DNA from: Neolewinella xylanilytica
GTDB taxonomy: Bacteria; Bacteroidota; Bacteroidia; Chitinophagales; Saprospiraceae
DNA length: 64,000 nt
Direction: 5' to 3'
Assembly (NCBI RefSeq): GCF_002934605.1
Contig: NZ_PTJC01000005.1
Coordinates: 1,612,001-1,676,000, forward strand
The notes beneath the pieces were generated by a model. The model was not told the DNA's origin. It saw only the letters and a list, made by a program, of their open reading frames with translations, and did no database searches. The position numbers and the translations under genes were made by a program. This document shows positions 1 through 64,000 of this stretch, in pieces. Each line of letters begins with the position of its first letter. Within the stretch, counting starts at the first letter, position 1.

Positions 1-114
1 GGTGCCGGCTTCCAGCCGAACGGAACCGGCCGGTAGGTGAGCGGCAGAATCCTGAGCGGAGAGTCCGATCACGAAACATACACCTACCCATAGGGTCAGG
101 AAAAATCGTATCAT
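1..114 (-). CDS. N-terminus of an exported protein, runs off the window
   Basis: Only the first 38 codons are present. The frame opens with ATG at 114 and reads a clear signal peptide: basic start (MIR), hydrophobic core from residue 4 to 18, and an Ala-Gln cleavage region near residues 20-21, followed by a polar mature start. This is typical of a Sec-exported Bacteroidota protein with Gln after the cleavage site. The rest lies outside the window, so the function cannot be stated. The gene points away from the repeat array at 178-1033. Confidence 0.55.
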   Translation of the reverse strand, partial: MIRFFLTLWVGVCFVIGLSAQDSAAHLPAGSVRLEAGT

Positions 115-560
115 CGATGAGGTTGATTAAGGAGCAGTGGCACTTAGAAGGTAGATAGAACAAACGGTGGAAAGACGGATAAGCGCCGATTGTTAAGGAC
201 TTTGCTGTAGATGCAGTTGGTTAAGCGCGCCCATATAGAGGGGATTTGTCAAAGAGGCTGATGCAGATGCGGTTTGTCAAGGACGGTGATACAGATGTGA
301 TTTGTGAGGGCGTAGAAGTGCTCACTGTCGGATCGCTGCTTCGTCGCCGAGCCGTGTTGGTCGCAAACTTTCGCGAGCAAACCGGTAAAGCGTATGCGGT
401 CGTTGGAGAATTATTGTTCCCTGGCCGGGTTTGCCCCCCGGGCTAAGTAGCTGTGGCCCCTTCCCCAGCTACCGCGAATAGGGAGGTACCCGCCTAGCCA
501 CGCATCCATTCTATGTAGGTTAGCTACGACGGATAGGGAGAATTGCCGGTGAAGCAGGCT
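115..560. other. Intergenic region with scattered repeat units
   Basis: No convincing gene. From about 178 to 312 there are a few degenerate units of the array described at 561-1033 (for example the GATGCAGATGCGG and GATACAGATGTGATTTGT segments near 258-305). Between 313 and 560 I see no repeat and no ORF with protein-like composition. Confidence 0.5.
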
Positions 561-1033
561 AATGCAATGCAGTTCGTTCAGGACTTTGATACAGATGCGG
601 ATTGTTGAAGGGCGCTGATGCGGATGTGATTTGTCTCGGACCCCGATGCAGAGGTGATTTGTTGACCCTGCTGCGGACGTGCTTTGTCCCGTACCCCTAG
701 GCAGCAGCGAGTTGTTGACACTAGTGCAGCGGTGCTTTGTCAAAGATTCTGATGCGGCTGTGATTTGTTGACCCTGATGCGGATGTGCTTTGTTGACCCT
801 GGTGCAGCGGTGCATTGTCAAAGATTCTGATGCGGCTGTGATTTGTTGACCCTGATGCGGACACGATTTGTATCGGAACCCGAGGCAGAGGTGATTTATT
901 GACACTGGTGCAGCGGTGCATTGTCAAAGATTCTGGTGCGGATGTGATTTGTTGACCCTAATGCGGACACGATTTGTATTGGACCCCGAGGCAGAGGTGA
1001 TTTGTTGAGGACCCTGATACGGATGCGATTCGG
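561..1033. repeat. Degenerate tandem array with alternating 25/28-base units
   Basis: About 17 units in a row. One type is 25 bases, near GATGCGGATGTGATTTGTTG plus ACCCT. The other is 28 bases, near GGTGCAGCGGTGCATTGTCA plus AAGATTCT. The types tend to alternate, and the difference in length is 3 bases. Units are 70-90 percent alike by eye, with no constant repeat separated by unique spacers, so this is not a CRISPR array. Open frames on the minus strand here (Ser/His/Gln-rich) are a by-product of the repeats. Function unknown. Confidence 0.8.
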
Positions 1034-1429
1034 AAGGGTAGACGGCTCCCCTTAGTGGGTGGGAGAACCCACCCGGCCGCCGCCACGCTGGCTCCCTTGC
1101 CGCGTCCAAACCACCGCCCACGCCGGTGGCCCTCTCGTTCTGTCCGGAAAGGTGAACGAAGCAAGGGATGGAGCAATGCGCCCGTATCCCGACCGGTACC
1201 TGGCCAGGCTAAGCGAATTGCCTATGTACGATGATTGGTGCCGACGGAACTAGTGCGGTCATGGAGGGTTCGTAGAGGGAATCTCCGTCGGCGATAACCC
1301 AATATAGGCGCGTTTTTTCAAACAAACAAATTGTTGGTAAATTTGCTTCCTCTGAATCAGTTACTTGCCCGCCCTTTTTAGGGTGCCGACCTTGCATCAT
1401 TTATTCCATCTCCCCCTAAGCTTTTCCCC
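1034..1429. other. Intergenic region upstream of rarA
   Basis: No gene that I trust. A perfect 7-base-pair hairpin, GGGTGGG-AGAA-CCCACCC, lies at 1057-1074 just after the tandem array. The AT-rich stretch 1310-1425 probably contains the rarA promoter, but I cannot place a -7 box with confidence. Confidence 0.45.
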
Positions 1430-2704
1430 ATGCAGCCCTTAGCCGAACGAATGCGCCCGAAAACCCTCGACGATTACGTCGGCCAGCAACACCTGGTCGG
1501 CAAGGGAGCCGTGTTGCGGCGGGCCATCGAGACGGGTAGGTTGCCCAGCTTTATCCTTTGGGGACCGCCCGGCGTAGGCAAAACTACCCTGGCCCAGATC
1601 GTGGCTAACCAACTCGAGGTGCCCTTCTACATGCTGAGCGCGATCAACTCGGGGGTGAAGGATGTCCGGGATACGATCGAAAAAGCGAAGCGGGGCAAGT
1701 TTTTCGAATCCGCTTCCCCGATCCTGTTCATCGACGAGATCCACCGGTTCAGTAAGTCGCAGCAAGACAGCCTCCTCGGGGCCGTGGAAGCCGGCATTGT
1801 CACCCTGATCGGGGCCACCACGGAAAACCCCAGTTTCGAAGTCATTCCCGCCCTGCTGTCGCGGGCCCAGGTATATGTGCTCGAACCGCTCGGCCGCGAG
1901 GAATTGAAGGGGATGGTCGATCGCGCCCTGGCCGACGATGACTATCTGAGCAAGATGGAAGTTCAGGTAGACGATTACGATACCCTCATCCGGTTTTCCG
2001 GGGGAGACGGCCGCCGCCTCTACAACGTTCTCGAGTTGGTCACCCACGAGGCCGCCGATGGCCGTTCGGTGACGCTGGACACTGACTACATCACTTCCCG
2101 GGTACAGGAAAATCTCACCCGCTACGACAAAACCGGCGAGCAGCACTACGACATCGCGTCGGCCATGATCAAAAGTATCCGCGGCAGCGATCCCAACGGG
2201 GCCGTCTACTGGCTGGCCCGGATGATCGAAGGAGGCGAAGACCTCAAGTTCATCGCCCGCCGATTGGTGATCTCCGCATCCGAAGATATCGGCCTGGCCA
2301 ACCCCAATGCCCTCCTCATGGCCACCACCGCAGCCCAGGCAGCGCAAATGGTGGGCTACCCGGAAGCGCGGATCATCCTGAGTCAGGCAACGGTCTACCT
2401 GGCCACCAGCCCAAAGTCCAACAGCAGCTACAAAGCCATCGGGGAAGCGCAGCAAGCCGTTAGAAAGACCGGTACCTTGCCCGTCCCCTTGCACCTGCGC
2501 AACGCGCCCACCAAGTTGATGAAGCAGTTGGATTACGGGAAAAATTACAACTATAGCCACGATAATCCCGGCAACTTCAAGGCCCAGGAATACCTCCCCG
2601 AAGCGCTATCCGGCACCGCGTTTTTTAAGCCGCAGACCAACAACGCCACCGAGGTAAAGATCGCCGAGCGGCTGAAGCAGTTGTGGGGAAAGAAGTACGA
2701 CTAG
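1430..2704 (+). CDS. rarA: Replication-associated recombination protein RarA (MgsA), AAA+ ATPase
   Basis: The 424-residue protein has the clamp-loader-like AAA+ layout of RarA/MgsA/WRNIP1. Walker A GPPGVGKT is at residues 45-52, Walker B with the DEIH box at about 99-105, and sensor 1 in the IGATTENPS stretch. The C-terminal half fits the RarA tetramerisation domain (segments RGSDPNGAVYWLARM and SASEDIGLANPNAL). Family members act at stalled replication forks and single-strand gaps. The length is normal for the family. The ATG at 1430 puts the first conserved segment (RPKTLDDYVGQ) at residue 9. It stands alone and converges on the hydrolase gene, with 7 bases between stops. Confidence 0.97.
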   Translation: MQPLAERMRPKTLDDYVGQQHLVGKGAVLRRAIETGRLPSFILWGPPGVGKTTLAQIVANQLEVPFYMLSAINSGVKDVRDTIEKAKRGKFFESASPILFIDEIHRFSKSQQDSLLGAVEAGIVTLIGATTENPSFEVIPALLSRAQVYVLEPLGREELKGMVDRALADDDYLSKMEVQVDDYDTLIRFSGGDGRRLYNVLELVTHEAADGRSVTLDTDYITSRVQENLTRYDKTGEQHYDIASAMIKSIRGSDPNGAVYWLARMIEGGEDLKFIARRLVISASEDIGLANPNALLMATTAAQAAQMVGYPEARIILSQATVYLATSPKSNSSYKAIGEAQQAVRKTGTLPVPLHLRNAPTKLMKQLDYGKNYNYSHDNPGNFKAQEYLPEALSGTAFFKPQTNNATEVKIAERLKQLWGKKYD

Positions 2705-2711
2705 GAAAGCG

Positions 2712-3593
2712 CTACACCGTATCAATCAGGAAGTGGAGGTAGTGCTTGAGCAGCTTCGGGGCGGTATACAGGAGGTCGTGTTGCTTATCCGGCACCATAT
2801 GGTGGATCAGGATAGGGGCATTGACGAGCTTATCGCAGGCGTAGTAGGCATTGCGGGGGTAGATCAGCCAGTCGTCGGTGCCGTGCAAAATGACGGTAGT
2901 GGCGTTGATATGGTACCATTCATCCGCCATATCCACAAGTTCCGCTTCGTGGGCCAGTTTCTCGTGGTTCGCGCTGTTGAGTCCGCTGGGAAGCAGCCAG
3001 GAGAGGGCCCAGAGCGAATTCGGGTTCGTGATCCAGTAGGTGTACTCCTGGGATGGAGCCAGGCTGGCCGATTGCAGCAGCAGGCCGTCGATCAGTTCCG
3101 GAAAATCCATCGCGATCCGGGCACTCACCGTGCCCCCGTAGCTGCTCCCGTGCAGAATCACCTTCTGGCCTGGATACCGCCGGGTACGAATAACACTCGC
3201 CACGTTCGCCGCCTGCTCCTGTACCGAGGTCATGGGTTTACCGAGCCCGCTTCCCCCGTAGCCGGGTCGGTCTATGGCCAGGATGTTTGCATCGTGGCGT
3301 AGGGAGCTGTCGCGCATCATACTGAGCCACCAGGCACTGGAGGAGGGGGCCCCGTGGATAAAGACCAGCAACGGTTTACTCGAGTCTTGCCCGATTTGCA
3401 AGTAGCGCAGTCGCCGCGTCGTTCCCTCCATGTAGCCAATCTCCGCGACATCCAGGTTGGCCCGTAGCATGGTGGCGCTGAGGGTTTCGTCGTCCATCTG
3501 AATCCGCACGTAAGGCTCCAGCCGGTAGATCGCGTAGGTCACGAACACCAGGAAGGCGAGTAGCAGGTACAGCCTTTTCATTTTAAGCAACAT
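2712..3593 (-). CDS. Alpha/beta hydrolase, membrane-anchored or exported
   Basis: 293 residues. A hydrophobic segment at residues 8-22 is either a signal anchor or an uncleaved signal. The catalytic domain shows the oxyanion-hole HGAP at 80-83, the nucleophile elbow GSSYGG with Ser151, an Asp candidate in HGTDDW and a His candidate in KQHD near the C-terminus. This is a complete Ser-His-Asp set of the alpha/beta hydrolase fold (Pfam Abhydrolase). The substrate cannot be read from sequence. Translation could also start at Met5. It is monocistronic and converges on rarA. Confidence 0.85.
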   Translation of the reverse strand: MLLKMKRLYLLLAFLVFVTYAIYRLEPYVRIQMDDETLSATMLRANLDVAEIGYMEGTTRRLRYLQIGQDSSKPLLVFIHGAPSSSAWWLSMMRDSSLRHDANILAIDRPGYGGSGLGKPMTSVQEQAANVASVIRTRRYPGQKVILHGSSYGGTVSARIAMDFPELIDGLLLQSASLAPSQEYTYWITNPNSLWALSWLLPSGLNSANHEKLAHEAELVDMADEWYHINATTVILHGTDDWLIYPRNAYYACDKLVNAPILIHHMVPDKQHDLLYTAPKLLKHYLHFLIDTV

Positions 3594-3852
3594 CGCGCGG
3601 CGGAGTGTGCTAGGAAGACACTTTCGGACGGAAGCTGGTTGGAAATAAACCTATTCAAACCACCTTTTAAAGCAACCTTTTGCCACGCACCACGAATCGG
3701 CTTTCTGGCCCCGCAGAAATTCCCCGGGAAGGCGTAGGGTCGCTCCGGAATTAATTCGGGCATTTGGCGTCGCCGACTTGCATCACCAGCAACAAATGCC
3801 ATAAATTCACAGTTGCAATAGCAATAGTTGTCATAGCAAAAAAAAGTTCATC

Positions 3853-4590
3853 ATGCCTACCACGATCTCCGATAAGCCCGTCCAGAAATACGATGCCTAC
3901 ACCGCAACGGACTACCGCATCTGGCGGCTACTCGCCCAACGGCAGACCGAGGCGCTCAAGCCGGTGGCGGCCGCCGAGTATCTACGCTGCCTCAACGAAC
4001 TGTACCCGATCCTTTCACCCGAGCATCCTCCCCGTTTCAGCGACCTCAGCCGCGCCCTCCGCGAGGCCCACGGTTGGTCCATTGAGGTAGTGAAAGGGTT
4101 TCTTCCGGTGGACGAGTTTTTTGCCCTCCTTTCCCGCCGCCGCTTCTGCTCGAGCACCTGGCTGCGCAACGAAAACCAACTCGATTACCTGGAAGAACCC
4201 GATATGTTCCACGACATCTTCGGTCACATTCCCCTCTATCTGAATAAGAACTACGCCGACTTCGCTCAGCAACTAGGTGCGCTCGGCGTGAAGTACGCGG
4301 GAGACGAGCACAAGATCACCAAGCTCCAGCGCCTCTACTGGTTCACGATCGAGTTCGGCGTCATGCGCCAGCGCGGAGAGCTCAAGGTATACGGAGCGGG
4401 TATCTGCAGCAGCCCCCAGGAAACCAAGCACATCTTCGAAAACAAGGAAGTCCAAGTCGTCGACTTCGATCTCGACCAGGTCATGGCCCAGGAGTTCGTC
4501 ATCGACAAGGTCCAGATGAAGTATTTCGCCATTGACAGCTTCGCGAGCCTGTACTCGGCGGTGGATGCTTTGGCGGAGCGGTGGGGGTAG
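3853..4590 (+). CDS. phhA: Phenylalanine 4-monooxygenase
   Basis: 245 residues, the usual length for bacterial phenylalanine hydroxylase, which turns phenylalanine into tyrosine using tetrahydropterin and O2. The non-haem iron site is visible: His120 and His125 in MFHDIFGHIPL, and Glu167 in YWFTIEFGV. The ATG at 3853 follows an A-rich leader (AAAAAAAAGTTCATC), as expected in Bacteroidota, where Shine-Dalgarno sites are weak. folP lies nearby at 6304-7170 but serves folate, not pterin recycling, so I draw no operon link. Confidence 0.96.
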   Translation: MPTTISDKPVQKYDAYTATDYRIWRLLAQRQTEALKPVAAAEYLRCLNELYPILSPEHPPRFSDLSRALREAHGWSIEVVKGFLPVDEFFALLSRRRFCSSTWLRNENQLDYLEEPDMFHDIFGHIPLYLNKNYADFAQQLGALGVKYAGDEHKITKLQRLYWFTIEFGVMRQRGELKVYGAGICSSPQETKHIFENKEVQVVDFDLDQVMAQEFVIDKVQMKYFAIDSFASLYSAVDALAERWG

Positions 4591-4630
4591 AATAGTACGG
4601 TAGTAGAAAGTCGCTCATTTCATTCGCGGG

Positions 4631-4664
4631 GTAGTACGGTAGTGTGCGGGTGCTACCGTACTAC
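4631..4664. terminator. Hairpin between phhA and tRNA-Arg
   Basis: A perfect 12-base-pair stem, GTAGTACGGTAG / CTACCGTACTAC, with a 10-base loop. Further copies of TAGTACGGTAG and its complement lie at about 4595-4607 and 4674-4687, so alternative hairpins can form. It sits between converging genes and could terminate transcription from both sides. Confidence 0.6.
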
Positions 4665-4691
4665 CGTACTAAATTCTACCGTACTAAAAAG

Positions 4692-4765
4692 TGCCCCGTA
4701 AAGGATTCGAACCTTTGACCTGAAATTTAGAAGATTCCTGCTCTATCCAACTGAGCTAACGGAGC
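4692..4765 (-). tRNA. tRNA-Arg (anticodon TCT)
   Basis: Read on the minus strand, the sequence folds as a full cloverleaf. The acceptor stem is GCTCCGT/ACGGGGC with discriminator A, and the D arm is GCTC...GAGC. The anticodon stem is GGAAT/ATTTC around the loop CTTCTAA, giving anticodon TCT (reads AGA/AGG). The T arm is AAAGG-TTCGAAT-CCTTT. CCA is not encoded. All stems pair, apart from tolerated G-T pairs. Confidence 0.95.
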
Positions 4766-4881
4766 TTAATCCGTGCAAAACTACGGTTCCCGGCGTACAT
4801 CGCAAAGAAAGTGCCGCCACAGACCGGGAGAAGTCACTACCGCACCTTTGTAGGTTTGCCTTTGTCCACGATTATGCGAAC

Positions 4882-6066
4882 TTATTTACCCAATTCCCCC
4901 TGGGTAGTGCGTACGGGAGCACCGCGGAAACTGACGACCAGGCGGTACTCGTCGCCGATGCCGGAAACCAGCGGACCGAACATCGTGTCCATCAGGTTGG
5001 TGGCCTGGGTTTTCGCGCGATCCATGACGTTGCTTTCCAGGGCGTCTTCCCGGAAGCTTTCCCGTAGGGCATTCACTCCTTCGTTGATGTTGCCGCCCTC
5101 GACCTCACGGAGCCAGCCGATGTCGAGTTTTTCCACCTTGGGAAGTACCTCGTGGCTCAGGATTTCCGGTTCGGGAAGGGTGATGTTGACGGTTTTGTTT
5201 TGCTCGTCGAGTTGGAGGTCGAAGTACTCGTTGAGCCGGAATCCTACCTTCAGGATCGATAGCGCCGTAATCTCCACGTCGGTTTCGCTCACGTTCATTC
5301 CCCAGATGGTGGTCTGCAGGTTTTTGTTGATGCCCTTTTTGTCGCGGATCTCGATCGTCGCCAGCTCCCCGATCACACTCTCCACTCTTTCCTGGAACAA
5401 GCCCCTGCTGCGGCTGAAATCCTCGATGGCCGCCCGTTCGCGCATACGGCCTACGAGCGGGCGCAAGGCCTCCCCCATGGCGATGGAACAGGGGTTCTGT
5501 ACGTCCGCCCCCCTGGCCAGGATGTTCCCGTTGCGGGTGCGGATGACGGCCGCCATCACCTTGTTCAGCATGAAGCAGGTGTAGTTACTCGCCACTTCCT
5601 CGAAGATTTCGGTGACCTTCTGCCCGCCCTCGTCGTACCAGGTTTCGTACAGGGCCGCGCTGGTGTCGCGCAGCCGCATGAAATCGTTGAAGTAGAGGTC
5701 GGTAAGTTGGGGGTGCTGGCGATCGTATTCCGCGATTACTTCCTGCTGGAGACTGTCGTTGAGTCCCATGCGGTTGCTCACGTGGCGCAAGATATCCGTA
5801 TTGATGCCGTAAACCAGGTCGTCGAATTCACGGCGGTAGCGGCGGGGGTTCCGCAAAATGGCAAGGGCGGTTTCGGTGTCGATGTCGAGATTGAAATCCG
5901 CCGGCTGGTATTGCAGCTCGTACTCCGCCGGTCCGGCCAGGAAACTACCCGGCGTATTCCGCAGCGTCCGGTAGCCAAGCACCCCGAGAATGCCGAGGAT
6001 GGCCACCACGATCAGGATCTGGGCGGTGCCGATGCTTTTGGTTTCCTGGGGAGGGTTGCGGGCCAT
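4882..6066 (-). CDS. DUF4230-type membrane-anchored protein
   Basis: 394 residues. One transmembrane segment lies at about 14-31, so most of the chain is probably periplasmic. The C-terminal part (about 240-390) has the alternating strand pattern and the segment EVLPKVEKLDIGWLREVEGG seen in DUF4230 proteins. The region 90-240 is helical and charged. No enzymatic motif is visible. A short Pro-Asn-rich repeat stretch separates it from folP on the same strand. The family name is from memory and moderately secure; the function is unknown. Confidence 0.6.
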   Translation of the reverse strand: MARNPPQETKSIGTAQILIVVAILGILGVLGYRTLRNTPGSFLAGPAEYELQYQPADFNLDIDTETALAILRNPRRYRREFDDLVYGINTDILRHVSNRMGLNDSLQQEVIAEYDRQHPQLTDLYFNDFMRLRDTSAALYETWYDEGGQKVTEIFEEVASNYTCFMLNKVMAAVIRTRNGNILARGADVQNPCSIAMGEALRPLVGRMRERAAIEDFSRSRGLFQERVESVIGELATIEIRDKKGINKNLQTTIWGMNVSETDVEITALSILKVGFRLNEYFDLQLDEQNKTVNITLPEPEILSHEVLPKVEKLDIGWLREVEGGNINEGVNALRESFREDALESNVMDRAKTQATNLMDTMFGPLVSGIGDEYRLVVSFRGAPVRTTQGELGK

Positions 6067-6244
6067 GGGGCGTTAGATGCGTTGCAAATGGTGAAAACAG
6101 GGTAGGGGCGCCAAAGTTGGCGGCGTGTCCCGGGAGCAGCTACGGTCGGCCGATTGGCCCGGACAAGTGGGAGCCATCGGAATCAACGGCCGGTATTGGC
6201 TATGCACCCGCGCGCCGCCGCCCCAATAGCTATACGAGCCTACC

Positions 6245-6300
6245 CGAAAACCGAAAACCAACCCCCGACAACCGACAACCGACAACCCCCGACAACCCAC
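6245..6300. repeat. Short direct repeats (CGACAACC-like)
   Basis: Imperfect tandem copies of CCGACAACC / CCGAAAACC fill the stretch just downstream of the folP stop. It looks like a decayed minisatellite; no function is inferred. Confidence 0.6.
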
Positions 6301-6303
6301 AAA

Positions 6304-7170
6304 TCACTCCCCAACCAGCCGAGCCTCCTCCAGCAAACGGTACAGCTTCACCGTTTGGACCGCTTCCTTCACGTCGTGCACCCGCAGGATCGACGCCCCT
6401 TGCTGTAAGGCGTAAAGGTTGAGCGCCGTGGTGGCCGGCAAAACGTCGGCGGCGGTGGACTTCAGCGGTTTGTAAATCATTCCTTTCCGGCTGATGCCAG
6501 CGAGTACCGGGGCGCCGAGGTGGCGAAACGCATGCAGGTTCTTGAGGAGCTCGTAGTTCTGTTTTAGGGATTTGCCGAATCCGAAGCCGGGGTCGATGAT
6601 GATGTCTTTTACCCCCAGATTCCGGATCGCGATCAGCTGTTCGGCCAGAAAGTCCCATACCTCCGTAACGACTTTATCGCCGTAGCTCTTGGTGTGTTCC
6701 TGCATGGTCGCCGGCGTAGCTCCGACGGGCATGTGCATCAGCACGTAGGGGACCTTTAGCCGGGCCACGGTGGGCACCAGTTCCGCGTCGAAGCGGCCCG
6801 CCCCGATGTCGTTGATCATCCCGGCACCGGCGGCCACGGCGGCCCGGGCGGTGGCGGCGTAGATGGTGTCGCAGCTGATCACCGCGCCGGGGGCGGCATT
6901 CCGGACTTCCTCGATGACCGGAATCACCCGGTCGATTTCCTCCTGGGCCTCGATCAGTTCTGCGCCGGGGCGGGAGGACATGCCGCCGATATCGATGATG
7001 GTCGCGCCGTCTTCCCGCATGCGGGCTGCATCCGCACCGGCCTGGGCCACGTCCGTCCGGCTGTCGGCGTGAAAACTATCCGGCGTGGCATTCAGAATGC
7101 CCATGACGAGCGGTCGCTCGACGGTCAGCAGTCTGCCATTGCAGTTCAGGGAAAAAGGGGAAAAGCGCAA
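6304..7170 (-). CDS. folP: Dihydropteroate synthase
   Basis: 288 residues. The enzyme joins 4-aminobenzoate to hydroxymethyl-dihydropterin diphosphate in folate synthesis. The signature blocks are present in order: GILNATPDSF near residue 24, DIGGMSSRPGA near 60, SCDT near 98, the pterin-site stretch DPGFGFGKS near 191, GISRKGM near 224, and the C-terminal RVHDV near 265. The length matches single-domain DHPS. It is divergently arranged with the gene at 7204, 33 bases apart, so the two share a promoter region. Confidence 0.96.
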   Translation of the reverse strand: MRFSPFSLNCNGRLLTVERPLVMGILNATPDSFHADSRTDVAQAGADAARMREDGATIIDIGGMSSRPGAELIEAQEEIDRVIPVIEEVRNAAPGAVISCDTIYAATARAAVAAGAGMINDIGAGRFDAELVPTVARLKVPYVLMHMPVGATPATMQEHTKSYGDKVVTEVWDFLAEQLIAIRNLGVKDIIIDPGFGFGKSLKQNYELLKNLHAFRHLGAPVLAGISRKGMIYKPLKSTAADVLPATTALNLYALQQGASILRVHDVKEAVQTVKLYRLLEEARLVGE

Positions 7171-7203
7171 GGTGGTGGCAAGTTATGCGCGAATTACCGC
7201 ATT

Positions 7204-8769
7204 ATGTACGACTTTTACCAACCGATGCCCTATACCGAACAGCAGATCCGCGGCCTGGCTATCAATTTTCTGCGGTTTCACTACAAGCTACGGCCCCGTT
7301 ACGGCGGCAGCGGTACGCGGGTGGTGGATAAGCCCCACTACTATCAGGGGGTGCTCATCGATGCCCGTCTGGCCTACCGCAAACCCGATCGTACCTACTT
7401 CACGGCTACGGTCGAGGCCACCAGCGTCGATCGCCAACACGAGATTCTGTATCAGGCGAATTACTGGCGGATCGGCTGGCATACCCTGGTACTCACCCTC
7501 TTCGTGGCCGCCTTGCTGGTCTGGGCGGGGCTGCCGCCGCTGTCTGGATTGTTGGGCGCCGGAGCGCCGGAGCCGAGATTCAACCTGTGGCGCGCGTTCG
7601 GCAGCCCGGGTGTTTACGGCTTTCTCTTGCTTGCCCTGCTGGCCATTGCGGCTACGATCTTCGCCTTCCTGCGCCGCTTACGGACGTATCGCTACATCTA
7701 CGCCGTCGACCAGTTCAAACACTTTTTCGCCGACGCCCAGTGGGTGGCTTACGACGTAGAAATATTCCAACCCGACAACTGGCGCAGCCGCCGCAAATAC
7801 CGCGAACTGGAACGGCAATGCGTCAAATACGGCTTCGGCCTGCTCGCCGTCGAGGCGGATAAGGTGGTGAAGAACGTGATCAGTCCGAGCCAGGTAGACC
7901 AGTTTCGCGGCCACCGCATTCGTTTGCCGCGGTGGCTGGCCCGGGCCGAGGAAACCCAACCGGCCGACCCCGGCACCCTGCCCCCGGAAGTGGTGGACCC
8001 CCTGGCGCTCGAAAGTCCGGAAGTGGTGGTCCTGCCGCCCCGGCCCGGTCGGCCCAAGTTTTACGAGGAGCCGCGCCGGCGCGGTGCTCTGTGGCGCGCC
8101 CGGGCCCGGCGGGTGTACCGCAAGCTTTTTCCCAGCGCCCTGCGGAGTCGGCCGGGCTACTATAAGCTAGGGTGGTGGGTCCTCATCCTGGGGCTGCCTT
8201 CGCTGGTGCTGCTCGGTTACGGACTGTACCGCCAGGCGGCCTATAGTCCCCTGGCGACCGCGGGCGGCAAGTTCGCGGCTCCCGACCTGGCGCCCCTGGA
8301 GTCCGAAAACGACCCGGTCCCGTTCATCGATCCGGAGGTTGGCGAATACCACCGCACCATCGAGCCCGATCCGGGCGAAGCGGCGGAGCGGAACGTGCCG
8401 GAGGAAGCGCTCGTGGCTCCCGAGCGGATCGAGGACCTGATGAGCCTGCGCCGGTACCGCCTCTCCGCCGACGGACAGGAAATCCTGGACTACGACTGCC
8501 TGCCACTGTACCAGCTGGAAGAATCGGTATTTATTCTGCTGTTCGGCCGCTACGCTTCCTTTGCGTCCGCCCGCGAATGGGCGCTGGAACTAAACCGGCT
8601 GTACGGCTCGCCGGTTACCGTTGCGGCGGGGGATTGCGTGGAAGCGGACGGCTCGGGTTACCTGCTGTACATCGATACCCCCACTTCGGACGAGGGCGCG
8701 GCGAATTACTTGGCGCGCACCTTCATCCGGGAGACGGGACTGGACGTGGAGATCATTGAAATTAACTGA
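7204..8769 (+). CDS. Three-helix membrane protein with SPOR-like C-terminus
   Basis: I do not recognise the full-length family. The start at 7204 (521 residues) is preferred because upstream in-frame codons overlap folP on the other strand. Hydrophobic helices lie at about 93-112, 136-156 and 322-342. Between helices 2 and 3 is a basic cytoplasmic-looking region with Arg/Pro-rich segments. The last 85 residues (about 436-521) start with a VFILLFGRYASFASAREWA stretch, which resembles the SPOR fold (peptidoglycan binding) in length and pattern. If so, helix 3 would place this domain in the periplasm. Function unknown; the SPOR reading is tentative. Confidence 0.6.
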   Translation: MYDFYQPMPYTEQQIRGLAINFLRFHYKLRPRYGGSGTRVVDKPHYYQGVLIDARLAYRKPDRTYFTATVEATSVDRQHEILYQANYWRIGWHTLVLTLFVAALLVWAGLPPLSGLLGAGAPEPRFNLWRAFGSPGVYGFLLLALLAIAATIFAFLRRLRTYRYIYAVDQFKHFFADAQWVAYDVEIFQPDNWRSRRKYRELERQCVKYGFGLLAVEADKVVKNVISPSQVDQFRGHRIRLPRWLARAEETQPADPGTLPPEVVDPLALESPEVVVLPPRPGRPKFYEEPRRRGALWRARARRVYRKLFPSALRSRPGYYKLGWWVLILGLPSLVLLGYGLYRQAAYSPLATAGGKFAAPDLAPLESENDPVPFIDPEVGEYHRTIEPDPGEAAERNVPEEALVAPERIEDLMSLRRYRLSADGQEILDYDCLPLYQLEESVFILLFGRYASFASAREWALELNRLYGSPVTVAAGDCVEADGSGYLLYIDTPTSDEGAANYLARTFIRETGLDVEIIEIN

Positions 8770-8780
8770 CGTCCCACGTT

Positions 8781-8796
8781 CCTGCGCCCCGCCGCG
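8781..8796 (+). promoter_or_regulatory. GC-rich element copy 1 (upstream of cbs)
   Basis: CCTGCGCCCCGCCGCG lies 34 bases before the cbs start and is followed by an A-tract. It is a divergent copy of the element best seen at 13471-13496. Confidence 0.4.
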
Positions 8797-8829
8797 AAAA
8801 AAAACACCACAGCCCCTTAGTAAACAAGC

Positions 8830-10188
8830 ATGGAAGTAAAAAATAACATCCTCGAGACCATTGGTAACACCCCCCTGGTGCAACTACACAAAGTGGTCGA
8901 AGGGCTGCCCTGCCGGGTCCTCATGAAGGTGGAGACCTTCAATCCCGGCCACTCGATCAAGGACCGCATGGCCCTCAAGATGGTCCAGGACGCCGAGGCC
9001 GACGGCCGTCTCAAGCCCGGTGGCACCATCATTGAATGCACCTCGGGCAACACGGGCATGGGCCTCGCCCTGGCCGGCTGCGTGAAGGGCTACCGCTGCA
9101 TTTTTACTACCAGCGACAAGCAAAGCAAGGAGAAACTCGACATCCTGCGGGCCATGGGTGCCGAGGTGATCGTGTGCCCCACCAACGTCAGCGCCGACGA
9201 CCCCCGCAGCTACTACTCGGTAGCCGAGCGGCTGAGCGAGGAGATCCCCAACAGCTTCTGGTTCAACCAGTACGATAACCTCAGCAACCGCAAGGCGCAC
9301 TACGAAAGCACCGGACCGGAGATCTGGCGGCAGACCGACGGGGAGGTTACTCACGTAGTCGTCGGTGTCGGTACCGGCGGCACCATCAGCGGTGTCGGCA
9401 AGTATTTAAAGGAGCAAAACCCCGACGTCCAGGTGTGGGGCGTGGATACCTACGGCTCGGTCTTCAAAAAGTACCACGAGACCGGAGAATTCGACGAGAA
9501 GGAAATCTACCCCTACATCACCGAGGGCATCGGCGAGGACATCCTGCCGAAGAACGTCGACTTCAAAATCATCGACCTCTTCGAAAAGGTGAGTGATAAG
9601 GACGGTGCCGTGATGGCCCGCCGGCTGGCCCGCGAGGAGGGGCTGCTGCTGGGCTACTCCGCCGGAAGCGCCGTCGCCGGCCTGCTCCAGCTAAAGGACC
9701 GGCTCAAGCCCGACGACCTGGTCGTAGTGGTGATCCACGACCACGGCAGCCGCTACATCGGCAAGATCTACAACGACGACTGGATGCGCGACCGCGGCTT
9801 CCTGGAAACCGAGCTCAAAGTCCGCGACCTGATCAGCCACAAAAAAGAAGCTTCTTTCACCGGCGTCTCCCGCGACGAAAGCGTGCGCGCCACCCTGAAG
9901 ATGATGAAGGACCACGAGTTCAGCCAGATGCCCGTCATGGATGGCGAGGAAGTGGTCGGCTCGATCACGGAAACCGACGTACTCAACTTCCTCCTGCAAA
10001 ACCCGATGGACCACGCCGAGCGCCCGGTCCGCGACATCATGAAGCCGCCCTTCCCCGAGGTGGGTACCGACCTGACCCTCTCCGAACTCGGTCGCCACAT
10101 CACCAAGGAGAACCCCGCGGTGGTGGCTACGGACCGCAGTGGGCGGAAGCATCTGATCGCGCAGTACGATATTTTGCAGGCGATTTAA
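8830..10188 (+). CDS. cbs: Cystathionine beta-synthase (PLP enzyme with CBS pair)
   Basis: 452 residues. The N-terminal 320 residues are a fold-type II PLP enzyme: IGNTPLVQL at 11-19, the PLP-binding lysine in HSIKDR (Lys44), the phosphate/substrate loop TSGNTG at 71-76, and a glycine loop GVGTGGTISG. Residues about 335-452 form two CBS domains. This layout matches bacterial and eukaryotic cystathionine beta-synthases, which join serine (or acetylserine) and homocysteine and can release H2S. A cysteine-synthase role cannot be excluded. It lies only 60 bases after the 7204 gene, and might be co-transcribed. Confidence 0.9.
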   Translation: MEVKNNILETIGNTPLVQLHKVVEGLPCRVLMKVETFNPGHSIKDRMALKMVQDAEADGRLKPGGTIIECTSGNTGMGLALAGCVKGYRCIFTTSDKQSKEKLDILRAMGAEVIVCPTNVSADDPRSYYSVAERLSEEIPNSFWFNQYDNLSNRKAHYESTGPEIWRQTDGEVTHVVVGVGTGGTISGVGKYLKEQNPDVQVWGVDTYGSVFKKYHETGEFDEKEIYPYITEGIGEDILPKNVDFKIIDLFEKVSDKDGAVMARRLAREEGLLLGYSAGSAVAGLLQLKDRLKPDDLVVVVIHDHGSRYIGKIYNDDWMRDRGFLETELKVRDLISHKKEASFTGVSRDESVRATLKMMKDHEFSQMPVMDGEEVVGSITETDVLNFLLQNPMDHAERPVRDIMKPPFPEVGTDLTLSELGRHITKENPAVVATDRSGRKHLIAQYDILQAI

Positions 10189-10194
10189 GGGCGT

Positions 10195-10255
10195 TAGACA
10201 TCGGATGTGTCAGGTCCTGCCAAAATGGCAAAAGGCCTGACACATCCGATGTCTA
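10195..10255. terminator. Long perfect hairpin between converging genes
   Basis: Two perfectly complementary 20-base arms at 10195-10214 and 10236-10255 surround a 21-base loop, which itself holds TGCC-AAAAT-GGCA. The right arm includes the stop codon of the phosphatase gene. It is placed to act as a bidirectional terminator. Confidence 0.8.
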
Positions 10256-10882
10256 GCTCCGCCTTGCGAGGGTGATTTTCCCGGAATCGAGGTTCAGGGC
10301 CGTGAGAATGCCCATCCCCGGATGCCGCATTGCACAGCCGGAATCAAGGCAAACAATCTTTCGTTCGTGCATGTGGGTTACCTTGGCTTGAACCTCCGCC
10401 GCGGTGCGGGGCGTATGCCCGTAGAGCAATACGCGATCCCCGAGCCAGGCCAGGTCGGTTTCCGATTCCCAATCGCGGATCCACAGCATGGCGTGCTCGT
10501 CTTCCAGTGGGTCGGGGACGCCGAAATTCAGTCCGGCGTGGACGAGTACGTAACCCGGTATTTCCAGGTACAGGGGTAGGCCTTGCATCCAGATCAAAGT
10601 CTGCTGGCGTTCGGCGTAGGCGGGCATGTAATCCCAGGCGGGGCGGCTCTGCTGCATCGCATCGATCAGCATTTGCTCGTGGTTGCCCCGCAGGCAGTGC
10701 ACGCGGTAGCCCTCCCCCTGTAGCTTCCAGACGAGTTGCAGCACGCCGCGGCTATCCGGTCCCCGGTCGATGTAGTCGCCCAGGAGGAAAAGCTCGTCCT
10801 CCCGGCCGAAACCGATCTCATCCAGCAACCGCTGAAAGGCGAAGAAGCAGCCGTGAATGTCGGTGATGGCGTAGCGGGGCAT
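10253..10882 (-). CDS. Serine/threonine-type metallophosphoesterase
   Basis: 209 residues with the calcineurin-like metal sites in order: DIHG at 8-11, GDYIDRGPDS at 35-44, RGNHE at 65-69, a VHAG block near 116, and a final GH (LYGHTP) near 154. The size and motifs match the small bacterial PPP-family phosphatases (PrpA/PrpE/ApaH-like). These remove phosphate from proteins or cleave diadenosine tetraphosphate; sequence alone does not decide which. The protein is cytosolic. It has its own transcript, with repeat-rich DNA upstream. Confidence 0.88.
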   Translation of the reverse strand: MPRYAITDIHGCFFAFQRLLDEIGFGREDELFLLGDYIDRGPDSRGVLQLVWKLQGEGYRVHCLRGNHEQMLIDAMQQSRPAWDYMPAYAERQQTLIWMQGLPLYLEIPGYVLVHAGLNFGVPDPLEDEHAMLWIRDWESETDLAWLGDRVLLYGHTPRTAAEVQAKVTHMHERKIVCLDSGCAMRHPGMGILTALNLDSGKITLARRS

Positions 10883-11220
10883 TACAATTGGTGAATTTTT
10901 GAATTGGTGAATCAGTGAATTTGCGGGGATGCTCGCTACGCTCGTGGGATGCTCAGGGGGTGAATGGTTGAGAGACTGAATTAGTGAATGGGTGGGGATG
11001 CTCGCTACGCTCGTGGCGGACGTGTCGCCCCCCCACTTTGCAACAGGCTAGCTACGAGGAATGAAACATAGCAGCAAGAACGTGGATTGTTCTTTTCCTC
11101 TTTATTTTAGCTGCCAAGTCACGAGGAGAGGTTCTTGCCAAGGCTTCTAAGAAATAACGGGAACCAACCTCGCCGCTTTCCTCAGTCGCTTGTATTCCAC
11201 CACACTCGGTAACGACCGCA
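10883..11220. repeat. Repeat-rich intergenic region
   Basis: Short repeats of the kind GAATTGGTGAAT occur at 10890-10920 and 10975-10990. Two copies of GGGGATGCTCGCTACGCTCG lie at about 10925 and 10994. From about 11050 to 11215 there is unique sequence, open on the minus strand but with no recognisable protein. It leads into the 120-base tandem repeat. Confidence 0.6.
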
Positions 11221-11580
11221 TTCAGTAATTCACGAATTCGGTCCTTCAACCCCTGCCGGTATCGCCGGAAGCCGACTGCATTCAGTCCTTCACGCATTCA
11301 GTCATTCAACCCCTGCCGGTATCGCCGGAAGCCGACCGCATTCAGTAATTCACGAATTCGGTCCTTCAACCCCTGCCGGTATCGCCGGAAGCCGACTGCA
11401 TTCAGTCCTTCACGCATTCAGTCATTCAACCCCTGCCGGTATCGCCGGAAGCCGACCGCATTCAGTAATTCACGAATTCGGTCCTTCAACCCCTGCCGGT
11501 ATCGCCGGAAGCCGACTGCATTCAGTCCTTCACGCATTCAGTCATTCAACCCTTGCCTGTATCGCCGGAAGCCGACCGTA
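11221..11580. repeat. 120-base tandem repeat, three copies
   Basis: Three head-to-tail copies at 11221-11340, 11341-11460 and 11461-11580. Each copy is two diverged 60-base halves, TTCAGTAATTCACGAATTCG... and TTCAGTCCTTCACGCATTCA..., both ending in a segment with CCGGTATCGCCGG. The first two 120-base copies are identical; the third differs at three bases near its end. Identity this high suggests recent amplification. A partial unit follows to about 11605. Confidence 0.95.
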
Positions 11581-11605
11581 TTCAGCAATTCAAAGATTCA
11601 CCAAT

Positions 11606-12757
11606 TCACTCCTTAATCCGCACCCAGGCCTGTTTCTCATGGCTCTCCAAAATAGCGTCGCAGAGGATCAGCTCCCGGTGGCCGTCTTCGAAGTTGGCGT
11701 AGAGGGATTCGCCGGCGCTGGTGTCGCCCAGGATGGCGTTGTAGAAGGAGCGGAAGCACTGCTTGAAGGTATCGGGGAAGCCTTCGTTGTGGCCGCCGGG
11801 GTAGTTGACGAAGGGGGCGGCGGTGCCGGTCATCAGTCCGGGGTCCTTCATCAGTACCTGGTTGAGATCACCGCGGCGTCCGATATGGAGTTCGTTGGGG
11901 CGTTCGCTGTTCCATTCGTAAGCGGCTGACTGGGTGGCGATATCGTACTTCAGCTGATTCTTGTGGCCGGCGGCTACCTGGCTGACGAAAAGTTGGCCCT
12001 TCGCTCCCCCCTTGAATTTGAAGAGGATGCTGGCGCAGTCGTCGGTGGTGATGTCGATCGTTTCGGTAGCCTGCTCCTTTTCGCTGTCGTTAGTGAAGGA
12101 GCTCACTTCACCGAGGGGGCGCTTGCGTTGCGGGTGGACGGTGGTGAGGTCGGCCAGGATGGCTTCGGCCTCCAGTCCCGTCACGAAGTGGATGAGGTCC
12201 AGCCAGTGGGTCCCGATATCGGAGACGGCGCGTAGGGCACCGCCCTGATCGGCCAGCACCCGCCAGTTATAGTCGGTATCGTAGAGAAGCCAGTCCTGCT
12301 GGTAGCTGCCGGTCACCGAGAAGATACGGCCATCGTCCTTTGCCAGCCGGTCGCGCACGTTAAGGTTGATGGGGTAGAAGCGCAGGTTGTAATTGACGGC
12401 CGTCTTGAGGTTGCTTTTGCGGGCCAGTTCGACCAGTTCGGCACTCTGCTCGGAGGTCATCGCCAGGGGCTTTTCACACATCACGTGCTTGCCGGCGGCG
12501 AGGGACTTTTTCACCATACTGTAGTGCAGCACGTTGGGTACGGCGAGGTGTACGGCGTCGATTTCCTCATCGGCGAGGAGGTCCTCGAAGGTAGCGTAAG
12601 GGTGCTCCAGGTTCAGCTGCTTACAGGCGGAGGTAGATTCCTCGAGGTCCTTGCCTAGCAAACCTTTGACGCGGATGCCGAGGCGGCGCAGGCCTTCGAC
12701 GTGAACGGGGCCGATGAATCCCGCCCCGGCAACGGCGACGGTGATCGAATCATACAT
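11606..12757 (-). CDS. Gfo/Idh/MocA-family oxidoreductase
   Basis: 383 residues from the ATG at 12757, chosen because the Rossmann glycine motif GAGFIG then falls at 11-16, as usual. The EKP motif that ends the nucleotide-binding half is at 95-97 (CEKPLAM). The C-terminal half has the mixed-sheet substrate domain, with SDIGTHWLDL as the expected His-containing signature. Members reduce or oxidise sugars, inositols or related compounds with NAD(P). The substrate is unknown; the segment YPGGHNEGFPDTF near residue 330 is common in sugar-related members. A possible -7 box (TATATTGG) lies on the minus strand at 12796-12789. Confidence 0.92.
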   Translation of the reverse strand: MYDSITVAVAGAGFIGPVHVEGLRRLGIRVKGLLGKDLEESTSACKQLNLEHPYATFEDLLADEEIDAVHLAVPNVLHYSMVKKSLAAGKHVMCEKPLAMTSEQSAELVELARKSNLKTAVNYNLRFYPINLNVRDRLAKDDGRIFSVTGSYQQDWLLYDTDYNWRVLADQGGALRAVSDIGTHWLDLIHFVTGLEAEAILADLTTVHPQRKRPLGEVSSFTNDSEKEQATETIDITTDDCASILFKFKGGAKGQLFVSQVAAGHKNQLKYDIATQSAAYEWNSERPNELHIGRRGDLNQVLMKDPGLMTGTAAPFVNYPGGHNEGFPDTFKQCFRSFYNAILGDTSAGESLYANFEDGHRELILCDAILESHEKQAWVRIKE

Positions 12758-12808
12758 AGTGGGTAGAATTGATAGGATGAATGGCCGGCCAATATAGTAA
12801 AGCAACGG

Positions 12809-12830
12809 GTGGGCGCCGGAGCGCGGGAGA
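12809..12830 (-). promoter_or_regulatory. GC-rich element copy 2
   Basis: On the minus strand, CTCCCGCGCTCCGGCGCCCA is followed 13 bases later by TATATTGG, which fits a Bacteroidota -7 box, 31 bases before the dehydrogenase start codon. Confidence 0.5.
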
Positions 12831-13039
12831 AGGGAACGGCCCCTTTCCGCACCCTCACAGGTCGTCTACTGCGTACGGCCACCCTCCGGGGTGCTATGCC
12901 TATCGGTAATCCGATGAGCGCCAGGCCCTCGGAGGGTGCTTGTACCTCCGAGCGTCCGGATCGGCGAAACAACTTGACCCGGCTACCGTACCTTCCCTTC
13001 GCCAACCCTACCGTTTCCGTTCCACGCCAACCTCGTCCG

Positions 13040-13438
13040 ATGCGCCGTTTCTTCCTTGCCCTGTTCGTATTCCCCGCCCTCCTGGCCGCCCAATCCGCGG
13101 ACACTTACGCCGCCATCACGCCCGTCCAAACCCAGCTCGACGCTTACAATACCGGCGACCTCGACCTCTTTCTCAGCGCCTACGCCGATTCCGTGCGGAT
13201 TTACAACTACCCCGACGAGCTGCGCAGCCAGGGGAAGGAGGGTATGCGGGCTACCTATGGCAATATGTTTGCAGAGCTGCCCGATCTGCAGTGTCGGCTT
13301 GTCAACCGGATGGTCATGGGCAACCGCGTGATCGACCACGAGAGCGTGATCTTCACCGCCGGAGAAGCACCGGTGGAGGTGATCGCCATTTATACGGTGG
13401 CCGACGGAGCCATTACGGAAGTACGGTTTATGCGGTAG
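13040..13438 (+). CDS. Exported NTF2-like (SnoaL-type) protein
   Basis: 132 residues from the ATG at 13040. A signal peptide covers residues 1-18, ending ALLAAQ. The mature part, about 112 residues, has the NTF2-like cone pattern: a helix with AYNTGDLDLFLSAYADSV, then YNYPDELRSQGKEGMRATYGNMF, then the long strands ending ITEVRFMR. This matches nuclear transport factor 2/SnoaL-like proteins of the steroid isomerase type. An upstream GTG at 12809 would add 77 residues without protein-like composition and is rejected. Catalytic role unknown. Confidence 0.8.
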   Translation: MRRFFLALFVFPALLAAQSADTYAAITPVQTQLDAYNTGDLDLFLSAYADSVRIYNYPDELRSQGKEGMRATYGNMFAELPDLQCRLVNRMVMGNRVIDHESVIFTAGEAPVEVIAIYTVADGAITEVRFMR

Positions 13439-13470
13439 GGGAGGGTGGGCGGTTTTCCGTTTCCCCTGGC

Positions 13471-13496
13471 TCCTGCGCTCCGGCGCCCTATTTTGT
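13471..13496 (+). promoter_or_regulatory. GC-rich element copy 3 with -7 box
   Basis: TCCTGCGCTCCGGCGCCC is directly followed by TATTTTGT, a good match to the TAnnTTTG -7 box, 18 bases before the DUF3124 start codon. This is the clearest copy of the element in a promoter position. Confidence 0.55.
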
Positions 13497-13514
13497 GGAC
13501 TTAACGTTCCCGCT

Positions 13515-14027
13515 ATGTTCGTCCGCCCGATACTGTGTCTGATCCTGCCGACCCTGTTCCTGACCTGCGAGCGAGAGCAGGAGGTCACTACGGTAGACCC
13601 GACGAACTGGAATACCCGGCGCGCGGTGACCTTCGGCGGCGATTCGCTGATCATGGGATCGACGTACCTGTCCAGCTACTCCCAGATCTATACCGAAACC
13701 GAGCACCGGACCTTCGACCTGACGGGCACGATCAGCATCCGCAACATCAACCGGCAGGATAGCATTTATATCCGCTCCGCGGCCTACTACGGTACGAACG
13801 GGCAACTGGTGCGCACCTACTTTGAGGAGCCGATCTACCTAAGCCCGCTGGAAACCGTGGAAATCATCATCGAAAGCCAGGACCGGGAAGGCGGCACGGG
13901 GGATAACTTCTACTTCGAATGGAGCGTGCCGGCGGGGCTGCACGAGCCGCTGTTCGAGGGGGTGTTCATTTCAACTTACGGGCAGCAGGGGATATCGTTT
14001 ACTACGCGGGGGGTGCGGGTGGAGTAG
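13515..14027 (+). CDS. DUF3124 lipoprotein
   Basis: 170 residues. The N-terminus is a lipoprotein signal with the Cys of the lipobox at residue 18 (LFLTC). The mature part follows the DUF3124 pattern: GSTYLSSYSQIYTE near residue 48, LTGTISIRNINRQDSIYI near 70, and YFEEPIYLSPLETVEIII near 101. The family is common in cyanobacteria and Bacteroidota and has no known function. The lipid anchor puts it in the periplasm or outer membrane. It probably has its own promoter at copy 3 of the GC-rich element. Confidence 0.85.
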   Translation: MFVRPILCLILPTLFLTCEREQEVTTVDPTNWNTRRAVTFGGDSLIMGSTYLSSYSQIYTETEHRTFDLTGTISIRNINRQDSIYIRSAAYYGTNGQLVRTYFEEPIYLSPLETVEIIIESQDREGGTGDNFYFEWSVPAGLHEPLFEGVFISTYGQQGISFTTRGVRVE

Positions 14028-14849
14028 GGGGTGGGGAATTGTTGAATTGTTGAATTGTTGAATTGTTGAATTGGTGGGGGTGCTCGCCTGCGGCTCGTTA
14101 GCTCCGCTTGCGGGTTATGGTAGCTCGCCTGCGGCTCGTTTTTGGTTAACACGGAGGGCGCTGCGCGCTTCACAGAGCTGTCACAGAGATTTAGATGCTC
14201 GCCTGCGGCTCGTGGGTTTAACACGGATCTTCACGGATTTACTTCGCAGCTGCCTTCGGCGGTTGGGGCACTGATTTGACACGGATTTTCTGGCAGCACA
14301 GTGGCTTAGCTCTCCTCCGGCTCGGGGGAGCAACACGGATTTTCATGGCAGCTGCCTACGGCGGTTTAGGGACGGATTCGCATGCGTTTTGGATAGACAG
14401 GCCCGCACTCGCCCCCCGCGAAACGCAGCGACCTTGGCGTCTTTGCGATATCCCTCCGTAGCGCGGCGGCTACTCCGCTGTCCGCCTCCGTGGCAACTCT
14501 GTGCGGTACTCAGTGGCACCTCTGTGTTTCCCTGTCACGCAGTAACCGGGCCAAGTCAAAGTACCTCGGGGAACACCACCACGCCAAAGGATAATTGGGA
14601 TTCAACCGGATTTTGGTACTCAGCCCCACGCTCGCCTCCGCGAAACGCAGCGCCCTTAGCGTCTTTGCGGTAACCCCTTCGTCGCGCAGCGGCCGCTCTT
14701 CGGTCCACTTCCGTCGCCTCTAATTACGTTACTTGGAGTCACCGCCGTGTTTCCCCTGTACGCAATAACCATGTCGCTTCCCGCGTAGCCGCAGGGAACT
14801 CAACCTGACTCAACACATGAAAACTCGTTCATATTTCCATACGTTACGT
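14028..14849. repeat. Intergenic region packed with dispersed repeats
   Basis: No gene. It opens with four to five copies of GAATTGTT (14037-14070). There are three copies of GCTCGCCTGCGGCTCGT at about 14080, 14122 and 14196, plus phrases such as AACACGGAT and CACAGAG. Two diverged copies of a GCGAAACGCAGCG...CTTNGCGTCTTTGCG segment lie at about 14418-14450 and 14639-14671. Such phrases recur between genes of many environmental bacteria. Promoter signals for the Crp/Fnr gene must lie near the end, but I cannot place them. Confidence 0.65.
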
Positions 14850-15518
14850 ATGTCCAAGCCTAACCCTATGAACGATCGACTCACCACCGAGGACGTCCAC
14901 CGCTATTTTCCCGAATTTGTTGAACCGGGCTTACTGCAGGTGATTGCCAATGAGGGCCGGATTCACCGTTTCGCGGAGGGGGGCGTGATCATGGATTATG
15001 GCAACTATGTCCGTATGCTGCCGCTGATCCTGGAGGGGACGATCAAGATCAGCCGGCAGGCCGACGATGGGTCCGAACTCTTTCTGTACTACCTGACCCG
15101 GGGGGAGAGCTGCGCCATGACCTTTAGTTGCTGCATGGCCGCCAAGCGCAGCGAGATCCGGGCGGTGGCGGAGGAAGATACCGTCATCCTGGGGCTTCCC
15201 CAGCCGAAGCTCGATGAGTGGATGATGCGGTACAAGAGCTGGAAGAACTTTGTGATGCAGGCCTACGACCAGCGGATGAACGAGCTGGTGCGAACCATCG
15301 ACCAGGTTGCCTTTCAGCAACTCGACGAACGCCTGGCCGATTACGTGAGCAAGCGGGCCGCCATTCGGGAAGACCGCACCATTCTCTCCACCCACCAGGC
15401 CATCGCCGACGACCTGCACGTGAGCCGGGAAGCGATCAGCCGGTTGCTGAAGACCATGGAAAACCGGGGGATGGTCGCCCTGGGCCGCAACCGCATTACC
15501 CTCCTGCAACCGTCCTGA
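14850..15518 (+). CDS. Crp/Fnr-family transcription regulator
   Basis: 222 residues from the ATG at 14850; starts at 14868 or 14817 are also possible. The N-terminal 130 residues form the cyclic-nucleotide-binding-like beta roll. The C-terminal winged helix has the recognition region STHQAIADDLHVSREAISRL and the wing segment RGMVALGRNRITLL. There is no Cys cluster of the Fnr type at the start, though the beta roll contains CAMTFSCCMA, which could be redox-sensitive. It sits directly upstream of the SulP gene. Its likely operators are TGTGA-N6-TCAC palindromes at 15529 and 17309, so it is the probable activator of the sulfur genes. Confidence 0.88.
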   Translation: MSKPNPMNDRLTTEDVHRYFPEFVEPGLLQVIANEGRIHRFAEGGVIMDYGNYVRMLPLILEGTIKISRQADDGSELFLYYLTRGESCAMTFSCCMAAKRSEIRAVAEEDTVILGLPQPKLDEWMMRYKSWKNFVMQAYDQRMNELVRTIDQVAFQQLDERLADYVSKRAAIREDRTILSTHQAIADDLHVSREAISRLLKTMENRGMVALGRNRITLLQPS

Positions 15519-15528
15519 TTATTCCCTG

Positions 15529-15544
15529 TGTGACCCGGATCACC
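15529..15544. promoter_or_regulatory. Crp/Fnr-type operator upstream of the SulP gene
   Basis: TGTGACCCGGATCACC: GTGA and TCAC arms around a 6-base core. Twenty-one bases later comes GATCTTTG (15566-15573), one mismatch from the TAnnTTTG -7 box. The start codon at 15595 is 51 bases from the site. The same spacings recur at 17309-17324. Confidence 0.7.
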
Positions 15545-15594
15545 GATTGGCGGGAACGGGGACGGGATCTTTGCCAGACACGTATAACAGCTTT

Positions 15595-17298
15595 ATGCCC
15601 AAGCCCGTCTGGCCCCCCGCCCGCTCCTGGATTGCCCACTACGACCGCAGCTGGTTCACCGACGACCTGACCGCCGGACTCACCGTAGGCGTCATGCTCA
15701 TCCCGCAGGGAATGGCCTACGCCCTGCTGGCGGGGTTGCCGCCCGTATACGGACTGTACGCCGCCACCCTTCCCTTGCTGGTCTACGCCCTACTCGGAAC
15801 CTCCCGGCAACTGGCCGTCGGACCGGTGGCGATGGACAGCCTGCTTACCGCCACCGGGGTAGGGGCGCTGGCGGCCGTCGGGACGGAGCAATACCTCTAC
15901 CTGGCGGTTCTTCTGGCGCTGCTCGTGGGCGGGATTCAGTTGCTGGCGGGAGTGTTGCGGCTGGGGTTTCTGGTAGACTTATTGTCGCGGCCCATCATCA
16001 GCGGCTTCACCTCCGCGGCGGCCCTCATTATCGGTCTGAGTCAGCTGCCGCATCTGATGGGGGTCGACCTGGGGCGGAGTCCGTACGTACAGGAGATTCT
16101 TTATTCGGCGATCGTGCACGTCCCGGAGATAAACCCCGTAACCCTGGTTCTTGGGCTGGGAGGCATCTTCGTGCTGGTGGGCTTGAAGCGGTGGCTGCCC
16201 GCCGTGCCCGGCCCGCTGGTGGTGGTCGGGCTCGCGATCGCCGCGGTTTATTTCGGCGGACTTTTCGCCACCGGGGTAAGCATCGTGGGTGAGGTGCCCG
16301 CCGGCCTGCCCGCGCTGGGACTTCCCGCTATGGCGCTGACCGACGTACGCGCGTTACTGCCGACGGCGCTGACCATCGCCCTGATCGGCTTCATGGAAGG
16401 TATTGCCGTGGCGAAGGCGGTCAACGCGCGGCACCCGGAATACGTCGTCGTTCCGAACCAGGAACTGGTGGCCATCGGAGCTTCCAATATCGGGTCGGCC
16501 CTGGTGGGCGGTTTTCCGGTGGCGGGGGGATTGAGTCGGACGGCCGTCAACGATGCGGCCGGAGCGACGACCGGCCTGGCCGCGGTGATCAGTGCCGGCG
16601 TGATCATTATGACCTTACTCTTCCTTACCCCGCTGTTTTACTACCTGCCGCAGGCCGTGCTGGCCTCCATCATCATGGTGGCGGTGTTCAAGCTGATCGA
16701 CTGGCGGGAGGCCGTCCGGCTCTGGCGGGTGGACCGGTCGGACTTCTGGATGCTGGCCGTGACCTTCCTGGCTACGCTGTCGTTGGGCATCCAGACGGGC
16801 ATCGCGGCCGGGGTGGCGTTGTCCATCGGCGTGCACGTCTACCGCAGTATGCGCCCTCACCTGGCGGTGCTCGGTCGCATCGAGGGAACGCATACCTACC
16901 GGAACGTCAATCGGTTTCCGGAAGCATTGGAGGAGCCGGGTACGTTGATCCTGCGCTTCGACGCCCCCCTGTATTTCGGGAACATGAGCTACTTCGAAGC
17001 GCAGCTCGAAAGCCTCCTGGCCGAGCGCCAGCGAGCGCTGCACACCATCGTGCTGAACGCCGAAGCGATCGCCGGCATCGACAGCAGCGCGATGTACGGA
17101 CTGCGCCGCTTCGTAACCGACCAGCGCGGCCGCGGGGTGACGGTGCGCCTCGCCGGCGTGATCGGCCCCGTGCGGGACGCGATGAAGCAGGCCGGACTGT
17201 ACGAGGACGTCGGGCGTGAAAATTTCTTCCTGGACGTCGACCAGGCCGTCCACAATCATTGCCGTACCGGCTACGCCCTGCAGAGCAATGTGCCCTGA
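15595..17298 (+). CDS. SulP-family anion transporter with STAS domain
   Basis: 567 residues from the ATG at 15595, which places the conserved segment TAGLTVGVMLIPQGMAYALLAGLPPVYGLY (given here as its start and end) at the usual distance from the N-terminus. About 12-14 membrane helices run to residue 420, including the conserved SALVGGFPVAGGLSRTAVND stretch. A cytoplasmic STAS domain follows at about 440-550, with the IVLNAEAIAGIDSSAMYGL phosphorylation-loop region. SulP proteins carry sulfate, bicarbonate or related anions. Next to persulfide oxidation genes, sulfate or thiosulfate movement is the likely role, but the substrate is inferred. Confidence 0.92.
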   Translation: MPKPVWPPARSWIAHYDRSWFTDDLTAGLTVGVMLIPQGMAYALLAGLPPVYGLYAATLPLLVYALLGTSRQLAVGPVAMDSLLTATGVGALAAVGTEQYLYLAVLLALLVGGIQLLAGVLRLGFLVDLLSRPIISGFTSAAALIIGLSQLPHLMGVDLGRSPYVQEILYSAIVHVPEINPVTLVLGLGGIFVLVGLKRWLPAVPGPLVVVGLAIAAVYFGGLFATGVSIVGEVPAGLPALGLPAMALTDVRALLPTALTIALIGFMEGIAVAKAVNARHPEYVVVPNQELVAIGASNIGSALVGGFPVAGGLSRTAVNDAAGATTGLAAVISAGVIIMTLLFLTPLFYYLPQAVLASIIMVAVFKLIDWREAVRLWRVDRSDFWMLAVTFLATLSLGIQTGIAAGVALSIGVHVYRSMRPHLAVLGRIEGTHTYRNVNRFPEALEEPGTLILRFDAPLYFGNMSYFEAQLESLLAERQRALHTIVLNAEAIAGIDSSAMYGLRRFVTDQRGRGVTVRLAGVIGPVRDAMKQAGLYEDVGRENFFLDVDQAVHNHCRTGYALQSNVP

Positions 17299-17308
17299 TT
17301 TAGGGCTG

Positions 17309-17324
17309 TGTGATGCACATCACT
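17309..17324. promoter_or_regulatory. Crp/Fnr-type operator upstream of the persulfide dioxygenase gene
   Basis: TGTGATGCACATCACT contains a perfect GTGATG-CA-CATCAC palindrome. It matches the Crp/Fnr consensus better than the site at 15529. The distance to the start codon (51 bases) and to the -7 box is the same as there. Confidence 0.8.
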
Positions 17325-17345
17325 GAACCCGGGAAAGGCCCGCCC

Positions 17346-17353
17346 TACCTTTG
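17346..17353 (+). promoter_or_regulatory. Bacteroidota -7 box TACCTTTG
   Basis: A perfect TAnnTTTG match 22 bases before the ATG at 17375. The upstream palindrome is centred about 33 bases before the middle of this box, which would put it near -41 from the transcription start, the class II activator position. Confidence 0.65.
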
Positions 17354-17374
17354 TATTACCAAAATATCTATACC

Positions 17375-18829
17375 ATGAACGTCGAACAGATCTATACCGG
17401 ATGCCTCGCCCAGGGCGCTTACTACATCGAAAGCGCCGGGGAGGCCGTTATCATCGACCCGCTGCGGGAAACGGGGCCGTACCTGAAAAAACTAGCGGAA
17501 ACCGGTGCCCGGCTGAAGTATATTTTCGAGACCCACTTCCACGCCGATTTCGTCTCCGGCCACCTGGACCTGGCGCGGGAAACCGGGGCGCAGATCGTCT
17601 ACGGACCCCTCGCCGATCCCGACTATGCGATCTACTCCGCCGCCGACGGGGAAGCGCTGCGGGTGGGGGAACTCACCTTCGTAGTGCTTCACACCCCCGG
17701 CCATACCATGGAGAGCAGCACCTTTTTGCTCCGTGACGCCTCCGGCAAGGACTACGCCCTCTTCACGGGCGATACCCTGTTCCTGGGCGACGTCGGTCGG
17801 CCCGACCTCGCCATCAAGCAGGGGGAGGTGACCAAGGAAGACTTGGCCGGCTACCTTTTCAACAGCCTGCGCGGTAAGATCATGCCGCTGGCCGACGACG
17901 TGCTCGTTTACCCCGCCCACGGTGCCGGATCGGCCTGTGGCAAGAACCTGAGTAAGGAGACCTTCGGCCGTCTGGGTGATCAGAAGCGGACCAACTACGC
18001 GCTGCGGGCCGATATGACCCGGGAGGAATTCGTACGGGAAGTGACCGCCGGGCTGACCCCGCCGCCGCAGTACTTCGCCAAAAACGCCCAGATGAATAAG
18101 GGGGGCTACGACCGATTCGACGAGGTACTCGGTCGTGGAAACCGGGCCCTGACCGCCGACAAGTTCGAGCAACTGGCCGAAAGCGAAGACGCCCTGATCC
18201 TGGACGTGCGCGACCGGGCCGACTTCGCCGCCGGCTTCATCCCGAACAGCATCTTTATCGGCATCGACGGGCAGTTCGCCCCCTGGGTGGGCGCCCTTAT
18301 CGTGGACATCAAGCAGCCCATCCTGATCGTGGCCCCCGCCGGCCGGGAGGAAGAGGTGGTGACCCGGCTATCGCGGGTAGGCTACGATACTACCCTCGGC
18401 TACCTCGACGGCGGCATCGCTGCCTGGCGGGCAGCCGGCCGGGAAGTGGATACCATCGAAACGATCTCCGCCACCGAGTTTGCTACCCGGGTGGAGCGGG
18501 GCGGGGTGGACCACATCCTGGATACCCGCAAGCCCACCGAGTTTTTATCCGAGCACCTGGAAGCCGGGGAAAACTTCCCCCTCGACTACATCAACGGGAG
18601 CCGGATGCAGGAACTCGACCGCGAGGAGACCTATTACCTGCACTGTGGCAGCGGTTACCGTTCCCTTATTGCCGCCTCCATCCTGCAGGCCCGGGGCTAC
18701 CGCCACCTGGTGAACGTGGAGGGTGGCTGGAGTGCCATCAAGGATACCGATCTACCCAAAACCGCCTATACCTGTCCGACCAAAATCGATCAGCAAGCGG
18801 TGGACCGAGCCGTCATAGCCGTTTTATAA
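17375..18829 (+). CDS. Persulfide dioxygenase-type MBL hydrolase with two rhodanese domains
   Basis: 484 residues from the ATG at 17375. The metallo-beta-lactamase domain (1-240) has the ETHE1/Blh-type iron motif THFHADFVSGH at 53-63, TPGHT near 109, a GDTLFLGDVGRPDL block and YPAHGAGSACGK. Rhodanese domain 1 (about 260-355) has LDVRDRADF but no active-site Cys. Rhodanese domain 2 (about 370-475) has the loop HCGSGYRS with the catalytic Cys. Such enzymes oxidise glutathione persulfide or similar to sulfite, and the rhodanese part can move the sulfur onto thiosulfate. The gene heads the operon with the YeeE/YedE pair. Confidence 0.92.
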   Translation: MNVEQIYTGCLAQGAYYIESAGEAVIIDPLRETGPYLKKLAETGARLKYIFETHFHADFVSGHLDLARETGAQIVYGPLADPDYAIYSAADGEALRVGELTFVVLHTPGHTMESSTFLLRDASGKDYALFTGDTLFLGDVGRPDLAIKQGEVTKEDLAGYLFNSLRGKIMPLADDVLVYPAHGAGSACGKNLSKETFGRLGDQKRTNYALRADMTREEFVREVTAGLTPPPQYFAKNAQMNKGGYDRFDEVLGRGNRALTADKFEQLAESEDALILDVRDRADFAAGFIPNSIFIGIDGQFAPWVGALIVDIKQPILIVAPAGREEEVVTRLSRVGYDTTLGYLDGGIAAWRAAGREVDTIETISATEFATRVERGGVDHILDTRKPTEFLSEHLEAGENFPLDYINGSRMQELDREETYYLHCGSGYRSLIAASILQARGYRHLVNVEGGWSAIKDTDLPKTAYTCPTKIDQQAVDRAVIAVL

Positions 18830-18845
18830 GTTAAGGTGTTTTTCC

Positions 18846-18882
18846 GGAGGGTTCCCGCATGTGCGGGGCCTTCCCCTTTTTA
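18846..18882 (+). terminator. Probable hairpin terminator or attenuator
   Basis: The CCCGCA-TG-TGCGGG core, extended by pairing GG...CC segments, is followed by CCCCTTTTT. It lies between the persulfide dioxygenase and YeeE/YedE genes, so it may only reduce read-through. Confidence 0.55.
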
Positions 18883-18897
18883 TAACCCCAACCAACT

Positions 18898-19476
18898 ATG
18901 TTAGAAACCATCTCCGGACCCTGGCACTGGTCCGTCAGCGGCATCGCCATCGCGGCCGTTATGTTCATGCTGCTCTACGCCGGTAAGGAATTCGGTGTTT
19001 CCTCCAATCTGCGCACCGCCTGTACCATCGCCGGGGCGGGGCGGAAGTACCCCTTCTTCGACATCGACTGGCGGGCCCAGCAGTGGAACCTGCTCTTCGT
19101 AGGCGGCAGCGTTTTTGGCGGCTTCCTGGCGTACTACGTCTTCCCCTCGCCGGAGCCGGTGCAGATCTCTTCGGAAACCATCGACTATTTGCGTTCGGTG
19201 GGGGTCTCCGCGCCGGGCGAGCAGGTGGGCTCTTCCTACGTGCCGGCGGAGCTGTTCGCCCTTAGCGAGTTCTCCCTCGCCACCCTCCTTACAGTAGTCG
19301 TGGGTGGCTTTCTCATCGGCTTTGGCGCCCGCTGGGCCGGGGGCTGTACGAGCGGGCACGCGATCAGCGGCTTGTCGAATCTCCAGCTACCGTCACTCAT
19401 CGCCGTGATCGGCTTCTTCATCGGCGGACTGGCCATGAGCTGGTTGATCCTTCCCCTCATCCTGCAACTCCAATAA
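18898..19476 (+). CDS. YeeE/YedE-family transporter, first half
   Basis: 192 residues with about five membrane helices. Conserved Cys residues lie in NLRTACTIAGAG near residue 42 and GGCTSGHAISG near 146, the signature of the DUF395/YeeE-YedE thiosulfate and sulfur transport family. In Bacteroidota the carrier is commonly split into two short proteins, and the next gene provides the other half. A periplasmic loop lies at about 85-115. It follows the persulfide dioxygenase gene and presumably brings in reduced sulfur. Confidence 0.9.
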   Translation: MLETISGPWHWSVSGIAIAAVMFMLLYAGKEFGVSSNLRTACTIAGAGRKYPFFDIDWRAQQWNLLFVGGSVFGGFLAYYVFPSPEPVQISSETIDYLRSVGVSAPGEQVGSSYVPAELFALSEFSLATLLTVVVGGFLIGFGARWAGGCTSGHAISGLSNLQLPSLIAVIGFFIGGLAMSWLILPLILQLQ

Positions 19477-19479
19477 CCC

Positions 19480-19893
19480 ATGCACTACTTCACTTATCTC
19501 ACCATCGGGGCCTTCTTCGGCTTCGTGATGACGAAATCGGAGGCCGTTTCCTGGTACCGCATCCAGGAGATGTTCCGCTTCGAGAGCTTTCACATGTACG
19601 GCATCATCGGTACGGCGGTCATCGTCGGGGCGATCGGCATAGCGCTGGCCAAGCGCTTCGACTGGAAGGCCATCCACGGGGAGGAGCTACGGCTTAGACC
19701 CAAGGACTTCAGCGTGCCCCGCTACCTCTACGGCGGCATCCTCTTCGGTCTGGGGTGGGCGCTTACCGGGGCTTGTCCGGGACCGATGTTCGTCCTCCTC
19801 GGCCAGGGCATCTGGCTGATCGGGGCGGTGATCCTGAGCTCCATTTTGGGCACCTTTACCTATGGCGTATTGCGCGACCGATTGCCGCATTAG
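19480..19893 (+). CDS. YeeE/YedE-family transporter, second half (DUF6691-like)
   Basis: 137 residues with four membrane helices and the Cys-containing motif LTGACPGPMFVLLGQG near residue 95. It starts 3 bases after the stop of the first half and is surely co-translated. The two together would make one carrier with paired Cys motifs, as in full-length YeeE. The DUF6691 name is from memory. Confidence 0.88.
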   Translation: MHYFTYLTIGAFFGFVMTKSEAVSWYRIQEMFRFESFHMYGIIGTAVIVGAIGIALAKRFDWKAIHGEELRLRPKDFSVPRYLYGGILFGLGWALTGACPGPMFVLLGQGIWLIGAVILSSILGTFTYGVLRDRLPH

Positions 19894-19898
19894 GGGAC

Positions 19899-20035
19899 TG
19901 TCTTGGCGGGGCGGCTAGTGGTCGCGCGAGTAGTGGTCGGACGGCTAGTCGCCCGACGAGTTTTCGCCCGACGAGTAGTGGTCGGACGGCTAGTCGTCGG
20001 ACGAGGTCACGAAAATTAACCTACGGTTAACATTG
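19899..20035. repeat. Hairpin-rich intergenic element, copy A
   Basis: Repeats of the kind TAGTGGTCGGACGGC and its complement-like GTCGCCCGACGAG are followed by GAAAATTAACCTACGGTTAA, which holds the TTAACC/GGTTAA palindrome. The same order of parts recurs at 22136-22245, so this is one of two related copies around the next two genes. Confidence 0.75.
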
Positions 20036-20108
20036 GCCGCCAGCCACGCGGCAAATTTCGTAATAATCACCACGCAATCTTTCCCCACCCCATCTTCTCA
20101 TATTGCTT

Positions 20109-20130
20109 CGGGGCGCCGCAGCGCGGGAAC
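20109..20130 (-). promoter_or_regulatory. GC-rich element copy 4
   Basis: On the minus strand, GTTCCCGCGCTGCGGCGCCC, followed by CGAAGCAATATG. The orientation is opposite to the gene that starts at 20162. Confidence 0.4.
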
Positions 20131-20161
20131 CAAGCCAATTTCTGAACGTATAACCTGAACC

Positions 20162-21502
20162 ATGAGCATCAAGCAATTCTACGACGAGGGCCTAGCCCAC
20201 GCATCCTATATCGTGTACGCGGACAACGAAGCCGTTGTCATCGACCCGGCCCGGGACTCGCAGCCTTACTATGATTATCTGGGAAAGACGGGCACCAGGC
20301 TGACGGCCATCATCGAGACCCACCCCCACGCCGACTTCGTTTCCGCCCACCTGGAAATGCACGGAACGACTGACGCACCCATCCTGACCAGCGGCAAGAC
20401 CGGCGCCGGCTACCCCCACCGGGCCTTCAACGGGGAGGATACCTTCTCCCTCGGCGACCATACGCTTACCGCCCTAGATACCCCCGGCCACTCGCCGGAC
20501 AGCATCTGCATCCTGCTGACGGATGCCAGTGGCAAGCAACTTGCGGTCTTCACCGGGGATACCCTATTCGTGGGTGACGTCGGTCGCCCGGACCTGCGGG
20601 AATCCGGCGGCGAGGCGGAGAGCAAGAAAGAGCGGCTGGCCAGGGCCATGTACCACAGCCTGCGCGACAAACTGATGCCGCTCGACCCGGGCACCGAAGT
20701 CTACCCCGCCCACGGCGCCGGCAGCCTCTGCGGTAAGGGACTGAGCGACGAGCGCAGCTCCACCATCGGTAAACAACTGAAGGAAAACCCAGCGCTGCAG
20801 GCAATGACCGAAGCCGAATTCGTCGAATGGCTACTGGCCGATCAACCCTTTGTGCCACAGTACTTCCCCTACAACGTGGAGGTGAACAAGCAGGGCGCGC
20901 CGAATCTTCAGGATAGTCTTGCGGATGTACGCCGCGAAACGTACGGATTCACCCCGGAAAAGGAGGTGGTCGTAGTCGATACCCGCGACGAAGCCACCTT
21001 CAAACTCGGCCACCTGCCCGGGGCCCTCAATATCCAGGACGGCGGCAAGTTCGAAACCTGGCTGGGGGCCATGGTAGCGCCGCGTACGCCGTATTACCTC
21101 GTTGCCAAAGATGAGAAGGCGCTGGAGCAGGTTCTTCGCAAAGCCACCAAAATCGGCTACGAATCCTATCTCCGTGCCGCTTTTCCCATGCGCGAATCGG
21201 CTGCTTCGGCCGGCCTCGATCCGCTCGACCTGCCGGACTTCCGGGAACACCCCGAGCACTACACCATCGTGGACGTCCGCAACGGCAGTGAAGTAGCCAA
21301 GGGCAAAATTTTCGCTTCGGCAATCCCCATCCCCCTGCCGGAGTTGCAGGACCGGGTAGGGGAGATCCCTACCGACAAGCCGGTGGTGGTCCACTGTGCC
21401 GGGGGATACCGCTCGGCCATCGCGGCGAGCATCGTTGCGGCGCGGACGAAGGGAGTGGACGTATTCGATCTAAGCGAGGCGGTAAAGGACTTTCAGGATT
21501 GA
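20162..21502 (+). CDS. Second MBL hydrolase/rhodanese protein of the persulfide dioxygenase type
   Basis: 446 residues. The metallo-beta-lactamase motifs are THPHADFVSAH at 57-67, TPGHSPDS near 109, GDTLFVGDVGRPDL and YPAHGAGSLCGKG. Two rhodanese-like domains follow: the first (about 255-345) lacks the catalytic Cys, the second (about 360-440) has HCAGGYRS. It is a diverged paralogue of the 17375 gene product and shares its domain order, including the dead first rhodanese. The role is sulfur oxidation or sulfur transfer. The TlpA-like gene follows 34 bases downstream. I see no Crp-type site before it. Confidence 0.9.
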   Translation: MSIKQFYDEGLAHASYIVYADNEAVVIDPARDSQPYYDYLGKTGTRLTAIIETHPHADFVSAHLEMHGTTDAPILTSGKTGAGYPHRAFNGEDTFSLGDHTLTALDTPGHSPDSICILLTDASGKQLAVFTGDTLFVGDVGRPDLRESGGEAESKKERLARAMYHSLRDKLMPLDPGTEVYPAHGAGSLCGKGLSDERSSTIGKQLKENPALQAMTEAEFVEWLLADQPFVPQYFPYNVEVNKQGAPNLQDSLADVRRETYGFTPEKEVVVVDTRDEATFKLGHLPGALNIQDGGKFETWLGAMVAPRTPYYLVAKDEKALEQVLRKATKIGYESYLRAAFPMRESAASAGLDPLDLPDFREHPEHYTIVDVRNGSEVAKGKIFASAIPIPLPELQDRVGEIPTDKPVVVHCAGGYRSAIAASIVAARTKGVDVFDLSEAVKDFQD

Positions 21503-21536
21503 GCTACCCCGTCACCGATTAATCTCCCCCTACGCT

Positions 21537-22139
21537 ATGTTCCCCACGCTGAAGCGATTCCTCAACACCTGGTTCTTCCCCGGCCTGGTCTTTGGCGGGC
21601 TGTACCTGACGGGACTTCACACTCCGGTAATCGCCTTCGTTCAGCGCGGCATCCTGGCTACCGGGCTTCTCCGACCGGAGACCGACGTGACCCTCCCGAC
21701 GGCCACTACCGTTACGCCGCCGACCACCGACCACCTGAAATTCCGTATGACCGATTCCGCCGGCCGAACCGTCGACGCCCACGCGCTGGCGGGTAAGGTA
21801 ATATTCCTCAACCTGTGGGCCAGCTGGTGCCCGCCCTGCCTGGCGGAGCTGCCGAACATCGCCGCCCTGCATGCCGACTACGCCACGGATCCCGACATCG
21901 CCTTCGTACTGCTTAACGTCGAGGAGGATGTTACCAAAGGCACTGACTACGTCGAGCGCCACGGATTCGATTTTCCGGTCTACCACCTTCGCGGCACACT
22001 ACCGGAAAGCCTCAGTTCCGGCACCCTGCCTACCACCTACGTCATTGCCCCCTCGGGAGAGGTGGTGGTGGCGCGGAAGGGGATGGCGCAGTACGATACC
22101 CGGGCATTTCGGGAGCTACTGGAGCGGCTGCGGCCGTAG
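21537..22139 (+). CDS. TlpA/ResA-like thioredoxin, membrane-anchored
   Basis: 200 residues. A hydrophobic N-terminal anchor spans about 10-45, followed by a thioredoxin fold with the active site WASWCPPC (Cys98 and Cys101) and the cis-Pro segment TLPTTYV. This is a periplasmic thiol-disulfide oxidoreductase. Next to persulfide enzymes it may reduce disulfides or handle sulfane sulfur on partner proteins; that role is inferred from position. Confidence 0.9.
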   Translation: MFPTLKRFLNTWFFPGLVFGGLYLTGLHTPVIAFVQRGILATGLLRPETDVTLPTATTVTPPTTDHLKFRMTDSAGRTVDAHALAGKVIFLNLWASWCPPCLAELPNIAALHADYATDPDIAFVLLNVEEDVTKGTDYVERHGFDFPVYHLRGTLPESLSSGTLPTTYVIAPSGEVVVARKGMAQYDTRAFRELLERLRP

Positions 22140-22245
22140 TGGTCGCGCGAGTATTCGTCGGACCAGTAGTCGTCCGACCACTACTCGTCCGACGAGTTGG
22201 CTACCGACGACCCGGCGAAAATTAACATACGGTTAATATTGGGGC
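22136..22245. repeat. Hairpin-rich intergenic element, copy B
   Basis: It begins inside the stop region of the TlpA-like gene and shows GTAGTGGTCGCGCGAGTA as in copy A, then GTCGGAC/GTCCGAC inverted repeats, then GAAAATTAACATACGGTTAA. Copies A and B frame the 20162 and 21537 genes. Confidence 0.75.
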
Positions 22246-22340
22246 CCACACGGCACGCCCTCCAGGTACTGGGCGGGGCCGGTTGATGCAGGAGTAGGGC
22301 CGATCAAAGGTTTCCCCGCTTTCCAGGGAAAAATGTGGCA

Positions 22341-22364
22341 ATTTTGCGCGGCGGAGCGCGGGTG
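22341..22364 (-). promoter_or_regulatory. GC-rich element copy 5
   Basis: On the minus strand, CACCCGCGCTCCGCCGCG followed by CAAAATTG. It lies 21 bases before the porin start, in reverse orientation. Confidence 0.4.
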
Positions 22365-22384
22365 CAACGCCAAAATCCGATTAG

Positions 22385-23668
22385 ATGAGGCGTGCCGTTC
22401 TCCTTTTTTCCTCGCTGCTAATGACCCTTTCCCTATTCGGGCAATCCGACAGCAGCCGCATTACCCGCCTCCTGGCCGACTACCGGATCAAACCCTCGAT
22501 CGGACTTCAGTTCTGGTCCACCTACAGCATGAATATGCAGGTGTACGATGCGGAGACGGGGACCTACCGACGGGTGGACGATCGCGTGAACGTGCAGTTG
22601 CGGCGCAGTCGCTTCGGACTGAGCGGTCAGCCCTACGAGCGGTTAAAGTTCAATATCGTCACGGCCCTCGATCTGCTGGGGCACGACGTGCTGGCCGCCA
22701 CCCAGGCCGGCAGCCTCAACGGCAATGCCCCCATATTCCGGATCTGGAACGCCTGGCTGCAGTGGCAACTGACACGGGAGAGCGACCGGCTTTACCTGGT
22801 CACCGGCTATTTCCTGCCGCTCATCGGCCGGGAGAGCATCACCCCCGCCCTGCGGAGTACCAGCTTCGAAAAGGCCTGGTCGCAGTTTTACCTCCGCCGG
22901 CAGTTGACGGGCGCCGGATCGGGGCGGGCGCTCGGCCTTATGCTGGCCGGCCAGTACCACGACCCGGGCGGTAACTTTCACCTGACCTACGAGGCGGCCC
23001 TCCAAAATCCCACCTTTACCGCCTACGACGGTAATTCGGTGGGGGAGCGCTACCGTCCGCTGCTGAGTAGTCGGGTGTCGTTTCAGTTTGGCGACGCGGA
23101 GGCGGCAAGCTACTCCGTCACCCGGCGCGTGAACTACTTCGGGGACCGTACCGGGCTGACGGTCAGCCTCACCGCCGCCCGACAGGGGGAGACCGACCTG
23201 TTTAGCTCCAACGAGGCTTACGGATGGGAATGGGTGGGCAATCACGGTCAGTGGCAAGTAGACGGAGAGTACCTTTGGCTGCGCCGGCGACTGGAAACGG
23301 AACCGGTTACCCAACGCTGGGCCGCCCGTACCGGCTACCTGCGCATCAGTCGAAACTGGCCGCTACCGGCGGAGCGCACCCTGCAACCCACGGTGAGCTA
23401 CTGGTGGTTTCGGGGACCGACGACGCGGGAAGCCGTCACCACCGCCCAGCAACTAGAGTTGTATACTGGCAGCGACTCCGGCCTGGACGTCGGGTTCAAT
23501 CTCTACCTGAATCCGGATACGAAGTTTTCCCTCTTCTATGCGCACCGCAGCGGGAGCGCCGGGGCGGGTGATCCGGTGGTGACCAACAACACCTTTTTTC
23601 AGCAAGCGGGCGCGGGATCCGTGCGTCGGGGTTCCTATCTCGGGCTTGGAAGCGTAGTTATCTGGTAG
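22385..23668 (+). CDS. Outer-membrane porin-like beta-barrel protein
   Basis: 427 residues. A signal peptide covers 1-19, ending SLFGQ. The rest is an alternating strand pattern rich in aromatic and Arg residues, with segments such as VNVQLRRSRFGLSGQPYERLK typical of phosphate-selective porin O/P-like barrels. It ends in short strands (GSYLGLGSVVIW) with a C-terminal aromatic. It follows the sulfur genes and could let anions such as sulfate or thiosulfate through the outer membrane. Family match is by pattern only. Confidence 0.7.
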   Translation: MRRAVLLFSSLLMTLSLFGQSDSSRITRLLADYRIKPSIGLQFWSTYSMNMQVYDAETGTYRRVDDRVNVQLRRSRFGLSGQPYERLKFNIVTALDLLGHDVLAATQAGSLNGNAPIFRIWNAWLQWQLTRESDRLYLVTGYFLPLIGRESITPALRSTSFEKAWSQFYLRRQLTGAGSGRALGLMLAGQYHDPGGNFHLTYEAALQNPTFTAYDGNSVGERYRPLLSSRVSFQFGDAEAASYSVTRRVNYFGDRTGLTVSLTAARQGETDLFSSNEAYGWEWVGNHGQWQVDGEYLWLRRRLETEPVTQRWAARTGYLRISRNWPLPAERTLQPTVSYWWFRGPTTREAVTTAQQLELYTGSDSGLDVGFNLYLNPDTKFSLFYAHRSGSAGAGDPVVTNNTFFQQAGAGSVRRGSYLGLGSVVIW

Positions 23669-23691
23669 CTCCGCGGGCGGAGTGAAAAATT

Positions 23692-23706
23692 TTCACCCTA
23701 TTATTA
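23692..23706. promoter_or_regulatory. Palindrome GTGAAAAATTTTCAC
   Basis: A perfect inverted repeat (GTGAAAA-A-TTTTCAC) 54 bases before the SET-domain gene. It could be an operator; the regulator is unknown. Confidence 0.45.
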
Positions 23707-23759
23707 ACAAACAAGGTATTTTTAACCCGCCGCGGAGCAATATCACCCGGGGCCCAACC

Positions 23760-24395
23760 ATGATTCATCCGAATACCCGTCTGCAATTCATCAACCCCAG
23801 TATCGGTTACGGCGTCTTCGCCACCGCCGATATCCCCGAAGGCACCATCGTCTATGTCAAGGACAGCCTCGAGTTGGTGATCACCCCCCAGGATTACGCC
23901 GGCCACGGTCCGGAAATGCGGGAGGTAGTCGACAAGTACTCCTACATCGACGAAAACGGCAACCGCATCGTTAGCTGGGACTTCGCTAAGTACGTCAACC
24001 ACTGCTGTGACTGCAACACGATCAGCACCGGCTACGGCTTCGAAATGGCGATCCGCCCGATCAAGGCCGGAGAGCAGATCACCGACGAATACGGCATCTT
24101 CAATCTCGACATCGAGATGGATCTCATGTGCGGGAAGCCCGGCTGCCGGAAACGCATCGGTCCGGGCGATTTCGATAAGCACTACGAAGTCTGGGACGAG
24201 AAGATTCAACGCTCCATCCCCCGCCTCTTTGCCGTCGACCAGCCCCTGCTGCCCTACCTTACTCCCGCCACCCGGGCCGATCTGGACCGGCTGGAGAACG
24301 ACGCCGATGCCTACCGCTCGGTCTATGCCCTGAAATTTCACGGCAGTACGGACGCGGTGGAAAGCGCGAACCACGTAGCTTCCAATACCAAATAG
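23760..24395 (+). CDS. SET-domain lysine methyltransferase-like protein
   Basis: 211 residues from the ATG at 23760. The SET core is recognisable: GYGVFATADIPEGTIVY at about 16, the VNHCCDCNT motif (equivalent of NHxCxPN) near 80, and GEQITDEYG near 104. A post-SET-like LMCGKPGCRKRIG with two Cys follows at about 125. SET proteins transfer methyl groups from S-adenosylmethionine to lysine side chains. In bacteria the targets are mostly unknown. It is probably monocistronic and ends at a strong hairpin. Confidence 0.88.
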   Translation: MIHPNTRLQFINPSIGYGVFATADIPEGTIVYVKDSLELVITPQDYAGHGPEMREVVDKYSYIDENGNRIVSWDFAKYVNHCCDCNTISTGYGFEMAIRPIKAGEQITDEYGIFNLDIEMDLMCGKPGCRKRIGPGDFDKHYEVWDEKIQRSIPRLFAVDQPLLPYLTPATRADLDRLENDADAYRSVYALKFHGSTDAVESANHVASNTK

Positions 24396-24425
24396 ACGGC
24401 TGCCCGCCGTTCACGCCGCAACATA

Positions 24426-24468
24426 GCCTTACGGATTCGGCGGGATACCTTCCGCCGATCCGTAAGGC
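24426..24468. terminator. Strong hairpin between converging genes
   Basis: GCCTTACGGAT(T)CGGCGG pairs with CCGCCGATCCGTAAGGC, leaving one bulged T and an 8-base loop. It lies between the SET and DUF2809 genes and can serve both. Confidence 0.75.
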
Positions 24469-24501
24469 TCTTGCCTCAACGTGGCCACGGGGCAAGGGCC
24501 G

Positions 24502-24879
24502 TCATCCAGCCCTATCACCGTACCGCCGGTCCAGGGCATACGCTACGATCACGCCCAGGCTATAGGCCACCAGGTCCCCCAGGCTGAATCCCGTGCCGAT
24601 CACGGTCTCCGCGAGCCGGTTGCCCTTTAATCCCAGTACCTCCACGATCCGGAACAGCTGGGCGAATTCGACGGCGAAGGAAAACACCAGCGTCACCACC
24701 GCCAGCGTAAGCGGCGGCCGGGCGACGAAGGTGCGCAGGAAGCAGTAAATCAGGATCACGACCAGGAAGTCACCGCCGTAGGGCCGTACCCACGCGTCCC
24801 GGACGAAAAGGGCGATCGCCACCTCCACGAGGAAAAGGACGACGGTCAGCAGGAAATACCGGGGGCGAAAGGTCAGCAT
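24502..24879 (-). CDS. DUF2809 membrane protein
   Basis: 125 residues with four membrane helices. The patterns are typical of DUF2809: RPYGGDFLVVILIYCFLRTF near 32, SFAVEFAQLF near 67 and the C-terminal GTGFSLGDLVAYSLG near 96. The family is widespread in Bacteroidota and Firmicutes; its function is not known. Single gene. Confidence 0.85.
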   Translation of the reverse strand: MLTFRPRYFLLTVVLFLVEVAIALFVRDAWVRPYGGDFLVVILIYCFLRTFVARPPLTLAVVTLVFSFAVEFAQLFRIVEVLGLKGNRLAETVIGTGFSLGDLVAYSLGVIVAYALDRRYGDRAG

Positions 24880-24963
24880 TGGGGTTGCAAAATAAGCCTA
24901 CAAGCGCGGAGAAGATTTGGTTACCCGATTCCCCTCCACGCTTGTGGCTCATTACCGGTTCGC

Positions 24964-27033
24964 CTACTCCGTTTTAACCAGCCGGTGGGAAACACTTTCC
25001 GCACCCGCCCGGACGCGGACGACGTACATACCGGCGGGCCGGCCGCTCAGGTCGAAATCCAGTTCGTGGGTGCCGGGGAGGGCTTGGAAGGGCCATTGCT
25101 CCAGCGTACGGCCGCGGACATCGGTGAGGGTGACGAGGCCGTTTTCCAGGTCCGCGTTCAGGCGCAGTTCCAGGTGCACGGCGCCGTCGGTCGGATTCGG
25201 GTAGAGGGACAGCGCCATCCGCTGCGGGGCATCGGTCACCAGGGCGGCGCTTACCGCCTCGAAGCGGAAGTCGTCGTTCGTCCCGAGGGTGCACGACCAC
25301 TGGATCGCGTTCCCCCCGTTGGCCGTCGAGCTTCCGCTGATGTTCACGCATTTGTCCGTGTGGCGGGCACGGAGGTGGTAATAGCCGTCGCCGACGGATT
25401 CGATCAGCCACCGCTGATGGCTATCCCCTGCGTAGGACCAGTTCACGATGTTGGCACCGTTTTCAGCGCTGCCGGCCAGCACCTCCAGGGCCTTGCCGGT
25501 GTGCTCATTGATCAGTCGGTACACGTCGTCACCGAGGTGCACCAGGTTCCACTTTTGGGAGCGGAGATCACGGGAAACGTGTTGCACGACGCTGGCGCCG
25601 TTATTTTTCTGTCCCGCTTCGATGCGGAGTTGTTTGCCGCTGTGGCGGGCGGTGAGGTAGTACTGGCCGTCGGGGAGAATCGCTACGTCATCGTCATCGT
25701 CTCCGCCGCCGGTGCCTGTCCCGCAATCGTAGCCGGTACAATTGGCCGCGGCGGCGCGGGAGCGGATGCGGTCACCGGGCTGCTCTCCGAAACCCTTGGA
25801 GAAGTTGATTCCCACGCCCTTGATGTGGCAGTAGCTCATGATCGTTCCGCCATCCTGGGGAATAAAGTCGGTCGTTGCGCAGCCGCCGTTCATGGAGGCG
25901 CAGTTGTCCAGCGGGGTGTTGTTGCCGTTCCAGGCGCAATCGTGGGTGTGCTCGGACCCGAAATTGTGGCCGAGTTCGTGGGCGAGCACGAAGACGGTCC
26001 AGGAGTAGTTCGGTACGGCGCGGTAACTGTTGTCGATCCCCGAGAGGCCGTAGCCGTAGTTTTCGTTGCACAGCACGTTTAGATAGGCCACGCCGCCGCT
26101 GCCGCCGCGATGGACGTAGTGGGCCACGCTGCCGTCCGCGTTGTCCGCGGCGCGGTGCGCACGGTAGCGGTCGAGGTTTTTGTAGAAGGGCTCCCGGGTG
26201 GTCCACACGGTGGTGCCGCTGACGGTAAGGTCGATGTCCTCATTAGCGTAGAGGGTCGCGACCTGCGCAAAGGCTGCCAGAAGGAAGGATACGGCGGCAT
26301 TGCTGCTCCCGCGCTCGGCGTACACCTCCTGCCCGATGTCGAGGTAGATGCCGAAGCAGCCGTCGACCTTACCGACCACGCCCTCCGGTTTGGATTTGTC
26401 GACCGGCGGTTGGCCGCCCCCGGGCGCGCGGACCTCGCAATCCAGGTCGGGAAATTTATCCTCGATCTGCAGGTCGTCGTAGAAGAGGTAGGCAGCCTCG
26501 TCTTCCAGTCGGACGAGGTTCAGTTCCCCCGATTCGCCGGGCAGGCTGACCAGTCCCGTGACCGCCCCGTCGATGATGCTCAGTACGGCCACGGACCCTT
26601 CCCGGCCGGCAACCTCACCGCGGTAAAACACGCTTTCCGGCTGGTCGGTAACCACGACATTGGCGGGCATCTCGACGATTTGGAAACCCGGCCCCAGCAA
26701 TTCGAAGCGCGCCAGCTCCAGGTCGAGCGTGCCCCGTCCCCGCGGATCGGGCAGCGCTACCGACAGGGTGGGGGGGCGGTCGCCGAGCAGCCGGAGGGCT
26801 TCGGTCTCGTCGAGGGTGAGGAGGGCGAAGGCCGTGAGGTCGGCATCGCGGTCGCCCACCCGCCGTTCCAGCTCGGGGGAGTCGGCGGGGCGGAACAGCT
26901 TGGTCGATTGCGCGGCCGCCGCGGTACTTAGCAACAGGGCCAGCAAGAGCAACGGCAGGGTGGGGCGGGGCGCCGGAGCGCGGGAGCCGGACATGAGATC
27001 GAGCAGGAACTTCGGGTAAAGATTGAATCGCAT
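24964..27033 (-). CDS. Secreted M12-type metalloprotease with ricin-type domain and T9SS sorting signal
   Basis: 689 residues. A signal peptide lies at about 24-41. A propeptide-like region follows, then a reprolysin-like zinc protease domain with HELGHNFGSEH at 352-362. A ricin-type beta-trefoil domain (about 455-595) shows three QW-like repeats (SQKWNL, HQRWLI, DDFRFE). The last ~75 residues are a type IX secretion sorting domain (LYPNPTDGAVHLEL ... GMYVVRVRAG). The domain order suggests an extracellular protease held on carbohydrate. The N-terminus before the signal contains copy 6 of the GC-rich element in the coding frame; a start at Met14 (MSGSRAP) is possible. Confidence 0.9.
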   Translation of the reverse strand: MRFNLYPKFLLDLMSGSRAPAPRPTLPLLLLALLLSTAAAAQSTKLFRPADSPELERRVGDRDADLTAFALLTLDETEALRLLGDRPPTLSVALPDPRGRGTLDLELARFELLGPGFQIVEMPANVVVTDQPESVFYRGEVAGREGSVAVLSIIDGAVTGLVSLPGESGELNLVRLEDEAAYLFYDDLQIEDKFPDLDCEVRAPGGGQPPVDKSKPEGVVGKVDGCFGIYLDIGQEVYAERGSSNAAVSFLLAAFAQVATLYANEDIDLTVSGTTVWTTREPFYKNLDRYRAHRAADNADGSVAHYVHRGGSGGVAYLNVLCNENYGYGLSGIDNSYRAVPNYSWTVFVLAHELGHNFGSEHTHDCAWNGNNTPLDNCASMNGGCATTDFIPQDGGTIMSYCHIKGVGINFSKGFGEQPGDRIRSRAAAANCTGYDCGTGTGGGDDDDDVAILPDGQYYLTARHSGKQLRIEAGQKNNGASVVQHVSRDLRSQKWNLVHLGDDVYRLINEHTGKALEVLAGSAENGANIVNWSYAGDSHQRWLIESVGDGYYHLRARHTDKCVNISGSSTANGGNAIQWSCTLGTNDDFRFEAVSAALVTDAPQRMALSLYPNPTDGAVHLELRLNADLENGLVTLTDVRGRTLEQWPFQALPGTHELDFDLSGRPAGMYVVRVRAGAESVSHRLVKTE
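26969..26986 (-). repeat. GC-rich element copy 6, inside a coding region
   Basis: CTCCCGCGCTCCGGCGCC on the minus strand encodes the SRAPAP residues just before the hydrophobic core of the protease signal peptide. If translation starts at Met14 the element lies right after the start codon. Confidence 0.5.
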
Positions 27034-27416
27034 ACGGAGTTGATTGTAGATGAAATGATCCGGCCCCTACGTGCACGAACCAGGCGGGCGCGCACGAACG
27101 ATCACCGGCAAGGAGGTGATGCAAAAGCAAAAATCAACTGGGGGGATCGGTAGCCTGGGGAACTCCGGTTAGGCGGACGAATTGCCCGTCCTGAATAGGT
27201 GTCTGGTGCGGAAGGATCGACTCCGGGGTATCAACGTTTTTCCCGGCGCAGCGCCGATCCATTCAAAAGCCGGGTCAAAATAGGGGAAAATTTGGAACAG
27301 GAGCCGGGAAGCCCGGTCCGCCGCCACCGAAGGAGACCCTGTTCCCGCAGCGTGCCGTTACTTTGAACCCGGACTAAAATTTCCGGTTTTCCCCGTTTCG
27401 CCCTTCCCCGCTGCCC
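27034..27416. other. Intergenic region between divergent genes
   Basis: 383 bases between the protease and bestrophin genes. It must hold both promoters. I see no repeat, RNA gene or clear -7 box. A minus-strand open frame at 27231-27428 is not protein-like. Confidence 0.5.
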
Positions 27417-28310
27417 ATGATTACCCAAAAATTTCTTCCCTTTAGCTACATCTTCGACAAGGTCAAAGTGCCCTTTTTCATCGTGCTGACCGGCGCGGTG
27501 GCCTTTGAAACCTTACCGTTGATCCTGGGGTACCGGCTTCCGGAGATCCCGATCAACATCGCCACCACCCTCGGTATCGCGATTTCCATCCTGTTGTCGT
27601 TCAAGATCGGCCAGTCGTACGACCGCTGGTGGGAGGCCCGCAAGATCTGGGGGGCCATCGTAAACGACTCCCGCTCGCTGGTGCTACAGCTGCAACTGTA
27701 TCTGGAGGCTGAGAATCCCGTCATCCGCCAGATGGCCTACCGCCAGATCGCCTGGTGTTACGCCCTCACCCGGTCGCTGCGGGAGCAGGAGCCGATGGTG
27801 GACCTCGACGGGCTGCTCCCCGCCGACGAGTTGGACGGGCTACGGCGGCACAAAAACGTTCCCCTCGGTATCCTGGGCCTGCAGACCGCCTCCGCCAAGC
27901 AACTCAGCGGCTCCGAGTTGCTCGACAACTTCAGTCGCCTCCAGATCGATGAGACCCTGGTGCGGCTGACCGCCTCCATGGGGAAATGCGAGCGGATCAA
28001 GAATACCGTTTTTCCGACCAATTACCGCAAAGGCCTGCACCTGGCGATCTACCTCTTTTCGATCTTTCTGATCCTGTCGGTGCCCCTGCAGCTCAGCATC
28101 GTGCTGGAAATCGTGATCGTCGTGGTGCTCTCCATGATCTTCTTCTACCTGGAAAAAGCCGCCTACCTCCTCCAGGATCCCTTCGAAAACCTCCCCACCG
28201 ATACCGCGATGACGGCCATCAGCCGTACCATCGACATCAACCTGCGGCAGCTGCTGGGGGAGACGGAGCTGCCGCCCAAGGTGCAACCGGAGGATTTTTA
28301 TCTGATGTAG
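27417..28310 (+). CDS. Bestrophin-family (UPF0187/YneE-like) channel
   Basis: 297 residues. The family hallmarks are present: the FKIGQSYDRWWEARKIWGAIVNDSR segment (cut here to its start and end, near residues 62-86), GTTLGIAISILLSF-like helix before it, and a second helix pair at about 200-245 followed by LLQDPFENLPTDTAM near 250. Bacterial bestrophins form pentameric ion channels in the inner membrane. The start is set by the ATG at 27417, with no alternative. Confidence 0.92.
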   Translation: MITQKFLPFSYIFDKVKVPFFIVLTGAVAFETLPLILGYRLPEIPINIATTLGIAISILLSFKIGQSYDRWWEARKIWGAIVNDSRSLVLQLQLYLEAENPVIRQMAYRQIAWCYALTRSLREQEPMVDLDGLLPADELDGLRRHKNVPLGILGLQTASAKQLSGSELLDNFSRLQIDETLVRLTASMGKCERIKNTVFPTNYRKGLHLAIYLFSIFLILSVPLQLSIVLEIVIVVVLSMIFFYLEKAAYLLQDPFENLPTDTAMTAISRTIDINLRQLLGETELPPKVQPEDFYLM

Positions 28311-28681
28311 CGGTACCGCAATATGGCGGCGGAGCGCGGGTAATCGTGCGTTCGCGGGCCGGGAAAGGACCGTTTTTTGCTCGAACCTGAGCCAGGATCC
28401 GGGCCGGATCCTCTTCAGCGGCTGCCGGTACCCGGAAGGCGCGGGCACGCTGACGGCAATTGACCGTTGCGGCGAAGCGCCAGGATGGGCGGTAAAACCG
28501 GACCGGATCAAAACGCGGCCGGAAGACACAACAACCCAATCACTGACTACGTGGTGCAACACCATTAGGATAGCGAATTGACAATGGTTACTTTTCGACA
28601 TCCGACCGTGGGCCCCGTGGCTCATCGAGCTCGGTAAGCTTTCAAAACCAACTCATTTCCCTAACCCAAGTCACTGACTTT
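28311..28681. other. Intergenic region with one GC-rich element
   Basis: 371 bases, no gene. It holds copy 7 of the GC-rich element at 28319-28342. The promoter of the following metalloprotease gene should lie in the AT-richer part after 28550, but no box is certain. Confidence 0.5.
28319..28342 (-). promoter_or_regulatory. GC-rich element copy 7
   Basis: On the minus strand, TACCCGCGCTCCGCCGCC followed by ATATTGCG. Nearly identical to the plus-strand copy at 53306-53328. It points back at the bestrophin stop codon, so it is not upstream of a gene in its own orientation. Confidence 0.45.
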
Positions 28682-29752
28682 ATGCTTATCAAACGTTTAC
28701 CCTTTTCCACCACCGTCTTCCGGGCACTCTGTGCCGCCCTGCTCTTCCCCGTGCTGTTTACGGCCTGTACGGAAGACACCGACGAGGTGATCGCTCCCCA
28801 GGAGGAAGCGCTCCCCCAGCAGATCATCGAACTCGCTCCCAACCCCGAGGAGTGGGTGACCATCCAGGCAAGCGACGTTGCCGGAATGGAAGAACTGGGA
28901 AAGAAGAAGCGCGCGACCCAGGCCCCCGGCGTTGATCGCGGCCGCTTCAACATCACCCTGAAATATATCGTCCCGGTCACGGAACAGCAGGAGCAGGTCT
29001 TCAACGACGCCGCCGCCCGCTGGGAGCGCATCATCATCAAGGACGTTCCTTCCTTTACCGGTACCATCCCCTCGGCCTTCACCGGCTTCCCCCCCGCCAT
29101 TGACGGCACCGTGGACGACATCCTCATCGAGGTCGCCCTGGCGCCCATCGACGGTGAGGGTGGCATCCTGGGACAGGCCGGTCCCCGCTTCGTACGCACC
29201 GAAGATAACCTGACGCTGTCGGGTGTCATGTTCTTCGACGTGGCCGACCTGGCCTTCCTCGACGAGCTCGGCCTGTTTGAAGAGGTCATCATCCACGAGA
29301 TGGGCCACGTACTCGGTATCGGTACCCTGTGGAACTTCGGCGGCAGAAGCCTGCGGGAATTCAACGCGGAAGACCTTCCCTACTTCGACGGCAAGCAGGC
29401 CAACGTATTCTGGAACGCAGAAGGCGGTACCTACGAGCTGCCCATCGAGGACGATTTCGGCCCCGGTACGCAGTTCAGCCACTGGAAAGAAGCTACCCTC
29501 AACAACGAGCTGATGACCGGCTTCCTGAACCTGGGCGAAAATCCGCTCAGCCGCATCACCGCCGGCTCCATGCGTGACCTCGGTTACGGCGCGGCCATGG
29601 TGGGCGAAAGCTACGACCTGCCCGAAGGCGCTACCGGCGTCAACGTAGACGGTGACGATACCCCCTCCGACGACGAAACGAACGGTGAAGGCATCAACAT
29701 CGCCGCCCGTGAGATCACCTTGCTGCCGATCGGCTCGGTGACTACGAAGTAA
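28682..29752 (+). CDS. Leishmanolysin-like zinc metalloprotease, lipoprotein
   Basis: 356 residues. A lipoprotein signal ends at LFTAC near residue 33. The zinc motif is HEMGHVLGIGTLW, with His205, Glu206 and His209. Further on, SHWKEATLNNELMTGF supplies the third ligand candidate and the Met-turn region, as in M8/leishmanolysin proteases. The C-terminal tail is Asp/Glu-rich and may bind metal. The protein is anchored in the envelope and probably processes or degrades proteins there. It ends at a strong intrinsic terminator. Confidence 0.88.
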   Translation: MLIKRLPFSTTVFRALCAALLFPVLFTACTEDTDEVIAPQEEALPQQIIELAPNPEEWVTIQASDVAGMEELGKKKRATQAPGVDRGRFNITLKYIVPVTEQQEQVFNDAAARWERIIIKDVPSFTGTIPSAFTGFPPAIDGTVDDILIEVALAPIDGEGGILGQAGPRFVRTEDNLTLSGVMFFDVADLAFLDELGLFEEVIIHEMGHVLGIGTLWNFGGRSLREFNAEDLPYFDGKQANVFWNAEGGTYELPIEDDFGPGTQFSHWKEATLNNELMTGFLNLGENPLSRITAGSMRDLGYGAAMVGESYDLPEGATGVNVDGDDTPSDDETNGEGINIAAREITLLPIGSVTTK

Positions 29753-29802
29753 TCGATACATGGGGCTGGGGCGCTAGCCCGCGCCGCTCGTTATCAAAAG
29801 GA

Positions 29803-29837
29803 CCCCCGCACGAATTTCGTGCGGGGGTTTTTGTTTT
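29803..29837 (+). terminator. Intrinsic terminator
   Basis: A perfect CCCCCGCACG/CGTGCGGGGG stem with an AATTT loop, followed by TTTTTGTTTTT. It is 50 bases after the metalloprotease stop. Confidence 0.93.
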
Positions 29838-29839
29838 TG

Positions 29840-29858
29840 GGCGGCGGGGCGCGGGAGG
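29840..29858 (-). promoter_or_regulatory. GC-rich element copy 12
   Basis: On the minus strand, CTCCCGCGCCCCGCCGCCC, overlapping the end of the terminator T-run. It lies between the terminator and the GH3 start at 29923, in reverse orientation. Confidence 0.4.
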
Positions 29859-29922
29859 AGCGCAACAAGCAACGAGAAAAGCCTACCTTCCTCTTCGGGC
29901 CGGGGACCAAGATTCGTCGATC

Positions 29923-31971
29923 ATGCACACTTACCCTTTTACCATTTTGCTCCTCGGCCTGCTGCTGAGCGCCTGCGGCCGTACACCGTCCGGGGAATCC
30001 ATGGACACCGCCGCCACACCCCCAACACTGGGCCATCGCTCGGTACCGCTGCTGACGGCAGACGGGCAATCCTTCAAAGACCTCAACCGCAACGATTCCC
30101 TTGACCCCTACGAGGACTGGCGACTTAGCGCCGAGGAGCGCAGCCGCGACCTGCTGGGCCGGATGACCCGGGAGGAAAAGGCCGGCTTCCTGCTGATCAG
30201 CACGACGCGGATGGAGAACGACGCGGGCTTCGGTCCGGGGGGCGGGGAGCCGATCGCCAGCGGCTTCAACGAGGAAGACCAGGTGAGCGAGACGAACATC
30301 TTCACCCGCAAGCCGCTGGACGCCCCGATGATGAGCTCGGCCGGTACCACCCGGGCGGTAACGGAATTCCACGGCCGCCACTTCATCCTGCGGGCCACGG
30401 CCGCGCCGGCGATCCTGGCCGAGTGGTCCAATAACCTGCAGGCACTCTGCGAGCAACAGCGGCTGGGCATCCCGGCCATCGTGGCCTCCAATCCGCGTAA
30501 CCACATCGCGGTCGACGTGGCCGCGGGCCTCAACGTGGGCACCTCCGCCTTCACCGCTTGGCCGGGCGAGCTGGGACTGGCGGCGATGCGCGACTTCGAG
30601 CTGGTGCGGGAATTTGCCGACGCGGCGCGGCAGGAATGGACGGCCGTCGGTCTGCGCAAGGGCTATATGTACATGGCCGACCTGGCGACCGACCCCCGCT
30701 GGCAGCGGACCGAGGGCACCTTCGGAGAGGACCCCGAACTGGCGGCACGAATGATGCGCGAGATTGTCCTTGGCTTTCAGGGAGAAGCCCTTCACCCGCG
30801 CTCCGTCGCCCTGACCACCAAGCACTTCCCCGGGGGCGGCGCCGCGGAGGGCGGACAGGATCCCCACTTCGACTGGGGGAAGCGGATGGTCTTCCCCGGC
30901 GGCCGCTTCGAAGATAATTTGATCCCCTTCCGGGCGGCCATTGAGGCCGGTACCTCGGCGATCATGCCCTACTACTCCTACCCGACGGGCACCGAATACC
31001 CGGAACTGGCGTACGCCTACAACCGGGAGGTACTGCAGGGGGTGCTGCGCGAGCGGCTCGGCTTCGACGGCATCATCAACAGCGATACCGGTCCGATCGA
31101 GATGATGCCCTGGGGCGTGGAGGAGCTGAGCATCCCCGAGCGCTATAAAACGGCCCTGGAGGCCGGCGTCAACCTCTTCTCCGGCACCGCGGACCCGACT
31201 CTGTTGCTGGAAACCCTGCGCACCTACCCCGAGCTGGAACCGGCCGTGGACGACTCGGTCTACCGCCTGCTGCTGGAGAAATTCCGCCTCGGCCTCTTCG
31301 AGGACCCCTACGTGGATCCGGCGGCGGCTACCGCTACGGTCGGTAAGGATGCCTTCCGGGAGCGGGCCGCGGAGGCGCACCGGAAGTCGATCGTGCTGCT
31401 CCGCAATGGCGAGGTAGCTGGCGAAGCGGCCCTGCCGCTGGCGGCGGGCACAAAGGTCTACTTCGCCACCTACCTGCCCAGCCGCGAGGGCGATCCGGTG
31501 ACGGTCTACCGCCCCGATGCTACCGCGGACTGGCCCGTGGAATTCGTCGACGACCCCGCCGCGGCCGACCGGGTGGTGCTGTGGCTTTTGCCCCGCGGCA
31601 AATCGCTGTTCCAGTCGGACGGCAGCCCCCTCCACGTCAACCTCTCCGCGAACGGCATCGACGTAGCGGCCGTCAAAGCCCTGATGGCCGACAAGCCGAC
31701 CGTCCTGCTGATCAACTACAGCAACCCCTGGGCCATCGACGAGCTCTACACCGACGGCGACCCGCAAATCCCCGCCGTGCTGGCCACCTTCGGCACTACT
31801 CCCGAGGCCGTGCTGGATATCCTTACCGGTGCCTACGCGCCGAGCGGCAAGCTGCCCTTCACCACGCCGGTGTCGGATGCGGCGGCGCAGGCGCAGTTGT
31901 CGGACGTACCGGGCTACGACGAGGAAGCGGGCTATGGCCTCTTCAAGTTTGGGGAGGGGCTGAGCTGGTAG
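29923..31971 (+). CDS. Glycoside hydrolase family 3 lipoprotein
   Basis: 682 residues. The lipobox is at LLLSAC (Cys near 18). The N-terminal barrel of GH3 carries the KHFPGGG substrate loop near 305 and the nucleophile segment FDGIINSDTGPIEM with Asp388. The second domain starts near 480 (HRKSIVLLRNGE). The segment around 345 (IMPYYSYPTGTEYPELAYAYNRE) is normal for exo-acting beta-glucosidases or xylosidases. The exact sugar is unknown. No sus genes are adjacent. Confidence 0.92.
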   Translation: MHTYPFTILLLGLLLSACGRTPSGESMDTAATPPTLGHRSVPLLTADGQSFKDLNRNDSLDPYEDWRLSAEERSRDLLGRMTREEKAGFLLISTTRMENDAGFGPGGGEPIASGFNEEDQVSETNIFTRKPLDAPMMSSAGTTRAVTEFHGRHFILRATAAPAILAEWSNNLQALCEQQRLGIPAIVASNPRNHIAVDVAAGLNVGTSAFTAWPGELGLAAMRDFELVREFADAARQEWTAVGLRKGYMYMADLATDPRWQRTEGTFGEDPELAARMMREIVLGFQGEALHPRSVALTTKHFPGGGAAEGGQDPHFDWGKRMVFPGGRFEDNLIPFRAAIEAGTSAIMPYYSYPTGTEYPELAYAYNREVLQGVLRERLGFDGIINSDTGPIEMMPWGVEELSIPERYKTALEAGVNLFSGTADPTLLLETLRTYPELEPAVDDSVYRLLLEKFRLGLFEDPYVDPAAATATVGKDAFRERAAEAHRKSIVLLRNGEVAGEAALPLAAGTKVYFATYLPSREGDPVTVYRPDATADWPVEFVDDPAAADRVVLWLLPRGKSLFQSDGSPLHVNLSANGIDVAAVKALMADKPTVLLINYSNPWAIDELYTDGDPQIPAVLATFGTTPEAVLDILTGAYAPSGKLPFTTPVSDAAAQAQLSDVPGYDEEAGYGLFKFGEGLSW

Positions 31972-31973
31972 TG

Positions 31974-32064
31974 GCGGTCTCCGACCGCGCCGTACGACGC
32001 GGTTTCCAACCGCGCAGTAGGATGCGGCCTCCGGCCGCGGCAGTACGATGCGGTCTCCGACCGC
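31974..32064. repeat. Four covarying hairpins in tandem
   Basis: Palindromes at 31974-31988, 31999-32013, 32024-32038 and 32050-32064: GCGGTCTCCGACCGC, GCGGTTTCCAACCGC, GCGGCCTCCGGCCGC and GCGGTCTCCGACCGC. The TCC loop is constant and stem changes are matched on both sides. Spacing is 25, 25 and 26 bases, with linkers near AGTACGAT. It begins 3 bases after the GH3 stop. Confidence 0.9.
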
Positions 32065-32105
32065 GACTTACCCCATTTCAAACAGATACGCAGCACGAAT
32101 CGAAA

Positions 32106-32267
32106 ATGAGGTTCCAATACCACCCACGCGGCTACCAAATCCTTTTAGTCTTTTGCTTGGCTACATTAAGCTGCAGCGACCGGCCCTTCCCCACCGGCAA
32201 AACCATCTACGGCTACTGGTACGAAACGGCCTGGACTGTGACTATACAGAAGCGCGGCTCGCCATAA
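32106..32267 (+). pseudogene. Truncated lipoprotein gene, cut by an IS remnant
   Basis: The start codon at 32106 opens a lipoprotein signal (residues 1-20, ending LATLSC) and a short mature part. The frame runs into IS-derived sequence at about 32231 and stops at 32267, leaving 53 codons. The original 3' part is gone from here. The family cannot be told from so little. Confidence 0.55.
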
Positions 32268-32812
32268 AGTGAGTCAGAGATATCACCTACTTTGGGGTTG
32301 ACCACGGCTGGTACTACCTGACCATAATCCTAGACCTACCGGACTGTGGCATCTTCAGCTGGGTAATCAGCGACGATCTGTCGGCGGAGTCGACCACCGT
32401 GGCTGCCCTGCGCCGGGCCGTGGTTAAGCGCAATCCGCAGGATGGATCTACTCTTTCACTCCGACCGTGGCGTACAGTACAGCTGTGGTCGCTTCCGTGA
32501 GGAACTGGCGGCGATCGGGGCCATCCAGAGCAAGTCGCGCAGGGGCAACTGCTGGGACAAAGCCGTGGCGGAATCCTTATAGAAAACTCTTAAAGTCGAG
32601 TGAACGACCGCCGGGAGTTCCGTAGCCTCCACCAAGCCTGGAGTGAGATTTCAACTAGATCGAAGGCTGGTACAACACCAACCGCATCCATACGAGCTTG
32701 CGGGGCTTGACCGTGCGCCAGGCCTACGAGCAAGAAACGCAGCTAAACAATTAGCCAAATCTGAAGCAGAGTCATTGTCAACTTTCCTGAGCAGGTTCAA
32801 CCCTGACCCCAA
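32231..32812 (+). mobile_element. IS3-family remnant with broken transposase OrfB
   Basis: Joining frames recovers the DDE integrase core: VRDITYF with the first Asp (near 32276), the LDLP strand, HSDRGVQYS with the second Asp (near 32460), GNCWDKAVAES with the Glu (near 32560), and the tail IEGWYNTNRIHTSL (near 32660-32700). There is a TGA at 32270 where a Trp is expected, a frameshift near 32440, a TAG after AESL and a TGA soon after. The orfA and the left end are missing. GGTTCAACCCTGACCCCA at about 32795-32812 may be the right end. The element is dead. Confidence 0.85.
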
Positions 32813-32818
32813 AACACC

Positions 32819-35263
32819 TTAAAAGCGGTAAGCATAACCAATACTAAGGAATATTTTGCTCTGTAGATTATTCTGCAGGACATTAGGCGGTTCACTAAAA
32901 TCCTGATCTAGGTCAATGGCGTCGCTCACTACAGTCGAATACCCCACGATAAGCCCGGCATCGACGGCCAGACTGTGGTCGTGGCCAAAAGTGAGTCCTA
33001 TTCCGAGCATGCCGCGTGGCCTTACGACCTCCCCAAGGGATAGGCCCGTACCAGCAGCTACGTGCCAACCCGCGCCGAGACTTGCCAGCTTCGGATGCTC
33101 GTCAGAAGAAAACCGCTTTCCACCGCGTATTAACAGGGCGGCACCGATCTCCCCATTCAGCGGATCGAGTTCTTGCGCGGTATAGACCGTCGACGTATCG
33201 TTCTGCCGAACTCCGGTAACGCCGATGCGCTCGGGCTCGAATTTAGCGTAGTACATACTAGATCCTACCGACCAGTAAAAAGGATTTTCCGGGAAGCGCA
33301 CGGTGGGTAGCACGAATTTTTGGAGGTTGGAGAAGGAGTCTTTAGGTAGGAACTGAATATCAACCTTCGCCTCTTCGCCGTTCATCTGGATGGGTAATGA
33401 TACATACGTACCGGTAGAAGATAGCGTAGTGGCGGACCGCAGCAATTCCGCCACACGGTCGGGTTTTATCCGATCAATGGCTTTGCCGATCAGGTCGGAC
33501 AATCCACTATATGCCGCTTTCACTTCACCGGCATAGGCTTTGACCTCTTTCAGTTGAGGGTTAGCCAGTAGCTCCACATTGGTGGGGCTAGCTAAAATGC
33601 CGCTCAGTTTGCCTAGTTCTTCATCTACCTGACATTTGAGACGGGAGAGCTGGACGCTCACGGTAAGAAACTGATGAAATTCCTGTTCCAGGTCCAATGT
33701 CCCGCCGGCGCCGTTGAGGGACGTTTGATTGGTGGTCATGTAGAGACGGTAGCGCGATTCCAGCGCCAATAGCTTTTGGTTGAGTTGAGTTAGTCGGGTC
33801 AGGTAGGTGCGGAATCGCCTATCGTAGTCGCCAAGTGACTCTACTAATCGATTTATTTCATTGATCTTATTCGATGACTGTGTTTGGCTGCCTAATAATG
33901 GTTGTCGTCCTTTGTTATTGTTCCCACTTCCATCGGATACCGTGGGAATTAAAATTTCAATTCCAGGCAAGGCGGTAATCAATCCCGCCAATTTAGTGGG
34001 ATCCAAGGCGCCGAAACCGGGAAACTGGAGTGCCCGACTACGTACCGTATCGGTAGCATTTAGGACGATGTCGTAAGCGTTCAGGTTCACATTATCGATG
34101 ACGACCTGGTAAAATTCGCCCCGCTTTATATCCTTGGGGATAGTAATTGTACACAAACATGTAAAGTCAAAATGCACTCGGGGGAAGTTACTATGGTTAA
34201 TTTCCTTGTTTTTGTCTCCCCTAGAACAGCAGGTGTCTCTTTTAACTGGGGTGGTACTGAGGGACAAGGCACCGGGTAAAGGATCCGGGAAGAGTAAATC
34301 ACAGGCAGTAGATTCTGGCAATCTGCCCGGATTGGTCAGGTCCAAGAGAGTTCCATCAGTTTTAGCTAGGGCTAGTAATGTGCGAGACGTACTCAACTGA
34401 CTACAGTTACCTGTTCCCTGGACGTTATCGCTGGTCAAGTAAAGCTGCTGGCCGGAGGTAGAAGCAATTCCTTCAAGATTACTGCTCACGGAAGGGGGCA
34501 ACGCATTCGTGGATTTAGTGAAATCGATGGACTCCAGCGCTGCTGCCGCAATCTTAATGTCCAGAGGCAAGCCCTTATCGTCCAGGGGAAGTTTGTCAGC
34601 GTGGTAGGTTACTCCCTTTTTGGTATGCAATAGGTAAAGGATGTTTTCCTCCCCCGGCAGGTCTAAACCTGTAATTCTTTCCCCGGCTCCTAATTGTATG
34701 GTATATGGATTAGTTACGCCGTCAATCGGGGAAAGCGAAAGTGTATCGCCTTCGTAGTTGATGTTGTACACGTACAGCTCGGCATTTCCCTCACCATTAC
34801 GCTCCCGAACTAAGTATAATAGTTTTCCACTACTGGACACTTCGATGCCTTCCAGCCCCAGGTTTTGACTACCATCGTTCGTCAAATCAGGATCGTCCGG
34901 CAGAGAAAGTTCAATGGCGACGTCCTTTGAGCCGATCTGCTTTACCCAAACTTTGCTCTGGTTGCCGTCAGCGCTCGATTCGGTCACGTAGAACAAAGTA
35001 GAACCGTAAACCGCCACGCCTTCCACTTCCGCTTGCTTTTCCGGATGGTCTAGGGGGTAGGTGCTCAATTGTTTCCAAATTAGATCGTAAGAAAAAAATA
35101 GATCACATTTCTCCGACACGAAGTATAACTGATTGCCAACCGCATCTAGGCTAGATATCTGATAGCCCTTACGAAGTTCTTGTAGCGGTGCCATAGTCTG
35201 CCCCCAGACGCAGGTTGTCACAACGCTCATTAAGAAAAATGAATACAAGCGTGTCTTAGACAT
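32819..35263 (-). CDS. Large envelope protein: beta-propeller-like N-terminus, barrel-like C-terminus
   Basis: 814 residues; I do not recognise the family. A signal peptide covers 1-21 (CVWGQ). Residues 25-330 have repeated strand patterns with EGVAVYGSTLFYVTES, LGLEGIEVSSSGKLLYLVRE and NLEGIASTSGQQLYLTS, reminiscent of SdiA-regulated or phytase-like esterase propellers. A Cys-rich patch (CCSRGDKN) lies near 355. Residues 470-600 are helical and could form coiled coils (NEINRLVESLGDYDRRF). The last ~150 residues alternate like an outer-membrane barrel and end in Tyr-Arg-Phe. It is AT-richer than its neighbours and may have been acquired. Adjacent to the IS remnant. Confidence 0.7.
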   Translation of the reverse strand: MSKTRLYSFFLMSVVTTCVWGQTMAPLQELRKGYQISSLDAVGNQLYFVSEKCDLFFSYDLIWKQLSTYPLDHPEKQAEVEGVAVYGSTLFYVTESSADGNQSKVWVKQIGSKDVAIELSLPDDPDLTNDGSQNLGLEGIEVSSSGKLLYLVRERNGEGNAELYVYNINYEGDTLSLSPIDGVTNPYTIQLGAGERITGLDLPGEENILYLLHTKKGVTYHADKLPLDDKGLPLDIKIAAAALESIDFTKSTNALPPSVSSNLEGIASTSGQQLYLTSDNVQGTGNCSQLSTSRTLLALAKTDGTLLDLTNPGRLPESTACDLLFPDPLPGALSLSTTPVKRDTCCSRGDKNKEINHSNFPRVHFDFTCLCTITIPKDIKRGEFYQVVIDNVNLNAYDIVLNATDTVRSRALQFPGFGALDPTKLAGLITALPGIEILIPTVSDGSGNNNKGRQPLLGSQTQSSNKINEINRLVESLGDYDRRFRTYLTRLTQLNQKLLALESRYRLYMTTNQTSLNGAGGTLDLEQEFHQFLTVSVQLSRLKCQVDEELGKLSGILASPTNVELLANPQLKEVKAYAGEVKAAYSGLSDLIGKAIDRIKPDRVAELLRSATTLSSTGTYVSLPIQMNGEEAKVDIQFLPKDSFSNLQKFVLPTVRFPENPFYWSVGSSMYYAKFEPERIGVTGVRQNDTSTVYTAQELDPLNGEIGAALLIRGGKRFSSDEHPKLASLGAGWHVAAGTGLSLGEVVRPRGMLGIGLTFGHDHSLAVDAGLIVGYSTVVSDAIDLDQDFSEPPNVLQNNLQSKIFLSIGYAYRF

Positions 35264-35390
35264 AGATCAGTGAGGTTTAAAAATCGATGCAGGATAGGTT
35301 AAGGGGCGGCACGTATTTCACACGCTCGTCTACTTATCCCAGTGAGATCAGAAAAGTAACCCTTCTCACGCTTTTCGTATAATGATGCAC

Positions 35391-35413
35391 CTGCGCCCCG
35401 CCGCCCTATATTG
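35391..35413 (+). promoter_or_regulatory. GC-rich element copy 9 with -7 box, upstream of hsdM
   Basis: CTGCGCCCCGCCGCCC is followed by TATATTGC, a -7-like box, 61 bases before the hsdM start. A second box candidate, TAAATTTG, lies at 35453-35460, closer to the ATG. Confidence 0.5.
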
Positions 35414-35473
35414 CCGTCCGATCTGTTTTTCCTGGTCTTCATCTCTTGACCCTAAATTTGCCACACTCCGTCC

Positions 35474-37027
35474 ATGTCCGACCAACACAAAGCCCAGCTA
35501 GAAGCCCAACTCTGGAACATTGCCAATACCCTGCGCGGCAAAATGAACGCGGACGACTTCCGCGACTACATCCTCGGCTTCATCTTCTACAAGTTCCTGT
35601 CTGAACAGCTGGAGAACTTCGTCAACGACAAGCTGCTGCAGGAGGCGGACGGCTTTCTCTACGACGGGCTGGACGAAAGCAATCCACAGTACGGTGACTA
35701 CCTGGAAGCCATCCGGGAAGCCTGCCTAGACGAACTAGGCTACTTCCTGCGCCCCGACGAACTCTTCCACAACATCGCGCAGCGTACCGATTTCATTCTC
35801 GAAGACCTCACCGCGATTCTGCGAAACATCGAGAGCTCGACGATGGGTACGGCGAGCGAGGACGACTTCGATAACCTATTCGAGGACCTCGACCTGACCA
35901 GCAGCAAACTCGGGCGGAGCGAGCAGGATAAGAACAAGCTAGTGAGCAAGGTGCTCAGCCACCTCGACAAGATCGACTTCGCCCTGGAGGATACCGACGC
36001 CGACGTTCTCGGTGATGCGTATGAGTATCTGATCGGCCAATTTGCCAGCGGGGCGGGCAAGAAGGCGGGTGAATTTTATACGCCGCAGGAAGTCAGTTCG
36101 GTCCTGGCCCGGCTGGTTACCACCGGAAAGCAGCGGTTGCGCTCTGTCTACGATCCCACTTGTGGATCCGGCTCACTGCTACTGCGGGTGCGGAAGGAGG
36201 TTGAAGACGTCGGTCACTTTTACGGACAGGAACAGAACCGTACCACCTACAACCTGGCCCGCATGAACATGATTATGCACCAGGTGAAGTACGACCGCTT
36301 CGACATCCGCAACGAGGATACGCTGGAACGCCCCCAGCACGTCGACGAGCGCTTCGAGGCGGTGGTGGCTAATCCGCCCTTCTCCGCTAAGTGGAGCGCC
36401 AACGACCTCTTCAACGGGGATGACCGCTTCAGCCCCTACGGTCGCCTGGCCCCGAAGAGTAAGGCCGACTTCGCTTTTGTGCAGCACATGATCCACCAGC
36501 TGGCCGAGAACGGACAGATGGCGGTGGTACTACCCCACGGGGCCCTCTTCCGTGGTGGCGCGGAGGCGCACATACGTCGTTTTCTGATCGCAGAGCGCAA
36601 CTACCTCGACGCCGTCATCGGCCTGCCCGCCAATATCTTCTACGGCACCAGCATCCCCACCTGCATCCTGGTCTTCAAAAAGTGCCGCGAGCAACCCGAC
36701 GACATCATCTTCATCGATGCCAGCGAGCACTACGACAAGGCCAAGAACCAGAACAAGCTCCGCCCGGAGGATATCGACCGCATCGTGACCACCTACCGCG
36801 AACGGACTACCCAAGAGAAGTACAGCCACGTAGCCCCCCTTACCGAGGTAGCCGAGAATGACTACAACCTCAACATTCCCCGCTACGTCGACACCTTCGA
36901 GGAGGAAGAACCCGTGGACCTGGCCGCGGTGAGTGCCGAGCTGCGCGAGCTTGACCGAGAACTGGGCGAAAATGAGAAAGTCATCGCGGGCTTTTGCCGG
37001 GAGTTGGGAATCGATCCGCCCTTCTAG
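35474..37027 (+). CDS. hsdM: Type I restriction-modification system, methyltransferase subunit
   Basis: 517 residues. The N-terminal helical HsdM domain (LWNIANTLRGKMNADDFRDYILGFIFYKFLSE, named by its ends) is followed by the N6-adenine methylase core. The AdoMet motif I is DPTCGSGSLL (from Asp227) and the catalytic motif IV is NPPF (300-303). The enzyme methylates adenine in the site chosen by HsdS and is also part of the restriction complex. Length normal. It opens the operon hsdM-hsdS-HEPN/TRD-DUF4272-hsdR. Confidence 0.96.
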   Translation: MSDQHKAQLEAQLWNIANTLRGKMNADDFRDYILGFIFYKFLSEQLENFVNDKLLQEADGFLYDGLDESNPQYGDYLEAIREACLDELGYFLRPDELFHNIAQRTDFILEDLTAILRNIESSTMGTASEDDFDNLFEDLDLTSSKLGRSEQDKNKLVSKVLSHLDKIDFALEDTDADVLGDAYEYLIGQFASGAGKKAGEFYTPQEVSSVLARLVTTGKQRLRSVYDPTCGSGSLLLRVRKEVEDVGHFYGQEQNRTTYNLARMNMIMHQVKYDRFDIRNEDTLERPQHVDERFEAVVANPPFSAKWSANDLFNGDDRFSPYGRLAPKSKADFAFVQHMIHQLAENGQMAVVLPHGALFRGGAEAHIRRFLIAERNYLDAVIGLPANIFYGTSIPTCILVFKKCREQPDDIIFIDASEHYDKAKNQNKLRPEDIDRIVTTYRERTTQEKYSHVAPLTEVAENDYNLNIPRYVDTFEEEEPVDLAAVSAELRELDRELGENEKVIAGFCRELGIDPPF

Positions 37028-37088
37028 AATATACCAACCTTTATTTTTTTTGCGCGGTCGCATGTGCCGTGAATTTTAAGTAAAAGCA

Positions 37089-38333
37089 ATGAAACAGGAT
37101 TTAGTGCCTTCGCTTCGGTTTAAAAGGTTTTCAGGGAAGTGGATAACCGAAAAGCTAGGAAAAGCAACCATTAAAGTCGGTAGTGGTAGCACACCAAAAG
37201 GCGGATCTTCCGTCTACGTTAACTCAGGTGTAATATTTATTCGGAGTCAGAATGTGAATAATGACTGCCTTGATACAGGTGATGTTGCCTTCATAACAGA
37301 AGCCACACACGAAGCGATGAGGGGAAGTACTGTGAAACCGGGTGATATTCTACTAAATATTACGGGAGCATCACTTGGACGCAGTTGTGTCGTTCCCCAA
37401 TATTTCAAAGAAGGCAATGTGAATCAGCACGTTTGTATTATTCGACTAAGGAGCAATTACTCAAACGAGTTTTATCAGGCATACCTCTCTTCGTTTAACG
37501 GACAGAAAAAGCTGTTTCGAAACCAAGCTGGAAGTGGGCGTGAAGGACTGAATTTTCAAGGAGTTCGTTCACTTAAGGTCGCAGTTCCCACCCTCCCCGA
37601 GCAACAAAAAATAGCCGCCTTCCTCACCGCGGTGGACGGGCGGCTGCGGGCGCTGCGGCGCAAGCGGGAGTTGCTGGAGGCGTATAAGCGGGGGGTGATG
37701 CAGCGGGTGTTTGGGGGAGACGCAAAAAAGGATGGCAACAATAGTGAATCCTCTATACCTCTTCGCACTGTAAAGTTTGGCAAGGTATTTGAGCGTGTGA
37801 AGCGCAAAAACAAAGACAACAATCAAAATATACTAACCATTTCAGCACAACAAGGACTGGTAAATCAACAAGACTACTTTAATAAGTCAGTTGCAGCAAA
37901 TAACGTCACCGGATATTATCTTTTAAAGCGCGGCGAGTTTGCCTACAATAAAAGTTATTCAAAAGGTTACCCTTACGGCGCTATAAAAAGGCTAAACGAG
38001 TACGACCAAGGTGTTTTATCAACCCTTTACATTTGCTTTAAGATCGCCGATGATCAGGTACTGCCAGAATTTATGGAGCAGTATTTTGAAGCTGGTGGTC
38101 TTAACCACGAAATAAGCAAGATTGCTCAAGAAGGCGCAAGAAATCACGGTCTCTTAAACGTGAGCGTTGTAGAATTCTTCAAGGATATCAATCTTTATCT
38201 TCCTCCTTTTCAAGAGCAAGGTCGTATAGCTACATTCCTTCGTTCTCTCGACAATCGTATCGCGTTAGTGGAGCGGCAGCTGGCGGGGGGTGAGGCGTTT
38301 AAGCGGGGGTTGTTGCAGCAGATGTTTGTGTGA
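37089..38333 (+). CDS. hsdS: Type I restriction-modification system, specificity subunit
   Basis: 414 residues. Two target recognition domains (about 8-170 and 215-375) alternate with conserved helical spacers that end in LEAYKRGVMQRVF near 205 and GEAFKRGLLQQMFV at the C-terminus. Each TRD ends with the typical PTLPEQQKIAAFL or PPFQEQGRIATFL segment. TRD coding DNA is visibly AT-rich while the spacers are GC-rich, as expected when TRDs are exchanged by recombination. It starts 61 bases after hsdM and overlaps the next gene. Confidence 0.95.
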   Translation: MKQDLVPSLRFKRFSGKWITEKLGKATIKVGSGSTPKGGSSVYVNSGVIFIRSQNVNNDCLDTGDVAFITEATHEAMRGSTVKPGDILLNITGASLGRSCVVPQYFKEGNVNQHVCIIRLRSNYSNEFYQAYLSSFNGQKKLFRNQAGSGREGLNFQGVRSLKVAVPTLPEQQKIAAFLTAVDGRLRALRRKRELLEAYKRGVMQRVFGGDAKKDGNNSESSIPLRTVKFGKVFERVKRKNKDNNQNILTISAQQGLVNQQDYFNKSVAANNVTGYYLLKRGEFAYNKSYSKGYPYGAIKRLNEYDQGVLSTLYICFKIADDQVLPEFMEQYFEAGGLNHEISKIAQEGARNHGLLNVSVVEFFKDINLYLPPFQEQGRIATFLRSLDNRIALVERQLAGGEAFKRGLLQQMFV

Positions 38334-39391
38334 TGAAAGCCGTCAGCCAGCAATTGTACGAGAGTGGCATAAACTTTATTGATCAGTCAATAGACGATTT
38401 TGCCGCTCGTCGTTATAAGTACTCAGTTCTGCATTTTGCTGCTGGTATAGAAGTTATACTTAAAGCACGCATAGTACACGAAGACTGGAGACTAATAGTC
38501 CATAGGAAAAAGCGGATGCAAGTCACAGAAAGTGGTTTTGCAAGCGGAGATTTTTATTCCATCAAACCGAGTGACTGTATTAAATGCTTACAAGATGAAC
38601 TCAAAATTGAGGTGCCAAAATGCGGGGCCAACTTTGACCTGATCAGTCAACTGAGAAATAAGGCAGTACATTTTATTCTGACGGACGAAGATGGGTCTAT
38701 TGAATTGCTACAGTATCACGCTTACAACGACCTTCGACGATTTATCAGGTCTAATCAATACGTTTTCAGAGGGCACCGAAATGATATTAAACGGCTTTTT
38801 CAAAAATTGGGAGATTTTGTAGGCACACGTTTTGAAAAACAAATTGAAGGCCTAAATGCGAGTTTGACACAAAGGCTGACCTATCTATCACGCCAACTAA
38901 AGCTAGAAGATCAATTTGAATTAGGGGTTTGGCAAAAGCTTTCAGTGGAATACCTTTTGAAGTCTAAAAGGTCACCATTATATAGAGTTGGAAAGATTGT
39001 CCGTTGTACTAAGGTTGACCTTCAACATAATAAGTATTCACTTACGATTAACCAGGATAGAAATGGATGGTCTGTATACGAAGGTCACGAGAAGTGTGCC
39101 AATCAGGGCATGGTAGTTTTATTCAAGGATGAGATATTATCCAAATTTTATCAATACGTATTAACCTTTAATAGCGCAAAATTTTACCATACTCACAAAC
39201 AAGGCTCGATGCTGCCGTTTGTAAGCCGCACAGACTTTGAGCAATTTTTGATTCCGTCACCTCCAACAGAAGTAATGAGAACCATAGTTGCTACAATGGA
39301 TGCATTCGCTAAGAGAAAGCAGTTATTGAAAGGTAAGCTCGATGCCTTGATTGAGTTCGACAAGGGCGTCAAACAGCAGAAATATATTTGA
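38333..39391 (+). CDS. HEPN domain fused to an HsdS-like half subunit
   Basis: 352 residues from the ATG at 38333, which shares its A with the hsdS stop (TGATG); a GTG at 38330 is the alternative. Residues 1-150 match the HEPN pattern: helices YKYSVLHFAAGIEVILKARI near 30-50, HEDWRLI, and the RNase-type motif RNKAVHF with Arg108 and His113 (R-x4-H). Residues about 190-352 look like one HsdS TRD with its spacer: QGSMLPFVSRTDFEQFLIPSP followed by the helix RTIVATMDAFAKRKQLLKGK and the ending EFDKGVKQQKYI. AT-rich throughout. This could be an RNase or toxin-like effector docked on the restriction complex through its TRD spacer. The role is inference; the two-part reading is well supported by eye. 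Confidence 0.75.
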   Translation: MKAVSQQLYESGINFIDQSIDDFAARRYKYSVLHFAAGIEVILKARIVHEDWRLIVHRKKRMQVTESGFASGDFYSIKPSDCIKCLQDELKIEVPKCGANFDLISQLRNKAVHFILTDEDGSIELLQYHAYNDLRRFIRSNQYVFRGHRNDIKRLFQKLGDFVGTRFEKQIEGLNASLTQRLTYLSRQLKLEDQFELGVWQKLSVEYLLKSKRSPLYRVGKIVRCTKVDLQHNKYSLTINQDRNGWSVYEGHEKCANQGMVVLFKDEILSKFYQYVLTFNSAKFYHTHKQGSMLPFVSRTDFEQFLIPSPPTEVMRTIVATMDAFAKRKQLLKGKLDALIEFDKGVKQQKYI

Positions 39392-39394
39392 CTG

Positions 39395-40330
39395 ATGGGC
39401 TGGCTACGCAATCTCCTCTCCGGTAACAGGAACGACGGGTTAATTATCCAATGCACCACCTGTGCGTGGGAGCCGGTCAAGTCTTCGCGGTGGCAGTGTT
39501 CGTGTAGGTTTGTATGGAATACCTTCGACACCAGTGGCCGCTGTCCCGCCTGCAACAAGCAGTGGGAAACTACCCAATGCCTAGGGTGCGGTACAAAATC
39601 GCCCCACGCGGAGTGGTATAAGACCCCGGAGCTCGTTGCCGCGCTCGAGCAGCAGGGTGATCCCATTCTTACCGCCCGCAAGAAGCGTCTGGAAAAGCGA
39701 TTGATTGGTCATGGCATCCGCGACTCCCGCTTTCGGGACCTACGGTATCTCAATTACGAGGGCGTGAAGTTCAAGTCGCCGCAGGAAATCGGTCGCCGCA
39801 TGCTAATCCTTTACGCTTTGTCGTGGATCAGTTTCGCGCCGGAAGACCGGTCCTGGGTGGAAGACCGGGTTCGAATCAGCGAACTCTGGAAGGACTTGTC
39901 CGCATGGGAACGCGAATATCTCGCGGATGAGAATCCCGGGGAAGAAGTACAAGCCGAAATTTCCTGGTGCATTGAAGGCGCGATCGTGCTGGCCTGGTGT
40001 GTAGGCTTGCTAGACGATCTGCCGCCCCTGGACGCCGACGGTGCCGACGCGATAGAGACGTTCCGCGAGCGGGTACCCGCCGTAGGAGGCTGTCCACCCT
40101 CCTTCTTGCAAACGCTCCGCCTGCGGGATAAGGGCGAGATATACGAGGAAAATCTTTTGAATGAAAAAGTTACGGCGTATTTCCGGGATCTACTTTTCAA
40201 CGGTGAGGCCGACAAAACGAACATCGACCGGGGAGTAAGCCTGGAACGGCACCGGGCTCTCAACTGGGTACGCAATGTAGGGGGAAACGGGACGGACGTG
40301 AGTTGGGAGCAGACGGATACTTCGACTTAA
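39395..40330 (+). CDS. Zinc-ribbon protein with DUF4272 domain
   Basis: 311 residues, starting 3 bases after the previous stop. The first ~70 residues hold four Cys pairs (CTTC, CSC, CPAC, CLGC), which look like two zinc ribbons. Residues about 90-305 fit DUF4272: IGRRMLILYALSW near 132, SWCIEGAIVLAWCVGLLDDLPPL near 190, and the ending SLERHRALNWVRN near 286. DUF4272 has no known function. The position between hsdS and hsdR makes it part of the restriction operon; GC content is higher than in the preceding gene. Confidence 0.75.
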   Translation: MGWLRNLLSGNRNDGLIIQCTTCAWEPVKSSRWQCSCRFVWNTFDTSGRCPACNKQWETTQCLGCGTKSPHAEWYKTPELVAALEQQGDPILTARKKRLEKRLIGHGIRDSRFRDLRYLNYEGVKFKSPQEIGRRMLILYALSWISFAPEDRSWVEDRVRISELWKDLSAWEREYLADENPGEEVQAEISWCIEGAIVLAWCVGLLDDLPPLDADGADAIETFRERVPAVGGCPPSFLQTLRLRDKGEIYEENLLNEKVTAYFRDLLFNGEADKTNIDRGVSLERHRALNWVRNVGGNGTDVSWEQTDTST

Positions 40331-40350
40331 ACCCCCTACGGATTTACCGA

Positions 40351-40372
40351 TGGCGCCAAATTTGGCGTGCCA
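40351..40372. promoter_or_regulatory. Palindrome around CGCCAAATTTGGCG
   Basis: The 14-base core CGCCAAATTTGGCG (40354-40367) is perfect and TGGCG...GCCA extends it. It could be an operator for a separate hsdR promoter or a terminator of the upstream genes. Confidence 0.5.
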
Positions 40373-40672
40373 GCGGATCGACCCGGCACCGAACAGTTTC
40401 GTCGAACGGCCCCGCTCGAATTTCTATATTTGCTGACGTGTCAGTAACAACCGTCAACCTGTGCGAGCTTGGGATTGAAATAGGTACAGGATTGCTCTAT
40501 CCATGTACAAACGAAACGATTATGTTATCCTCAGGGCAGGTCCAAGTCGGCTAGATGGAAACGCTTAGACGCAAATTAGACCAAAGTTAGACTGAAGCAC
40601 CCCTAATTTATACATTTAATCCACTGAAGATTAGAACTTTGTAATGATCTTTTAAGAACTGTTAAGACTTTT

Positions 40673-40691
40673 CTCCCGCGCTCCGGCGCCC
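40673..40691 (+). promoter_or_regulatory. GC-rich element copy 10
   Basis: CTCCCGCGCTCCGGCGCCC, only 7 bases before the hsdR start codon, so here it would be transcribed as part of the leader rather than lie in the core promoter. Confidence 0.5.
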
Positions 40692-40698
40692 AAGAATT

Positions 40699-43566
40699 AT
40701 GCCCCCACCTTCCAACACCACCACTCAGCCAGAGGCCGTTTTAGAGGAGCTTTTAGTTCAGCAATTGTCAACGCTGGGTTACGCCAAAGTTTACCTACCG
40801 GACGAAGCGGCGCTGTTCGCGAACCTGAAACAACAGTTGGAAAAGCACAATGACTTGGTGCTTTCCGAGCGAGAATTTCTGCGGGTTCTCAATCACCTGG
40901 ACAAGGGAAACGTATTCGACCGTTCCCGGACCCTACGCGACCACATGCAACTGGATCGCGACGACGGCACGGTAGCCTACCTACAGTTTCTGAACACCGA
41001 GCACTGGTGCCAGAATGAATACCAGGTAACGAATCAGATCAGCCAGGAGGGTAGGTACGCGAATCGATACGACGTTACCCTGCTGATCAACGGGCTGCCC
41101 CTTGTCCAGATCGAACTGAAGCGGCGGGGGATGGAGATGAAGGAGGCCTTCAACCAAATCAACCGCTACCAAAAACATAGCTTTCGGGCGGCACGGGGGC
41201 TGTTCCAGTACGTGCAAATCTTCGTGATCAGCAACGGAGTCAATACCAAGTACTACGCCAACAACCGCCGGCAGGAATTCAAACAGACGTTCTACTGGAC
41301 CGATGCGGACAACAAGCTGATCACGCGGCTGGAAGACTTCGCGGAGGCCTTTCTGGAGAAGTGCCACCTGTCCAAAATGATCTGTAAGTACATCGTGCAG
41401 CACAATACGCATAAGGTACTGATGGTGTTACGCCCGTATCAGTACTATGCCGTGGAGGCCATCATCGACCGGGTGAAGAACAGCCGCAAAAACGGCTACA
41501 TCTGGCATACTACCGGATCGGGTAAAACGCTGACCAGCTTCAAGGCAGCGCAGGTGCTTAAAAAGCTACCGGAGGTAGACAAGGTCGTTTTCGTAGTCGA
41601 CCGAAAAGACCTCGATTACCAGACGACGCGAGAATTCAACGAGTTCAGCAAGGGCAGCGTGGACGGTACCGAAAACACCTCGACGCTGGTGCGGCAATTC
41701 GCCGACGATACGGATCTGATCGTCACGACCATCCAGAAACTCAATACGGCGATTTCGGGGCGGCGGTACGAACAACGCATGACTCACCTGCGCGACAAGC
41801 GGGTTATCTTTATTTTCGACGAGTGCCACCGCAGCCAGTTCGGCGATACCCATCGGCGGATCGTGGACTTCTTCCGTGGGGCGCAGCTCTTTGGCTTCAC
41901 CGGTACGCCGATCTTCGCCGAGAATGCTTACTCGGGACCCGGTGGCAAGCAGACCACGGTGACACTCTTCGAGAAGTGTCTGCACAAGTACGTCATCACC
42001 AATGCGATCAAAGATGAGAACGTACTCAAGTTTAGCATTGAGTACGTAGGCCGCTATCGGAACAAGGAGAATGGTAACGACGTGAGCCTGGATATCGACG
42101 TTGAGGCCATCGATACCCGCGAATTGCTAGACGATGAGCGGCGGCTTAAGAAAATCGTCGACTGGATCATCGCCAACCACGGCCGTAAAACGCACGACCG
42201 GAAATTCACCGCAATTTTCGCGGTAAGCAGCGTAGATAACCTGATTCGCTACTACGACCTGTTCCGCGAACGGGACACTGCCGGGTTGCGAATCGCCACG
42301 ATCTTTAGCTACCGCGCGAACGAACCGGATAAGGCGGCCGACGGCATGATCGGGGAGCCGGATTTTGACGACGACGGACCGGCCGACTCCCACACCCGCG
42401 ACCGGTTAGAAGAATATATCGGCCACTACAACGAGCAGTACGGCACGGCCTTCACCACCCGCGATAGTGCCAAGTTCTACAGCTACTATAAAGACATCGG
42501 GAGGCGGATTAAGGACCGCGAGCGCGACAATGCGCTGGATAGGGACCGGGTGGATATTCTGCTAGTAGTAAATATGTTCCTTACCGGATTCGACGCCAAA
42601 TTGGTGAATACCCTGTATGTGGATAAAAACCTGCGCTACCACGGGCTGGTGCAGGCTTTCAGCCGTACGAACCGGATCATCGGGGAAGTAAAAAGTCAGG
42701 GCAACATCGTCAGTTTCCGAAACCTGAAGGGGGCAACCGACGAAGCCATTGCGCTATTTTCCAATCCGGAAGCGAAGGAGGAAATCCTGGTAGAGCCGTA
42801 CGAGGTATACATAGAGCGCTTTGACGAAGCCCTTAACGAACTGCTGGCCATTGCGCCAAATCCGGAGGCGGTCGATCGGCTGTATTCGGAGGAGGAGCAG
42901 CTGGCATTTGTGCAGGCCTTCCGAAAACTTATTCGGATCGACAACGTCCTTTCAGGATTCTCCAACTACACCGAGGATGAAGTAGCCATAGACAGCCAGA
43001 CCTTTGAGGACTTTAAAAGCAAGTATCTCGATATCCGCGATAAGGTCCGAAGCGACCACAGCGTCGAGAAGGTGAGCATTCTGAACGACGTGGACTTTGA
43101 GGTCGAGCTGATACACCGGGACCAGATCAACGTCAGCTACATCATACGTCTACTGGCGACCTTACACACGGCTACGAAGCCCGAAGAGCGCCAAGCCGCG
43201 CGCCAGGAGATCGACAACCGCTTATCGAACGAGGTGCAACTGCGCAGCAAACGCGAACTCATTGAGAAATTCATCGATCGAGAGCTACCCAAAGTGCGCA
43301 AGGACGCGGACATGGAGCAGGAATTCGAGAACTACATGAGCGGGGAAAAGCAGCGGGCAATCGTCGCTTTGGCGCAGGAGGAGAATCTTGAAGAGCGTGG
43401 GCTTCAGCAACTCATTAATTCCGCGGTGTACACCGGCCGGACCGCTTCCCAGGCCGACGTACAGGACATCATGCTGGTACCCCCACGTATCCTGAACAGG
43501 TCGACCATACTGAGTCGTATTCAATCGCGCCTGCAGCAATTGCTCGAGCAGTTTTACGACGACTAG
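40699..43566 (+). CDS. hsdR: Type I restriction-modification system, restriction subunit
   Basis: 955 residues. The N-terminal nuclease domain contains QIELKRRG with Glu139 and Lys141, the ExK part of the PD-ExK site. The SF2 motor follows: Walker A HTTGSGKTLT (Gly273 onward), DEAD-box equivalent DECHRSQFG (Asp374 onward), GFTGTPIF, and the second RecA half with LLVVNMFLTGFDAKLVNTLYVDK and QAFSRTNRI near 655. The C-terminal helices bind HsdM/S. It translocates and cuts DNA lacking the methyl mark. It is intact, so the system is probably active. Confidence 0.96.
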   Translation: MPPPSNTTTQPEAVLEELLVQQLSTLGYAKVYLPDEAALFANLKQQLEKHNDLVLSEREFLRVLNHLDKGNVFDRSRTLRDHMQLDRDDGTVAYLQFLNTEHWCQNEYQVTNQISQEGRYANRYDVTLLINGLPLVQIELKRRGMEMKEAFNQINRYQKHSFRAARGLFQYVQIFVISNGVNTKYYANNRRQEFKQTFYWTDADNKLITRLEDFAEAFLEKCHLSKMICKYIVQHNTHKVLMVLRPYQYYAVEAIIDRVKNSRKNGYIWHTTGSGKTLTSFKAAQVLKKLPEVDKVVFVVDRKDLDYQTTREFNEFSKGSVDGTENTSTLVRQFADDTDLIVTTIQKLNTAISGRRYEQRMTHLRDKRVIFIFDECHRSQFGDTHRRIVDFFRGAQLFGFTGTPIFAENAYSGPGGKQTTVTLFEKCLHKYVITNAIKDENVLKFSIEYVGRYRNKENGNDVSLDIDVEAIDTRELLDDERRLKKIVDWIIANHGRKTHDRKFTAIFAVSSVDNLIRYYDLFRERDTAGLRIATIFSYRANEPDKAADGMIGEPDFDDDGPADSHTRDRLEEYIGHYNEQYGTAFTTRDSAKFYSYYKDIGRRIKDRERDNALDRDRVDILLVVNMFLTGFDAKLVNTLYVDKNLRYHGLVQAFSRTNRIIGEVKSQGNIVSFRNLKGATDEAIALFSNPEAKEEILVEPYEVYIERFDEALNELLAIAPNPEAVDRLYSEEEQLAFVQAFRKLIRIDNVLSGFSNYTEDEVAIDSQTFEDFKSKYLDIRDKVRSDHSVEKVSILNDVDFEVELIHRDQINVSYIIRLLATLHTATKPEERQAARQEIDNRLSNEVQLRSKRELIEKFIDRELPKVRKDADMEQEFENYMSGEKQRAIVALAQEENLEERGLQQLINSAVYTGRTASQADVQDIMLVPPRILNRSTILSRIQSRLQQLLEQFYDD

Positions 43567-43598
43567 ATCGATTGCCGGAAACGCCGGATTGTTATCGC

Positions 43599-43735
43599 AT
43601 GATTATAAAGCAAGCCATACTGAAGGCCCTGGAGGACCTGGAAGGGAAATTATGAGGTGGTGGTGAGATCTATGAGTGGATCGTTCGGCATAACTACTAC
43701 GATTTTGGAGACGCGAAGACGCCCAACATGTCGGA
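43599..43735 (+). pseudogene. Remnant of a HARE-HTH-type gene
   Basis: Reading from ATG 43599: MIIKQAILKALEDLEGKL, a TGA stop (43653), then EIYEWIVRHNYYDFGDAKTP and an out-of-frame continuation. This matches the start of HB1/ASXL/restriction endonuclease HTH (HARE-HTH) domains, found in many restriction enzymes. It has a stop codon where the loop should be and loses frame after about 43735. It suggests a nuclease or regulator gene was lost between hsdR and the DUF262 gene. Confidence 0.6.
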
Positions 43736-43806
43736 AATCTCGAGGTGCTGTTTGTGCGTGCTCGGTGCGGCTGCTGTACGGAAGATGGGCGTACACTGCC
43801 GTATTG

Positions 43807-45621
43807 CTAAAGCATTTTGTAGTACTCATGAATTTTTTCGGACATCAATTTTCTTCGCTCCACTAGAAAGTCCTGGTACTGATCAATAGTAAGGTCGAAA
43901 ATGGACTCCGGAATACAGTTTTGGCGTAGATTTTCAATCAATTCTTGCCGATTATTTATGGCACCGTATCCAATAGTTCCACCGTCGATCTGATCCAAAA
44001 TTCGGCGGAAGTAGACTTCTGGGGACTGCGCTCCAATTTGAATGTTGATCTCCTGCTGCATGTAGACGTAGTTGGCGATTTGATTGTACTGACCTCGCTT
44101 GAGGCCTTCATTCGCCAAATACTTTCGGGGAAAGAGATGGTGGATATCTCCTCGGTGCATGATTAGATCGGCCACGGTGATGTCACGGGAAAGGAAGCCT
44201 TTATCCCTGGCCTTGACCTGACTGGCGAGAAACACCTGAAAGTAAGGGCTAGAGCGAACGGAACTGTCCATATGCTGCTCCGGAAGTGCTACTTCCCAGT
44301 ATCCCTCAGTCAGAGTAGCACTTTCTATAGACTGCAGGTATTCACCGAAGTCTACTCCGGCCATCCGCTTCAAGTCGTAGTCAAATTGGGATTCAAAAGA
44401 TCCTACCGCACGTCCGGTAAGGATGGTTAGGACAAACCACCTGCGTACGTAAGATTCAATTTTGGCCGCTTCCGTACCGTTCGTCCGCAGCGTGAGGTAC
44501 ACGAGATAGGCAAAATTGACGGCGTTGCTGGAGCGGATCATCGCCGGATCGATGAACCCGGCCGATCGAATGATCATGAGAAAACGCTTGAAGTTCGTTT
44601 CGTTCATGAACTTCATCACCCCATCCTTCAGCTTGTCAAACGAGCGCTCGGCGATTTCCTCTTCGAAGGTCCGGGTCTCGAAATTGCGTCCGCTTAGCAG
44701 GCTTACCAGGTCGGCCAGTTTTCCCCGATTAAATTCGGAACCGAATGAGACCCGCAGCATATCGGTATAGGAAGGATCGTAGAGGTCATCCTTCTCATCT
44801 TTGAGCCAGCTCATTTTGGCGAAATAATCGGTCTTCGCAAATTCTTTGTCATTATCCCGGACATACTCGTAGTATTCCGGTGCTACCGCAAGATGGCTGA
44901 AGTAATCAATGGCCTTGCGCAAGTCTTGTCCGCCGTACGTTTCGTTTGCGGCGATCTTGGACATAGCGAAATCCGCCTGGCTCAACTCCACTCCCTTTGA
45001 GTTAATCCGGATAAAAATTTCTGTAACCGTTTCGATATCCAGGTCAGGCGCTAGCTCAATTACCCCCACTGGCTTTTTCATCAGGTCGTAAAGCGCCGTG
45101 ATGGTCTGAATGACCGCCTGCTGATTGGCTTCAGGATTGCTGGTGAGGTAGCTACTGATCGCGGTAAAAGCATTGCCGTTGCCGACGAAGAGTTCTGAAA
45201 TATCCGGAATCCAAACTTTGTCTTTGCGGATTACGGGTGTTTGCACTTCAAATTTTCCTTCCTGGGGATTGAAAGCAATTTTGATGCGAATCCGCTTATA
45301 GGATTTGTTAACGACGTATTCACCATTGATGGCGGCTCGTAGGGCCGTGACGCGTTGCTGTCCGTCGATCAGGATCTTTTTTCCCGACGAAAGACTACCA
45401 TCTTTCAGCCGGACATCCGGATTTTTCCACACAATGATGTATCCAATCGGATAGCCGTTAAATAAGCTATCCATCAAATTGCGGACACCGGACCTGTCCC
45501 ACACAAACGGTCTTTGGATTTCTGGGATGGCAATTTCCCCTGACCGAACCCAAGCCAGTATGTTCTCGATGGGTTGCTGATTAACGTTGTATTTCTGCGT
45601 GAGAGAAGGTGATACAGTCAT
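43807..45621 (-). CDS. DUF262/GmrSD-type nuclease-like protein with HNH-like end
   Basis: 604 residues. The N-terminal DUF262 (ParB/Srx-like) domain has EIQRPFVWD near 34, GYPIGYIIVW near 57 and the DGQQR motif at 86-90. A long helical middle follows. The C-terminal part has GDIHHLFPRKYL near 503 followed by QIANYVYMQ, resembling the DUF1524 HNH site of GmrSD type IV restriction enzymes. Family members cut modified DNA or act in phage defence. It converges on hsdR. Whether it is a nuclease here is inference from motifs. Confidence 0.88.
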   Translation of the reverse strand: MTVSPSLTQKYNVNQQPIENILAWVRSGEIAIPEIQRPFVWDRSGVRNLMDSLFNGYPIGYIIVWKNPDVRLKDGSLSSGKKILIDGQQRVTALRAAINGEYVVNKSYKRIRIKIAFNPQEGKFEVQTPVIRKDKVWIPDISELFVGNGNAFTAISSYLTSNPEANQQAVIQTITALYDLMKKPVGVIELAPDLDIETVTEIFIRINSKGVELSQADFAMSKIAANETYGGQDLRKAIDYFSHLAVAPEYYEYVRDNDKEFAKTDYFAKMSWLKDEKDDLYDPSYTDMLRVSFGSEFNRGKLADLVSLLSGRNFETRTFEEEIAERSFDKLKDGVMKFMNETNFKRFLMIIRSAGFIDPAMIRSSNAVNFAYLVYLTLRTNGTEAAKIESYVRRWFVLTILTGRAVGSFESQFDYDLKRMAGVDFGEYLQSIESATLTEGYWEVALPEQHMDSSVRSSPYFQVFLASQVKARDKGFLSRDITVADLIMHRGDIHHLFPRKYLANEGLKRGQYNQIANYVYMQQEINIQIGAQSPEVYFRRILDQIDGGTIGYGAINNRQELIENLRQNCIPESIFDLTIDQYQDFLVERRKLMSEKIHEYYKML

Positions 45622-45850
45622 TTGTTGAGGTTAAAACAAAATTTCGCTTTAAGGTAGTAGATTGTTTACTAGCGCTGTATTGACTGCACAGGATACCTAG
45701 TTCGCGTTTACCATCATCCACCGCCGTAGACTTACTTCGGTCAGTTCGCGGAGGGTGCTGTCTTCGTCGAGCAGGAATATGGATTCGGCCACGGATAAAT
45801 TTTGAAGAGCTCAGGACCACCAAGGTAGCTACAGTACCAGTATAGCCCGC
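45622..45850. other. Intergenic region with a possible gene fragment
   Basis: On the minus strand at 45697-45810 there is a 37-codon open piece (LSVAESIFLLDEDSTLRELT near its middle, then a stop) that reads like a protein C-terminus. It is preceded by an in-frame TGA. It may be a decayed gene end of unknown family. The promoter of the DUF262 gene lies in the AT-rich part near 45622-45680. Confidence 0.3.
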
Positions 45851-46180
45851 CTACACATTCTCCGTCTGCAGCACCTCACCGAGGATAATAGCAAAGCCGT
45901 AACGCTCCTCGCTATCCTCCGGCTCATCCGTGTATTCCTCAATCACGATCTTCTTAAATTCGACATCCATGATGCGGGAATTCGAACTGGATCCATGCCG
46001 GAAGCGGACAATGTCGTATTCCCGCAAGCTCTCGATCTCGCCTTGATCGTTCACAGTGGCCAGGCGGGAAATCCAAAAGGGGGAAAAGGCGCGGTATTCT
46101 TCTTTCTTCGTGCCGGCTAAAATGGCGTCAAATGATTCCCGCTTGACCGGAATAGGTAAAATGGAAGCTGCTTTAGACAT
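45851..46180 (-). CDS. ASCH-domain protein
   Basis: 109 residues from the ATG at 46180; an upstream ATG at 46255 would overlap the divergent gene. The pattern IPVKRESFDAILAGTKKEEYRAFSPFW at about 9-35 (named by its ends) is typical of ASCH domains, followed by the YDIVRFRHGS strand and a C-terminal YGFAIILGEVLQ. ASCH proteins are of the PUA-like fold and are linked to RNA binding or amide hydrolysis. In a defence neighbourhood, an RNA- or nucleotide-related role is plausible. Divergent from the EEP gene. Confidence 0.8.
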   Translation of the reverse strand: MSKAASILPIPVKRESFDAILAGTKKEEYRAFSPFWISRLATVNDQGEIESLREYDIVRFRHGSSSNSRIMDVEFKKIVIEEYTDEPEDSEERYGFAIILGEVLQTENV

Positions 46181-46274
46181 TGCAGATAGGTTTTTAGGGA
46201 GTAAGTCACCGCAAAAGCGGCCATGTGCCTGAGCGCTAAATGTATTGGAAACCATTCACTTTACCAATTTCCCC

Positions 46275-46922
46275 ATGCGGGTAACCACCTGGAACCTGGA
46301 CCACCCCATTCAAAACACTAAACGGTTCGATTCCATCCGAGACTACCTACTACATCTCGACGCTGATGTGCTAATCCTAACCGAAGCCAACGCCGCCCTA
46401 CACCTTCCTGGCTACACCGCCGTCTTCAGTGAGGAGTCGCCCTACCTGCGGCGGGGGAGGAATATGGACCCGCCTAACCGGTACCACCAGGTCGGTATAT
46501 ACGCTAAGGGGGAGCTGCGCAAGTTGCCGGAGATACATGATATCAACGAAGTAGCCGCCGAAGTCGATGGGCTTCGGGTCTACGGCTGCGTATTCACTAT
46601 CAAGGACCGCTGGGCGACTTGGTCCGATAAAACCTACCGCGATCGCGTGCAGGAGCAATGTGCTGTTATCCGGCAACTGGCGGGGTCCGACTTCCTCTTG
46701 GCCGGCGACTTCAACTTCCGCGGCACGGGGTCGTACAACCGGGTTGGCGCCAAGCGGGTCCGGGAACTCGCCGTGGCAACCGGGCTAGCGTGGCCTACCG
46801 AACGGGAGGATCGTAGCGTGCAGCACCTCCTACACTCCCCCGATCTGCAGCTCCGGTATTCGATCGACGACCCCGTGACCCTTAGCGATCATCCGGTTGT
46901 ATGGGGTACGCTGGCCCTCTGA
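46275..46922 (+). CDS. Endonuclease/exonuclease/phosphatase-family protein
   Basis: 215 residues from the ATG at 46275. The family blocks appear in order: TWNLDHP near residue 5, LILTEAN near 36, LLAGDFNFRG near 140, and the C-terminal SDHPVVWG with the catalytic Asp-His pair. It has no signal peptide, so it works in the cytosol on a nucleic acid or phospho-substrate not known from sequence. It follows the ASCH gene divergently; the two share a control region of about 94 bases. Confidence 0.88.
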   Translation: MRVTTWNLDHPIQNTKRFDSIRDYLLHLDADVLILTEANAALHLPGYTAVFSEESPYLRRGRNMDPPNRYHQVGIYAKGELRKLPEIHDINEVAAEVDGLRVYGCVFTIKDRWATWSDKTYRDRVQEQCAVIRQLAGSDFLLAGDFNFRGTGSYNRVGAKRVRELAVATGLAWPTEREDRSVQHLLHSPDLQLRYSIDDPVTLSDHPVVWGTLAL

Positions 46923-47092
46923 ACGATAAGGTGCCAGCTTTCCGGCCGGGCTGTAGAGAGTACGGGCACTGGGCACGCTGGGCAGACGAGCTATCGCTCG
47001 GCGGACCAGCGTGCGACTCAGTGGACCTGCGCGCCGCCGCTCATAAATTAGTACCCTACTCCGGAACGAAGGCTGAGGGGCGGCTGGGCCGA

Positions 47093-47704
47093 TTATACGG
47101 TCACTCCGGTTACGTCCACGCCGGCAATTGCCTTCTCCAGGGCGTGGTCCTTCAGGTCCGGCAGGGAAGTGCCCTCTACGCGGTGTACCTCCACGTCCGT
47201 CATCCCCAGAAAACCAAGGACAGCCTTCAGGTAAGGCGCCACGAAATCGTAAGCCGCCGCCGGGCCGGAGGAGTACACGCCGCCGGAAGCCAGGGCGATA
47301 TATACTTTCTTGCCTTTTACGAGCCCCTCGGGGCCGGACTCCGTATAGCGGAAGGTGACGCCCGCACGGGCGATGTGGTCGATCCACGACTTCAGTACCG
47401 ACGAGACGCCGAAGTTGTACAGCGGCGCGGCGATCACGATGGTGTCCGCGTCCTTCAGTTCGGCGATGGCCTCGTTGGAGTGGCGGACGGCTTCGCGCTG
47501 CTCGGGGGAGTGGTCCTTCTCGGGGGTGAAGAACGACTGCAGGTGGACCTCCTCCAGGTGGGGGAAGGGCGGCGCGGTCAGGTCGCGGACGACCACCTTG
47601 CTGCCGGCTTCGGCGGCGGTCAGCTTGTCCACGATCGCATCGGCGAGCTGGGTGCTGTAGGAAGCTTCCCCACGGGGACTGGAAATAATCTGTAGGATTT
47701 TCAT
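47093..47704 (-). CDS. azoR: FMN-dependent NADH:quinone oxidoreductase (azoreductase type)
   Basis: 203 residues from the ATG at 47704. It has the flavodoxin-like AzoR layout: the phosphate loop SSPRGEASYS at 8-17, the FMN segment APLYNFGVSSVLKSWIDHIARAGVTF near 96 (named by its ends), and YIALASGGVYSSGP near 134. AzoR proteins reduce quinones and azo compounds with NADH. The upstream gene on the same strand is an HxlR regulator, a common pairing for quinone or electrophile response. Confidence 0.92.
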   Translation of the reverse strand: MKILQIISSPRGEASYSTQLADAIVDKLTAAEAGSKVVVRDLTAPPFPHLEEVHLQSFFTPEKDHSPEQREAVRHSNEAIAELKDADTIVIAAPLYNFGVSSVLKSWIDHIARAGVTFRYTESGPEGLVKGKKVYIALASGGVYSSGPAAAYDFVAPYLKAVLGFLGMTDVEVHRVEGTSLPDLKDHALEKAIAGVDVTGVTV

Positions 47705-47828
47705 GGTTCGGTTGTTTGGGGTGCGCCCGGCGGGCAAAACGCCCGCGAGCCTACACAACCCAACCAACCCGTACCGCCCCCCGGCGGCGCAATGGGTTAC
47801 ACCTCTGTAACCGCTTACACGGATGTAA

Positions 47829-48200
47829 CTACTCCGCCTCCGTCGGGTCGTGCGGCCGCTTCGTGCCGGCTACCCGCTCGTAGTGCAGGTAGCCCCATTC
47901 GTATACGGCCTCGATTAGGGGGTCCAGCGTAGCGGCGTGGGCCGTCCGCTCGTACTCCACCGTTACCGGGCGCGTCTTGCGTACCGTGCGCTTCACCAGT
48001 TTGTTCCGCTCCAGATCCTTCAGCTCGCGGCTCAGGATGCGGGGGGAGATCTCGAGTTCGCGGGTCAACTCATTGAAGCGCACGGTGCGCTCCTTCAGGG
48101 CCGAGAGGATCAGGAGTTTCCACTTGCCGCTGATCACGTCGAGGGTGTCACGCATGGCCCGGTGGTGGGATTTGCAGACGGGAGATTGAACGTCGAGCAT
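47829..48200 (-). CDS. HxlR-family transcription regulator
   Basis: 123 residues from the ATG at 48200. The HxlR winged helix is clear: the N-terminal SPVCKSHHRAMDVI-type Cys segment, the GKWKLLILSAL helix near 24, RFNELTRELEISPRILSRELKDLE near 40 and the wing VKRTVRKTRPVTVEYERT. The conserved early Cys (near residue 8) can sense quinones or disulfide stress in relatives. It lies 124 bases upstream of azoR on the same strand and probably controls it. Confidence 0.92.
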   Translation of the reverse strand: MLDVQSPVCKSHHRAMRDTLDVISGKWKLLILSALKERTVRFNELTRELEISPRILSRELKDLERNKLVKRTVRKTRPVTVEYERTAHAATLDPLIEAVYEWGYLHYERVAGTKRPHDPTEAE

Positions 48201-48314
48201 GGTTTCTTTGGGTTTGGGTAGTACGGATCGGATAGCGGTAGGATATACAGTCGAAAGCCGCGGGGGGTTGCGCCGGGAACTAATCCCGTTCCGCCCACCG
48301 TTCTTCATGCTATA

Positions 48315-48476
48315 GAGCTACACGCCCGGCGCCTGCTTCGCAAATTTGACAGCCAGGACTTGGTCGACCGGGCGGAATCCGCCCTACGCTATGAGGTTTC
48401 GCCAAATGGTCGACGCGCTTACCCTAATCCCGATGGGTCTGATTCTTCAGTATACCCCAAGCCTGTGAGATTGTGA
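48315..48476 (+). pseudogene. Remnant related to the gene at 52608
   Basis: In one frame, LHARRLLRKFDSQDLVDRAE is followed by ALRYE and unrelated residues up to a TGA at 48474. The first part lines up with LQARRQLTNFDSQELVDWAV of the 52608-52919 product. There is no start codon in frame. It looks like a decayed fragment of a paralogue. Confidence 0.55.
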
Positions 48477-48529
48477 AGACAGGCAACCCTCGGTAGGGAT
48501 TTTTGCGTTTTCATTCTAAAGCTTGGACT

Positions 48530-48769
48530 ATGGCCTTAATCATACCAGATGCAGTGCTACAAAAGGCACAGCTGTCGGGTGAGGATCTGCTAACGGATCT
48601 AGCCTGTTACATGTACGATAAGGGACGGCTAAGCTTTGGAAAAGCCAGTGAACTAAGTGGATTAAACTATCTGCAATTTCAAAAAGCCCTGGCTGAAAGG
48701 GAGATTGATATTAAATATTCAGAACAGGACCTAGATACGGATTTGAAGAATCTAGGGATCACACTATGA
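48530..48769 (+). CDS. UPF0175-family antitoxin
   Basis: 79 residues from the ATG at 48530. It has the UPF0175 layout: short N-terminal strand, the helix LLTDLACYMYDKGRLSFGKASELSGL near 18-43 (named by its ends) with the DNA-binding helix-turn-helix, and the tail KYSEQDLDTDLKNLG. UPF0175 proteins are antitoxins of DUF3368/PIN-type toxins. It overlaps the next gene by ATGA, so both are co-translated; it probably represses its own promoter. Confidence 0.9.
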   Translation: MALIIPDAVLQKAQLSGEDLLTDLACYMYDKGRLSFGKASELSGLNYLQFQKALAEREIDIKYSEQDLDTDLKNLGITL

Positions 48770-49242
48770 TCGTTGTAAGTGACACTTCGACCATCACCAA
48801 CCTGCATCAAATTGATCGCCTCGATGTATTGCGGTCCCTTTACGGCACGATTATAATTCCTCCTGCGGTCAGGCGAGAACTTTACCGGATCGAAGGTCAA
48901 CAGGGGGCGATAGAACAGTCTGACTGGATACGAACAGAATATCCGAAGGATCAGACCCTGATTACAGAACTCTTAGAGGAACTGGACTTAGGTGAATCCG
49001 AGGCTATAGCATTGGCGATAGAACTAAATGCTGACTATTTGGTCATCGATGAATACAAAGGCCGAGCAATTGCCGAAAAGAAAGGGGTGAAAATTGTAGG
49101 ACTGTTAGGTGTATTAATCGCTGCGAAGAGAAATGGCCACCTCGAAGCAATTAAGCCACTAATTGAAAGGATTCAGCACAACGGCTTTCGATTGAATAGT
49201 AGCCTGATCCTTAAAGTTCTTACCGCTCTGGGAGAAGAATAA
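48766..49242 (+). CDS. DUF3368/PIN-like toxin
   Basis: 158 residues. The PIN-domain acids are in place: SDTSTITNL (Asp6) at the start, IPPAVRREL (Glu near 39), the LGESEAIALA segment (Glu near 76), and DYLVIDEYKGR with Asp93 and Glu94. This is the metal-dependent RNase site of PIN/VapC relatives. With the UPF0175 gene it forms a toxin-antitoxin pair. Both look intact. Confidence 0.9.
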   Translation: MIVVSDTSTITNLHQIDRLDVLRSLYGTIIIPPAVRRELYRIEGQQGAIEQSDWIRTEYPKDQTLITELLEELDLGESEAIALAIELNADYLVIDEYKGRAIAEKKGVKIVGLLGVLIAAKRNGHLEAIKPLIERIQHNGFRLNSSLILKVLTALGEE

Positions 49243-49349
49243 AATGCCGCTAAACCTGGCGCCATCGACAACGCGCCGGAAATGGTCCGCGAGGCTTGTA
49301 CCCGATTTCTGAAGGGGCACGCGCTCGGGTAGGGCTTCCGGCAACTCCG

Positions 49350-52322
49350 CTACCCCTTCACGAAGCGCCGCGTTTGCAGCGTCTCTCCTTCGCCCACTTC
49401 CAGGTAGTACAATCCGGGAGCAAGATCGATGACCGGTACCTCCGTACGCAGCACCGTTCCCGCCTTCGGGTAGCGGTACTGCCGGAGCGGCCGGCCGAGG
49501 GCGTCGCGCAGCGTAAGGGTCACCTCACCGCGGTAGGCGTCGTTCAGCCGGACGGTGAGCTGGTCCGCGGCGGGGTTCGGGAAGTAGTCCAGGCTCCCCG
49601 CCACGGTGGAAGCCGGCAGCGGGGTAGACGGGATGAGCGGGCGGGCGACTGCGGCTTCGGAATGCTCCGGACAGCCCGCTGCCGCCGGTCCGAAACCGGC
49701 GGGGAGCTCCACCGTCGGCGATACAATCAGCTTATCGAGCCGGGTCCCCGGCTCCCGGGGGGCTACAGTAACGGTGTGCCGCCCGGCCGCCAGCGGGAAG
49801 GCGTATGGCCGGGCGGCAGCATCCAGGACACCCCGCCACTCGAAACCGTTGGTGAGCAACGCCCGACCGTCGGCCTCCCGCCATACCCGGATCCAGGCTC
49901 CGTCGTCTACGCTCACCCAGAAGGAGTTTCGTCCGACGTCCGGGGCGTCGAGGCGCAGGAAGAGGTAAAAAGTATCGGCCCGGGCGGTCGCGAAATCAAA
50001 ATACAGGTTCCGGTAGGCTTCCGCTTCGGTCGGGGCCGCGGTGCCGGTAATACGGTCCGTGAAGGTCGTGAAGGTCCCCCCGCTCGCGGCCCCGTCGGCC
50101 TGGACCCGCCAGCCGGGATCGCGGGCCCCGCACTCCGCCTCGAAGGCAAAGGGTGGGGCGGAGGGGATGTCCTCCGGTTCGGTGACCAGAAGGTCAAGGG
50201 TAGCGGCATTCGTATAGCCGTCCAGATCGGTAACCGTCAGCGTGACGGCGTAGTGGCCGGCCGTGAAGTCCACCGTCGGGGTGGGGCCCGTAGCGCCGCC
50301 GCCCGGCCAGCTCCAAACGTAGGTGGCGATGGTGCCGTCGTAGTCAAAACTGCGGCTGCCATCGAGCCGGACGGTCAGCGGGGCCACGCCGCGGGTCACC
50401 GAAGCGAAGGCGATCGCCGTGGGGGGCTGCGGCGCCAGCTCGGAGCAGTTCGTGGCCGGCTCGCCGAATCGCGTGGGGGCGATTGGGTCCTGGGCGAGGT
50501 AGACCTTGTCCAACCGGGTTTTCCCCTCCCGGAAAGCGATATCGAGGGTGTTAGTACCCGCAGACAGGATCAAAGGCTCCGGCAGCGTGGCCCACCGGAA
50601 GTTGCGTACACCGGGGATGTTGTTCCACCGGATCCAGGGACCGTCGTTGGCACGCACCCAGAAGGAGTCCTCGGAGGCATTGCGGGCGAGGACGCGGACG
50701 TGCAGGGCATACGTTCCCGCGGTGGCCTGCTCGACGGTAAAGCGGATGCGGTTCTCGGGCTCGTCCGCCGGCGGCCGGGTGGTATGACGCCGGTCCGGGG
50801 CGAATACGAAAGCCTGGTTCGCGGCGTCGGGATCCGCTTCCACCCGCCAGTTGGCCCCTACCGTGCCGCACTCCGCTTCCAGCCAGAAGGCGGTGCCCAG
50901 GTTGCAGGGTTCCCCCATGACGTCGTCGACCAGGCCGTTGCAATCGTTGTCCAGGCCGTCGCAGGTTTCCGGCGCCCCCGGGTAGACCGCAGGGTCGAGC
51001 GGGTCGCAGTCGTCGGAGTCGTCAACCCCGTCGTTGTCGCTGTCGGCATTGGCGTACTCCACGGCCCCGATGCTGGGGGGATTGCCCCGGGGTTTACCGT
51101 CGATGTCGGTGGTCACCTCCGGTACCGCCAAGCCGCCCGTGGTCAGTTCCGGCGACGGGGGATCCGCCACCGGAAAGAAGCTGTAGGAATGCGCATCCTG
51201 CCCCGATACGGTTTGCCAGTCAGCCAGGTCTTCCGCGGAGGTCCCCCCGTAGCGCCCCAGGACCTCTCCGTTGCTGAACAGGATGTTGTAGTCCATCTCC
51301 AGGTCACCCCCGATGGCGGAGAGCTCCACCGCGGGGGCCAGGTCCGCGCGGAAGATGTTGTTCTTCACCGCTATGGCTCGGGCATCCGCGAGCTGGAAGG
51401 GAATAACCTGGCGCCCGGCGCCGTAGACGCTGTTGTGGTATACCAGGAAGTCGGCGACCCGGGAAACGCGCACGGCCACCCCTTGCGTCAGGGTCACGAT
51501 GTTATTGGCTACCAGCGCGGGGGTCTCCGGGCTGCCCGTCCAGTTGCTGAGGCAAATCCCGCATTCTCCGTAGTTAAACGTAACGGGCCCCGATACCCGG
51601 TTGCCCATTACCGCCCCGCCCCGCAGTGTTGCCAGGTAGATACCTCCGTAGAAAAAGCGGTCGACCTGGTTGTCGGTGATCTCCGTGTCGGTAGGCAGGA
51701 CATCGCCGGTGCCGTGGAAGAAGATCCCGTACGTTCCCCCTTCCACTCGGTTGCCCCGGATGCGGATGCCGGTGGCCGTGGTGGGGTGCAGATAGACCAC
51801 CGCCTGAATGGGGTCGGCTACGGGTACGGCCGCGTCCGAGAAGAAACGGTTGCCCTCGATCACGATATCCTCCGCCGCGTTCACCACTTCCAGCGCCCGG
51901 TGATAGAAGCCGGAGGTGGCGGCTACGCCCAGGCGAAGCAGGCGCAGGTGGGCGGCGTTGCTCAGGCGGATCACGTAGTTGTCCGAATCCGAGGAGGCCG
52001 CGTATTCGAGGTCCACGTAGCGGGCCACGCCCGGCGCCGGCCGGAAGGTGACGGTGGCGGTGGCCGACGTACCGGCGATCGCGGGGATGGTGATTTGCTC
52101 GTTGTAGGTCCCCTCGGCGACGTCGAAGACCACCGCGGCGGATACCCCCTCCGCCTGCAGCGCCGTCACGGCCGCCGTGAAGGTGGGAAAATCGCCCCCC
52201 GCTCCGCCGATGGTGTAGGTGCCCGCTAACTGGGCCCGCAGACCGGCAAGCGCGAAGAGTAGCGTGAGTACGGTAAGGACGACGGCCCGCGGGGGCGGTG
52301 CTATCCGGAAGGGTAGTGGCAT
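49350..52322 (-). CDS. T9SS-secreted surface protein: beta-helix, CBM-like, PKD and metal-binding repeats
   Basis: 990 residues from the ATG at 52322, which places the signal peptide ([18 protein letters not shown]) near the start. Residues about 40-400 follow a right-handed beta-helix pattern ([30 protein letters not shown]). Then [18 protein letters not shown] and [16 protein letters not shown] at about 425-466 form MopE-type calcium or metal repeats. Two related carbohydrate-binding-like domains ([19 protein letters not shown] and [18 protein letters not shown]) flank a PKD domain at about 635-708. The last ~75 residues are the T9SS sorting domain ([16 protein letters not shown]). It is likely an adhesin or polysaccharide-active surface protein. 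Confidence 0.9.
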
Positions 52323-52607
52323 GACGATGAATCTGGCGGTGAACGGACATCCGTCCGGACACTCCTTCTGCCCCCTCCGGCGCGATTGACAACCAGACAA
52401 GCCTACTACCCGCCCTTGTCGATGATCAACGTCTGGGATGGGGTTTTTCGGTGGTGCCCGTGCGGTCGTACTAAAGCTACGGGAGTGCCGGGGAATTTAG
52501 CAATACGTCCCCCTACCTAAATTTTTAAAAGTCGGAATAGAGCAGTAGGGTAGGTATGCGGGGCTGTGGCAGAAACTTATCGGGTTGCCCGTATCTCTCG
52601 CTACGCC

Positions 52608-52919
52608 ATGGATCTTTCCTACACCCTTCTTCACTTGCAGGCCCGCCGCCAGCTGACCAACTTCGACAGCCAGGAACTGGTCGACTGGGCCGTAGCGGCG
52701 CTGGTAGCCGGTTACGAAACCGAGCACCTGGTGATGCTGGCGGGGATGGCCGGCTACTCCAGCCTGGAGCTATGGGACTATTTCAACCGGGCCATCGCAG
52801 CACTTGCACCCGAACTACCCCCGGCGGATGCCGCAGCCCTGCACGCAACCGGTATCCGCGTGGCGGAGCGGACCACGGCCGGCGCGCATCCTGGAGGATA
52901 TCACGGCCACGCGAGCTAA
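52608..52919 (+). CDS. Small helical protein of unknown function
   Basis: 103 residues from the ATG at 52608; an upstream ATG at 52566 is less likely. The sequence is strongly helical (LLHLQARRQLTNFDSQELVDWAVAALVAGYE, named by its ends), with no signal or membrane segment. The composition changes after residue 88, where RTTAGAHPGGYHGHAS looks unlike a normal end, so a late frameshift is possible. A decayed relative lies at 48315-48476. A 10-base gap separates it from the next gene. Confidence 0.6.
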   Translation: MDLSYTLLHLQARRQLTNFDSQELVDWAVAALVAGYETEHLVMLAGMAGYSSLELWDYFNRAIAALAPELPPADAAALHATGIRVAERTTAGAHPGGYHGHAS

Positions 52920-52929
52920 TTTTATCGCC

Positions 52930-53295
52930 GTGACCCCAACCGCCCCTCCGGAAGGCATCTTCCTCAAAGACCTCTACGACCCCCGCCGCCGCATCAGTCG
53001 GGAATACTTCGGGGTATTCGCAATCCTGCTGGCGGTGATGCCGATCATCATTTTCTTTGGAGTGCCGACCGTGTTGCACTTTTTCGCCGCCCGCCGGGGC
53101 CCGAACCGGGGGCTGGTCTTCGGAAGCAGACCCATCGACCTCGCTCCCGAAGTCTACCCCTACGCGTTCGCGCTGTACGCCTACGTAGTGGTTGTCGTGT
53201 GCATCAACCGCATGCGGGCCACCGGGCGATCGCTGGCCTGGTTGCTGGTGCCGGGGTACAATGTGTATCTGTTGTTGCGGGCCCCCGACCGCTAA
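52930..53295 (+). CDS. Small membrane protein with two to three helices
   Basis: 121 residues from a GTG at 52930, the only start that avoids overlap with the previous gene. Hydrophobic helices lie at about 24-47 and 78-94, and a short one near 104-115. The FGVFAILLAVMPIIIFFGVP and INRMRATGRSLAWLLVPGYNVYL segments resemble DUF805-type membrane proteins. Function unknown. Probably co-transcribed with the 52608 gene. Confidence 0.6.
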   Translation: MTPTAPPEGIFLKDLYDPRRRISREYFGVFAILLAVMPIIIFFGVPTVLHFFAARRGPNRGLVFGSRPIDLAPEVYPYAFALYAYVVVVVCINRMRATGRSLAWLLVPGYNVYLLLRAPDR

Positions 53296-53305
53296 TTCGC
53301 TTTCT

Positions 53306-53328
53306 ACCCGCGCTCCGCCGCCATATTT
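53306..53328 (+). promoter_or_regulatory. GC-rich element copy 8 with AT box
   Basis: ACCCGCGCTCCGCCGCCATATTT, 19 bases before the start at 53348. ATATTT could serve as a poor -7 box. Nearly identical to copy 7 on the other strand at 28319. Confidence 0.5.
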
Positions 53329-53347
53329 ACGCTAATTTTATGGGGCT

Positions 53348-54661
53348 ATGCACCACTCCCTACGCTCCTTCTTCGGCACTTGCCTGCTGCTGTTGACACC
53401 ATTTATCGCCCGTTCGCAGGCGGACGTCGAATCCGATCCGCTGGCCGACCTCATCGACCGGCTCTACACCGCGGAAGGTTTCCAGCAACGCTTCGTGCGG
53501 GCGCTGGAGGCGAATGCGGTCTTCCGCGAGAACGACGCGGACGAGGCGTTCATCGAGGCGGTCATGCCCCTCGTGCGGGAAACCGCACTGCTGCGGTACG
53601 GAATGGCGGTGCGGCAGGCCTTGGCCGACTTCTCCCCCGGCGAGATTGCCACTCTGCAGGAAACGATGGAGTCCTCCGCCGGCCCGGTACTGGCAAAGGT
53701 GCTGGCGGCCGACCAGACCTCCGTGCAGTCCCAGCTGCGTACCTACGTAGCCGAACTCGTGGCCACCGGGCTCGCCGCCAAGGGAGCAAAGGACAGCCTG
53801 CTCTACCACCGCGATTTCGGCTACGACCTGCGCGAGCTCATGGACGGCGAATACCTGCAGCCCACCGGTCCCGGCACGGCCACCCTCGTACGCCGGGAAG
53901 GAAACGTCCAAACCGAATACGTAGGCGCGGTACCACTACGCTACGACGTGGAGTGGCGCTCGAACAGCCGCTACCGCCTGACGCCCCGCGGGGATAATCC
54001 GCTGCCGACGGCGGGGGAGCGCACCGTCAACGTCTACGAGATCGAGGGCAACGAGTTCCGGTACATCTACCCGAACCCCGACGGTACCTATACCAAGGAT
54101 CGCTTCTTCAAGACCGCCTACACCTCCTACGAACAGGAGATGAAAACCTTCCGCGTCGCCCTCGACGAGCAGTACCGACACCCCGGCACCTCGCCGCTCC
54201 CGGAGGCGGAGCGGGAGACCTTCGCGGGCCACGACTTCTTCCCCGTGGACGAGGCCTACCGCGTCGTGGCCGACTTCGTACCGGATACCACCGGCGCCGA
54301 GCTCACCATGCTCACCAGCAGCGGGAGCTCCGTCACCTACACCGTATACGGCCGCGCGCAATTCGATTTGGGCGGCGGAGCGCAGGAGCTAATGCTCCTC
54401 CACGACGCCCGCACCGACGACACCCCGACCGGCCGGCTCTTCGTTCCCTTCCGCGACGCCACCTCCGGCAAAAGCACCTACGGCGGCGGGCGCTACCTGG
54501 ACATCCCTTTCCCGCAGGACGGCACCCTGGTGCTGGACTTCAACAAGGCCTACAACCCCTACTGCGCGTATACGGTGGGATATGCTTGTCCGGTGCCGCC
54601 GGAGGAGAATACGTTGGGGGTTGCGGTGGAGGTCGGGGTTAAAGCGCCGCCGGCCTATTGA
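53348..54661 (+). CDS. Exported DUF2059-like/DUF1684 fusion protein
   Basis: 437 residues with a signal peptide (1-24). Residues 30-130 are helical and match DUF2059-like (LIDRLYTAEGFQQRFVRALE, LADFSPGEIATLQETMES). Residues 255-437 are DUF1684, recognisable from its end: FVPFRDATSGKSTYGGGRYLD near 364, FNKAYNPYCAYTVGYACPVP near 398 and ENTLGVAVEVGVK near 420. DUF1684 function is unknown; the Cys pair in YCAY...YACP may form a disulfide. I know of no reason why these domains are joined. The stop overlaps the convergent gene by 7 bases. A copy of the GC-rich element lies inside the gene at 54366-54389. Confidence 0.8.
   Translation: MHHSLRSFFGTCLLLLTPFIARSQADVESDPLADLIDRLYTAEGFQQRFVRALEANAVFRENDADEAFIEAVMPLVRETALLRYGMAVRQALADFSPGEIATLQETMESSAGPVLAKVLAADQTSVQSQLRTYVAELVATGLAAKGAKDSLLYHRDFGYDLRELMDGEYLQPTGPGTATLVRREGNVQTEYVGAVPLRYDVEWRSNSRYRLTPRGDNPLPTAGERTVNVYEIEGNEFRYIYPNPDGTYTKDRFFKTAYTSYEQEMKTFRVALDEQYRHPGTSPLPEAERETFAGHDFFPVDEAYRVVADFVPDTTGAELTMLTSSGSSVTYTVYGRAQFDLGGGAQELMLLHDARTDDTPTGRLFVPFRDATSGKSTYGGGRYLDIPFPQDGTLVLDFNKAYNPYCAYTVGYACPVPPEENTLGVAVEVGVKAPPAY
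54366..54389 (-). repeat. GC-rich element copy 13, inside a coding region
   Basis: On the minus strand, AGCTCCTGCGCTCCGCCGCC followed by CAAATCG. It sits within the DUF1684 frame, where it encodes GGGAQEL on the plus strand without breaking it. Confidence 0.45.
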
Positions 54662-56046
54662 CACTGCGCGTCAGTGGGGTAGCGGCAATCATTCGCTAAA
54701 TAATCGGTGATGGACATAGCCCAGATTCCGTAGCTGCCGGTAGCCTCGCACAGGTACCAGTTCTTCGTTTTACCCGGAGCCAATCCTTCATTGAAGGTGC
54801 CGTCTACCGTACTGTACCAGGTGCCGTTGGCGCGCTGCAGGCAAATGCCGGCTTTGATGAAGCCGTTCGAATCATTGCGTACGGTGACCTCGATGCTGTT
54901 GTCGCTGTTACAACGGGTACCAACTACGGCTTCAACAACGGTGATGAACTGCGTTGCGCTGTTCCAGTCACAGCTTCCACCGCCCCCTCCACTATTGCCG
55001 CCACCACCGCCGTTTCCATCGGATAGCATGCTGCAGGTCACCGGATACTCCACGCATCCGTCGCTGCTCACCGTGACCTGGCTGGTGTAGGTTCCCCCCG
55101 CCTGGGAGACCGTCTTGAGCGTGTAGGTCCCGGGATCTACCCAGGCCGTAATGTGGTCTTCGTCATGGGCGGAATGGCAGTACGGCCCGCCGTTCGGCCA
55201 CAGGTAGGAACTCCGTTTGACCAACTGATCGTTGATGTAGTATTCGACCCACCCGGCTTGGCAATCGTCGTTGCGCTGGAAGATGATTTTCCCGGGCGGG
55301 GTACTTCCGGTGCCGCCACCGCCACCGCCGCTACCGCCATTATTACCCGAAAGCATGCTACACGTAACCGCGTATTCCAGGCAACCGTCGCTGGTAACGG
55401 TCACCTCATCCGTCCACGAGCCACCGGCTTCCGAGCGGATGTTTATCGTGTGCGACCCCGGGTTGGCGAGGATGACAATGTGGTCCTTGTCGGGCGTCCA
55501 GTTGCAGGCCGGACCGCCATCCGGCCAGTATTTCGTGTTGCGATGAACGAAAGCCCCGTCGAGGTAGTAATCGTCCCAGTTCCCCGTCTCACAGTCGCTG
55601 TTGCGTTGGAAGATGATTCTGCCCGGAGCCCCACTACCCGAGCCGCCGCCGCTGCCTCCACCTCCGCCGGCTGCACCGAAGCGGGAACAAAGGATACGGA
55701 ACGGCGTACAATCCGTATTACTGGAAATGAAAACCGCGTCCGTCAGTTGGGCGCCGGTGCCCTGGGCGACGATGCGAACGGTATGCGTACCGAAGGGCAG
55801 GTCCGTAGCCAGGTGATCGAGGGTTGGAGCGTCGCCACAAAAGGGTCCTCCGTCGCTCCGATACGTGTCGAGGGTACCGATCCACTGCTCATTCACGTAG
55901 ATATCCAAGGCTCCGCCGCCGCAGTCCTCGGCCAGCTGGAACAAGATTTTTCCCGTCGTGGCTTCTTCTTCCAGGATATCGGTTGGGTCGGGGCAGCCGA
56001 AGAAGCATAGCGTGCCGCAGGAGAGGATGTATAGTACGTGTCGCAT
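54655..56046 (-). CDS. Cysteine-rich repeat lipoprotein of unknown function
   Basis: 463 residues. The lipoprotein signal ends at CFFGC (Cys near 18). Three tandem domains of about 90 residues follow at roughly 30-120, 138-230 and 245-338. Each starts GKI(I/L)FQ, has a DC, the segment (P/S)(N/D)GGP.C with a conserved Cys, a PGT(Y/H)T-like strand pair and ends DG C-x5-6-C. Gly/Ser/Pro linkers (for example GSGGGGGGTGSTPPG) separate them. The last ~100 residues (CDWNSATQFITV...) form a different domain with four Cys. The domains look like disulfide-braced beta-sandwiches. I do not recognise the family. Confidence 0.75.
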   Translation of the reverse strand: MRHVLYILSCGTLCFFGCPDPTDILEEEATTGKILFQLAEDCGGGALDIYVNEQWIGTLDTYRSDGGPFCGDAPTLDHLATDLPFGTHTVRIVAQGTGAQLTDAVFISSNTDCTPFRILCSRFGAAGGGGGSGGGSGSGAPGRIIFQRNSDCETGNWDDYYLDGAFVHRNTKYWPDGGPACNWTPDKDHIVILANPGSHTINIRSEAGGSWTDEVTVTSDGCLEYAVTCSMLSGNNGGSGGGGGGTGSTPPGKIIFQRNDDCQAGWVEYYINDQLVKRSSYLWPNGGPYCHSAHDEDHITAWVDPGTYTLKTVSQAGGTYTSQVTVSSDGCVEYPVTCSMLSDGNGGGGGNSGGGGGSCDWNSATQFITVVEAVVGTRCNSDNSIEVTVRNDSNGFIKAGICLQRANGTWYSTVDGTFNEGLAPGKTKNWYLCEATGSYGIWAMSITDYLANDCRYPTDAQCQ

Positions 56047-56177
56047 ACGTAGATTATCCCGCCATTGGTGAATGGTAACCCGGCTACGAACGGTTTATGG
56101 GATTACGCACCCGCGTCTAGCTACTACCGGAAGCAATAGCTTCCGGAGCCCCGCCGGCAATCCTGACCTACTGCGCT

Positions 56178-56282
56178 AAGGCCTACAACCCCTGTGGCGC
56201 CTTAGCCATGGGCTACGCATGGCCGGTACCGCCCCGGGAGAATACGCTGGCGGTGGCAGTGGAGGCAGGGGGGGAAGCGCCG
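56178..56282 (+). pseudogene. Fragment of a second DUF1684 3' end
   Basis: Read in one frame it gives KAYNPCGALAMGYAWPVPP, then RENTLAVAVEAGGEAPE. This lines up with KAYNPYCAYTVGYACPVPP and EENTLGVAVEVGVKAPP at the end of the 53348-54661 product. The conserved Cys is replaced by Trp and there is no upstream DUF1684 sequence. It is a decayed partial copy, on the far side of the 54655-56046 gene. Confidence 0.75.
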
Positions 56283-56419
56283 GAGAAAAAAGTGGTTGAT
56301 AATTCCTTCTCCGGTTACCCACAACGGGATCTCCGGTGGTCGTCGGGGCATGGCCGTAGGATTTCATCGAATTAAGTGCGAAGAAATTGTCCGAAAACAG
56401 AGAAGCAAACTTGACAAAG

Positions 56420-56437
56420 TGTAAAATAAACTTTACA
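56420..56437. promoter_or_regulatory. Palindromic operator TGTAAA-N6-TTTACA
   Basis: A perfect inverted repeat 29 bases before the membrane protein gene; it follows TTGACA at 56411-56416. It is a likely binding site for the XRE regulator encoded at 56853. Confidence 0.6.
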
Positions 56438-56466
56438 TTACAGGACAAATTCATCCGACCTACGCC

Positions 56467-56856
56467 ATGCACCCCAAACAGCGCTACCTCGTCCCCTTCT
56501 TCAGCGGAAGCTTTTATATCGGCATTGCACTCATCCTGCTAGCCCTCGGAGCGCTGGGCTACGAGTGGACCAGCAACGGCGTCTGGTACCGGGAGAGCCT
56601 GATCGGTACGCTCGGCATGGGGTTGCTGTTCCTCTTTTTCTCCGGACGGCCGATGGTGGACGAGCGTACGCGCTTCCTCAAGTTCCAGGCCCTGGCTTAC
56701 GCTTTCGTCATTACCACCGTCGTTGGCAGCCTGGTCAACTACCTGATCACCTACCCGGACGGGATGCACCAGGAAGCTTTCTCCTCCTATTTCTTCGTGT
56801 TCGGCTGCCTTTTGCTGGCCTTTATCTGCTACCGAATCCTCAGCGTCCGCGGATGA
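56467..56856 (+). CDS. Four-helix membrane protein paired with an XRE regulator
   Basis: 129 residues with four hydrophobic helices at about 13-31, 43-58, 76-92 and 104-122. The [16 protein letters not shown] segment between helices 2 and 3 resembles DUF2178-type membrane proteins, which are usually encoded beside a small XRE regulator, as here. Function unknown. The stop overlaps the next start (ATGA). Confidence 0.75.
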
Positions 56857-57068
56857 CCAACCAGCTGAAAGTTGAGCGGGCCCGCCACGATCTTTCCCAG
56901 GCCGCCCTGGCGGCGCGGGTAGGGGTGAGCCGGCAGACCATCAATGCGGTAGAGACGGGCCGCTTCGTACCGTCGACCCTGCTGGCCCTTAAGATTGCCC
57001 GCGTACTCAACAGCCGCGTCGACGATCTTTTTGCCCTCGAAGCGGACGAGTTAGAGAAGAACGGGTAG
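56853..57068 (+). CDS. Small XRE-family regulator
   Basis: 71 residues made almost wholly of a helix-turn-helix: [45 protein letters not shown] (named by its ends) and the tail [11 protein letters not shown]. This is the YozG-like short XRE type. Translational coupling to the membrane protein gene and the palindrome at 56420 suggest it represses its own operon. Confidence 0.92.
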
Positions 57069-57074
57069 GGTAGC

Positions 57075-57120
57075 GGGGCGCCGGCGCGCAGGAATCGGCC
57101 CGCCTCCCGCGCCCCGGCGC
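57075..57120. promoter_or_regulatory. GC-rich element copies 14 and 15, head to head
   Basis: CCTGCGCGCCGGCGCCCC on the minus strand at 57075-57092 and CTCCCGCGCCCCGGCGC on the plus strand at 57104-57120. The pair lies between the XRE gene and the GNAT-nitrilase start at 57181 and could fold into a long GC hairpin. Confidence 0.5.
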
Positions 57121-57180
57121 AAACCCCACCTCCCTCTACGTTGTTCTCCACCTTTACCCCCAATCGAACCCCACCGCTAA

Positions 57181-58743
57181 ATGGCCAGTCCCAACACCCC
57201 GGAAGTACAAGCCCCCGTCGCCCACCCCGAAATTGAAAAAGTAGAACTGAAGTACCTCACCATCCGGGAGTACAAGCAGCTGCGCGACATCATGGAAGAG
57301 GCCTACGCCGTGCTGCCGGATGCCGCCTGGGCGCGGGAGGAGATCCAGGCCCTGATCAAGCGGTTCCCCGAGGGGCAGGTGGCTATCCACATCAACGGCC
57401 AACTGGCAGGTTGCGCCCTGTCGATTATCGTCGACTACACCCGGTTCAAGGACACCCACACCTACGAGGAGATCACCGGCAATTATAAGTTCGACACCCA
57501 CGACCCCGACGGCAACATCCTCTACGGAGTGGACGTCTTCGTAGACCCCCGCTTCCGCGGCCTCCGCCTCGGCCGGCGTATGTACGACTACCGCAAGGAG
57601 CTCTGCGAGGAGCTGAACCTGGAAGGCATCATGTTCGGCGGCCGACTGCCCAAGTACCACCAGTACGCCGACGACCTCACTCCGAAGCAGTACATCGACC
57701 GGGTGAAGTCGAAAGACATCCACGATCCGGTGCTCAATTTCCAGTTTGCCAACGATTTTACCGTAAAGCGCATCATTAAGGGCTACCTCGAGGGCGACCA
57801 TGAGAGCCAGGAATACGCCGCCCTGCTGCTGTGGAACAACGTGCTCTATACCGCCCCGACCCGCAAGGTGGGTACCGAGAAGAGCGTCGTGCGCCTCGGC
57901 CTCGTCCAGTGGCAGATGCGCCCGTACAGTGGCATGGACGAACTCGTGGAGCATGCCGAGTACTTCGTCGACGCCGTGGCGGCCTACCGCTCCGACTTCG
58001 CCCTCTTCCCGGAGTTCTTCAACGCGCCCCTCATGGCCGACTACAACCACCTGCCCGAGCCGGAAGCCATCCGCAAGCTGGCCGAGTTCACCGAGCCGCT
58101 GGTGAAGAAGTTCAGCGAGTTCAGCATCAGCTACAACATCAACATCATCACCGGATCCATGCCCTCCGTCGAGAACGGTAAGCTGTACAACGTCGGCTAC
58201 CTCTGCAAGCGCGACGGATCGGTGGAGAAGTTTTACAAGCTGCACGTCACCCCCGACGAGGCCAAAGTGTGGGGCATGACCGGCGGCAAGAAACTCAAGG
58301 CCTTCGATACCGACTGCGGAAAGATCGGTATCCTGATCTGCTACGACGTCGAGTTCCCCGAGCTGCCGCGCCTGCTGGCCGAGCAGGACGTCGACATTCT
58401 CTTCGTTCCCTTCCTCACCGACACCCAGAACGGCTACAGCCGCGTCCGCCACTGCGCCCAGGCCCGCGCCATCGAAAACGAGTGCTACGTGGCCATCGCC
58501 GGCTCGGTCGGCAACCTGCCGAAGGTGCACAATATGGACATCCAGTACGCCCAGTCGATGGTGTTCACCCCCTGCGATTTCGCCTTTCCCAGCAACGGCG
58601 TTAAGGCGGAAGCCACCCCCAATACGGAAATGATCCTGGTCGCCGACGTCGACCTGGACCTGCTGAAGGAGCTGCACGTGCACGGTAGCGTGCACAACCT
58701 GCGCGACCGGCGGACGGATGTGTATAATCTGTCTTTGCGGTAG
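57181..58743 (+). CDS. GNAT acetyltransferase-nitrilase fusion
   Basis: 520 residues. The N-terminal GNAT domain (about 18-205) has VDVFVDPRFRGLRLGRRMYD near 118, the acetyl-CoA loop. The C-terminal carbon-nitrogen hydrolase domain (about 235-515) has the nitrilase triad: Glu in LFPEFF near 279, Lys in KFYKLHVTPDE near 351, and Cys in LICYDVEFPEL near 387. Fusions of this order are known in many bacteria but have no settled substrate. Start ATG at 57181; single gene. Confidence 0.93.
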   Translation: MASPNTPEVQAPVAHPEIEKVELKYLTIREYKQLRDIMEEAYAVLPDAAWAREEIQALIKRFPEGQVAIHINGQLAGCALSIIVDYTRFKDTHTYEEITGNYKFDTHDPDGNILYGVDVFVDPRFRGLRLGRRMYDYRKELCEELNLEGIMFGGRLPKYHQYADDLTPKQYIDRVKSKDIHDPVLNFQFANDFTVKRIIKGYLEGDHESQEYAALLLWNNVLYTAPTRKVGTEKSVVRLGLVQWQMRPYSGMDELVEHAEYFVDAVAAYRSDFALFPEFFNAPLMADYNHLPEPEAIRKLAEFTEPLVKKFSEFSISYNINIITGSMPSVENGKLYNVGYLCKRDGSVEKFYKLHVTPDEAKVWGMTGGKKLKAFDTDCGKIGILICYDVEFPELPRLLAEQDVDILFVPFLTDTQNGYSRVRHCAQARAIENECYVAIAGSVGNLPKVHNMDIQYAQSMVFTPCDFAFPSNGVKAEATPNTEMILVADVDLDLLKELHVHGSVHNLRDRRTDVYNLSLR

Positions 58744-58782
58744 GGTTTGTCGTTAGCGGCTTCATGCGTACTGTGGTATCTG

Positions 58783-58802
58783 CCCGGAGCTGGGGCTCCG
58801 GG
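58783..58802. terminator. Hairpin after the GNAT-nitrilase gene
   Basis: CCCGGAGC-TGGG-GCTCCGGG, a perfect 8-base-pair stem 40 bases after the stop. No T-run follows, so termination is only possible. Confidence 0.5.
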
Positions 58803-58887
58803 GCCCCTGGTCGGGGTGGAGGAGCTCCGGCTCTGCCCGTGTCTCCCAAGTGATGATTGGTAAGGCAAATCAGCAGGGGCGGGGCCG

Positions 58888-58908
58888 CTTGCGCTCCGCG
58901 CCATTTTG
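58888..58908 (+). promoter_or_regulatory. GC-rich element copy 11 with AT box
   Basis: CTTGCGCTCCGCGCC is followed by ATTTTGTA, close to a -7 box, 121 bases before the DUF393 start. Confidence 0.4.
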
Positions 58909-59028
58909 TAGCTGGAGCTCCGGAACCAAGGGAGAGGGACCGACCTAAGAAAACATTCAAAACTTTCAGAAAATATTGAAAGTAAGGGCAAAGCCCCGTA
59001 TCTTTAGGGTCCACCAAAGCCGAAGACC

Positions 59029-59667
59029 ATGGCTGTTCCCACCCTCCTTTACGATGATGCCTGTCCGATGTGTAAGGCGTATACCGCGGGTTTCCAACGC
59101 GCCGGCTGGTGCGATCGCGCCGCCTTCAGCGGGGTGGGGGAGCGGGGGGCAGCTCCCGGCCTAGACCTCGATCGGGCCCGTCACGAAATTCCCCTCGTGG
59201 ATCCCGCAACCGGTACCGTCTACTACGGCCTGGATGCCATGACGCGGGTAATGGCTGGCGGAATGCCGGTACTCAAGCCCATTTTGCGCAGTCCGCTCTT
59301 GCGAATGGCGCTGACGCCGCTGTACAAGATCATCACCTACAACCGGCGCCTGATCGCCGGTACCCACGCCCCGGCTGCGGGCTTCGATTGCGCTCCCGAT
59401 CGCCACGTCGGGTGGCGTTGGACGTATATCGCGCTGATGCTGTTAATAACGGGTTGCCTCGGGCTGCCTACCCTCTTCGGCGGAATCGCCATCATAGGTG
59501 GCATTGTCGGCCTCTACCTAACTCCCGATCGACTGAGCTATTTGGGTCACTACGCTACGGTGCTGTTCCTGGCAGCCGTGGCGCTATACGTTTTGCCCGC
59601 CCCCGTCGCCCCAATCGGTGCCAGCCTGCTCATCGGTTACGAAGCGCATCGTCGCCTCAATCCTTAG
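59029..59667 (+). CDS. DCC-family (DUF393) thiol-disulfide protein with membrane tail
   Basis: 212 residues. The N-terminal DUF393 domain begins LLYDDACPMCKAY, holding the DxxCxxC motif (Asp10 to Cys14) of thioredoxin-like DCC proteins. After residue 125 come three hydrophobic helices (about 125-142, 146-158, 166-190), a membrane part not typical of the short family members. It may be a membrane thiol oxidoreductase. A likely -7 box (TATCTTTA) lies at 58999-59006. Confidence 0.8.
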   Translation: MAVPTLLYDDACPMCKAYTAGFQRAGWCDRAAFSGVGERGAAPGLDLDRARHEIPLVDPATGTVYYGLDAMTRVMAGGMPVLKPILRSPLLRMALTPLYKIITYNRRLIAGTHAPAAGFDCAPDRHVGWRWTYIALMLLITGCLGLPTLFGGIAIIGGIVGLYLTPDRLSYLGHYATVLFLAAVALYVLPAPVAPIGASLLIGYEAHRRLNP

Positions 59668-59724
59668 TGGTCTGCCGAACGGAGCGTAGCGTAGTTCGTC
59701 CGCCCACGGGTCGCCTCCGGTAGC

Positions 59725-59839
59725 ATCTCGGCGTAGAACGCCTCGACCTTGGAGCTCACTGCCCAGCGAGTCTCCCACGAGCGTTCAATGTCTTATTTCA
59801 CTGATAAGGAATCTCGGCGTGCAACGCCTTGGCCTTGAA
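59725..59839. repeat. Two direct copies of a 29-base repeat
   Basis: ATCTCGGCGTAGAACGCCTC at 59725-59744 and ATCTCGGCGTGCAACGCCTT at 59811-59830, each followed by GACCTT/GGCCTT. Each contains GGCGT-NNA-ACGCC, so each forms a small hairpin. They lie between converging genes and may help end transcription. Confidence 0.65.
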
Positions 59840-59844
59840 GGGGC

Positions 59845-60741
59845 CTAAACCAGTTTAGTCCCCCCCACCCGGGTAAGCTCCCGGAACAGGTCCTGCACCC
59901 GGTCGAGCACCGATTCCCCGTGCTTATTCACGATCTCCCGCCCGTCGATGGCCCGTACGCGCGTGAGCTCGCCCATCGTGCCGGTGGTGAAAACCTCGTC
60001 GGCGACGTAGAATTCGCTGGGAGAGATGCGCCCCTCCTCGCAGGGAATGCCATTATCCCGGCAGAGCTGGAGCACCGTCGCCCGGGTGATGCCCGGTAGG
60101 CAGTAATCGGCCCAGGGTGTGCGGACCTTTCCGCGGCGAATACAGAAAACGTTCACGCCGTTCGCCTCCGATACAAAACCGTCCTTATCCAGCATCAGGC
60201 CCGCGTCCGTTCCCGCCTGGTTGGCTTCGATCTTGGCCATGATGTTGTTGATGAGGTTGTTGTGGTGGATCTTGGAATCCACGCTCATCGGGCTGTTGCG
60301 GCGCACCGAGCTGGTGGATAGCGTGATCGAGGCCGGGTACACCGGGGGCTTGTGCTCGGCCAGCACGATGAGGGTGCATCCCCGCTGGTTGAGCCGGGGG
60401 TCCATGCCCGAGGTGATCTTTTCCCCGCGGGTAAGCGTGAGGCGGATGTGGACGTCGTCGCGCATGCCGTTAGCTTCCAGCGTTTGCTTGATCGCATCGA
60501 CCACGGTAGCGCGGGTCGGCAATCCCTGGAACCACATGGCGTGGGCGGAGTCGAAAAGCCGGTCGAGGTGGGCATCCAAGGAAAATACCCGCCCGTCGTA
60601 CACCCGTAATCCTTCCCAGACCGCGTCGCCGCCCTGTACGCTGCTGTCGAAGACGCTGACCTTCGCTTCGGCGCGGGGCAGCAGTTTTCCGTCGATGTAG
60701 ACCTTGATATTTTCGTTGGCGGGGTTGAAACCTTGTAGCAT
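59845..60741 (-). CDS. Class IV aminotransferase (branched-chain type)
   Basis: 298 residues. The fold-type IV PLP pattern is complete: GDAVWEGLRVYDGRVFSLDAHLDRL near 38 (named by its ends), the PLP lysine in SVDSKIHHNNLINNIMAK near 152, DGFVSEANGVNVF near 187 with the conserved Glu, and EVFTTGTMGELTRV near 250. It is most like branched-chain amino acid aminotransferases. The neighbour at 60749 is a sulfotransferase-like gene 7 bases upstream. In animals these two domains occur in one protein, so the two bacterial proteins probably act together. Confidence 0.9.
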   Translation of the reverse strand: MLQGFNPANENIKVYIDGKLLPRAEAKVSVFDSSVQGGDAVWEGLRVYDGRVFSLDAHLDRLFDSAHAMWFQGLPTRATVVDAIKQTLEANGMRDDVHIRLTLTRGEKITSGMDPRLNQRGCTLIVLAEHKPPVYPASITLSTSSVRRNSPMSVDSKIHHNNLINNIMAKIEANQAGTDAGLMLDKDGFVSEANGVNVFCIRRGKVRTPWADYCLPGITRATVLQLCRDNGIPCEEGRISPSEFYVADEVFTTGTMGELTRVRAIDGREIVNKHGESVLDRVQDLFRELTRVGGTKLV

Positions 60742-60748
60742 AGGGGGA

Positions 60749-61474
60749 TTAAATAGCGTGTTCGAGCAGGCGCTGGTAAACCGGAAGGCACTCCTTGGCC
60801 ACCCGCTCCATTGTCGGTGATAGTTCTACGGCCCGGGGCTGGTAGGGGCGGAAACCGACGCTCTCGTGTACCCCCGCGTACCAGTAGGGGGCCCAGCTGC
60901 CGTCGTAGGCTTTCGGCCCTTTTTCCCAGCTCAGCATGGCCGGGTCGTAGCCGATGCCGATCTGTTCACAGAGTTGCTCCAGCACACCCGGCGGATCTTC
61001 CAGCAGGCGGCGGGCGTCCACCACGGCGGCCAGGGTGCCGGCCACGGCCAGGCGGTCGAAGAGCTCCCCTTGCTGGGGCAGACCGATATCGCGGGCGGTA
61101 ACCTTATCGATCACCTGGTGGAAAGAGGCGAGGATCTCGCGCGGGTCGCGAATCAGCAGCACGTTGACCATCTGGAAGAGGAAGTCCTGCGGCAATTCGA
61201 TGAGGTGGTGGGTCATCTGCTTGAAGACCACTACGGGGGTGGTGTATTCTCCCTCCACCATTTGCCGTACGACGGCGTTGCCGTCGTTGTTCTGGGTTTT
61301 CAGGATCGTTTCCCGCCCCGGGTGATCGGCCTCGGTGGGCTGGTGGCCCAGGTAGTGGGCGTAGAGGGGCTCGTCTACCACCGTGGTATCCGCGCGCTGG
61401 GCGAAGGCGTACATCAGGGCCGTGCTAATATTACGCGGCGATGACCAGAGATTTATCCGGCTGCGGGTTTCCAT
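60749..61474 (-). CDS. Sulfotransferase-like protein
   Basis: 241 residues. The P-loop-like PAPS site is LWSSPRNISTALMYAFAQR near residue 9. VLLIRDPREILASFHQV near 107 is the 3'-phosphate-binding segment. These are the two motifs of sulfotransferases of the branched-chain-aminotransferase-like subgroup. Catalysis is not proven, and the substrate is unknown. It is the first gene of an operon with the class IV aminotransferase (7 bases between). Confidence 0.85.
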   Translation of the reverse strand: METRSRINLWSSPRNISTALMYAFAQRADTTVVDEPLYAHYLGHQPTEADHPGRETILKTQNNDGNAVVRQMVEGEYTTPVVVFKQMTHHLIELPQDFLFQMVNVLLIRDPREILASFHQVIDKVTARDIGLPQQGELFDRLAVAGTLAAVVDARRLLEDPPGVLEQLCEQIGIGYDPAMLSWEKGPKAYDGSWAPYWYAGVHESVGFRPYQPRAVELSPTMERVAKECLPVYQRLLEHAI

Positions 61475-61477
61475 ACA

Positions 61478-61603
61478 ATGGCGAAGAAAGAGGAAAAGGC
61501 GGGTAAGAAAAAATCCAAGGACGGTAAGAAGAAGAAATGCTGCGAGAAATACCTCAAGAAGGGTAAGTTTTGCAAGCGCTGCCCGATCGCGCCGGCGAGC
61601 TAG
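61478..61603 (+). CDS. 41-residue Lys/Cys-rich protein
   Basis: The ATG at 61478 opens a 41-codon frame with 15 Lys and four Cys, arranged KKCCEKYLKKGKFCKRCP (residues 19-36). The CC-x9-CxxC pattern suggests a tight metal site, and the basic N-terminus suggests nucleic acid or ribosome contact. Its start lies just 3 bases from the divergent sulfotransferase start. Similar short proteins ending in a C-x2-CP motif occur in other Bacteroidota as far as I recall. Function unknown. Confidence 0.7.
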   Translation: MAKKEEKAGKKKSKDGKKKKCCEKYLKKGKFCKRCPIAPAS

Positions 61604-61732
61604 CCGCGGTCCGGTGCCCCCGGCACATCACGTGTTTGGACATTTGATCCAGGTGTATTAGTTTCACCGCTGCCTATAGTATCTTGTACCACTGAGTCTA
61701 AGACATCAGACTACCGAAGAAGTGGTAACGTG

Positions 61733-61755
61733 CCCCCGGTCAATTCGGCCGGGGG
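61733..61755. terminator. Hairpin between the small protein and the peroxidase gene
   Basis: CCCCCGG and CCGGGGG (7 base pairs) around a 9-base loop, between converging genes. No T-run. Confidence 0.55.
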
Positions 61756-61782
61756 TACTCTCCGTTAGGCGTTTTCCGCTCG

Positions 61783-62997
61783 CTAGCGCCGGAACGGATC
61801 GCTGAGGCTGGCATCCACCAAAACGGAGCGGTCGGTGGTCAGTTCCAGGAAGGCGATGAGTGCCTGTTTGTCAGCTTCGGTGAAGTTCATTTTCCGCGGG
61901 GCGCCGTTGAAGTTCTCGCGGAGGTTGAAGTGGAGATTGCCGTGGTCCTGGATGCCCTCGCTATAGTGATCCACCACTTCCCGTAGCGTGGCGAAGCGGC
62001 CGTCGTGCATGTAGGGCGCGGTGAGGGCGACGTTGCGCAGGAAGGGTACCTTGAATACTCCGTCGAAGGCACTACCCCGGTGCTCGCCCACGCCGGCGTC
62101 CGCCGAGATCCGGTCGAGGCCGTTGTTAGCGATGGCCACGAAGGGCTGGGTAAGGTTCGTGCCGTGGCAGCTGGAGCAGTTATCGTTGAACAGTTGCTGC
62201 CCGTGGAGTTCATCCTCCGAGAAGGCCTCCAGGGGCGGGGCTCCGACGAAGCCGAAAGCGGCATCCATCAGGTCGTCGAAGGGGGAATCCATGCTGGAAA
62301 TCGTGGCGCAAAACTTTTCGAGCGCCAGGGTGATGCGGTCCCCGGTCAGGTTTTCGCTGCCAAACGCTTTGCGGCTCAGGATGCGGTACATTTCCTGGCG
62401 TTTCAGATCGTCGGCCAGCTCGTTGAGGTCACGGCCCATCTCCACCCGGTCCTGGATGGTGAGGGTGCTCTGCTCCTTGATGGTGGCGGCGCGCTCGTCC
62501 CAGAAGAAGGCGACGCTGCCCTCGGTGAAGGAATTGCCGTCGGTGGAGGTTTCCCCGTAGCCGCTCACCTCGGTGGCGAAGGAGGGTACCGAGGCCAGGG
62601 CGATGCTGTTACGCTTGGTGTGCCCGCCGTTGATGCCCTTGCTGAAGGCCAGGTCGTCGCCGAAGGCCAGCTCCTGTTTGTGGCAGGTGGCGCAGCTCGT
62701 CTCTCCGGTGGCCGATAGCTGGGTATCGTAGAAGAGGACCCGGCCGAGCAGAGCCTTGGTCAGGTCGGCGGGATCCATAGCCAGGGTGGACTGGCCGGCC
62801 GTATTTATGGCGATGTGGTCGGGTAACGCCACTTCCCGTTCGAAGGTCACGTTGCCGAGGGTAAGTTCCTGATTCAGTACCGCGAGTTCCTCGGCGGTGA
62901 AGGGGGCCACGGCGAGGGCGGCGGGTTCGTTCCGTTCGTCTTCCAGACAGGCCGAGAACGTGAGGGAGACAACGACTAGGGGGAGGAGGTAGCGCAT
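61783..62997 (-). CDS. Di-haem cytochrome c peroxidase (MauG/CcpA family), lipoprotein
   Basis: 404 residues. The lipobox is near residue 17 (TFSAC). Two c-type haem sites, CATCHK near 102 and CSSCHG near 278, give the CcpA/MauG layout. The segment FKVPFLRNVALTAPYMHDGRF near 320 is the typical C-terminal block with the distal Met/His region. The enzyme reduces peroxide or oxidises protein side chains in the periplasm. Length is usual for the family. Confidence 0.95.
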   Translation of the reverse strand: MRYLLPLVVVSLTFSACLEDERNEPAALAVAPFTAEELAVLNQELTLGNVTFEREVALPDHIAINTAGQSTLAMDPADLTKALLGRVLFYDTQLSATGETSCATCHKQELAFGDDLAFSKGINGGHTKRNSIALASVPSFATEVSGYGETSTDGNSFTEGSVAFFWDERAATIKEQSTLTIQDRVEMGRDLNELADDLKRQEMYRILSRKAFGSENLTGDRITLALEKFCATISSMDSPFDDLMDAAFGFVGAPPLEAFSEDELHGQQLFNDNCSSCHGTNLTQPFVAIANNGLDRISADAGVGEHRGSAFDGVFKVPFLRNVALTAPYMHDGRFATLREVVDHYSEGIQDHGNLHFNLRENFNGAPRKMNFTEADKQALIAFLELTTDRSVLVDASLSDPFRR

Positions 62998-63230
62998 AGG
63001 GGAGGGTGTGGGTGGTACGAAGGCCGGTGCGGAGAGCGCGAACCATCAACCGCTGAAGGAAGATACGGGGAAAGTCACGGCACTGCAAGACCAGTGTCAC
63101 TGCAATGTCAGTACATGGACGATGGCGCGGGCCCATTCGTTAGCGCTTTAGGTCATATTTAACAGATTTATTTTACCGTACCCCGACTGCCCCCGCGCAA
63201 CCAAGTACCCGCATCGCCTATTTACCACGC

Positions 63231-64000
63231 ATGTATGCTTCCCTGCGCGACGCCGTCGACGACCTAGAACGCTCCGGTCAACTTCTCCGCATTCGAGCCG
63301 AGGTCGACCCCGATTTGGAAATGGCCGAAATCCACCGGCAAGTCTTCGACGCCCGCGGCCCGGCCCTGCTCTTCGAGCGGGTTAAGGGAAGCCCCTTCCA
63401 GGCCGTATCGAATCTCTACGGCACCTACGAACGCACCGACTTCCTCTTCCGCGATACGCTGCCCGGCGTTAAGAAACTGGTGGAACTCAAGGCCGACCCG
63501 GCAAGCGTGGCGAAGAACCCGCTGCGCTACCTCGGGACACCAAAAACCGCTTTCTCCGCCCTGCCCCGCCGGCACCTGCGCCCCGCCGTCCAGTACGCCC
63601 AAACGACGATCGACCAGCTCCCGCTGGTTAAGTCCTGGCCCATGGACGGCGGCGCCTTCGTCACCCTGCCGCAGGTGTGCACCCTGCCCCCCGGCAGGCG
63701 CAAACCGATGGAGAGCAACATTGGGATGTACCGCATCCAGCTTACCGGTAATGAGTACGCGACCAATAAGGAGATCGGCCTGCACTACCAACTCCACCGC
63801 GGCATCGGCGTCCACCACACCGAATACAACCGCTCCCGCGAACCCTTCCGCTGCTCCGTCTTCATCGGCGGACCGCCCAGCCACGCCTTCTGCGCCATCA
63901 TGCCGCTGCCCGAGGGACTCAGCGAGATGACCTTCGCCGGTATGCTCGCCGGTCGCCGCTTCGGCTACGCCTGGGACCGCGACTGGCTCCTCTCCGCCGA
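63231..64000 (+). CDS. UbiD-family decarboxylase, N-terminal part
   Basis: The ATG at 63231 opens a frame that runs off the window after 256 codons. It matches the UbiD N-terminal domain: LRDAVDDLERSGQLLRI at the start, the GPALLFERVKGSPFQAVSNLYG stretch (named by its ends) near 43, and the prFMN-binding blocks NIGMYRIQLTGNEYATNKEIG near 162 and HYQLHRGIGVHH near 184. UbiD enzymes decarboxylate aromatic or alkenoic acids with prenylated FMN. Whether it serves ubiquinone/menaquinone synthesis or degradation is not clear. Confidence 0.93.
   Translation, partial: MYASLRDAVDDLERSGQLLRIRAEVDPDLEMAEIHRQVFDARGPALLFERVKGSPFQAVSNLYGTYERTDFLFRDTLPGVKKLVELKADPASVAKNPLRYLGTPKTAFSALPRRHLRPAVQYAQTTIDQLPLVKSWPMDGGAFVTLPQVCTLPPGRRKPMESNIGMYRIQLTGNEYATNKEIGLHYQLHRGIGVHHTEYNRSREPFRCSVFIGGPPSHAFCAIMPLPEGLSEMTFAGMLAGRRFGYAWDRDWLLSA

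Follow-up and report, generated by a model that had tools for sequence, protein, structure and literature searches.

The window, a stretch of 64,000 nucleotides from Neolewinella xylanilytica, holds a type I restriction-modification operon containing a gene that joins a HEPN domain to one half of an HsdS specificity subunit. The gene order is hsdM, hsdS, the fusion gene, a gene encoding a zinc-ribbon-like N-terminus with DUF4272, and hsdR:

35474..37027, forward strand: hsdM (TIGR00497, 4.6e-135; N6_Mtase, 1.6e-111)
37089..38333, forward strand: hsdS, with two target recognition domains (TRDs) and two spacers (Methylase_S, 2.1e-19, in two stretches; PADLOC Specificity_I, 3.8e-102)
38333..39391, forward strand: HEPN–half-HsdS fusion gene, 352 aa, TGATG overlap with hsdS, low GC throughout
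38333..38827, forward strand: HEPN domain of the DUF3644/HEC-08 kind, residues 1–165 (profile matches, motifs, model, fold matches)
38828..38917, forward strand: helical linker, residues 166–195 (model helix 142–210, confidence falling)
38918..39250, forward strand: shortened HsdS TRD, residues 196–306 (Methylase_S match; alignment to 24 HsdS halves)
39251..39388, forward strand: HsdS spacer helix and C-terminal tail (F.KG..QQ), residues 307–352 (alignment, permutations, model helix)
39395..40330, forward strand: gene for a zinc-ribbon-like N-terminus and DUF4272 (8.3e-31, residues 95–306)
40699..43566, forward strand: hsdR, type IC (EcoR124_C, 1.2e-63; HSDR_N, 3.9e-41; PADLOC REase_I, E 0)

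According to Pfam, HsdM contains N6_Mtase and HsdM_N domains, and HsdR consists of an HSDR_N nuclease domain, an ATPase motor and an EcoR124_C domain. The operon was assigned to type IC because of the latter domain and, judged from its sequence, looks intact. The fusion gene is a single open frame of 352 codons from the ATG at 38333 to the TGA at 39389–39391. Its start codon (38333–38335) shares the A with the hsdS stop codon (TGA, 38331–38333), which bears out the TGATG coupling (38331–38335) proposed in a sequence-only reading of this DNA. The DUF4272 gene, the second accessory gene of the slot between hsdS and hsdR, begins 3 bases past the stop of the fusion gene. Its N-terminus is rich in cysteines, and the first 75 residues have a relative in one plasmid record (45%, E 1e-10). 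Downstream, a GmrSD_N/DUF262-type gene (43807–45621, reverse strand; PADLOC HEC-05, 8e-31) adjoins hsdR on the opposite strand, and the region therefore looks like a defence island. Two overlapping small genes at 48503–49242 resemble, by eye only, a toxin-antitoxin pair whose second protein is PIN-like.

The GC content of the fusion gene is 0.36–0.41 along its whole length, versus 0.586 for hsdM and 0.544 for hsdR. That it is even over both parts suggests that the gene arrived as one unit, and is more in keeping with acquisition of the complete gene than with a recent breakage of the local hsdS. The TRDs of the resident hsdS have a similar GC content (0.43 and 0.40), so that the GC values by themselves are still compatible with an origin from hsdS. 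A recent copy of the tail from the resident hsdS was rejected, as its spacer is 21% identical to the second resident spacer and has a GC content of 0.413 versus 0.667 and 0.518 for the resident spacers. At 97.86% completeness, the assembly comprises 13 contigs, and because the whole window sits in one of 2.4 Mb, the fusion is unlikely to originate from an artefactual joining of contigs.

The HEPN domain and the half-HsdS tail

The N-terminal part of the fusion protein is a HEPN domain of the DUF3644/HEC-08 kind. It is matched by the PADLOC profiles HEC-08 (1.6e-25, residues 6–148) and DUF3644 (2.4e-23), by phrog_37794 (1.2e-17) and by the Pfam DUF3644 model (3.1e-5; 24.1 bits, below the cut-off of 27.6), and PF12358 is assigned to the protein in the precomputed list of the protein database. 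The signature given for the HEPN superfamily in PMC3710099, R-x4-6-H accompanied in many families by E-x3-[KR], is present in full as R108-N109-x3-H113 (RNKAVHF, an R-x4-H motif) and E40-x3-K44. When the protein was aligned with 79 relatives chosen without regard to the motif, residues E40, K44, W52, G72, R108, N109 and F114 were invariant in all 80 sequences and H113 was kept in 79. The relative in which a glutamine replaces the motif histidine (L036:5302–6441) is a HEPN-zinc-ribbon protein and, from this substitution, possibly a non-catalytic version.

In the model of the full-length protein, the pLDDT block means are 86–98 up to residue 160, and the predicted structure has the all-helical HEPN fold. 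The best fold matches of the HEPN part are HEPN structures, although Foldseek returned no match at E 0.001 or better for the HEPN-part model or for the C-terminal model. The R-x4-H motif (Arg108/His113) in a helical N-terminus, from which the sequence-only reading had deduced a HEPN domain, thus proved to be correctly interpreted by profile and, in addition, by fold; the N-terminal part is not a plain TRD devoid of a HEPN fold.

The C-terminal part matches Pfam Methylase_S over residues 231–338 (8.1e-8; 33.1 bits, cut-off 22). Three solved HsdS chains match the fusion protein by sequence with E-values of 1.6e-6 to 4.1e-6, and the C-terminal part alone matches solved HsdS chains with 6.9e-8 to 7.2e-7. 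The two HsdS spacer profiles match the 47-residue spacer with 25.5 and 16.9 bits, and none of 2000 permutations reached either score. In an alignment of TRDs and spacers comprising 24 HsdS halves, the spacer helix aligns without gap to its last residue; it is of full length, carries the conserved tail and ends as an HsdS C-terminus does. Compared with the solved HsdS (1YF2, 1YDX, 5YBB, and 7BST of EcoR124I), the fusion protein has one half only, placed behind a HEPN domain. By eye in the alignment, its TRD is about 35–40 residues shorter than those of these and other normal HsdS halves, at the N-terminal side; the usual start LRF..W is absent and the conserved E-Q of the hinge is gone. The description of the C-terminus as one HsdS TRD with its spacer consequently holds for an HsdS half with a full-length spacer and fails for a complete TRD. 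Because of the shortening and the loss of the hinge E-Q, the tail may bind HsdM or HsdS weakly or not at all.

Since the TRD is not confidently predicted in the full-length model (pLDDT below 50 for residues 214–310), the C-terminal part was modelled separately. This model has a mean pLDDT of 65 and contains a helix (127–166) with a block pLDDT of 87–97. Because the alignment behind it consists of HsdS rows, its fold match cannot count as evidence separate from the sequences. Separate modelling of the two parts, which had been recommended at the outset, therefore gave a confident HEPN part with HEPN structures as best matches and a less certain C-terminal part, which aligns with HsdS TRD and spacer in the profiles, the alignment and the fold comparison. 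Sequence profiles and the fold comparison of the two parts support the presence of a HEPN domain and one HsdS half in a single protein of a type I operon.

The tail, too, lacks close relatives: searches with it returned three weak matches among 298 relatives, besides its own genome. Its closest relatives on plasmids are three HsdS matches with 28–38% identity, and no viral relative was found. Esub1 (8VSR, 8VSQ) is a fold neighbour of the C-terminal model, and no relevant paper on it was found. A relation to the HepS chains 9OIJ and 9OIK was not retained, with E-values of just 0.14–0.23; no paper on either was found.

Relatives of the HEPN domain

The HEC-08/DUF3644 proteins (PADLOC PDLC04162) have the same HEPN domain, with 26–34% identity to the N-terminal part of the fusion protein in 18 relatives, and are mostly of similar length (about 350 residues). 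They end in zinc ribbons, usually with six to nine CxxC motifs, whereas the fusion protein ends in half an HsdS and has no CxxC after the HEPN motif. From a contig scan of 98 relatives, 80 genomic loci (L029–L108) were kept. At least six CxxC follow the HEPN motif in 76 of them, the exceptions being L041 (one), L051 (four, cut by the contig end), L091 (three) and L098 (broken). Eight were counted in all five viral loci, and six to eight in 16 of 17 plasmid genes, the other coding for a short protein with three. At least three CxxC are present in 108 of the 120 proteins listed (the best 120 of 136 profile matches); apart from the fusion protein, the other 11 are short or incomplete, with 108–278 residues. 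Pfam zinc-ribbon models were found in many of 79 genomic relatives (L098 left out), and Methylase_S in none of them at E 0.01.

With zinc ribbons in the relatives and Methylase_S in the fusion protein, the sequences indicate that, in the lineage of the fusion protein, a known toxin family had its C-terminal module exchanged for half of an HsdS. The linker (residues 166–195) coincides with the stretch where the HEPN relatives pass into their zinc ribbons. This exchange in a defined HEPN family that normally carries zinc ribbons is the main point, and it goes beyond the sequence-only reading. The HEPN part also differs in one detail: the spacing between the GxFxS and RN motifs, which could be measured in 113 of the 120 proteins (seven lacked one motif), is 32 residues in 112 and 31 in the fusion protein alone. 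The zinc-ribbon-like part of the neighbouring gene (39395–40330) was considered as the lost C-terminus of the toxin, which was unsupported (best match E 0.25).

A second instance of the fusion was sought widely, including beside other hsd loci. Whether the query was the whole protein or residues 1–165, protein searches returned the fusion protein itself only; it is also the only one with PF01420 among the best 120 of 136 profile matches. None of 196 plasmid records covered 80% of the protein, and phages gave no match. The full protein was found in its own genome only among 198 whole genomes. The HEC-08 profile matched 5 of 395 genomes of the phylum, with the fusion in its own genome only, and 1 of 396 genomes of the order, again its own. 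The fusion is thus a singleton within the databases searched, the word-based and pattern-based searches used being of a kind that misses distant relatives and leaves room for fusions elsewhere. No report of a HEPN-HsdS fusion was found in the open-access literature, to which the search was confined (subscription papers and preprints lie outside this coverage). The term HEC is absent from the main text of the PADLOC paper (PMC8565338).

The slot between hsdS and hsdR

A search of 198 genomes for HsdR relatives gave matches at E 1e-100 or less in 38 of them (45 rows). The closest rows, minus that of the fusion genome and one cut by the contig, provided 16 hsdR regions for comparison. Homologues of hsdM and hsdS lie upstream of hsdR in 12 of them. 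As for the remaining four, L155 and L159 end near hsdR, L165 has no nearby hsdM or hsdS, and L156 has hsdM without a recognised hsdS.

The content of the slot was determined with Pfam on ten of 27 proteins from these regions. An accessory protein was recognised between hsdS and hsdR in seven of the 12 operons: AAA_21 with DUF4276 in L151 (HsdR 84% identical) and in L152 (HsdR 79% identical; DUF4276 at 29.1 bits, just below the cut-off of 30.2), AAA_21 in L157, RloB in L154, Abi_C in L161, Fic in L166, and PDDEXK_3 in L160, where hsdS is split. For the other five, the Pfam scan of those ten proteins revealed no defence-type gene in the slot: that of L164 resembles RloA/RloB by eye only, L153 and L162 contain other small genes outside the ten, and in L158 and L163 the place is free of such genes. 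The content of the slot therefore varies between close relatives and often consists of defence-type genes. A similar occupation by defence genes is described for the rlo inserts and PrrC in PMC2610378. The RloB, AAA_21 + DUF4276, Abi_C and Fic genes sit, like the fusion gene, as accessory genes in the hsdS–hsdR slot of orthologous operons; unlike it, they code for separate proteins with no HsdS-derived part seen. No HEPN match to the fusion protein and no relative of the DUF4272 gene was seen in the 16 regions. The AAA_21 ATPase and DUF4276-type protein, found in relatives of the same genus (L151:6801–8506 and L152:7549–9559, loci oriented to bring hsdR onto the forward strand), possibly form a two-gene accessory defence module, as far as their sequences tell.

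A proposed latent RNase held by the restriction enzyme

The genes of EcoprrI are in the order hsdM-hsdS-prrC-hsdR. According to the literature, every PrrC orthologue is linked to a type Ic system, which silences PrrC (PMC2610378; PMC3874165); in the account given in PMC3874165, PrrC is sequestered in the type IC enzyme and freed upon action of the phage peptide Stp. The same source describes type IC half-S proteins (EcoDXXI, NgoAV) that dimerise, work in trans and can replace a full S subunit. The fusion gene resembles prrC in that the gene of a HEPN-type RNase lies inside a type IC hsd operon (PMC3874165, PMC2610378, PMC3710099) and, in the logic proposed below, in that the toxin would be held by the restriction complex. 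PrrC has an N-terminal ABC ATPase and a HEPN domain of another family, whereas Pfam and NCBIfam matched no ATPase domain in the fusion protein, in which the HEPN domain is N-terminal and the half-HsdS tail would be the tether. This also distinguishes it from RloC, with its Rad50-like ATPase and zinc hook. The fusion partners listed for R-M-linked HEPN domains in PMC3710099 are only nucleases, helicases and other ATPase subunits, and its table describes the EC042_2821 group, which overlaps DUF3644, as 'fused to wHTH, REase and ZnR'. The S subunit does not figure in that partner list, and a HEPN fusion to half a specificity subunit is outside it.

The sequestration of PrrC, the dimerisation of type IC half-S proteins and the anatomy of the fusion protein together point to a latent RNase docked through a half-S arm. 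The preferred reading, to which a probability of about 0.5 is given, is that the fusion protein is attached to the type IC restriction-modification enzyme as a latent RNase and freed when the complex is disturbed; its activity, docking, silencing and trigger are all predicted, so that the docking and release put forward in the sequence-only reading stay a hypothesis. HEPN enzymes cleave RNA as dimers, and the HEPN domain would be an effector acting in this way. The tail would mimic one arm of the specificity subunit and dock on HsdM, on the HsdS coiled coil, or on both. As long as the restriction complex is intact, the RNase would be kept inactive or apart. Disturbance of the complex by a phage anti-restriction protein, DNA damage or the loss of a subunit would allow HEPN domains to pair and cut cellular RNA, and the infected cell would be stopped. 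Features consistent with this proposal are the intact HEPN signature, the full-length dimerisation helix with its tail, the coupling within the operon and the presence of accessory genes in the slot. As the searches yielded a single copy of the fusion, the architecture may not be under selection. A sharper form of the idea is tentative: the toxin would pose as a specificity subunit, seated in the HsdM/HsdS assembly by its genuine half-HsdS arm. The assembly state of the complex would itself serve as antitoxin, and the RNase would be fired by whatever anti-restriction protein breaks up or occupies it.

Alternatively, a DNA sequence or its methylation might be read by the tail, either on its own, dimerised or together with HsdM, with DNA binding instead of loss of the complex activating the RNase; in the sister proteins, sensing would then likewise fall to the zinc ribbons. 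TRDs are DNA-recognition modules, and the C-terminal module is the part by which the protein differs from its family, as expected for a swapped sensor, but the shortening of this TRD at its N-terminal side and the tight operon coupling, which favours a role with HsdM and HsdS, make such direct sensing rather unlikely. The state of the TRD also bears on the proposal that the half-HsdS would join HsdM to provide a second, possibly palindromic specificity, with the HEPN domain as a passenger or dimerisation aid. Type IC half-S proteins are functional as homodimers (PMC3874165); a passenger, however, would not need all the HEPN motif residues that are kept, and with the TRD start LRF..W missing, this role is very improbable.

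The protein could also be a chance or decaying fusion with no selected joint function, produced when a HEC-08-like gene recombined with a remnant of hsdS and its zinc ribbons were lost. The shortened TRD, the singleton status in all searches and the deviant spacing of 31 residues are in favour. Against such decay, the frame is open, all HEPN motif residues are present, the spacer helix is ungapped to the last residue, the GC content is even over both parts, and the gene is tightly coupled on both sides within an otherwise intact-looking operon; a fusion of this kind is thus unlikely. The toxin posing as a specificity subunit, if real, would represent a new way to guard an immune complex, in which the zinc-ribbon module of a widespread toxin family has been replaced by a part of the guarded machine. 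The fusion identifies where on a restriction enzyme an RNase might be tethered, and the guard idea derived from PrrC becomes testable with two defined modules. Being the part that was exchanged, the zinc ribbons are likely the sensor of the widespread HEC-08 proteins.

Some genomic settings of the zinc-ribbon relatives can be mentioned. Three HEPN-zinc-ribbon proteins from enterobacterial plasmids (L003:5944–7026, L004:3308–4351 and L014:3950–4960) are annotated 'hsdR' or 'HsdR'; Pfam found no HsdR domain in those of L003 and L004. A recurrent plasmid cassette in L003, L004 and L021 consists of a tyrosine recombinase, the HEPN-zinc-ribbon gene and then a HEPN/Toprim-associated gene. In Novosphingobium (L037:31–5806), a HEPN-zinc-ribbon gene stands in a row with an HsdM relative (44%) and with genes that by eye resemble a PLD-type nuclease and an AbiE pair.
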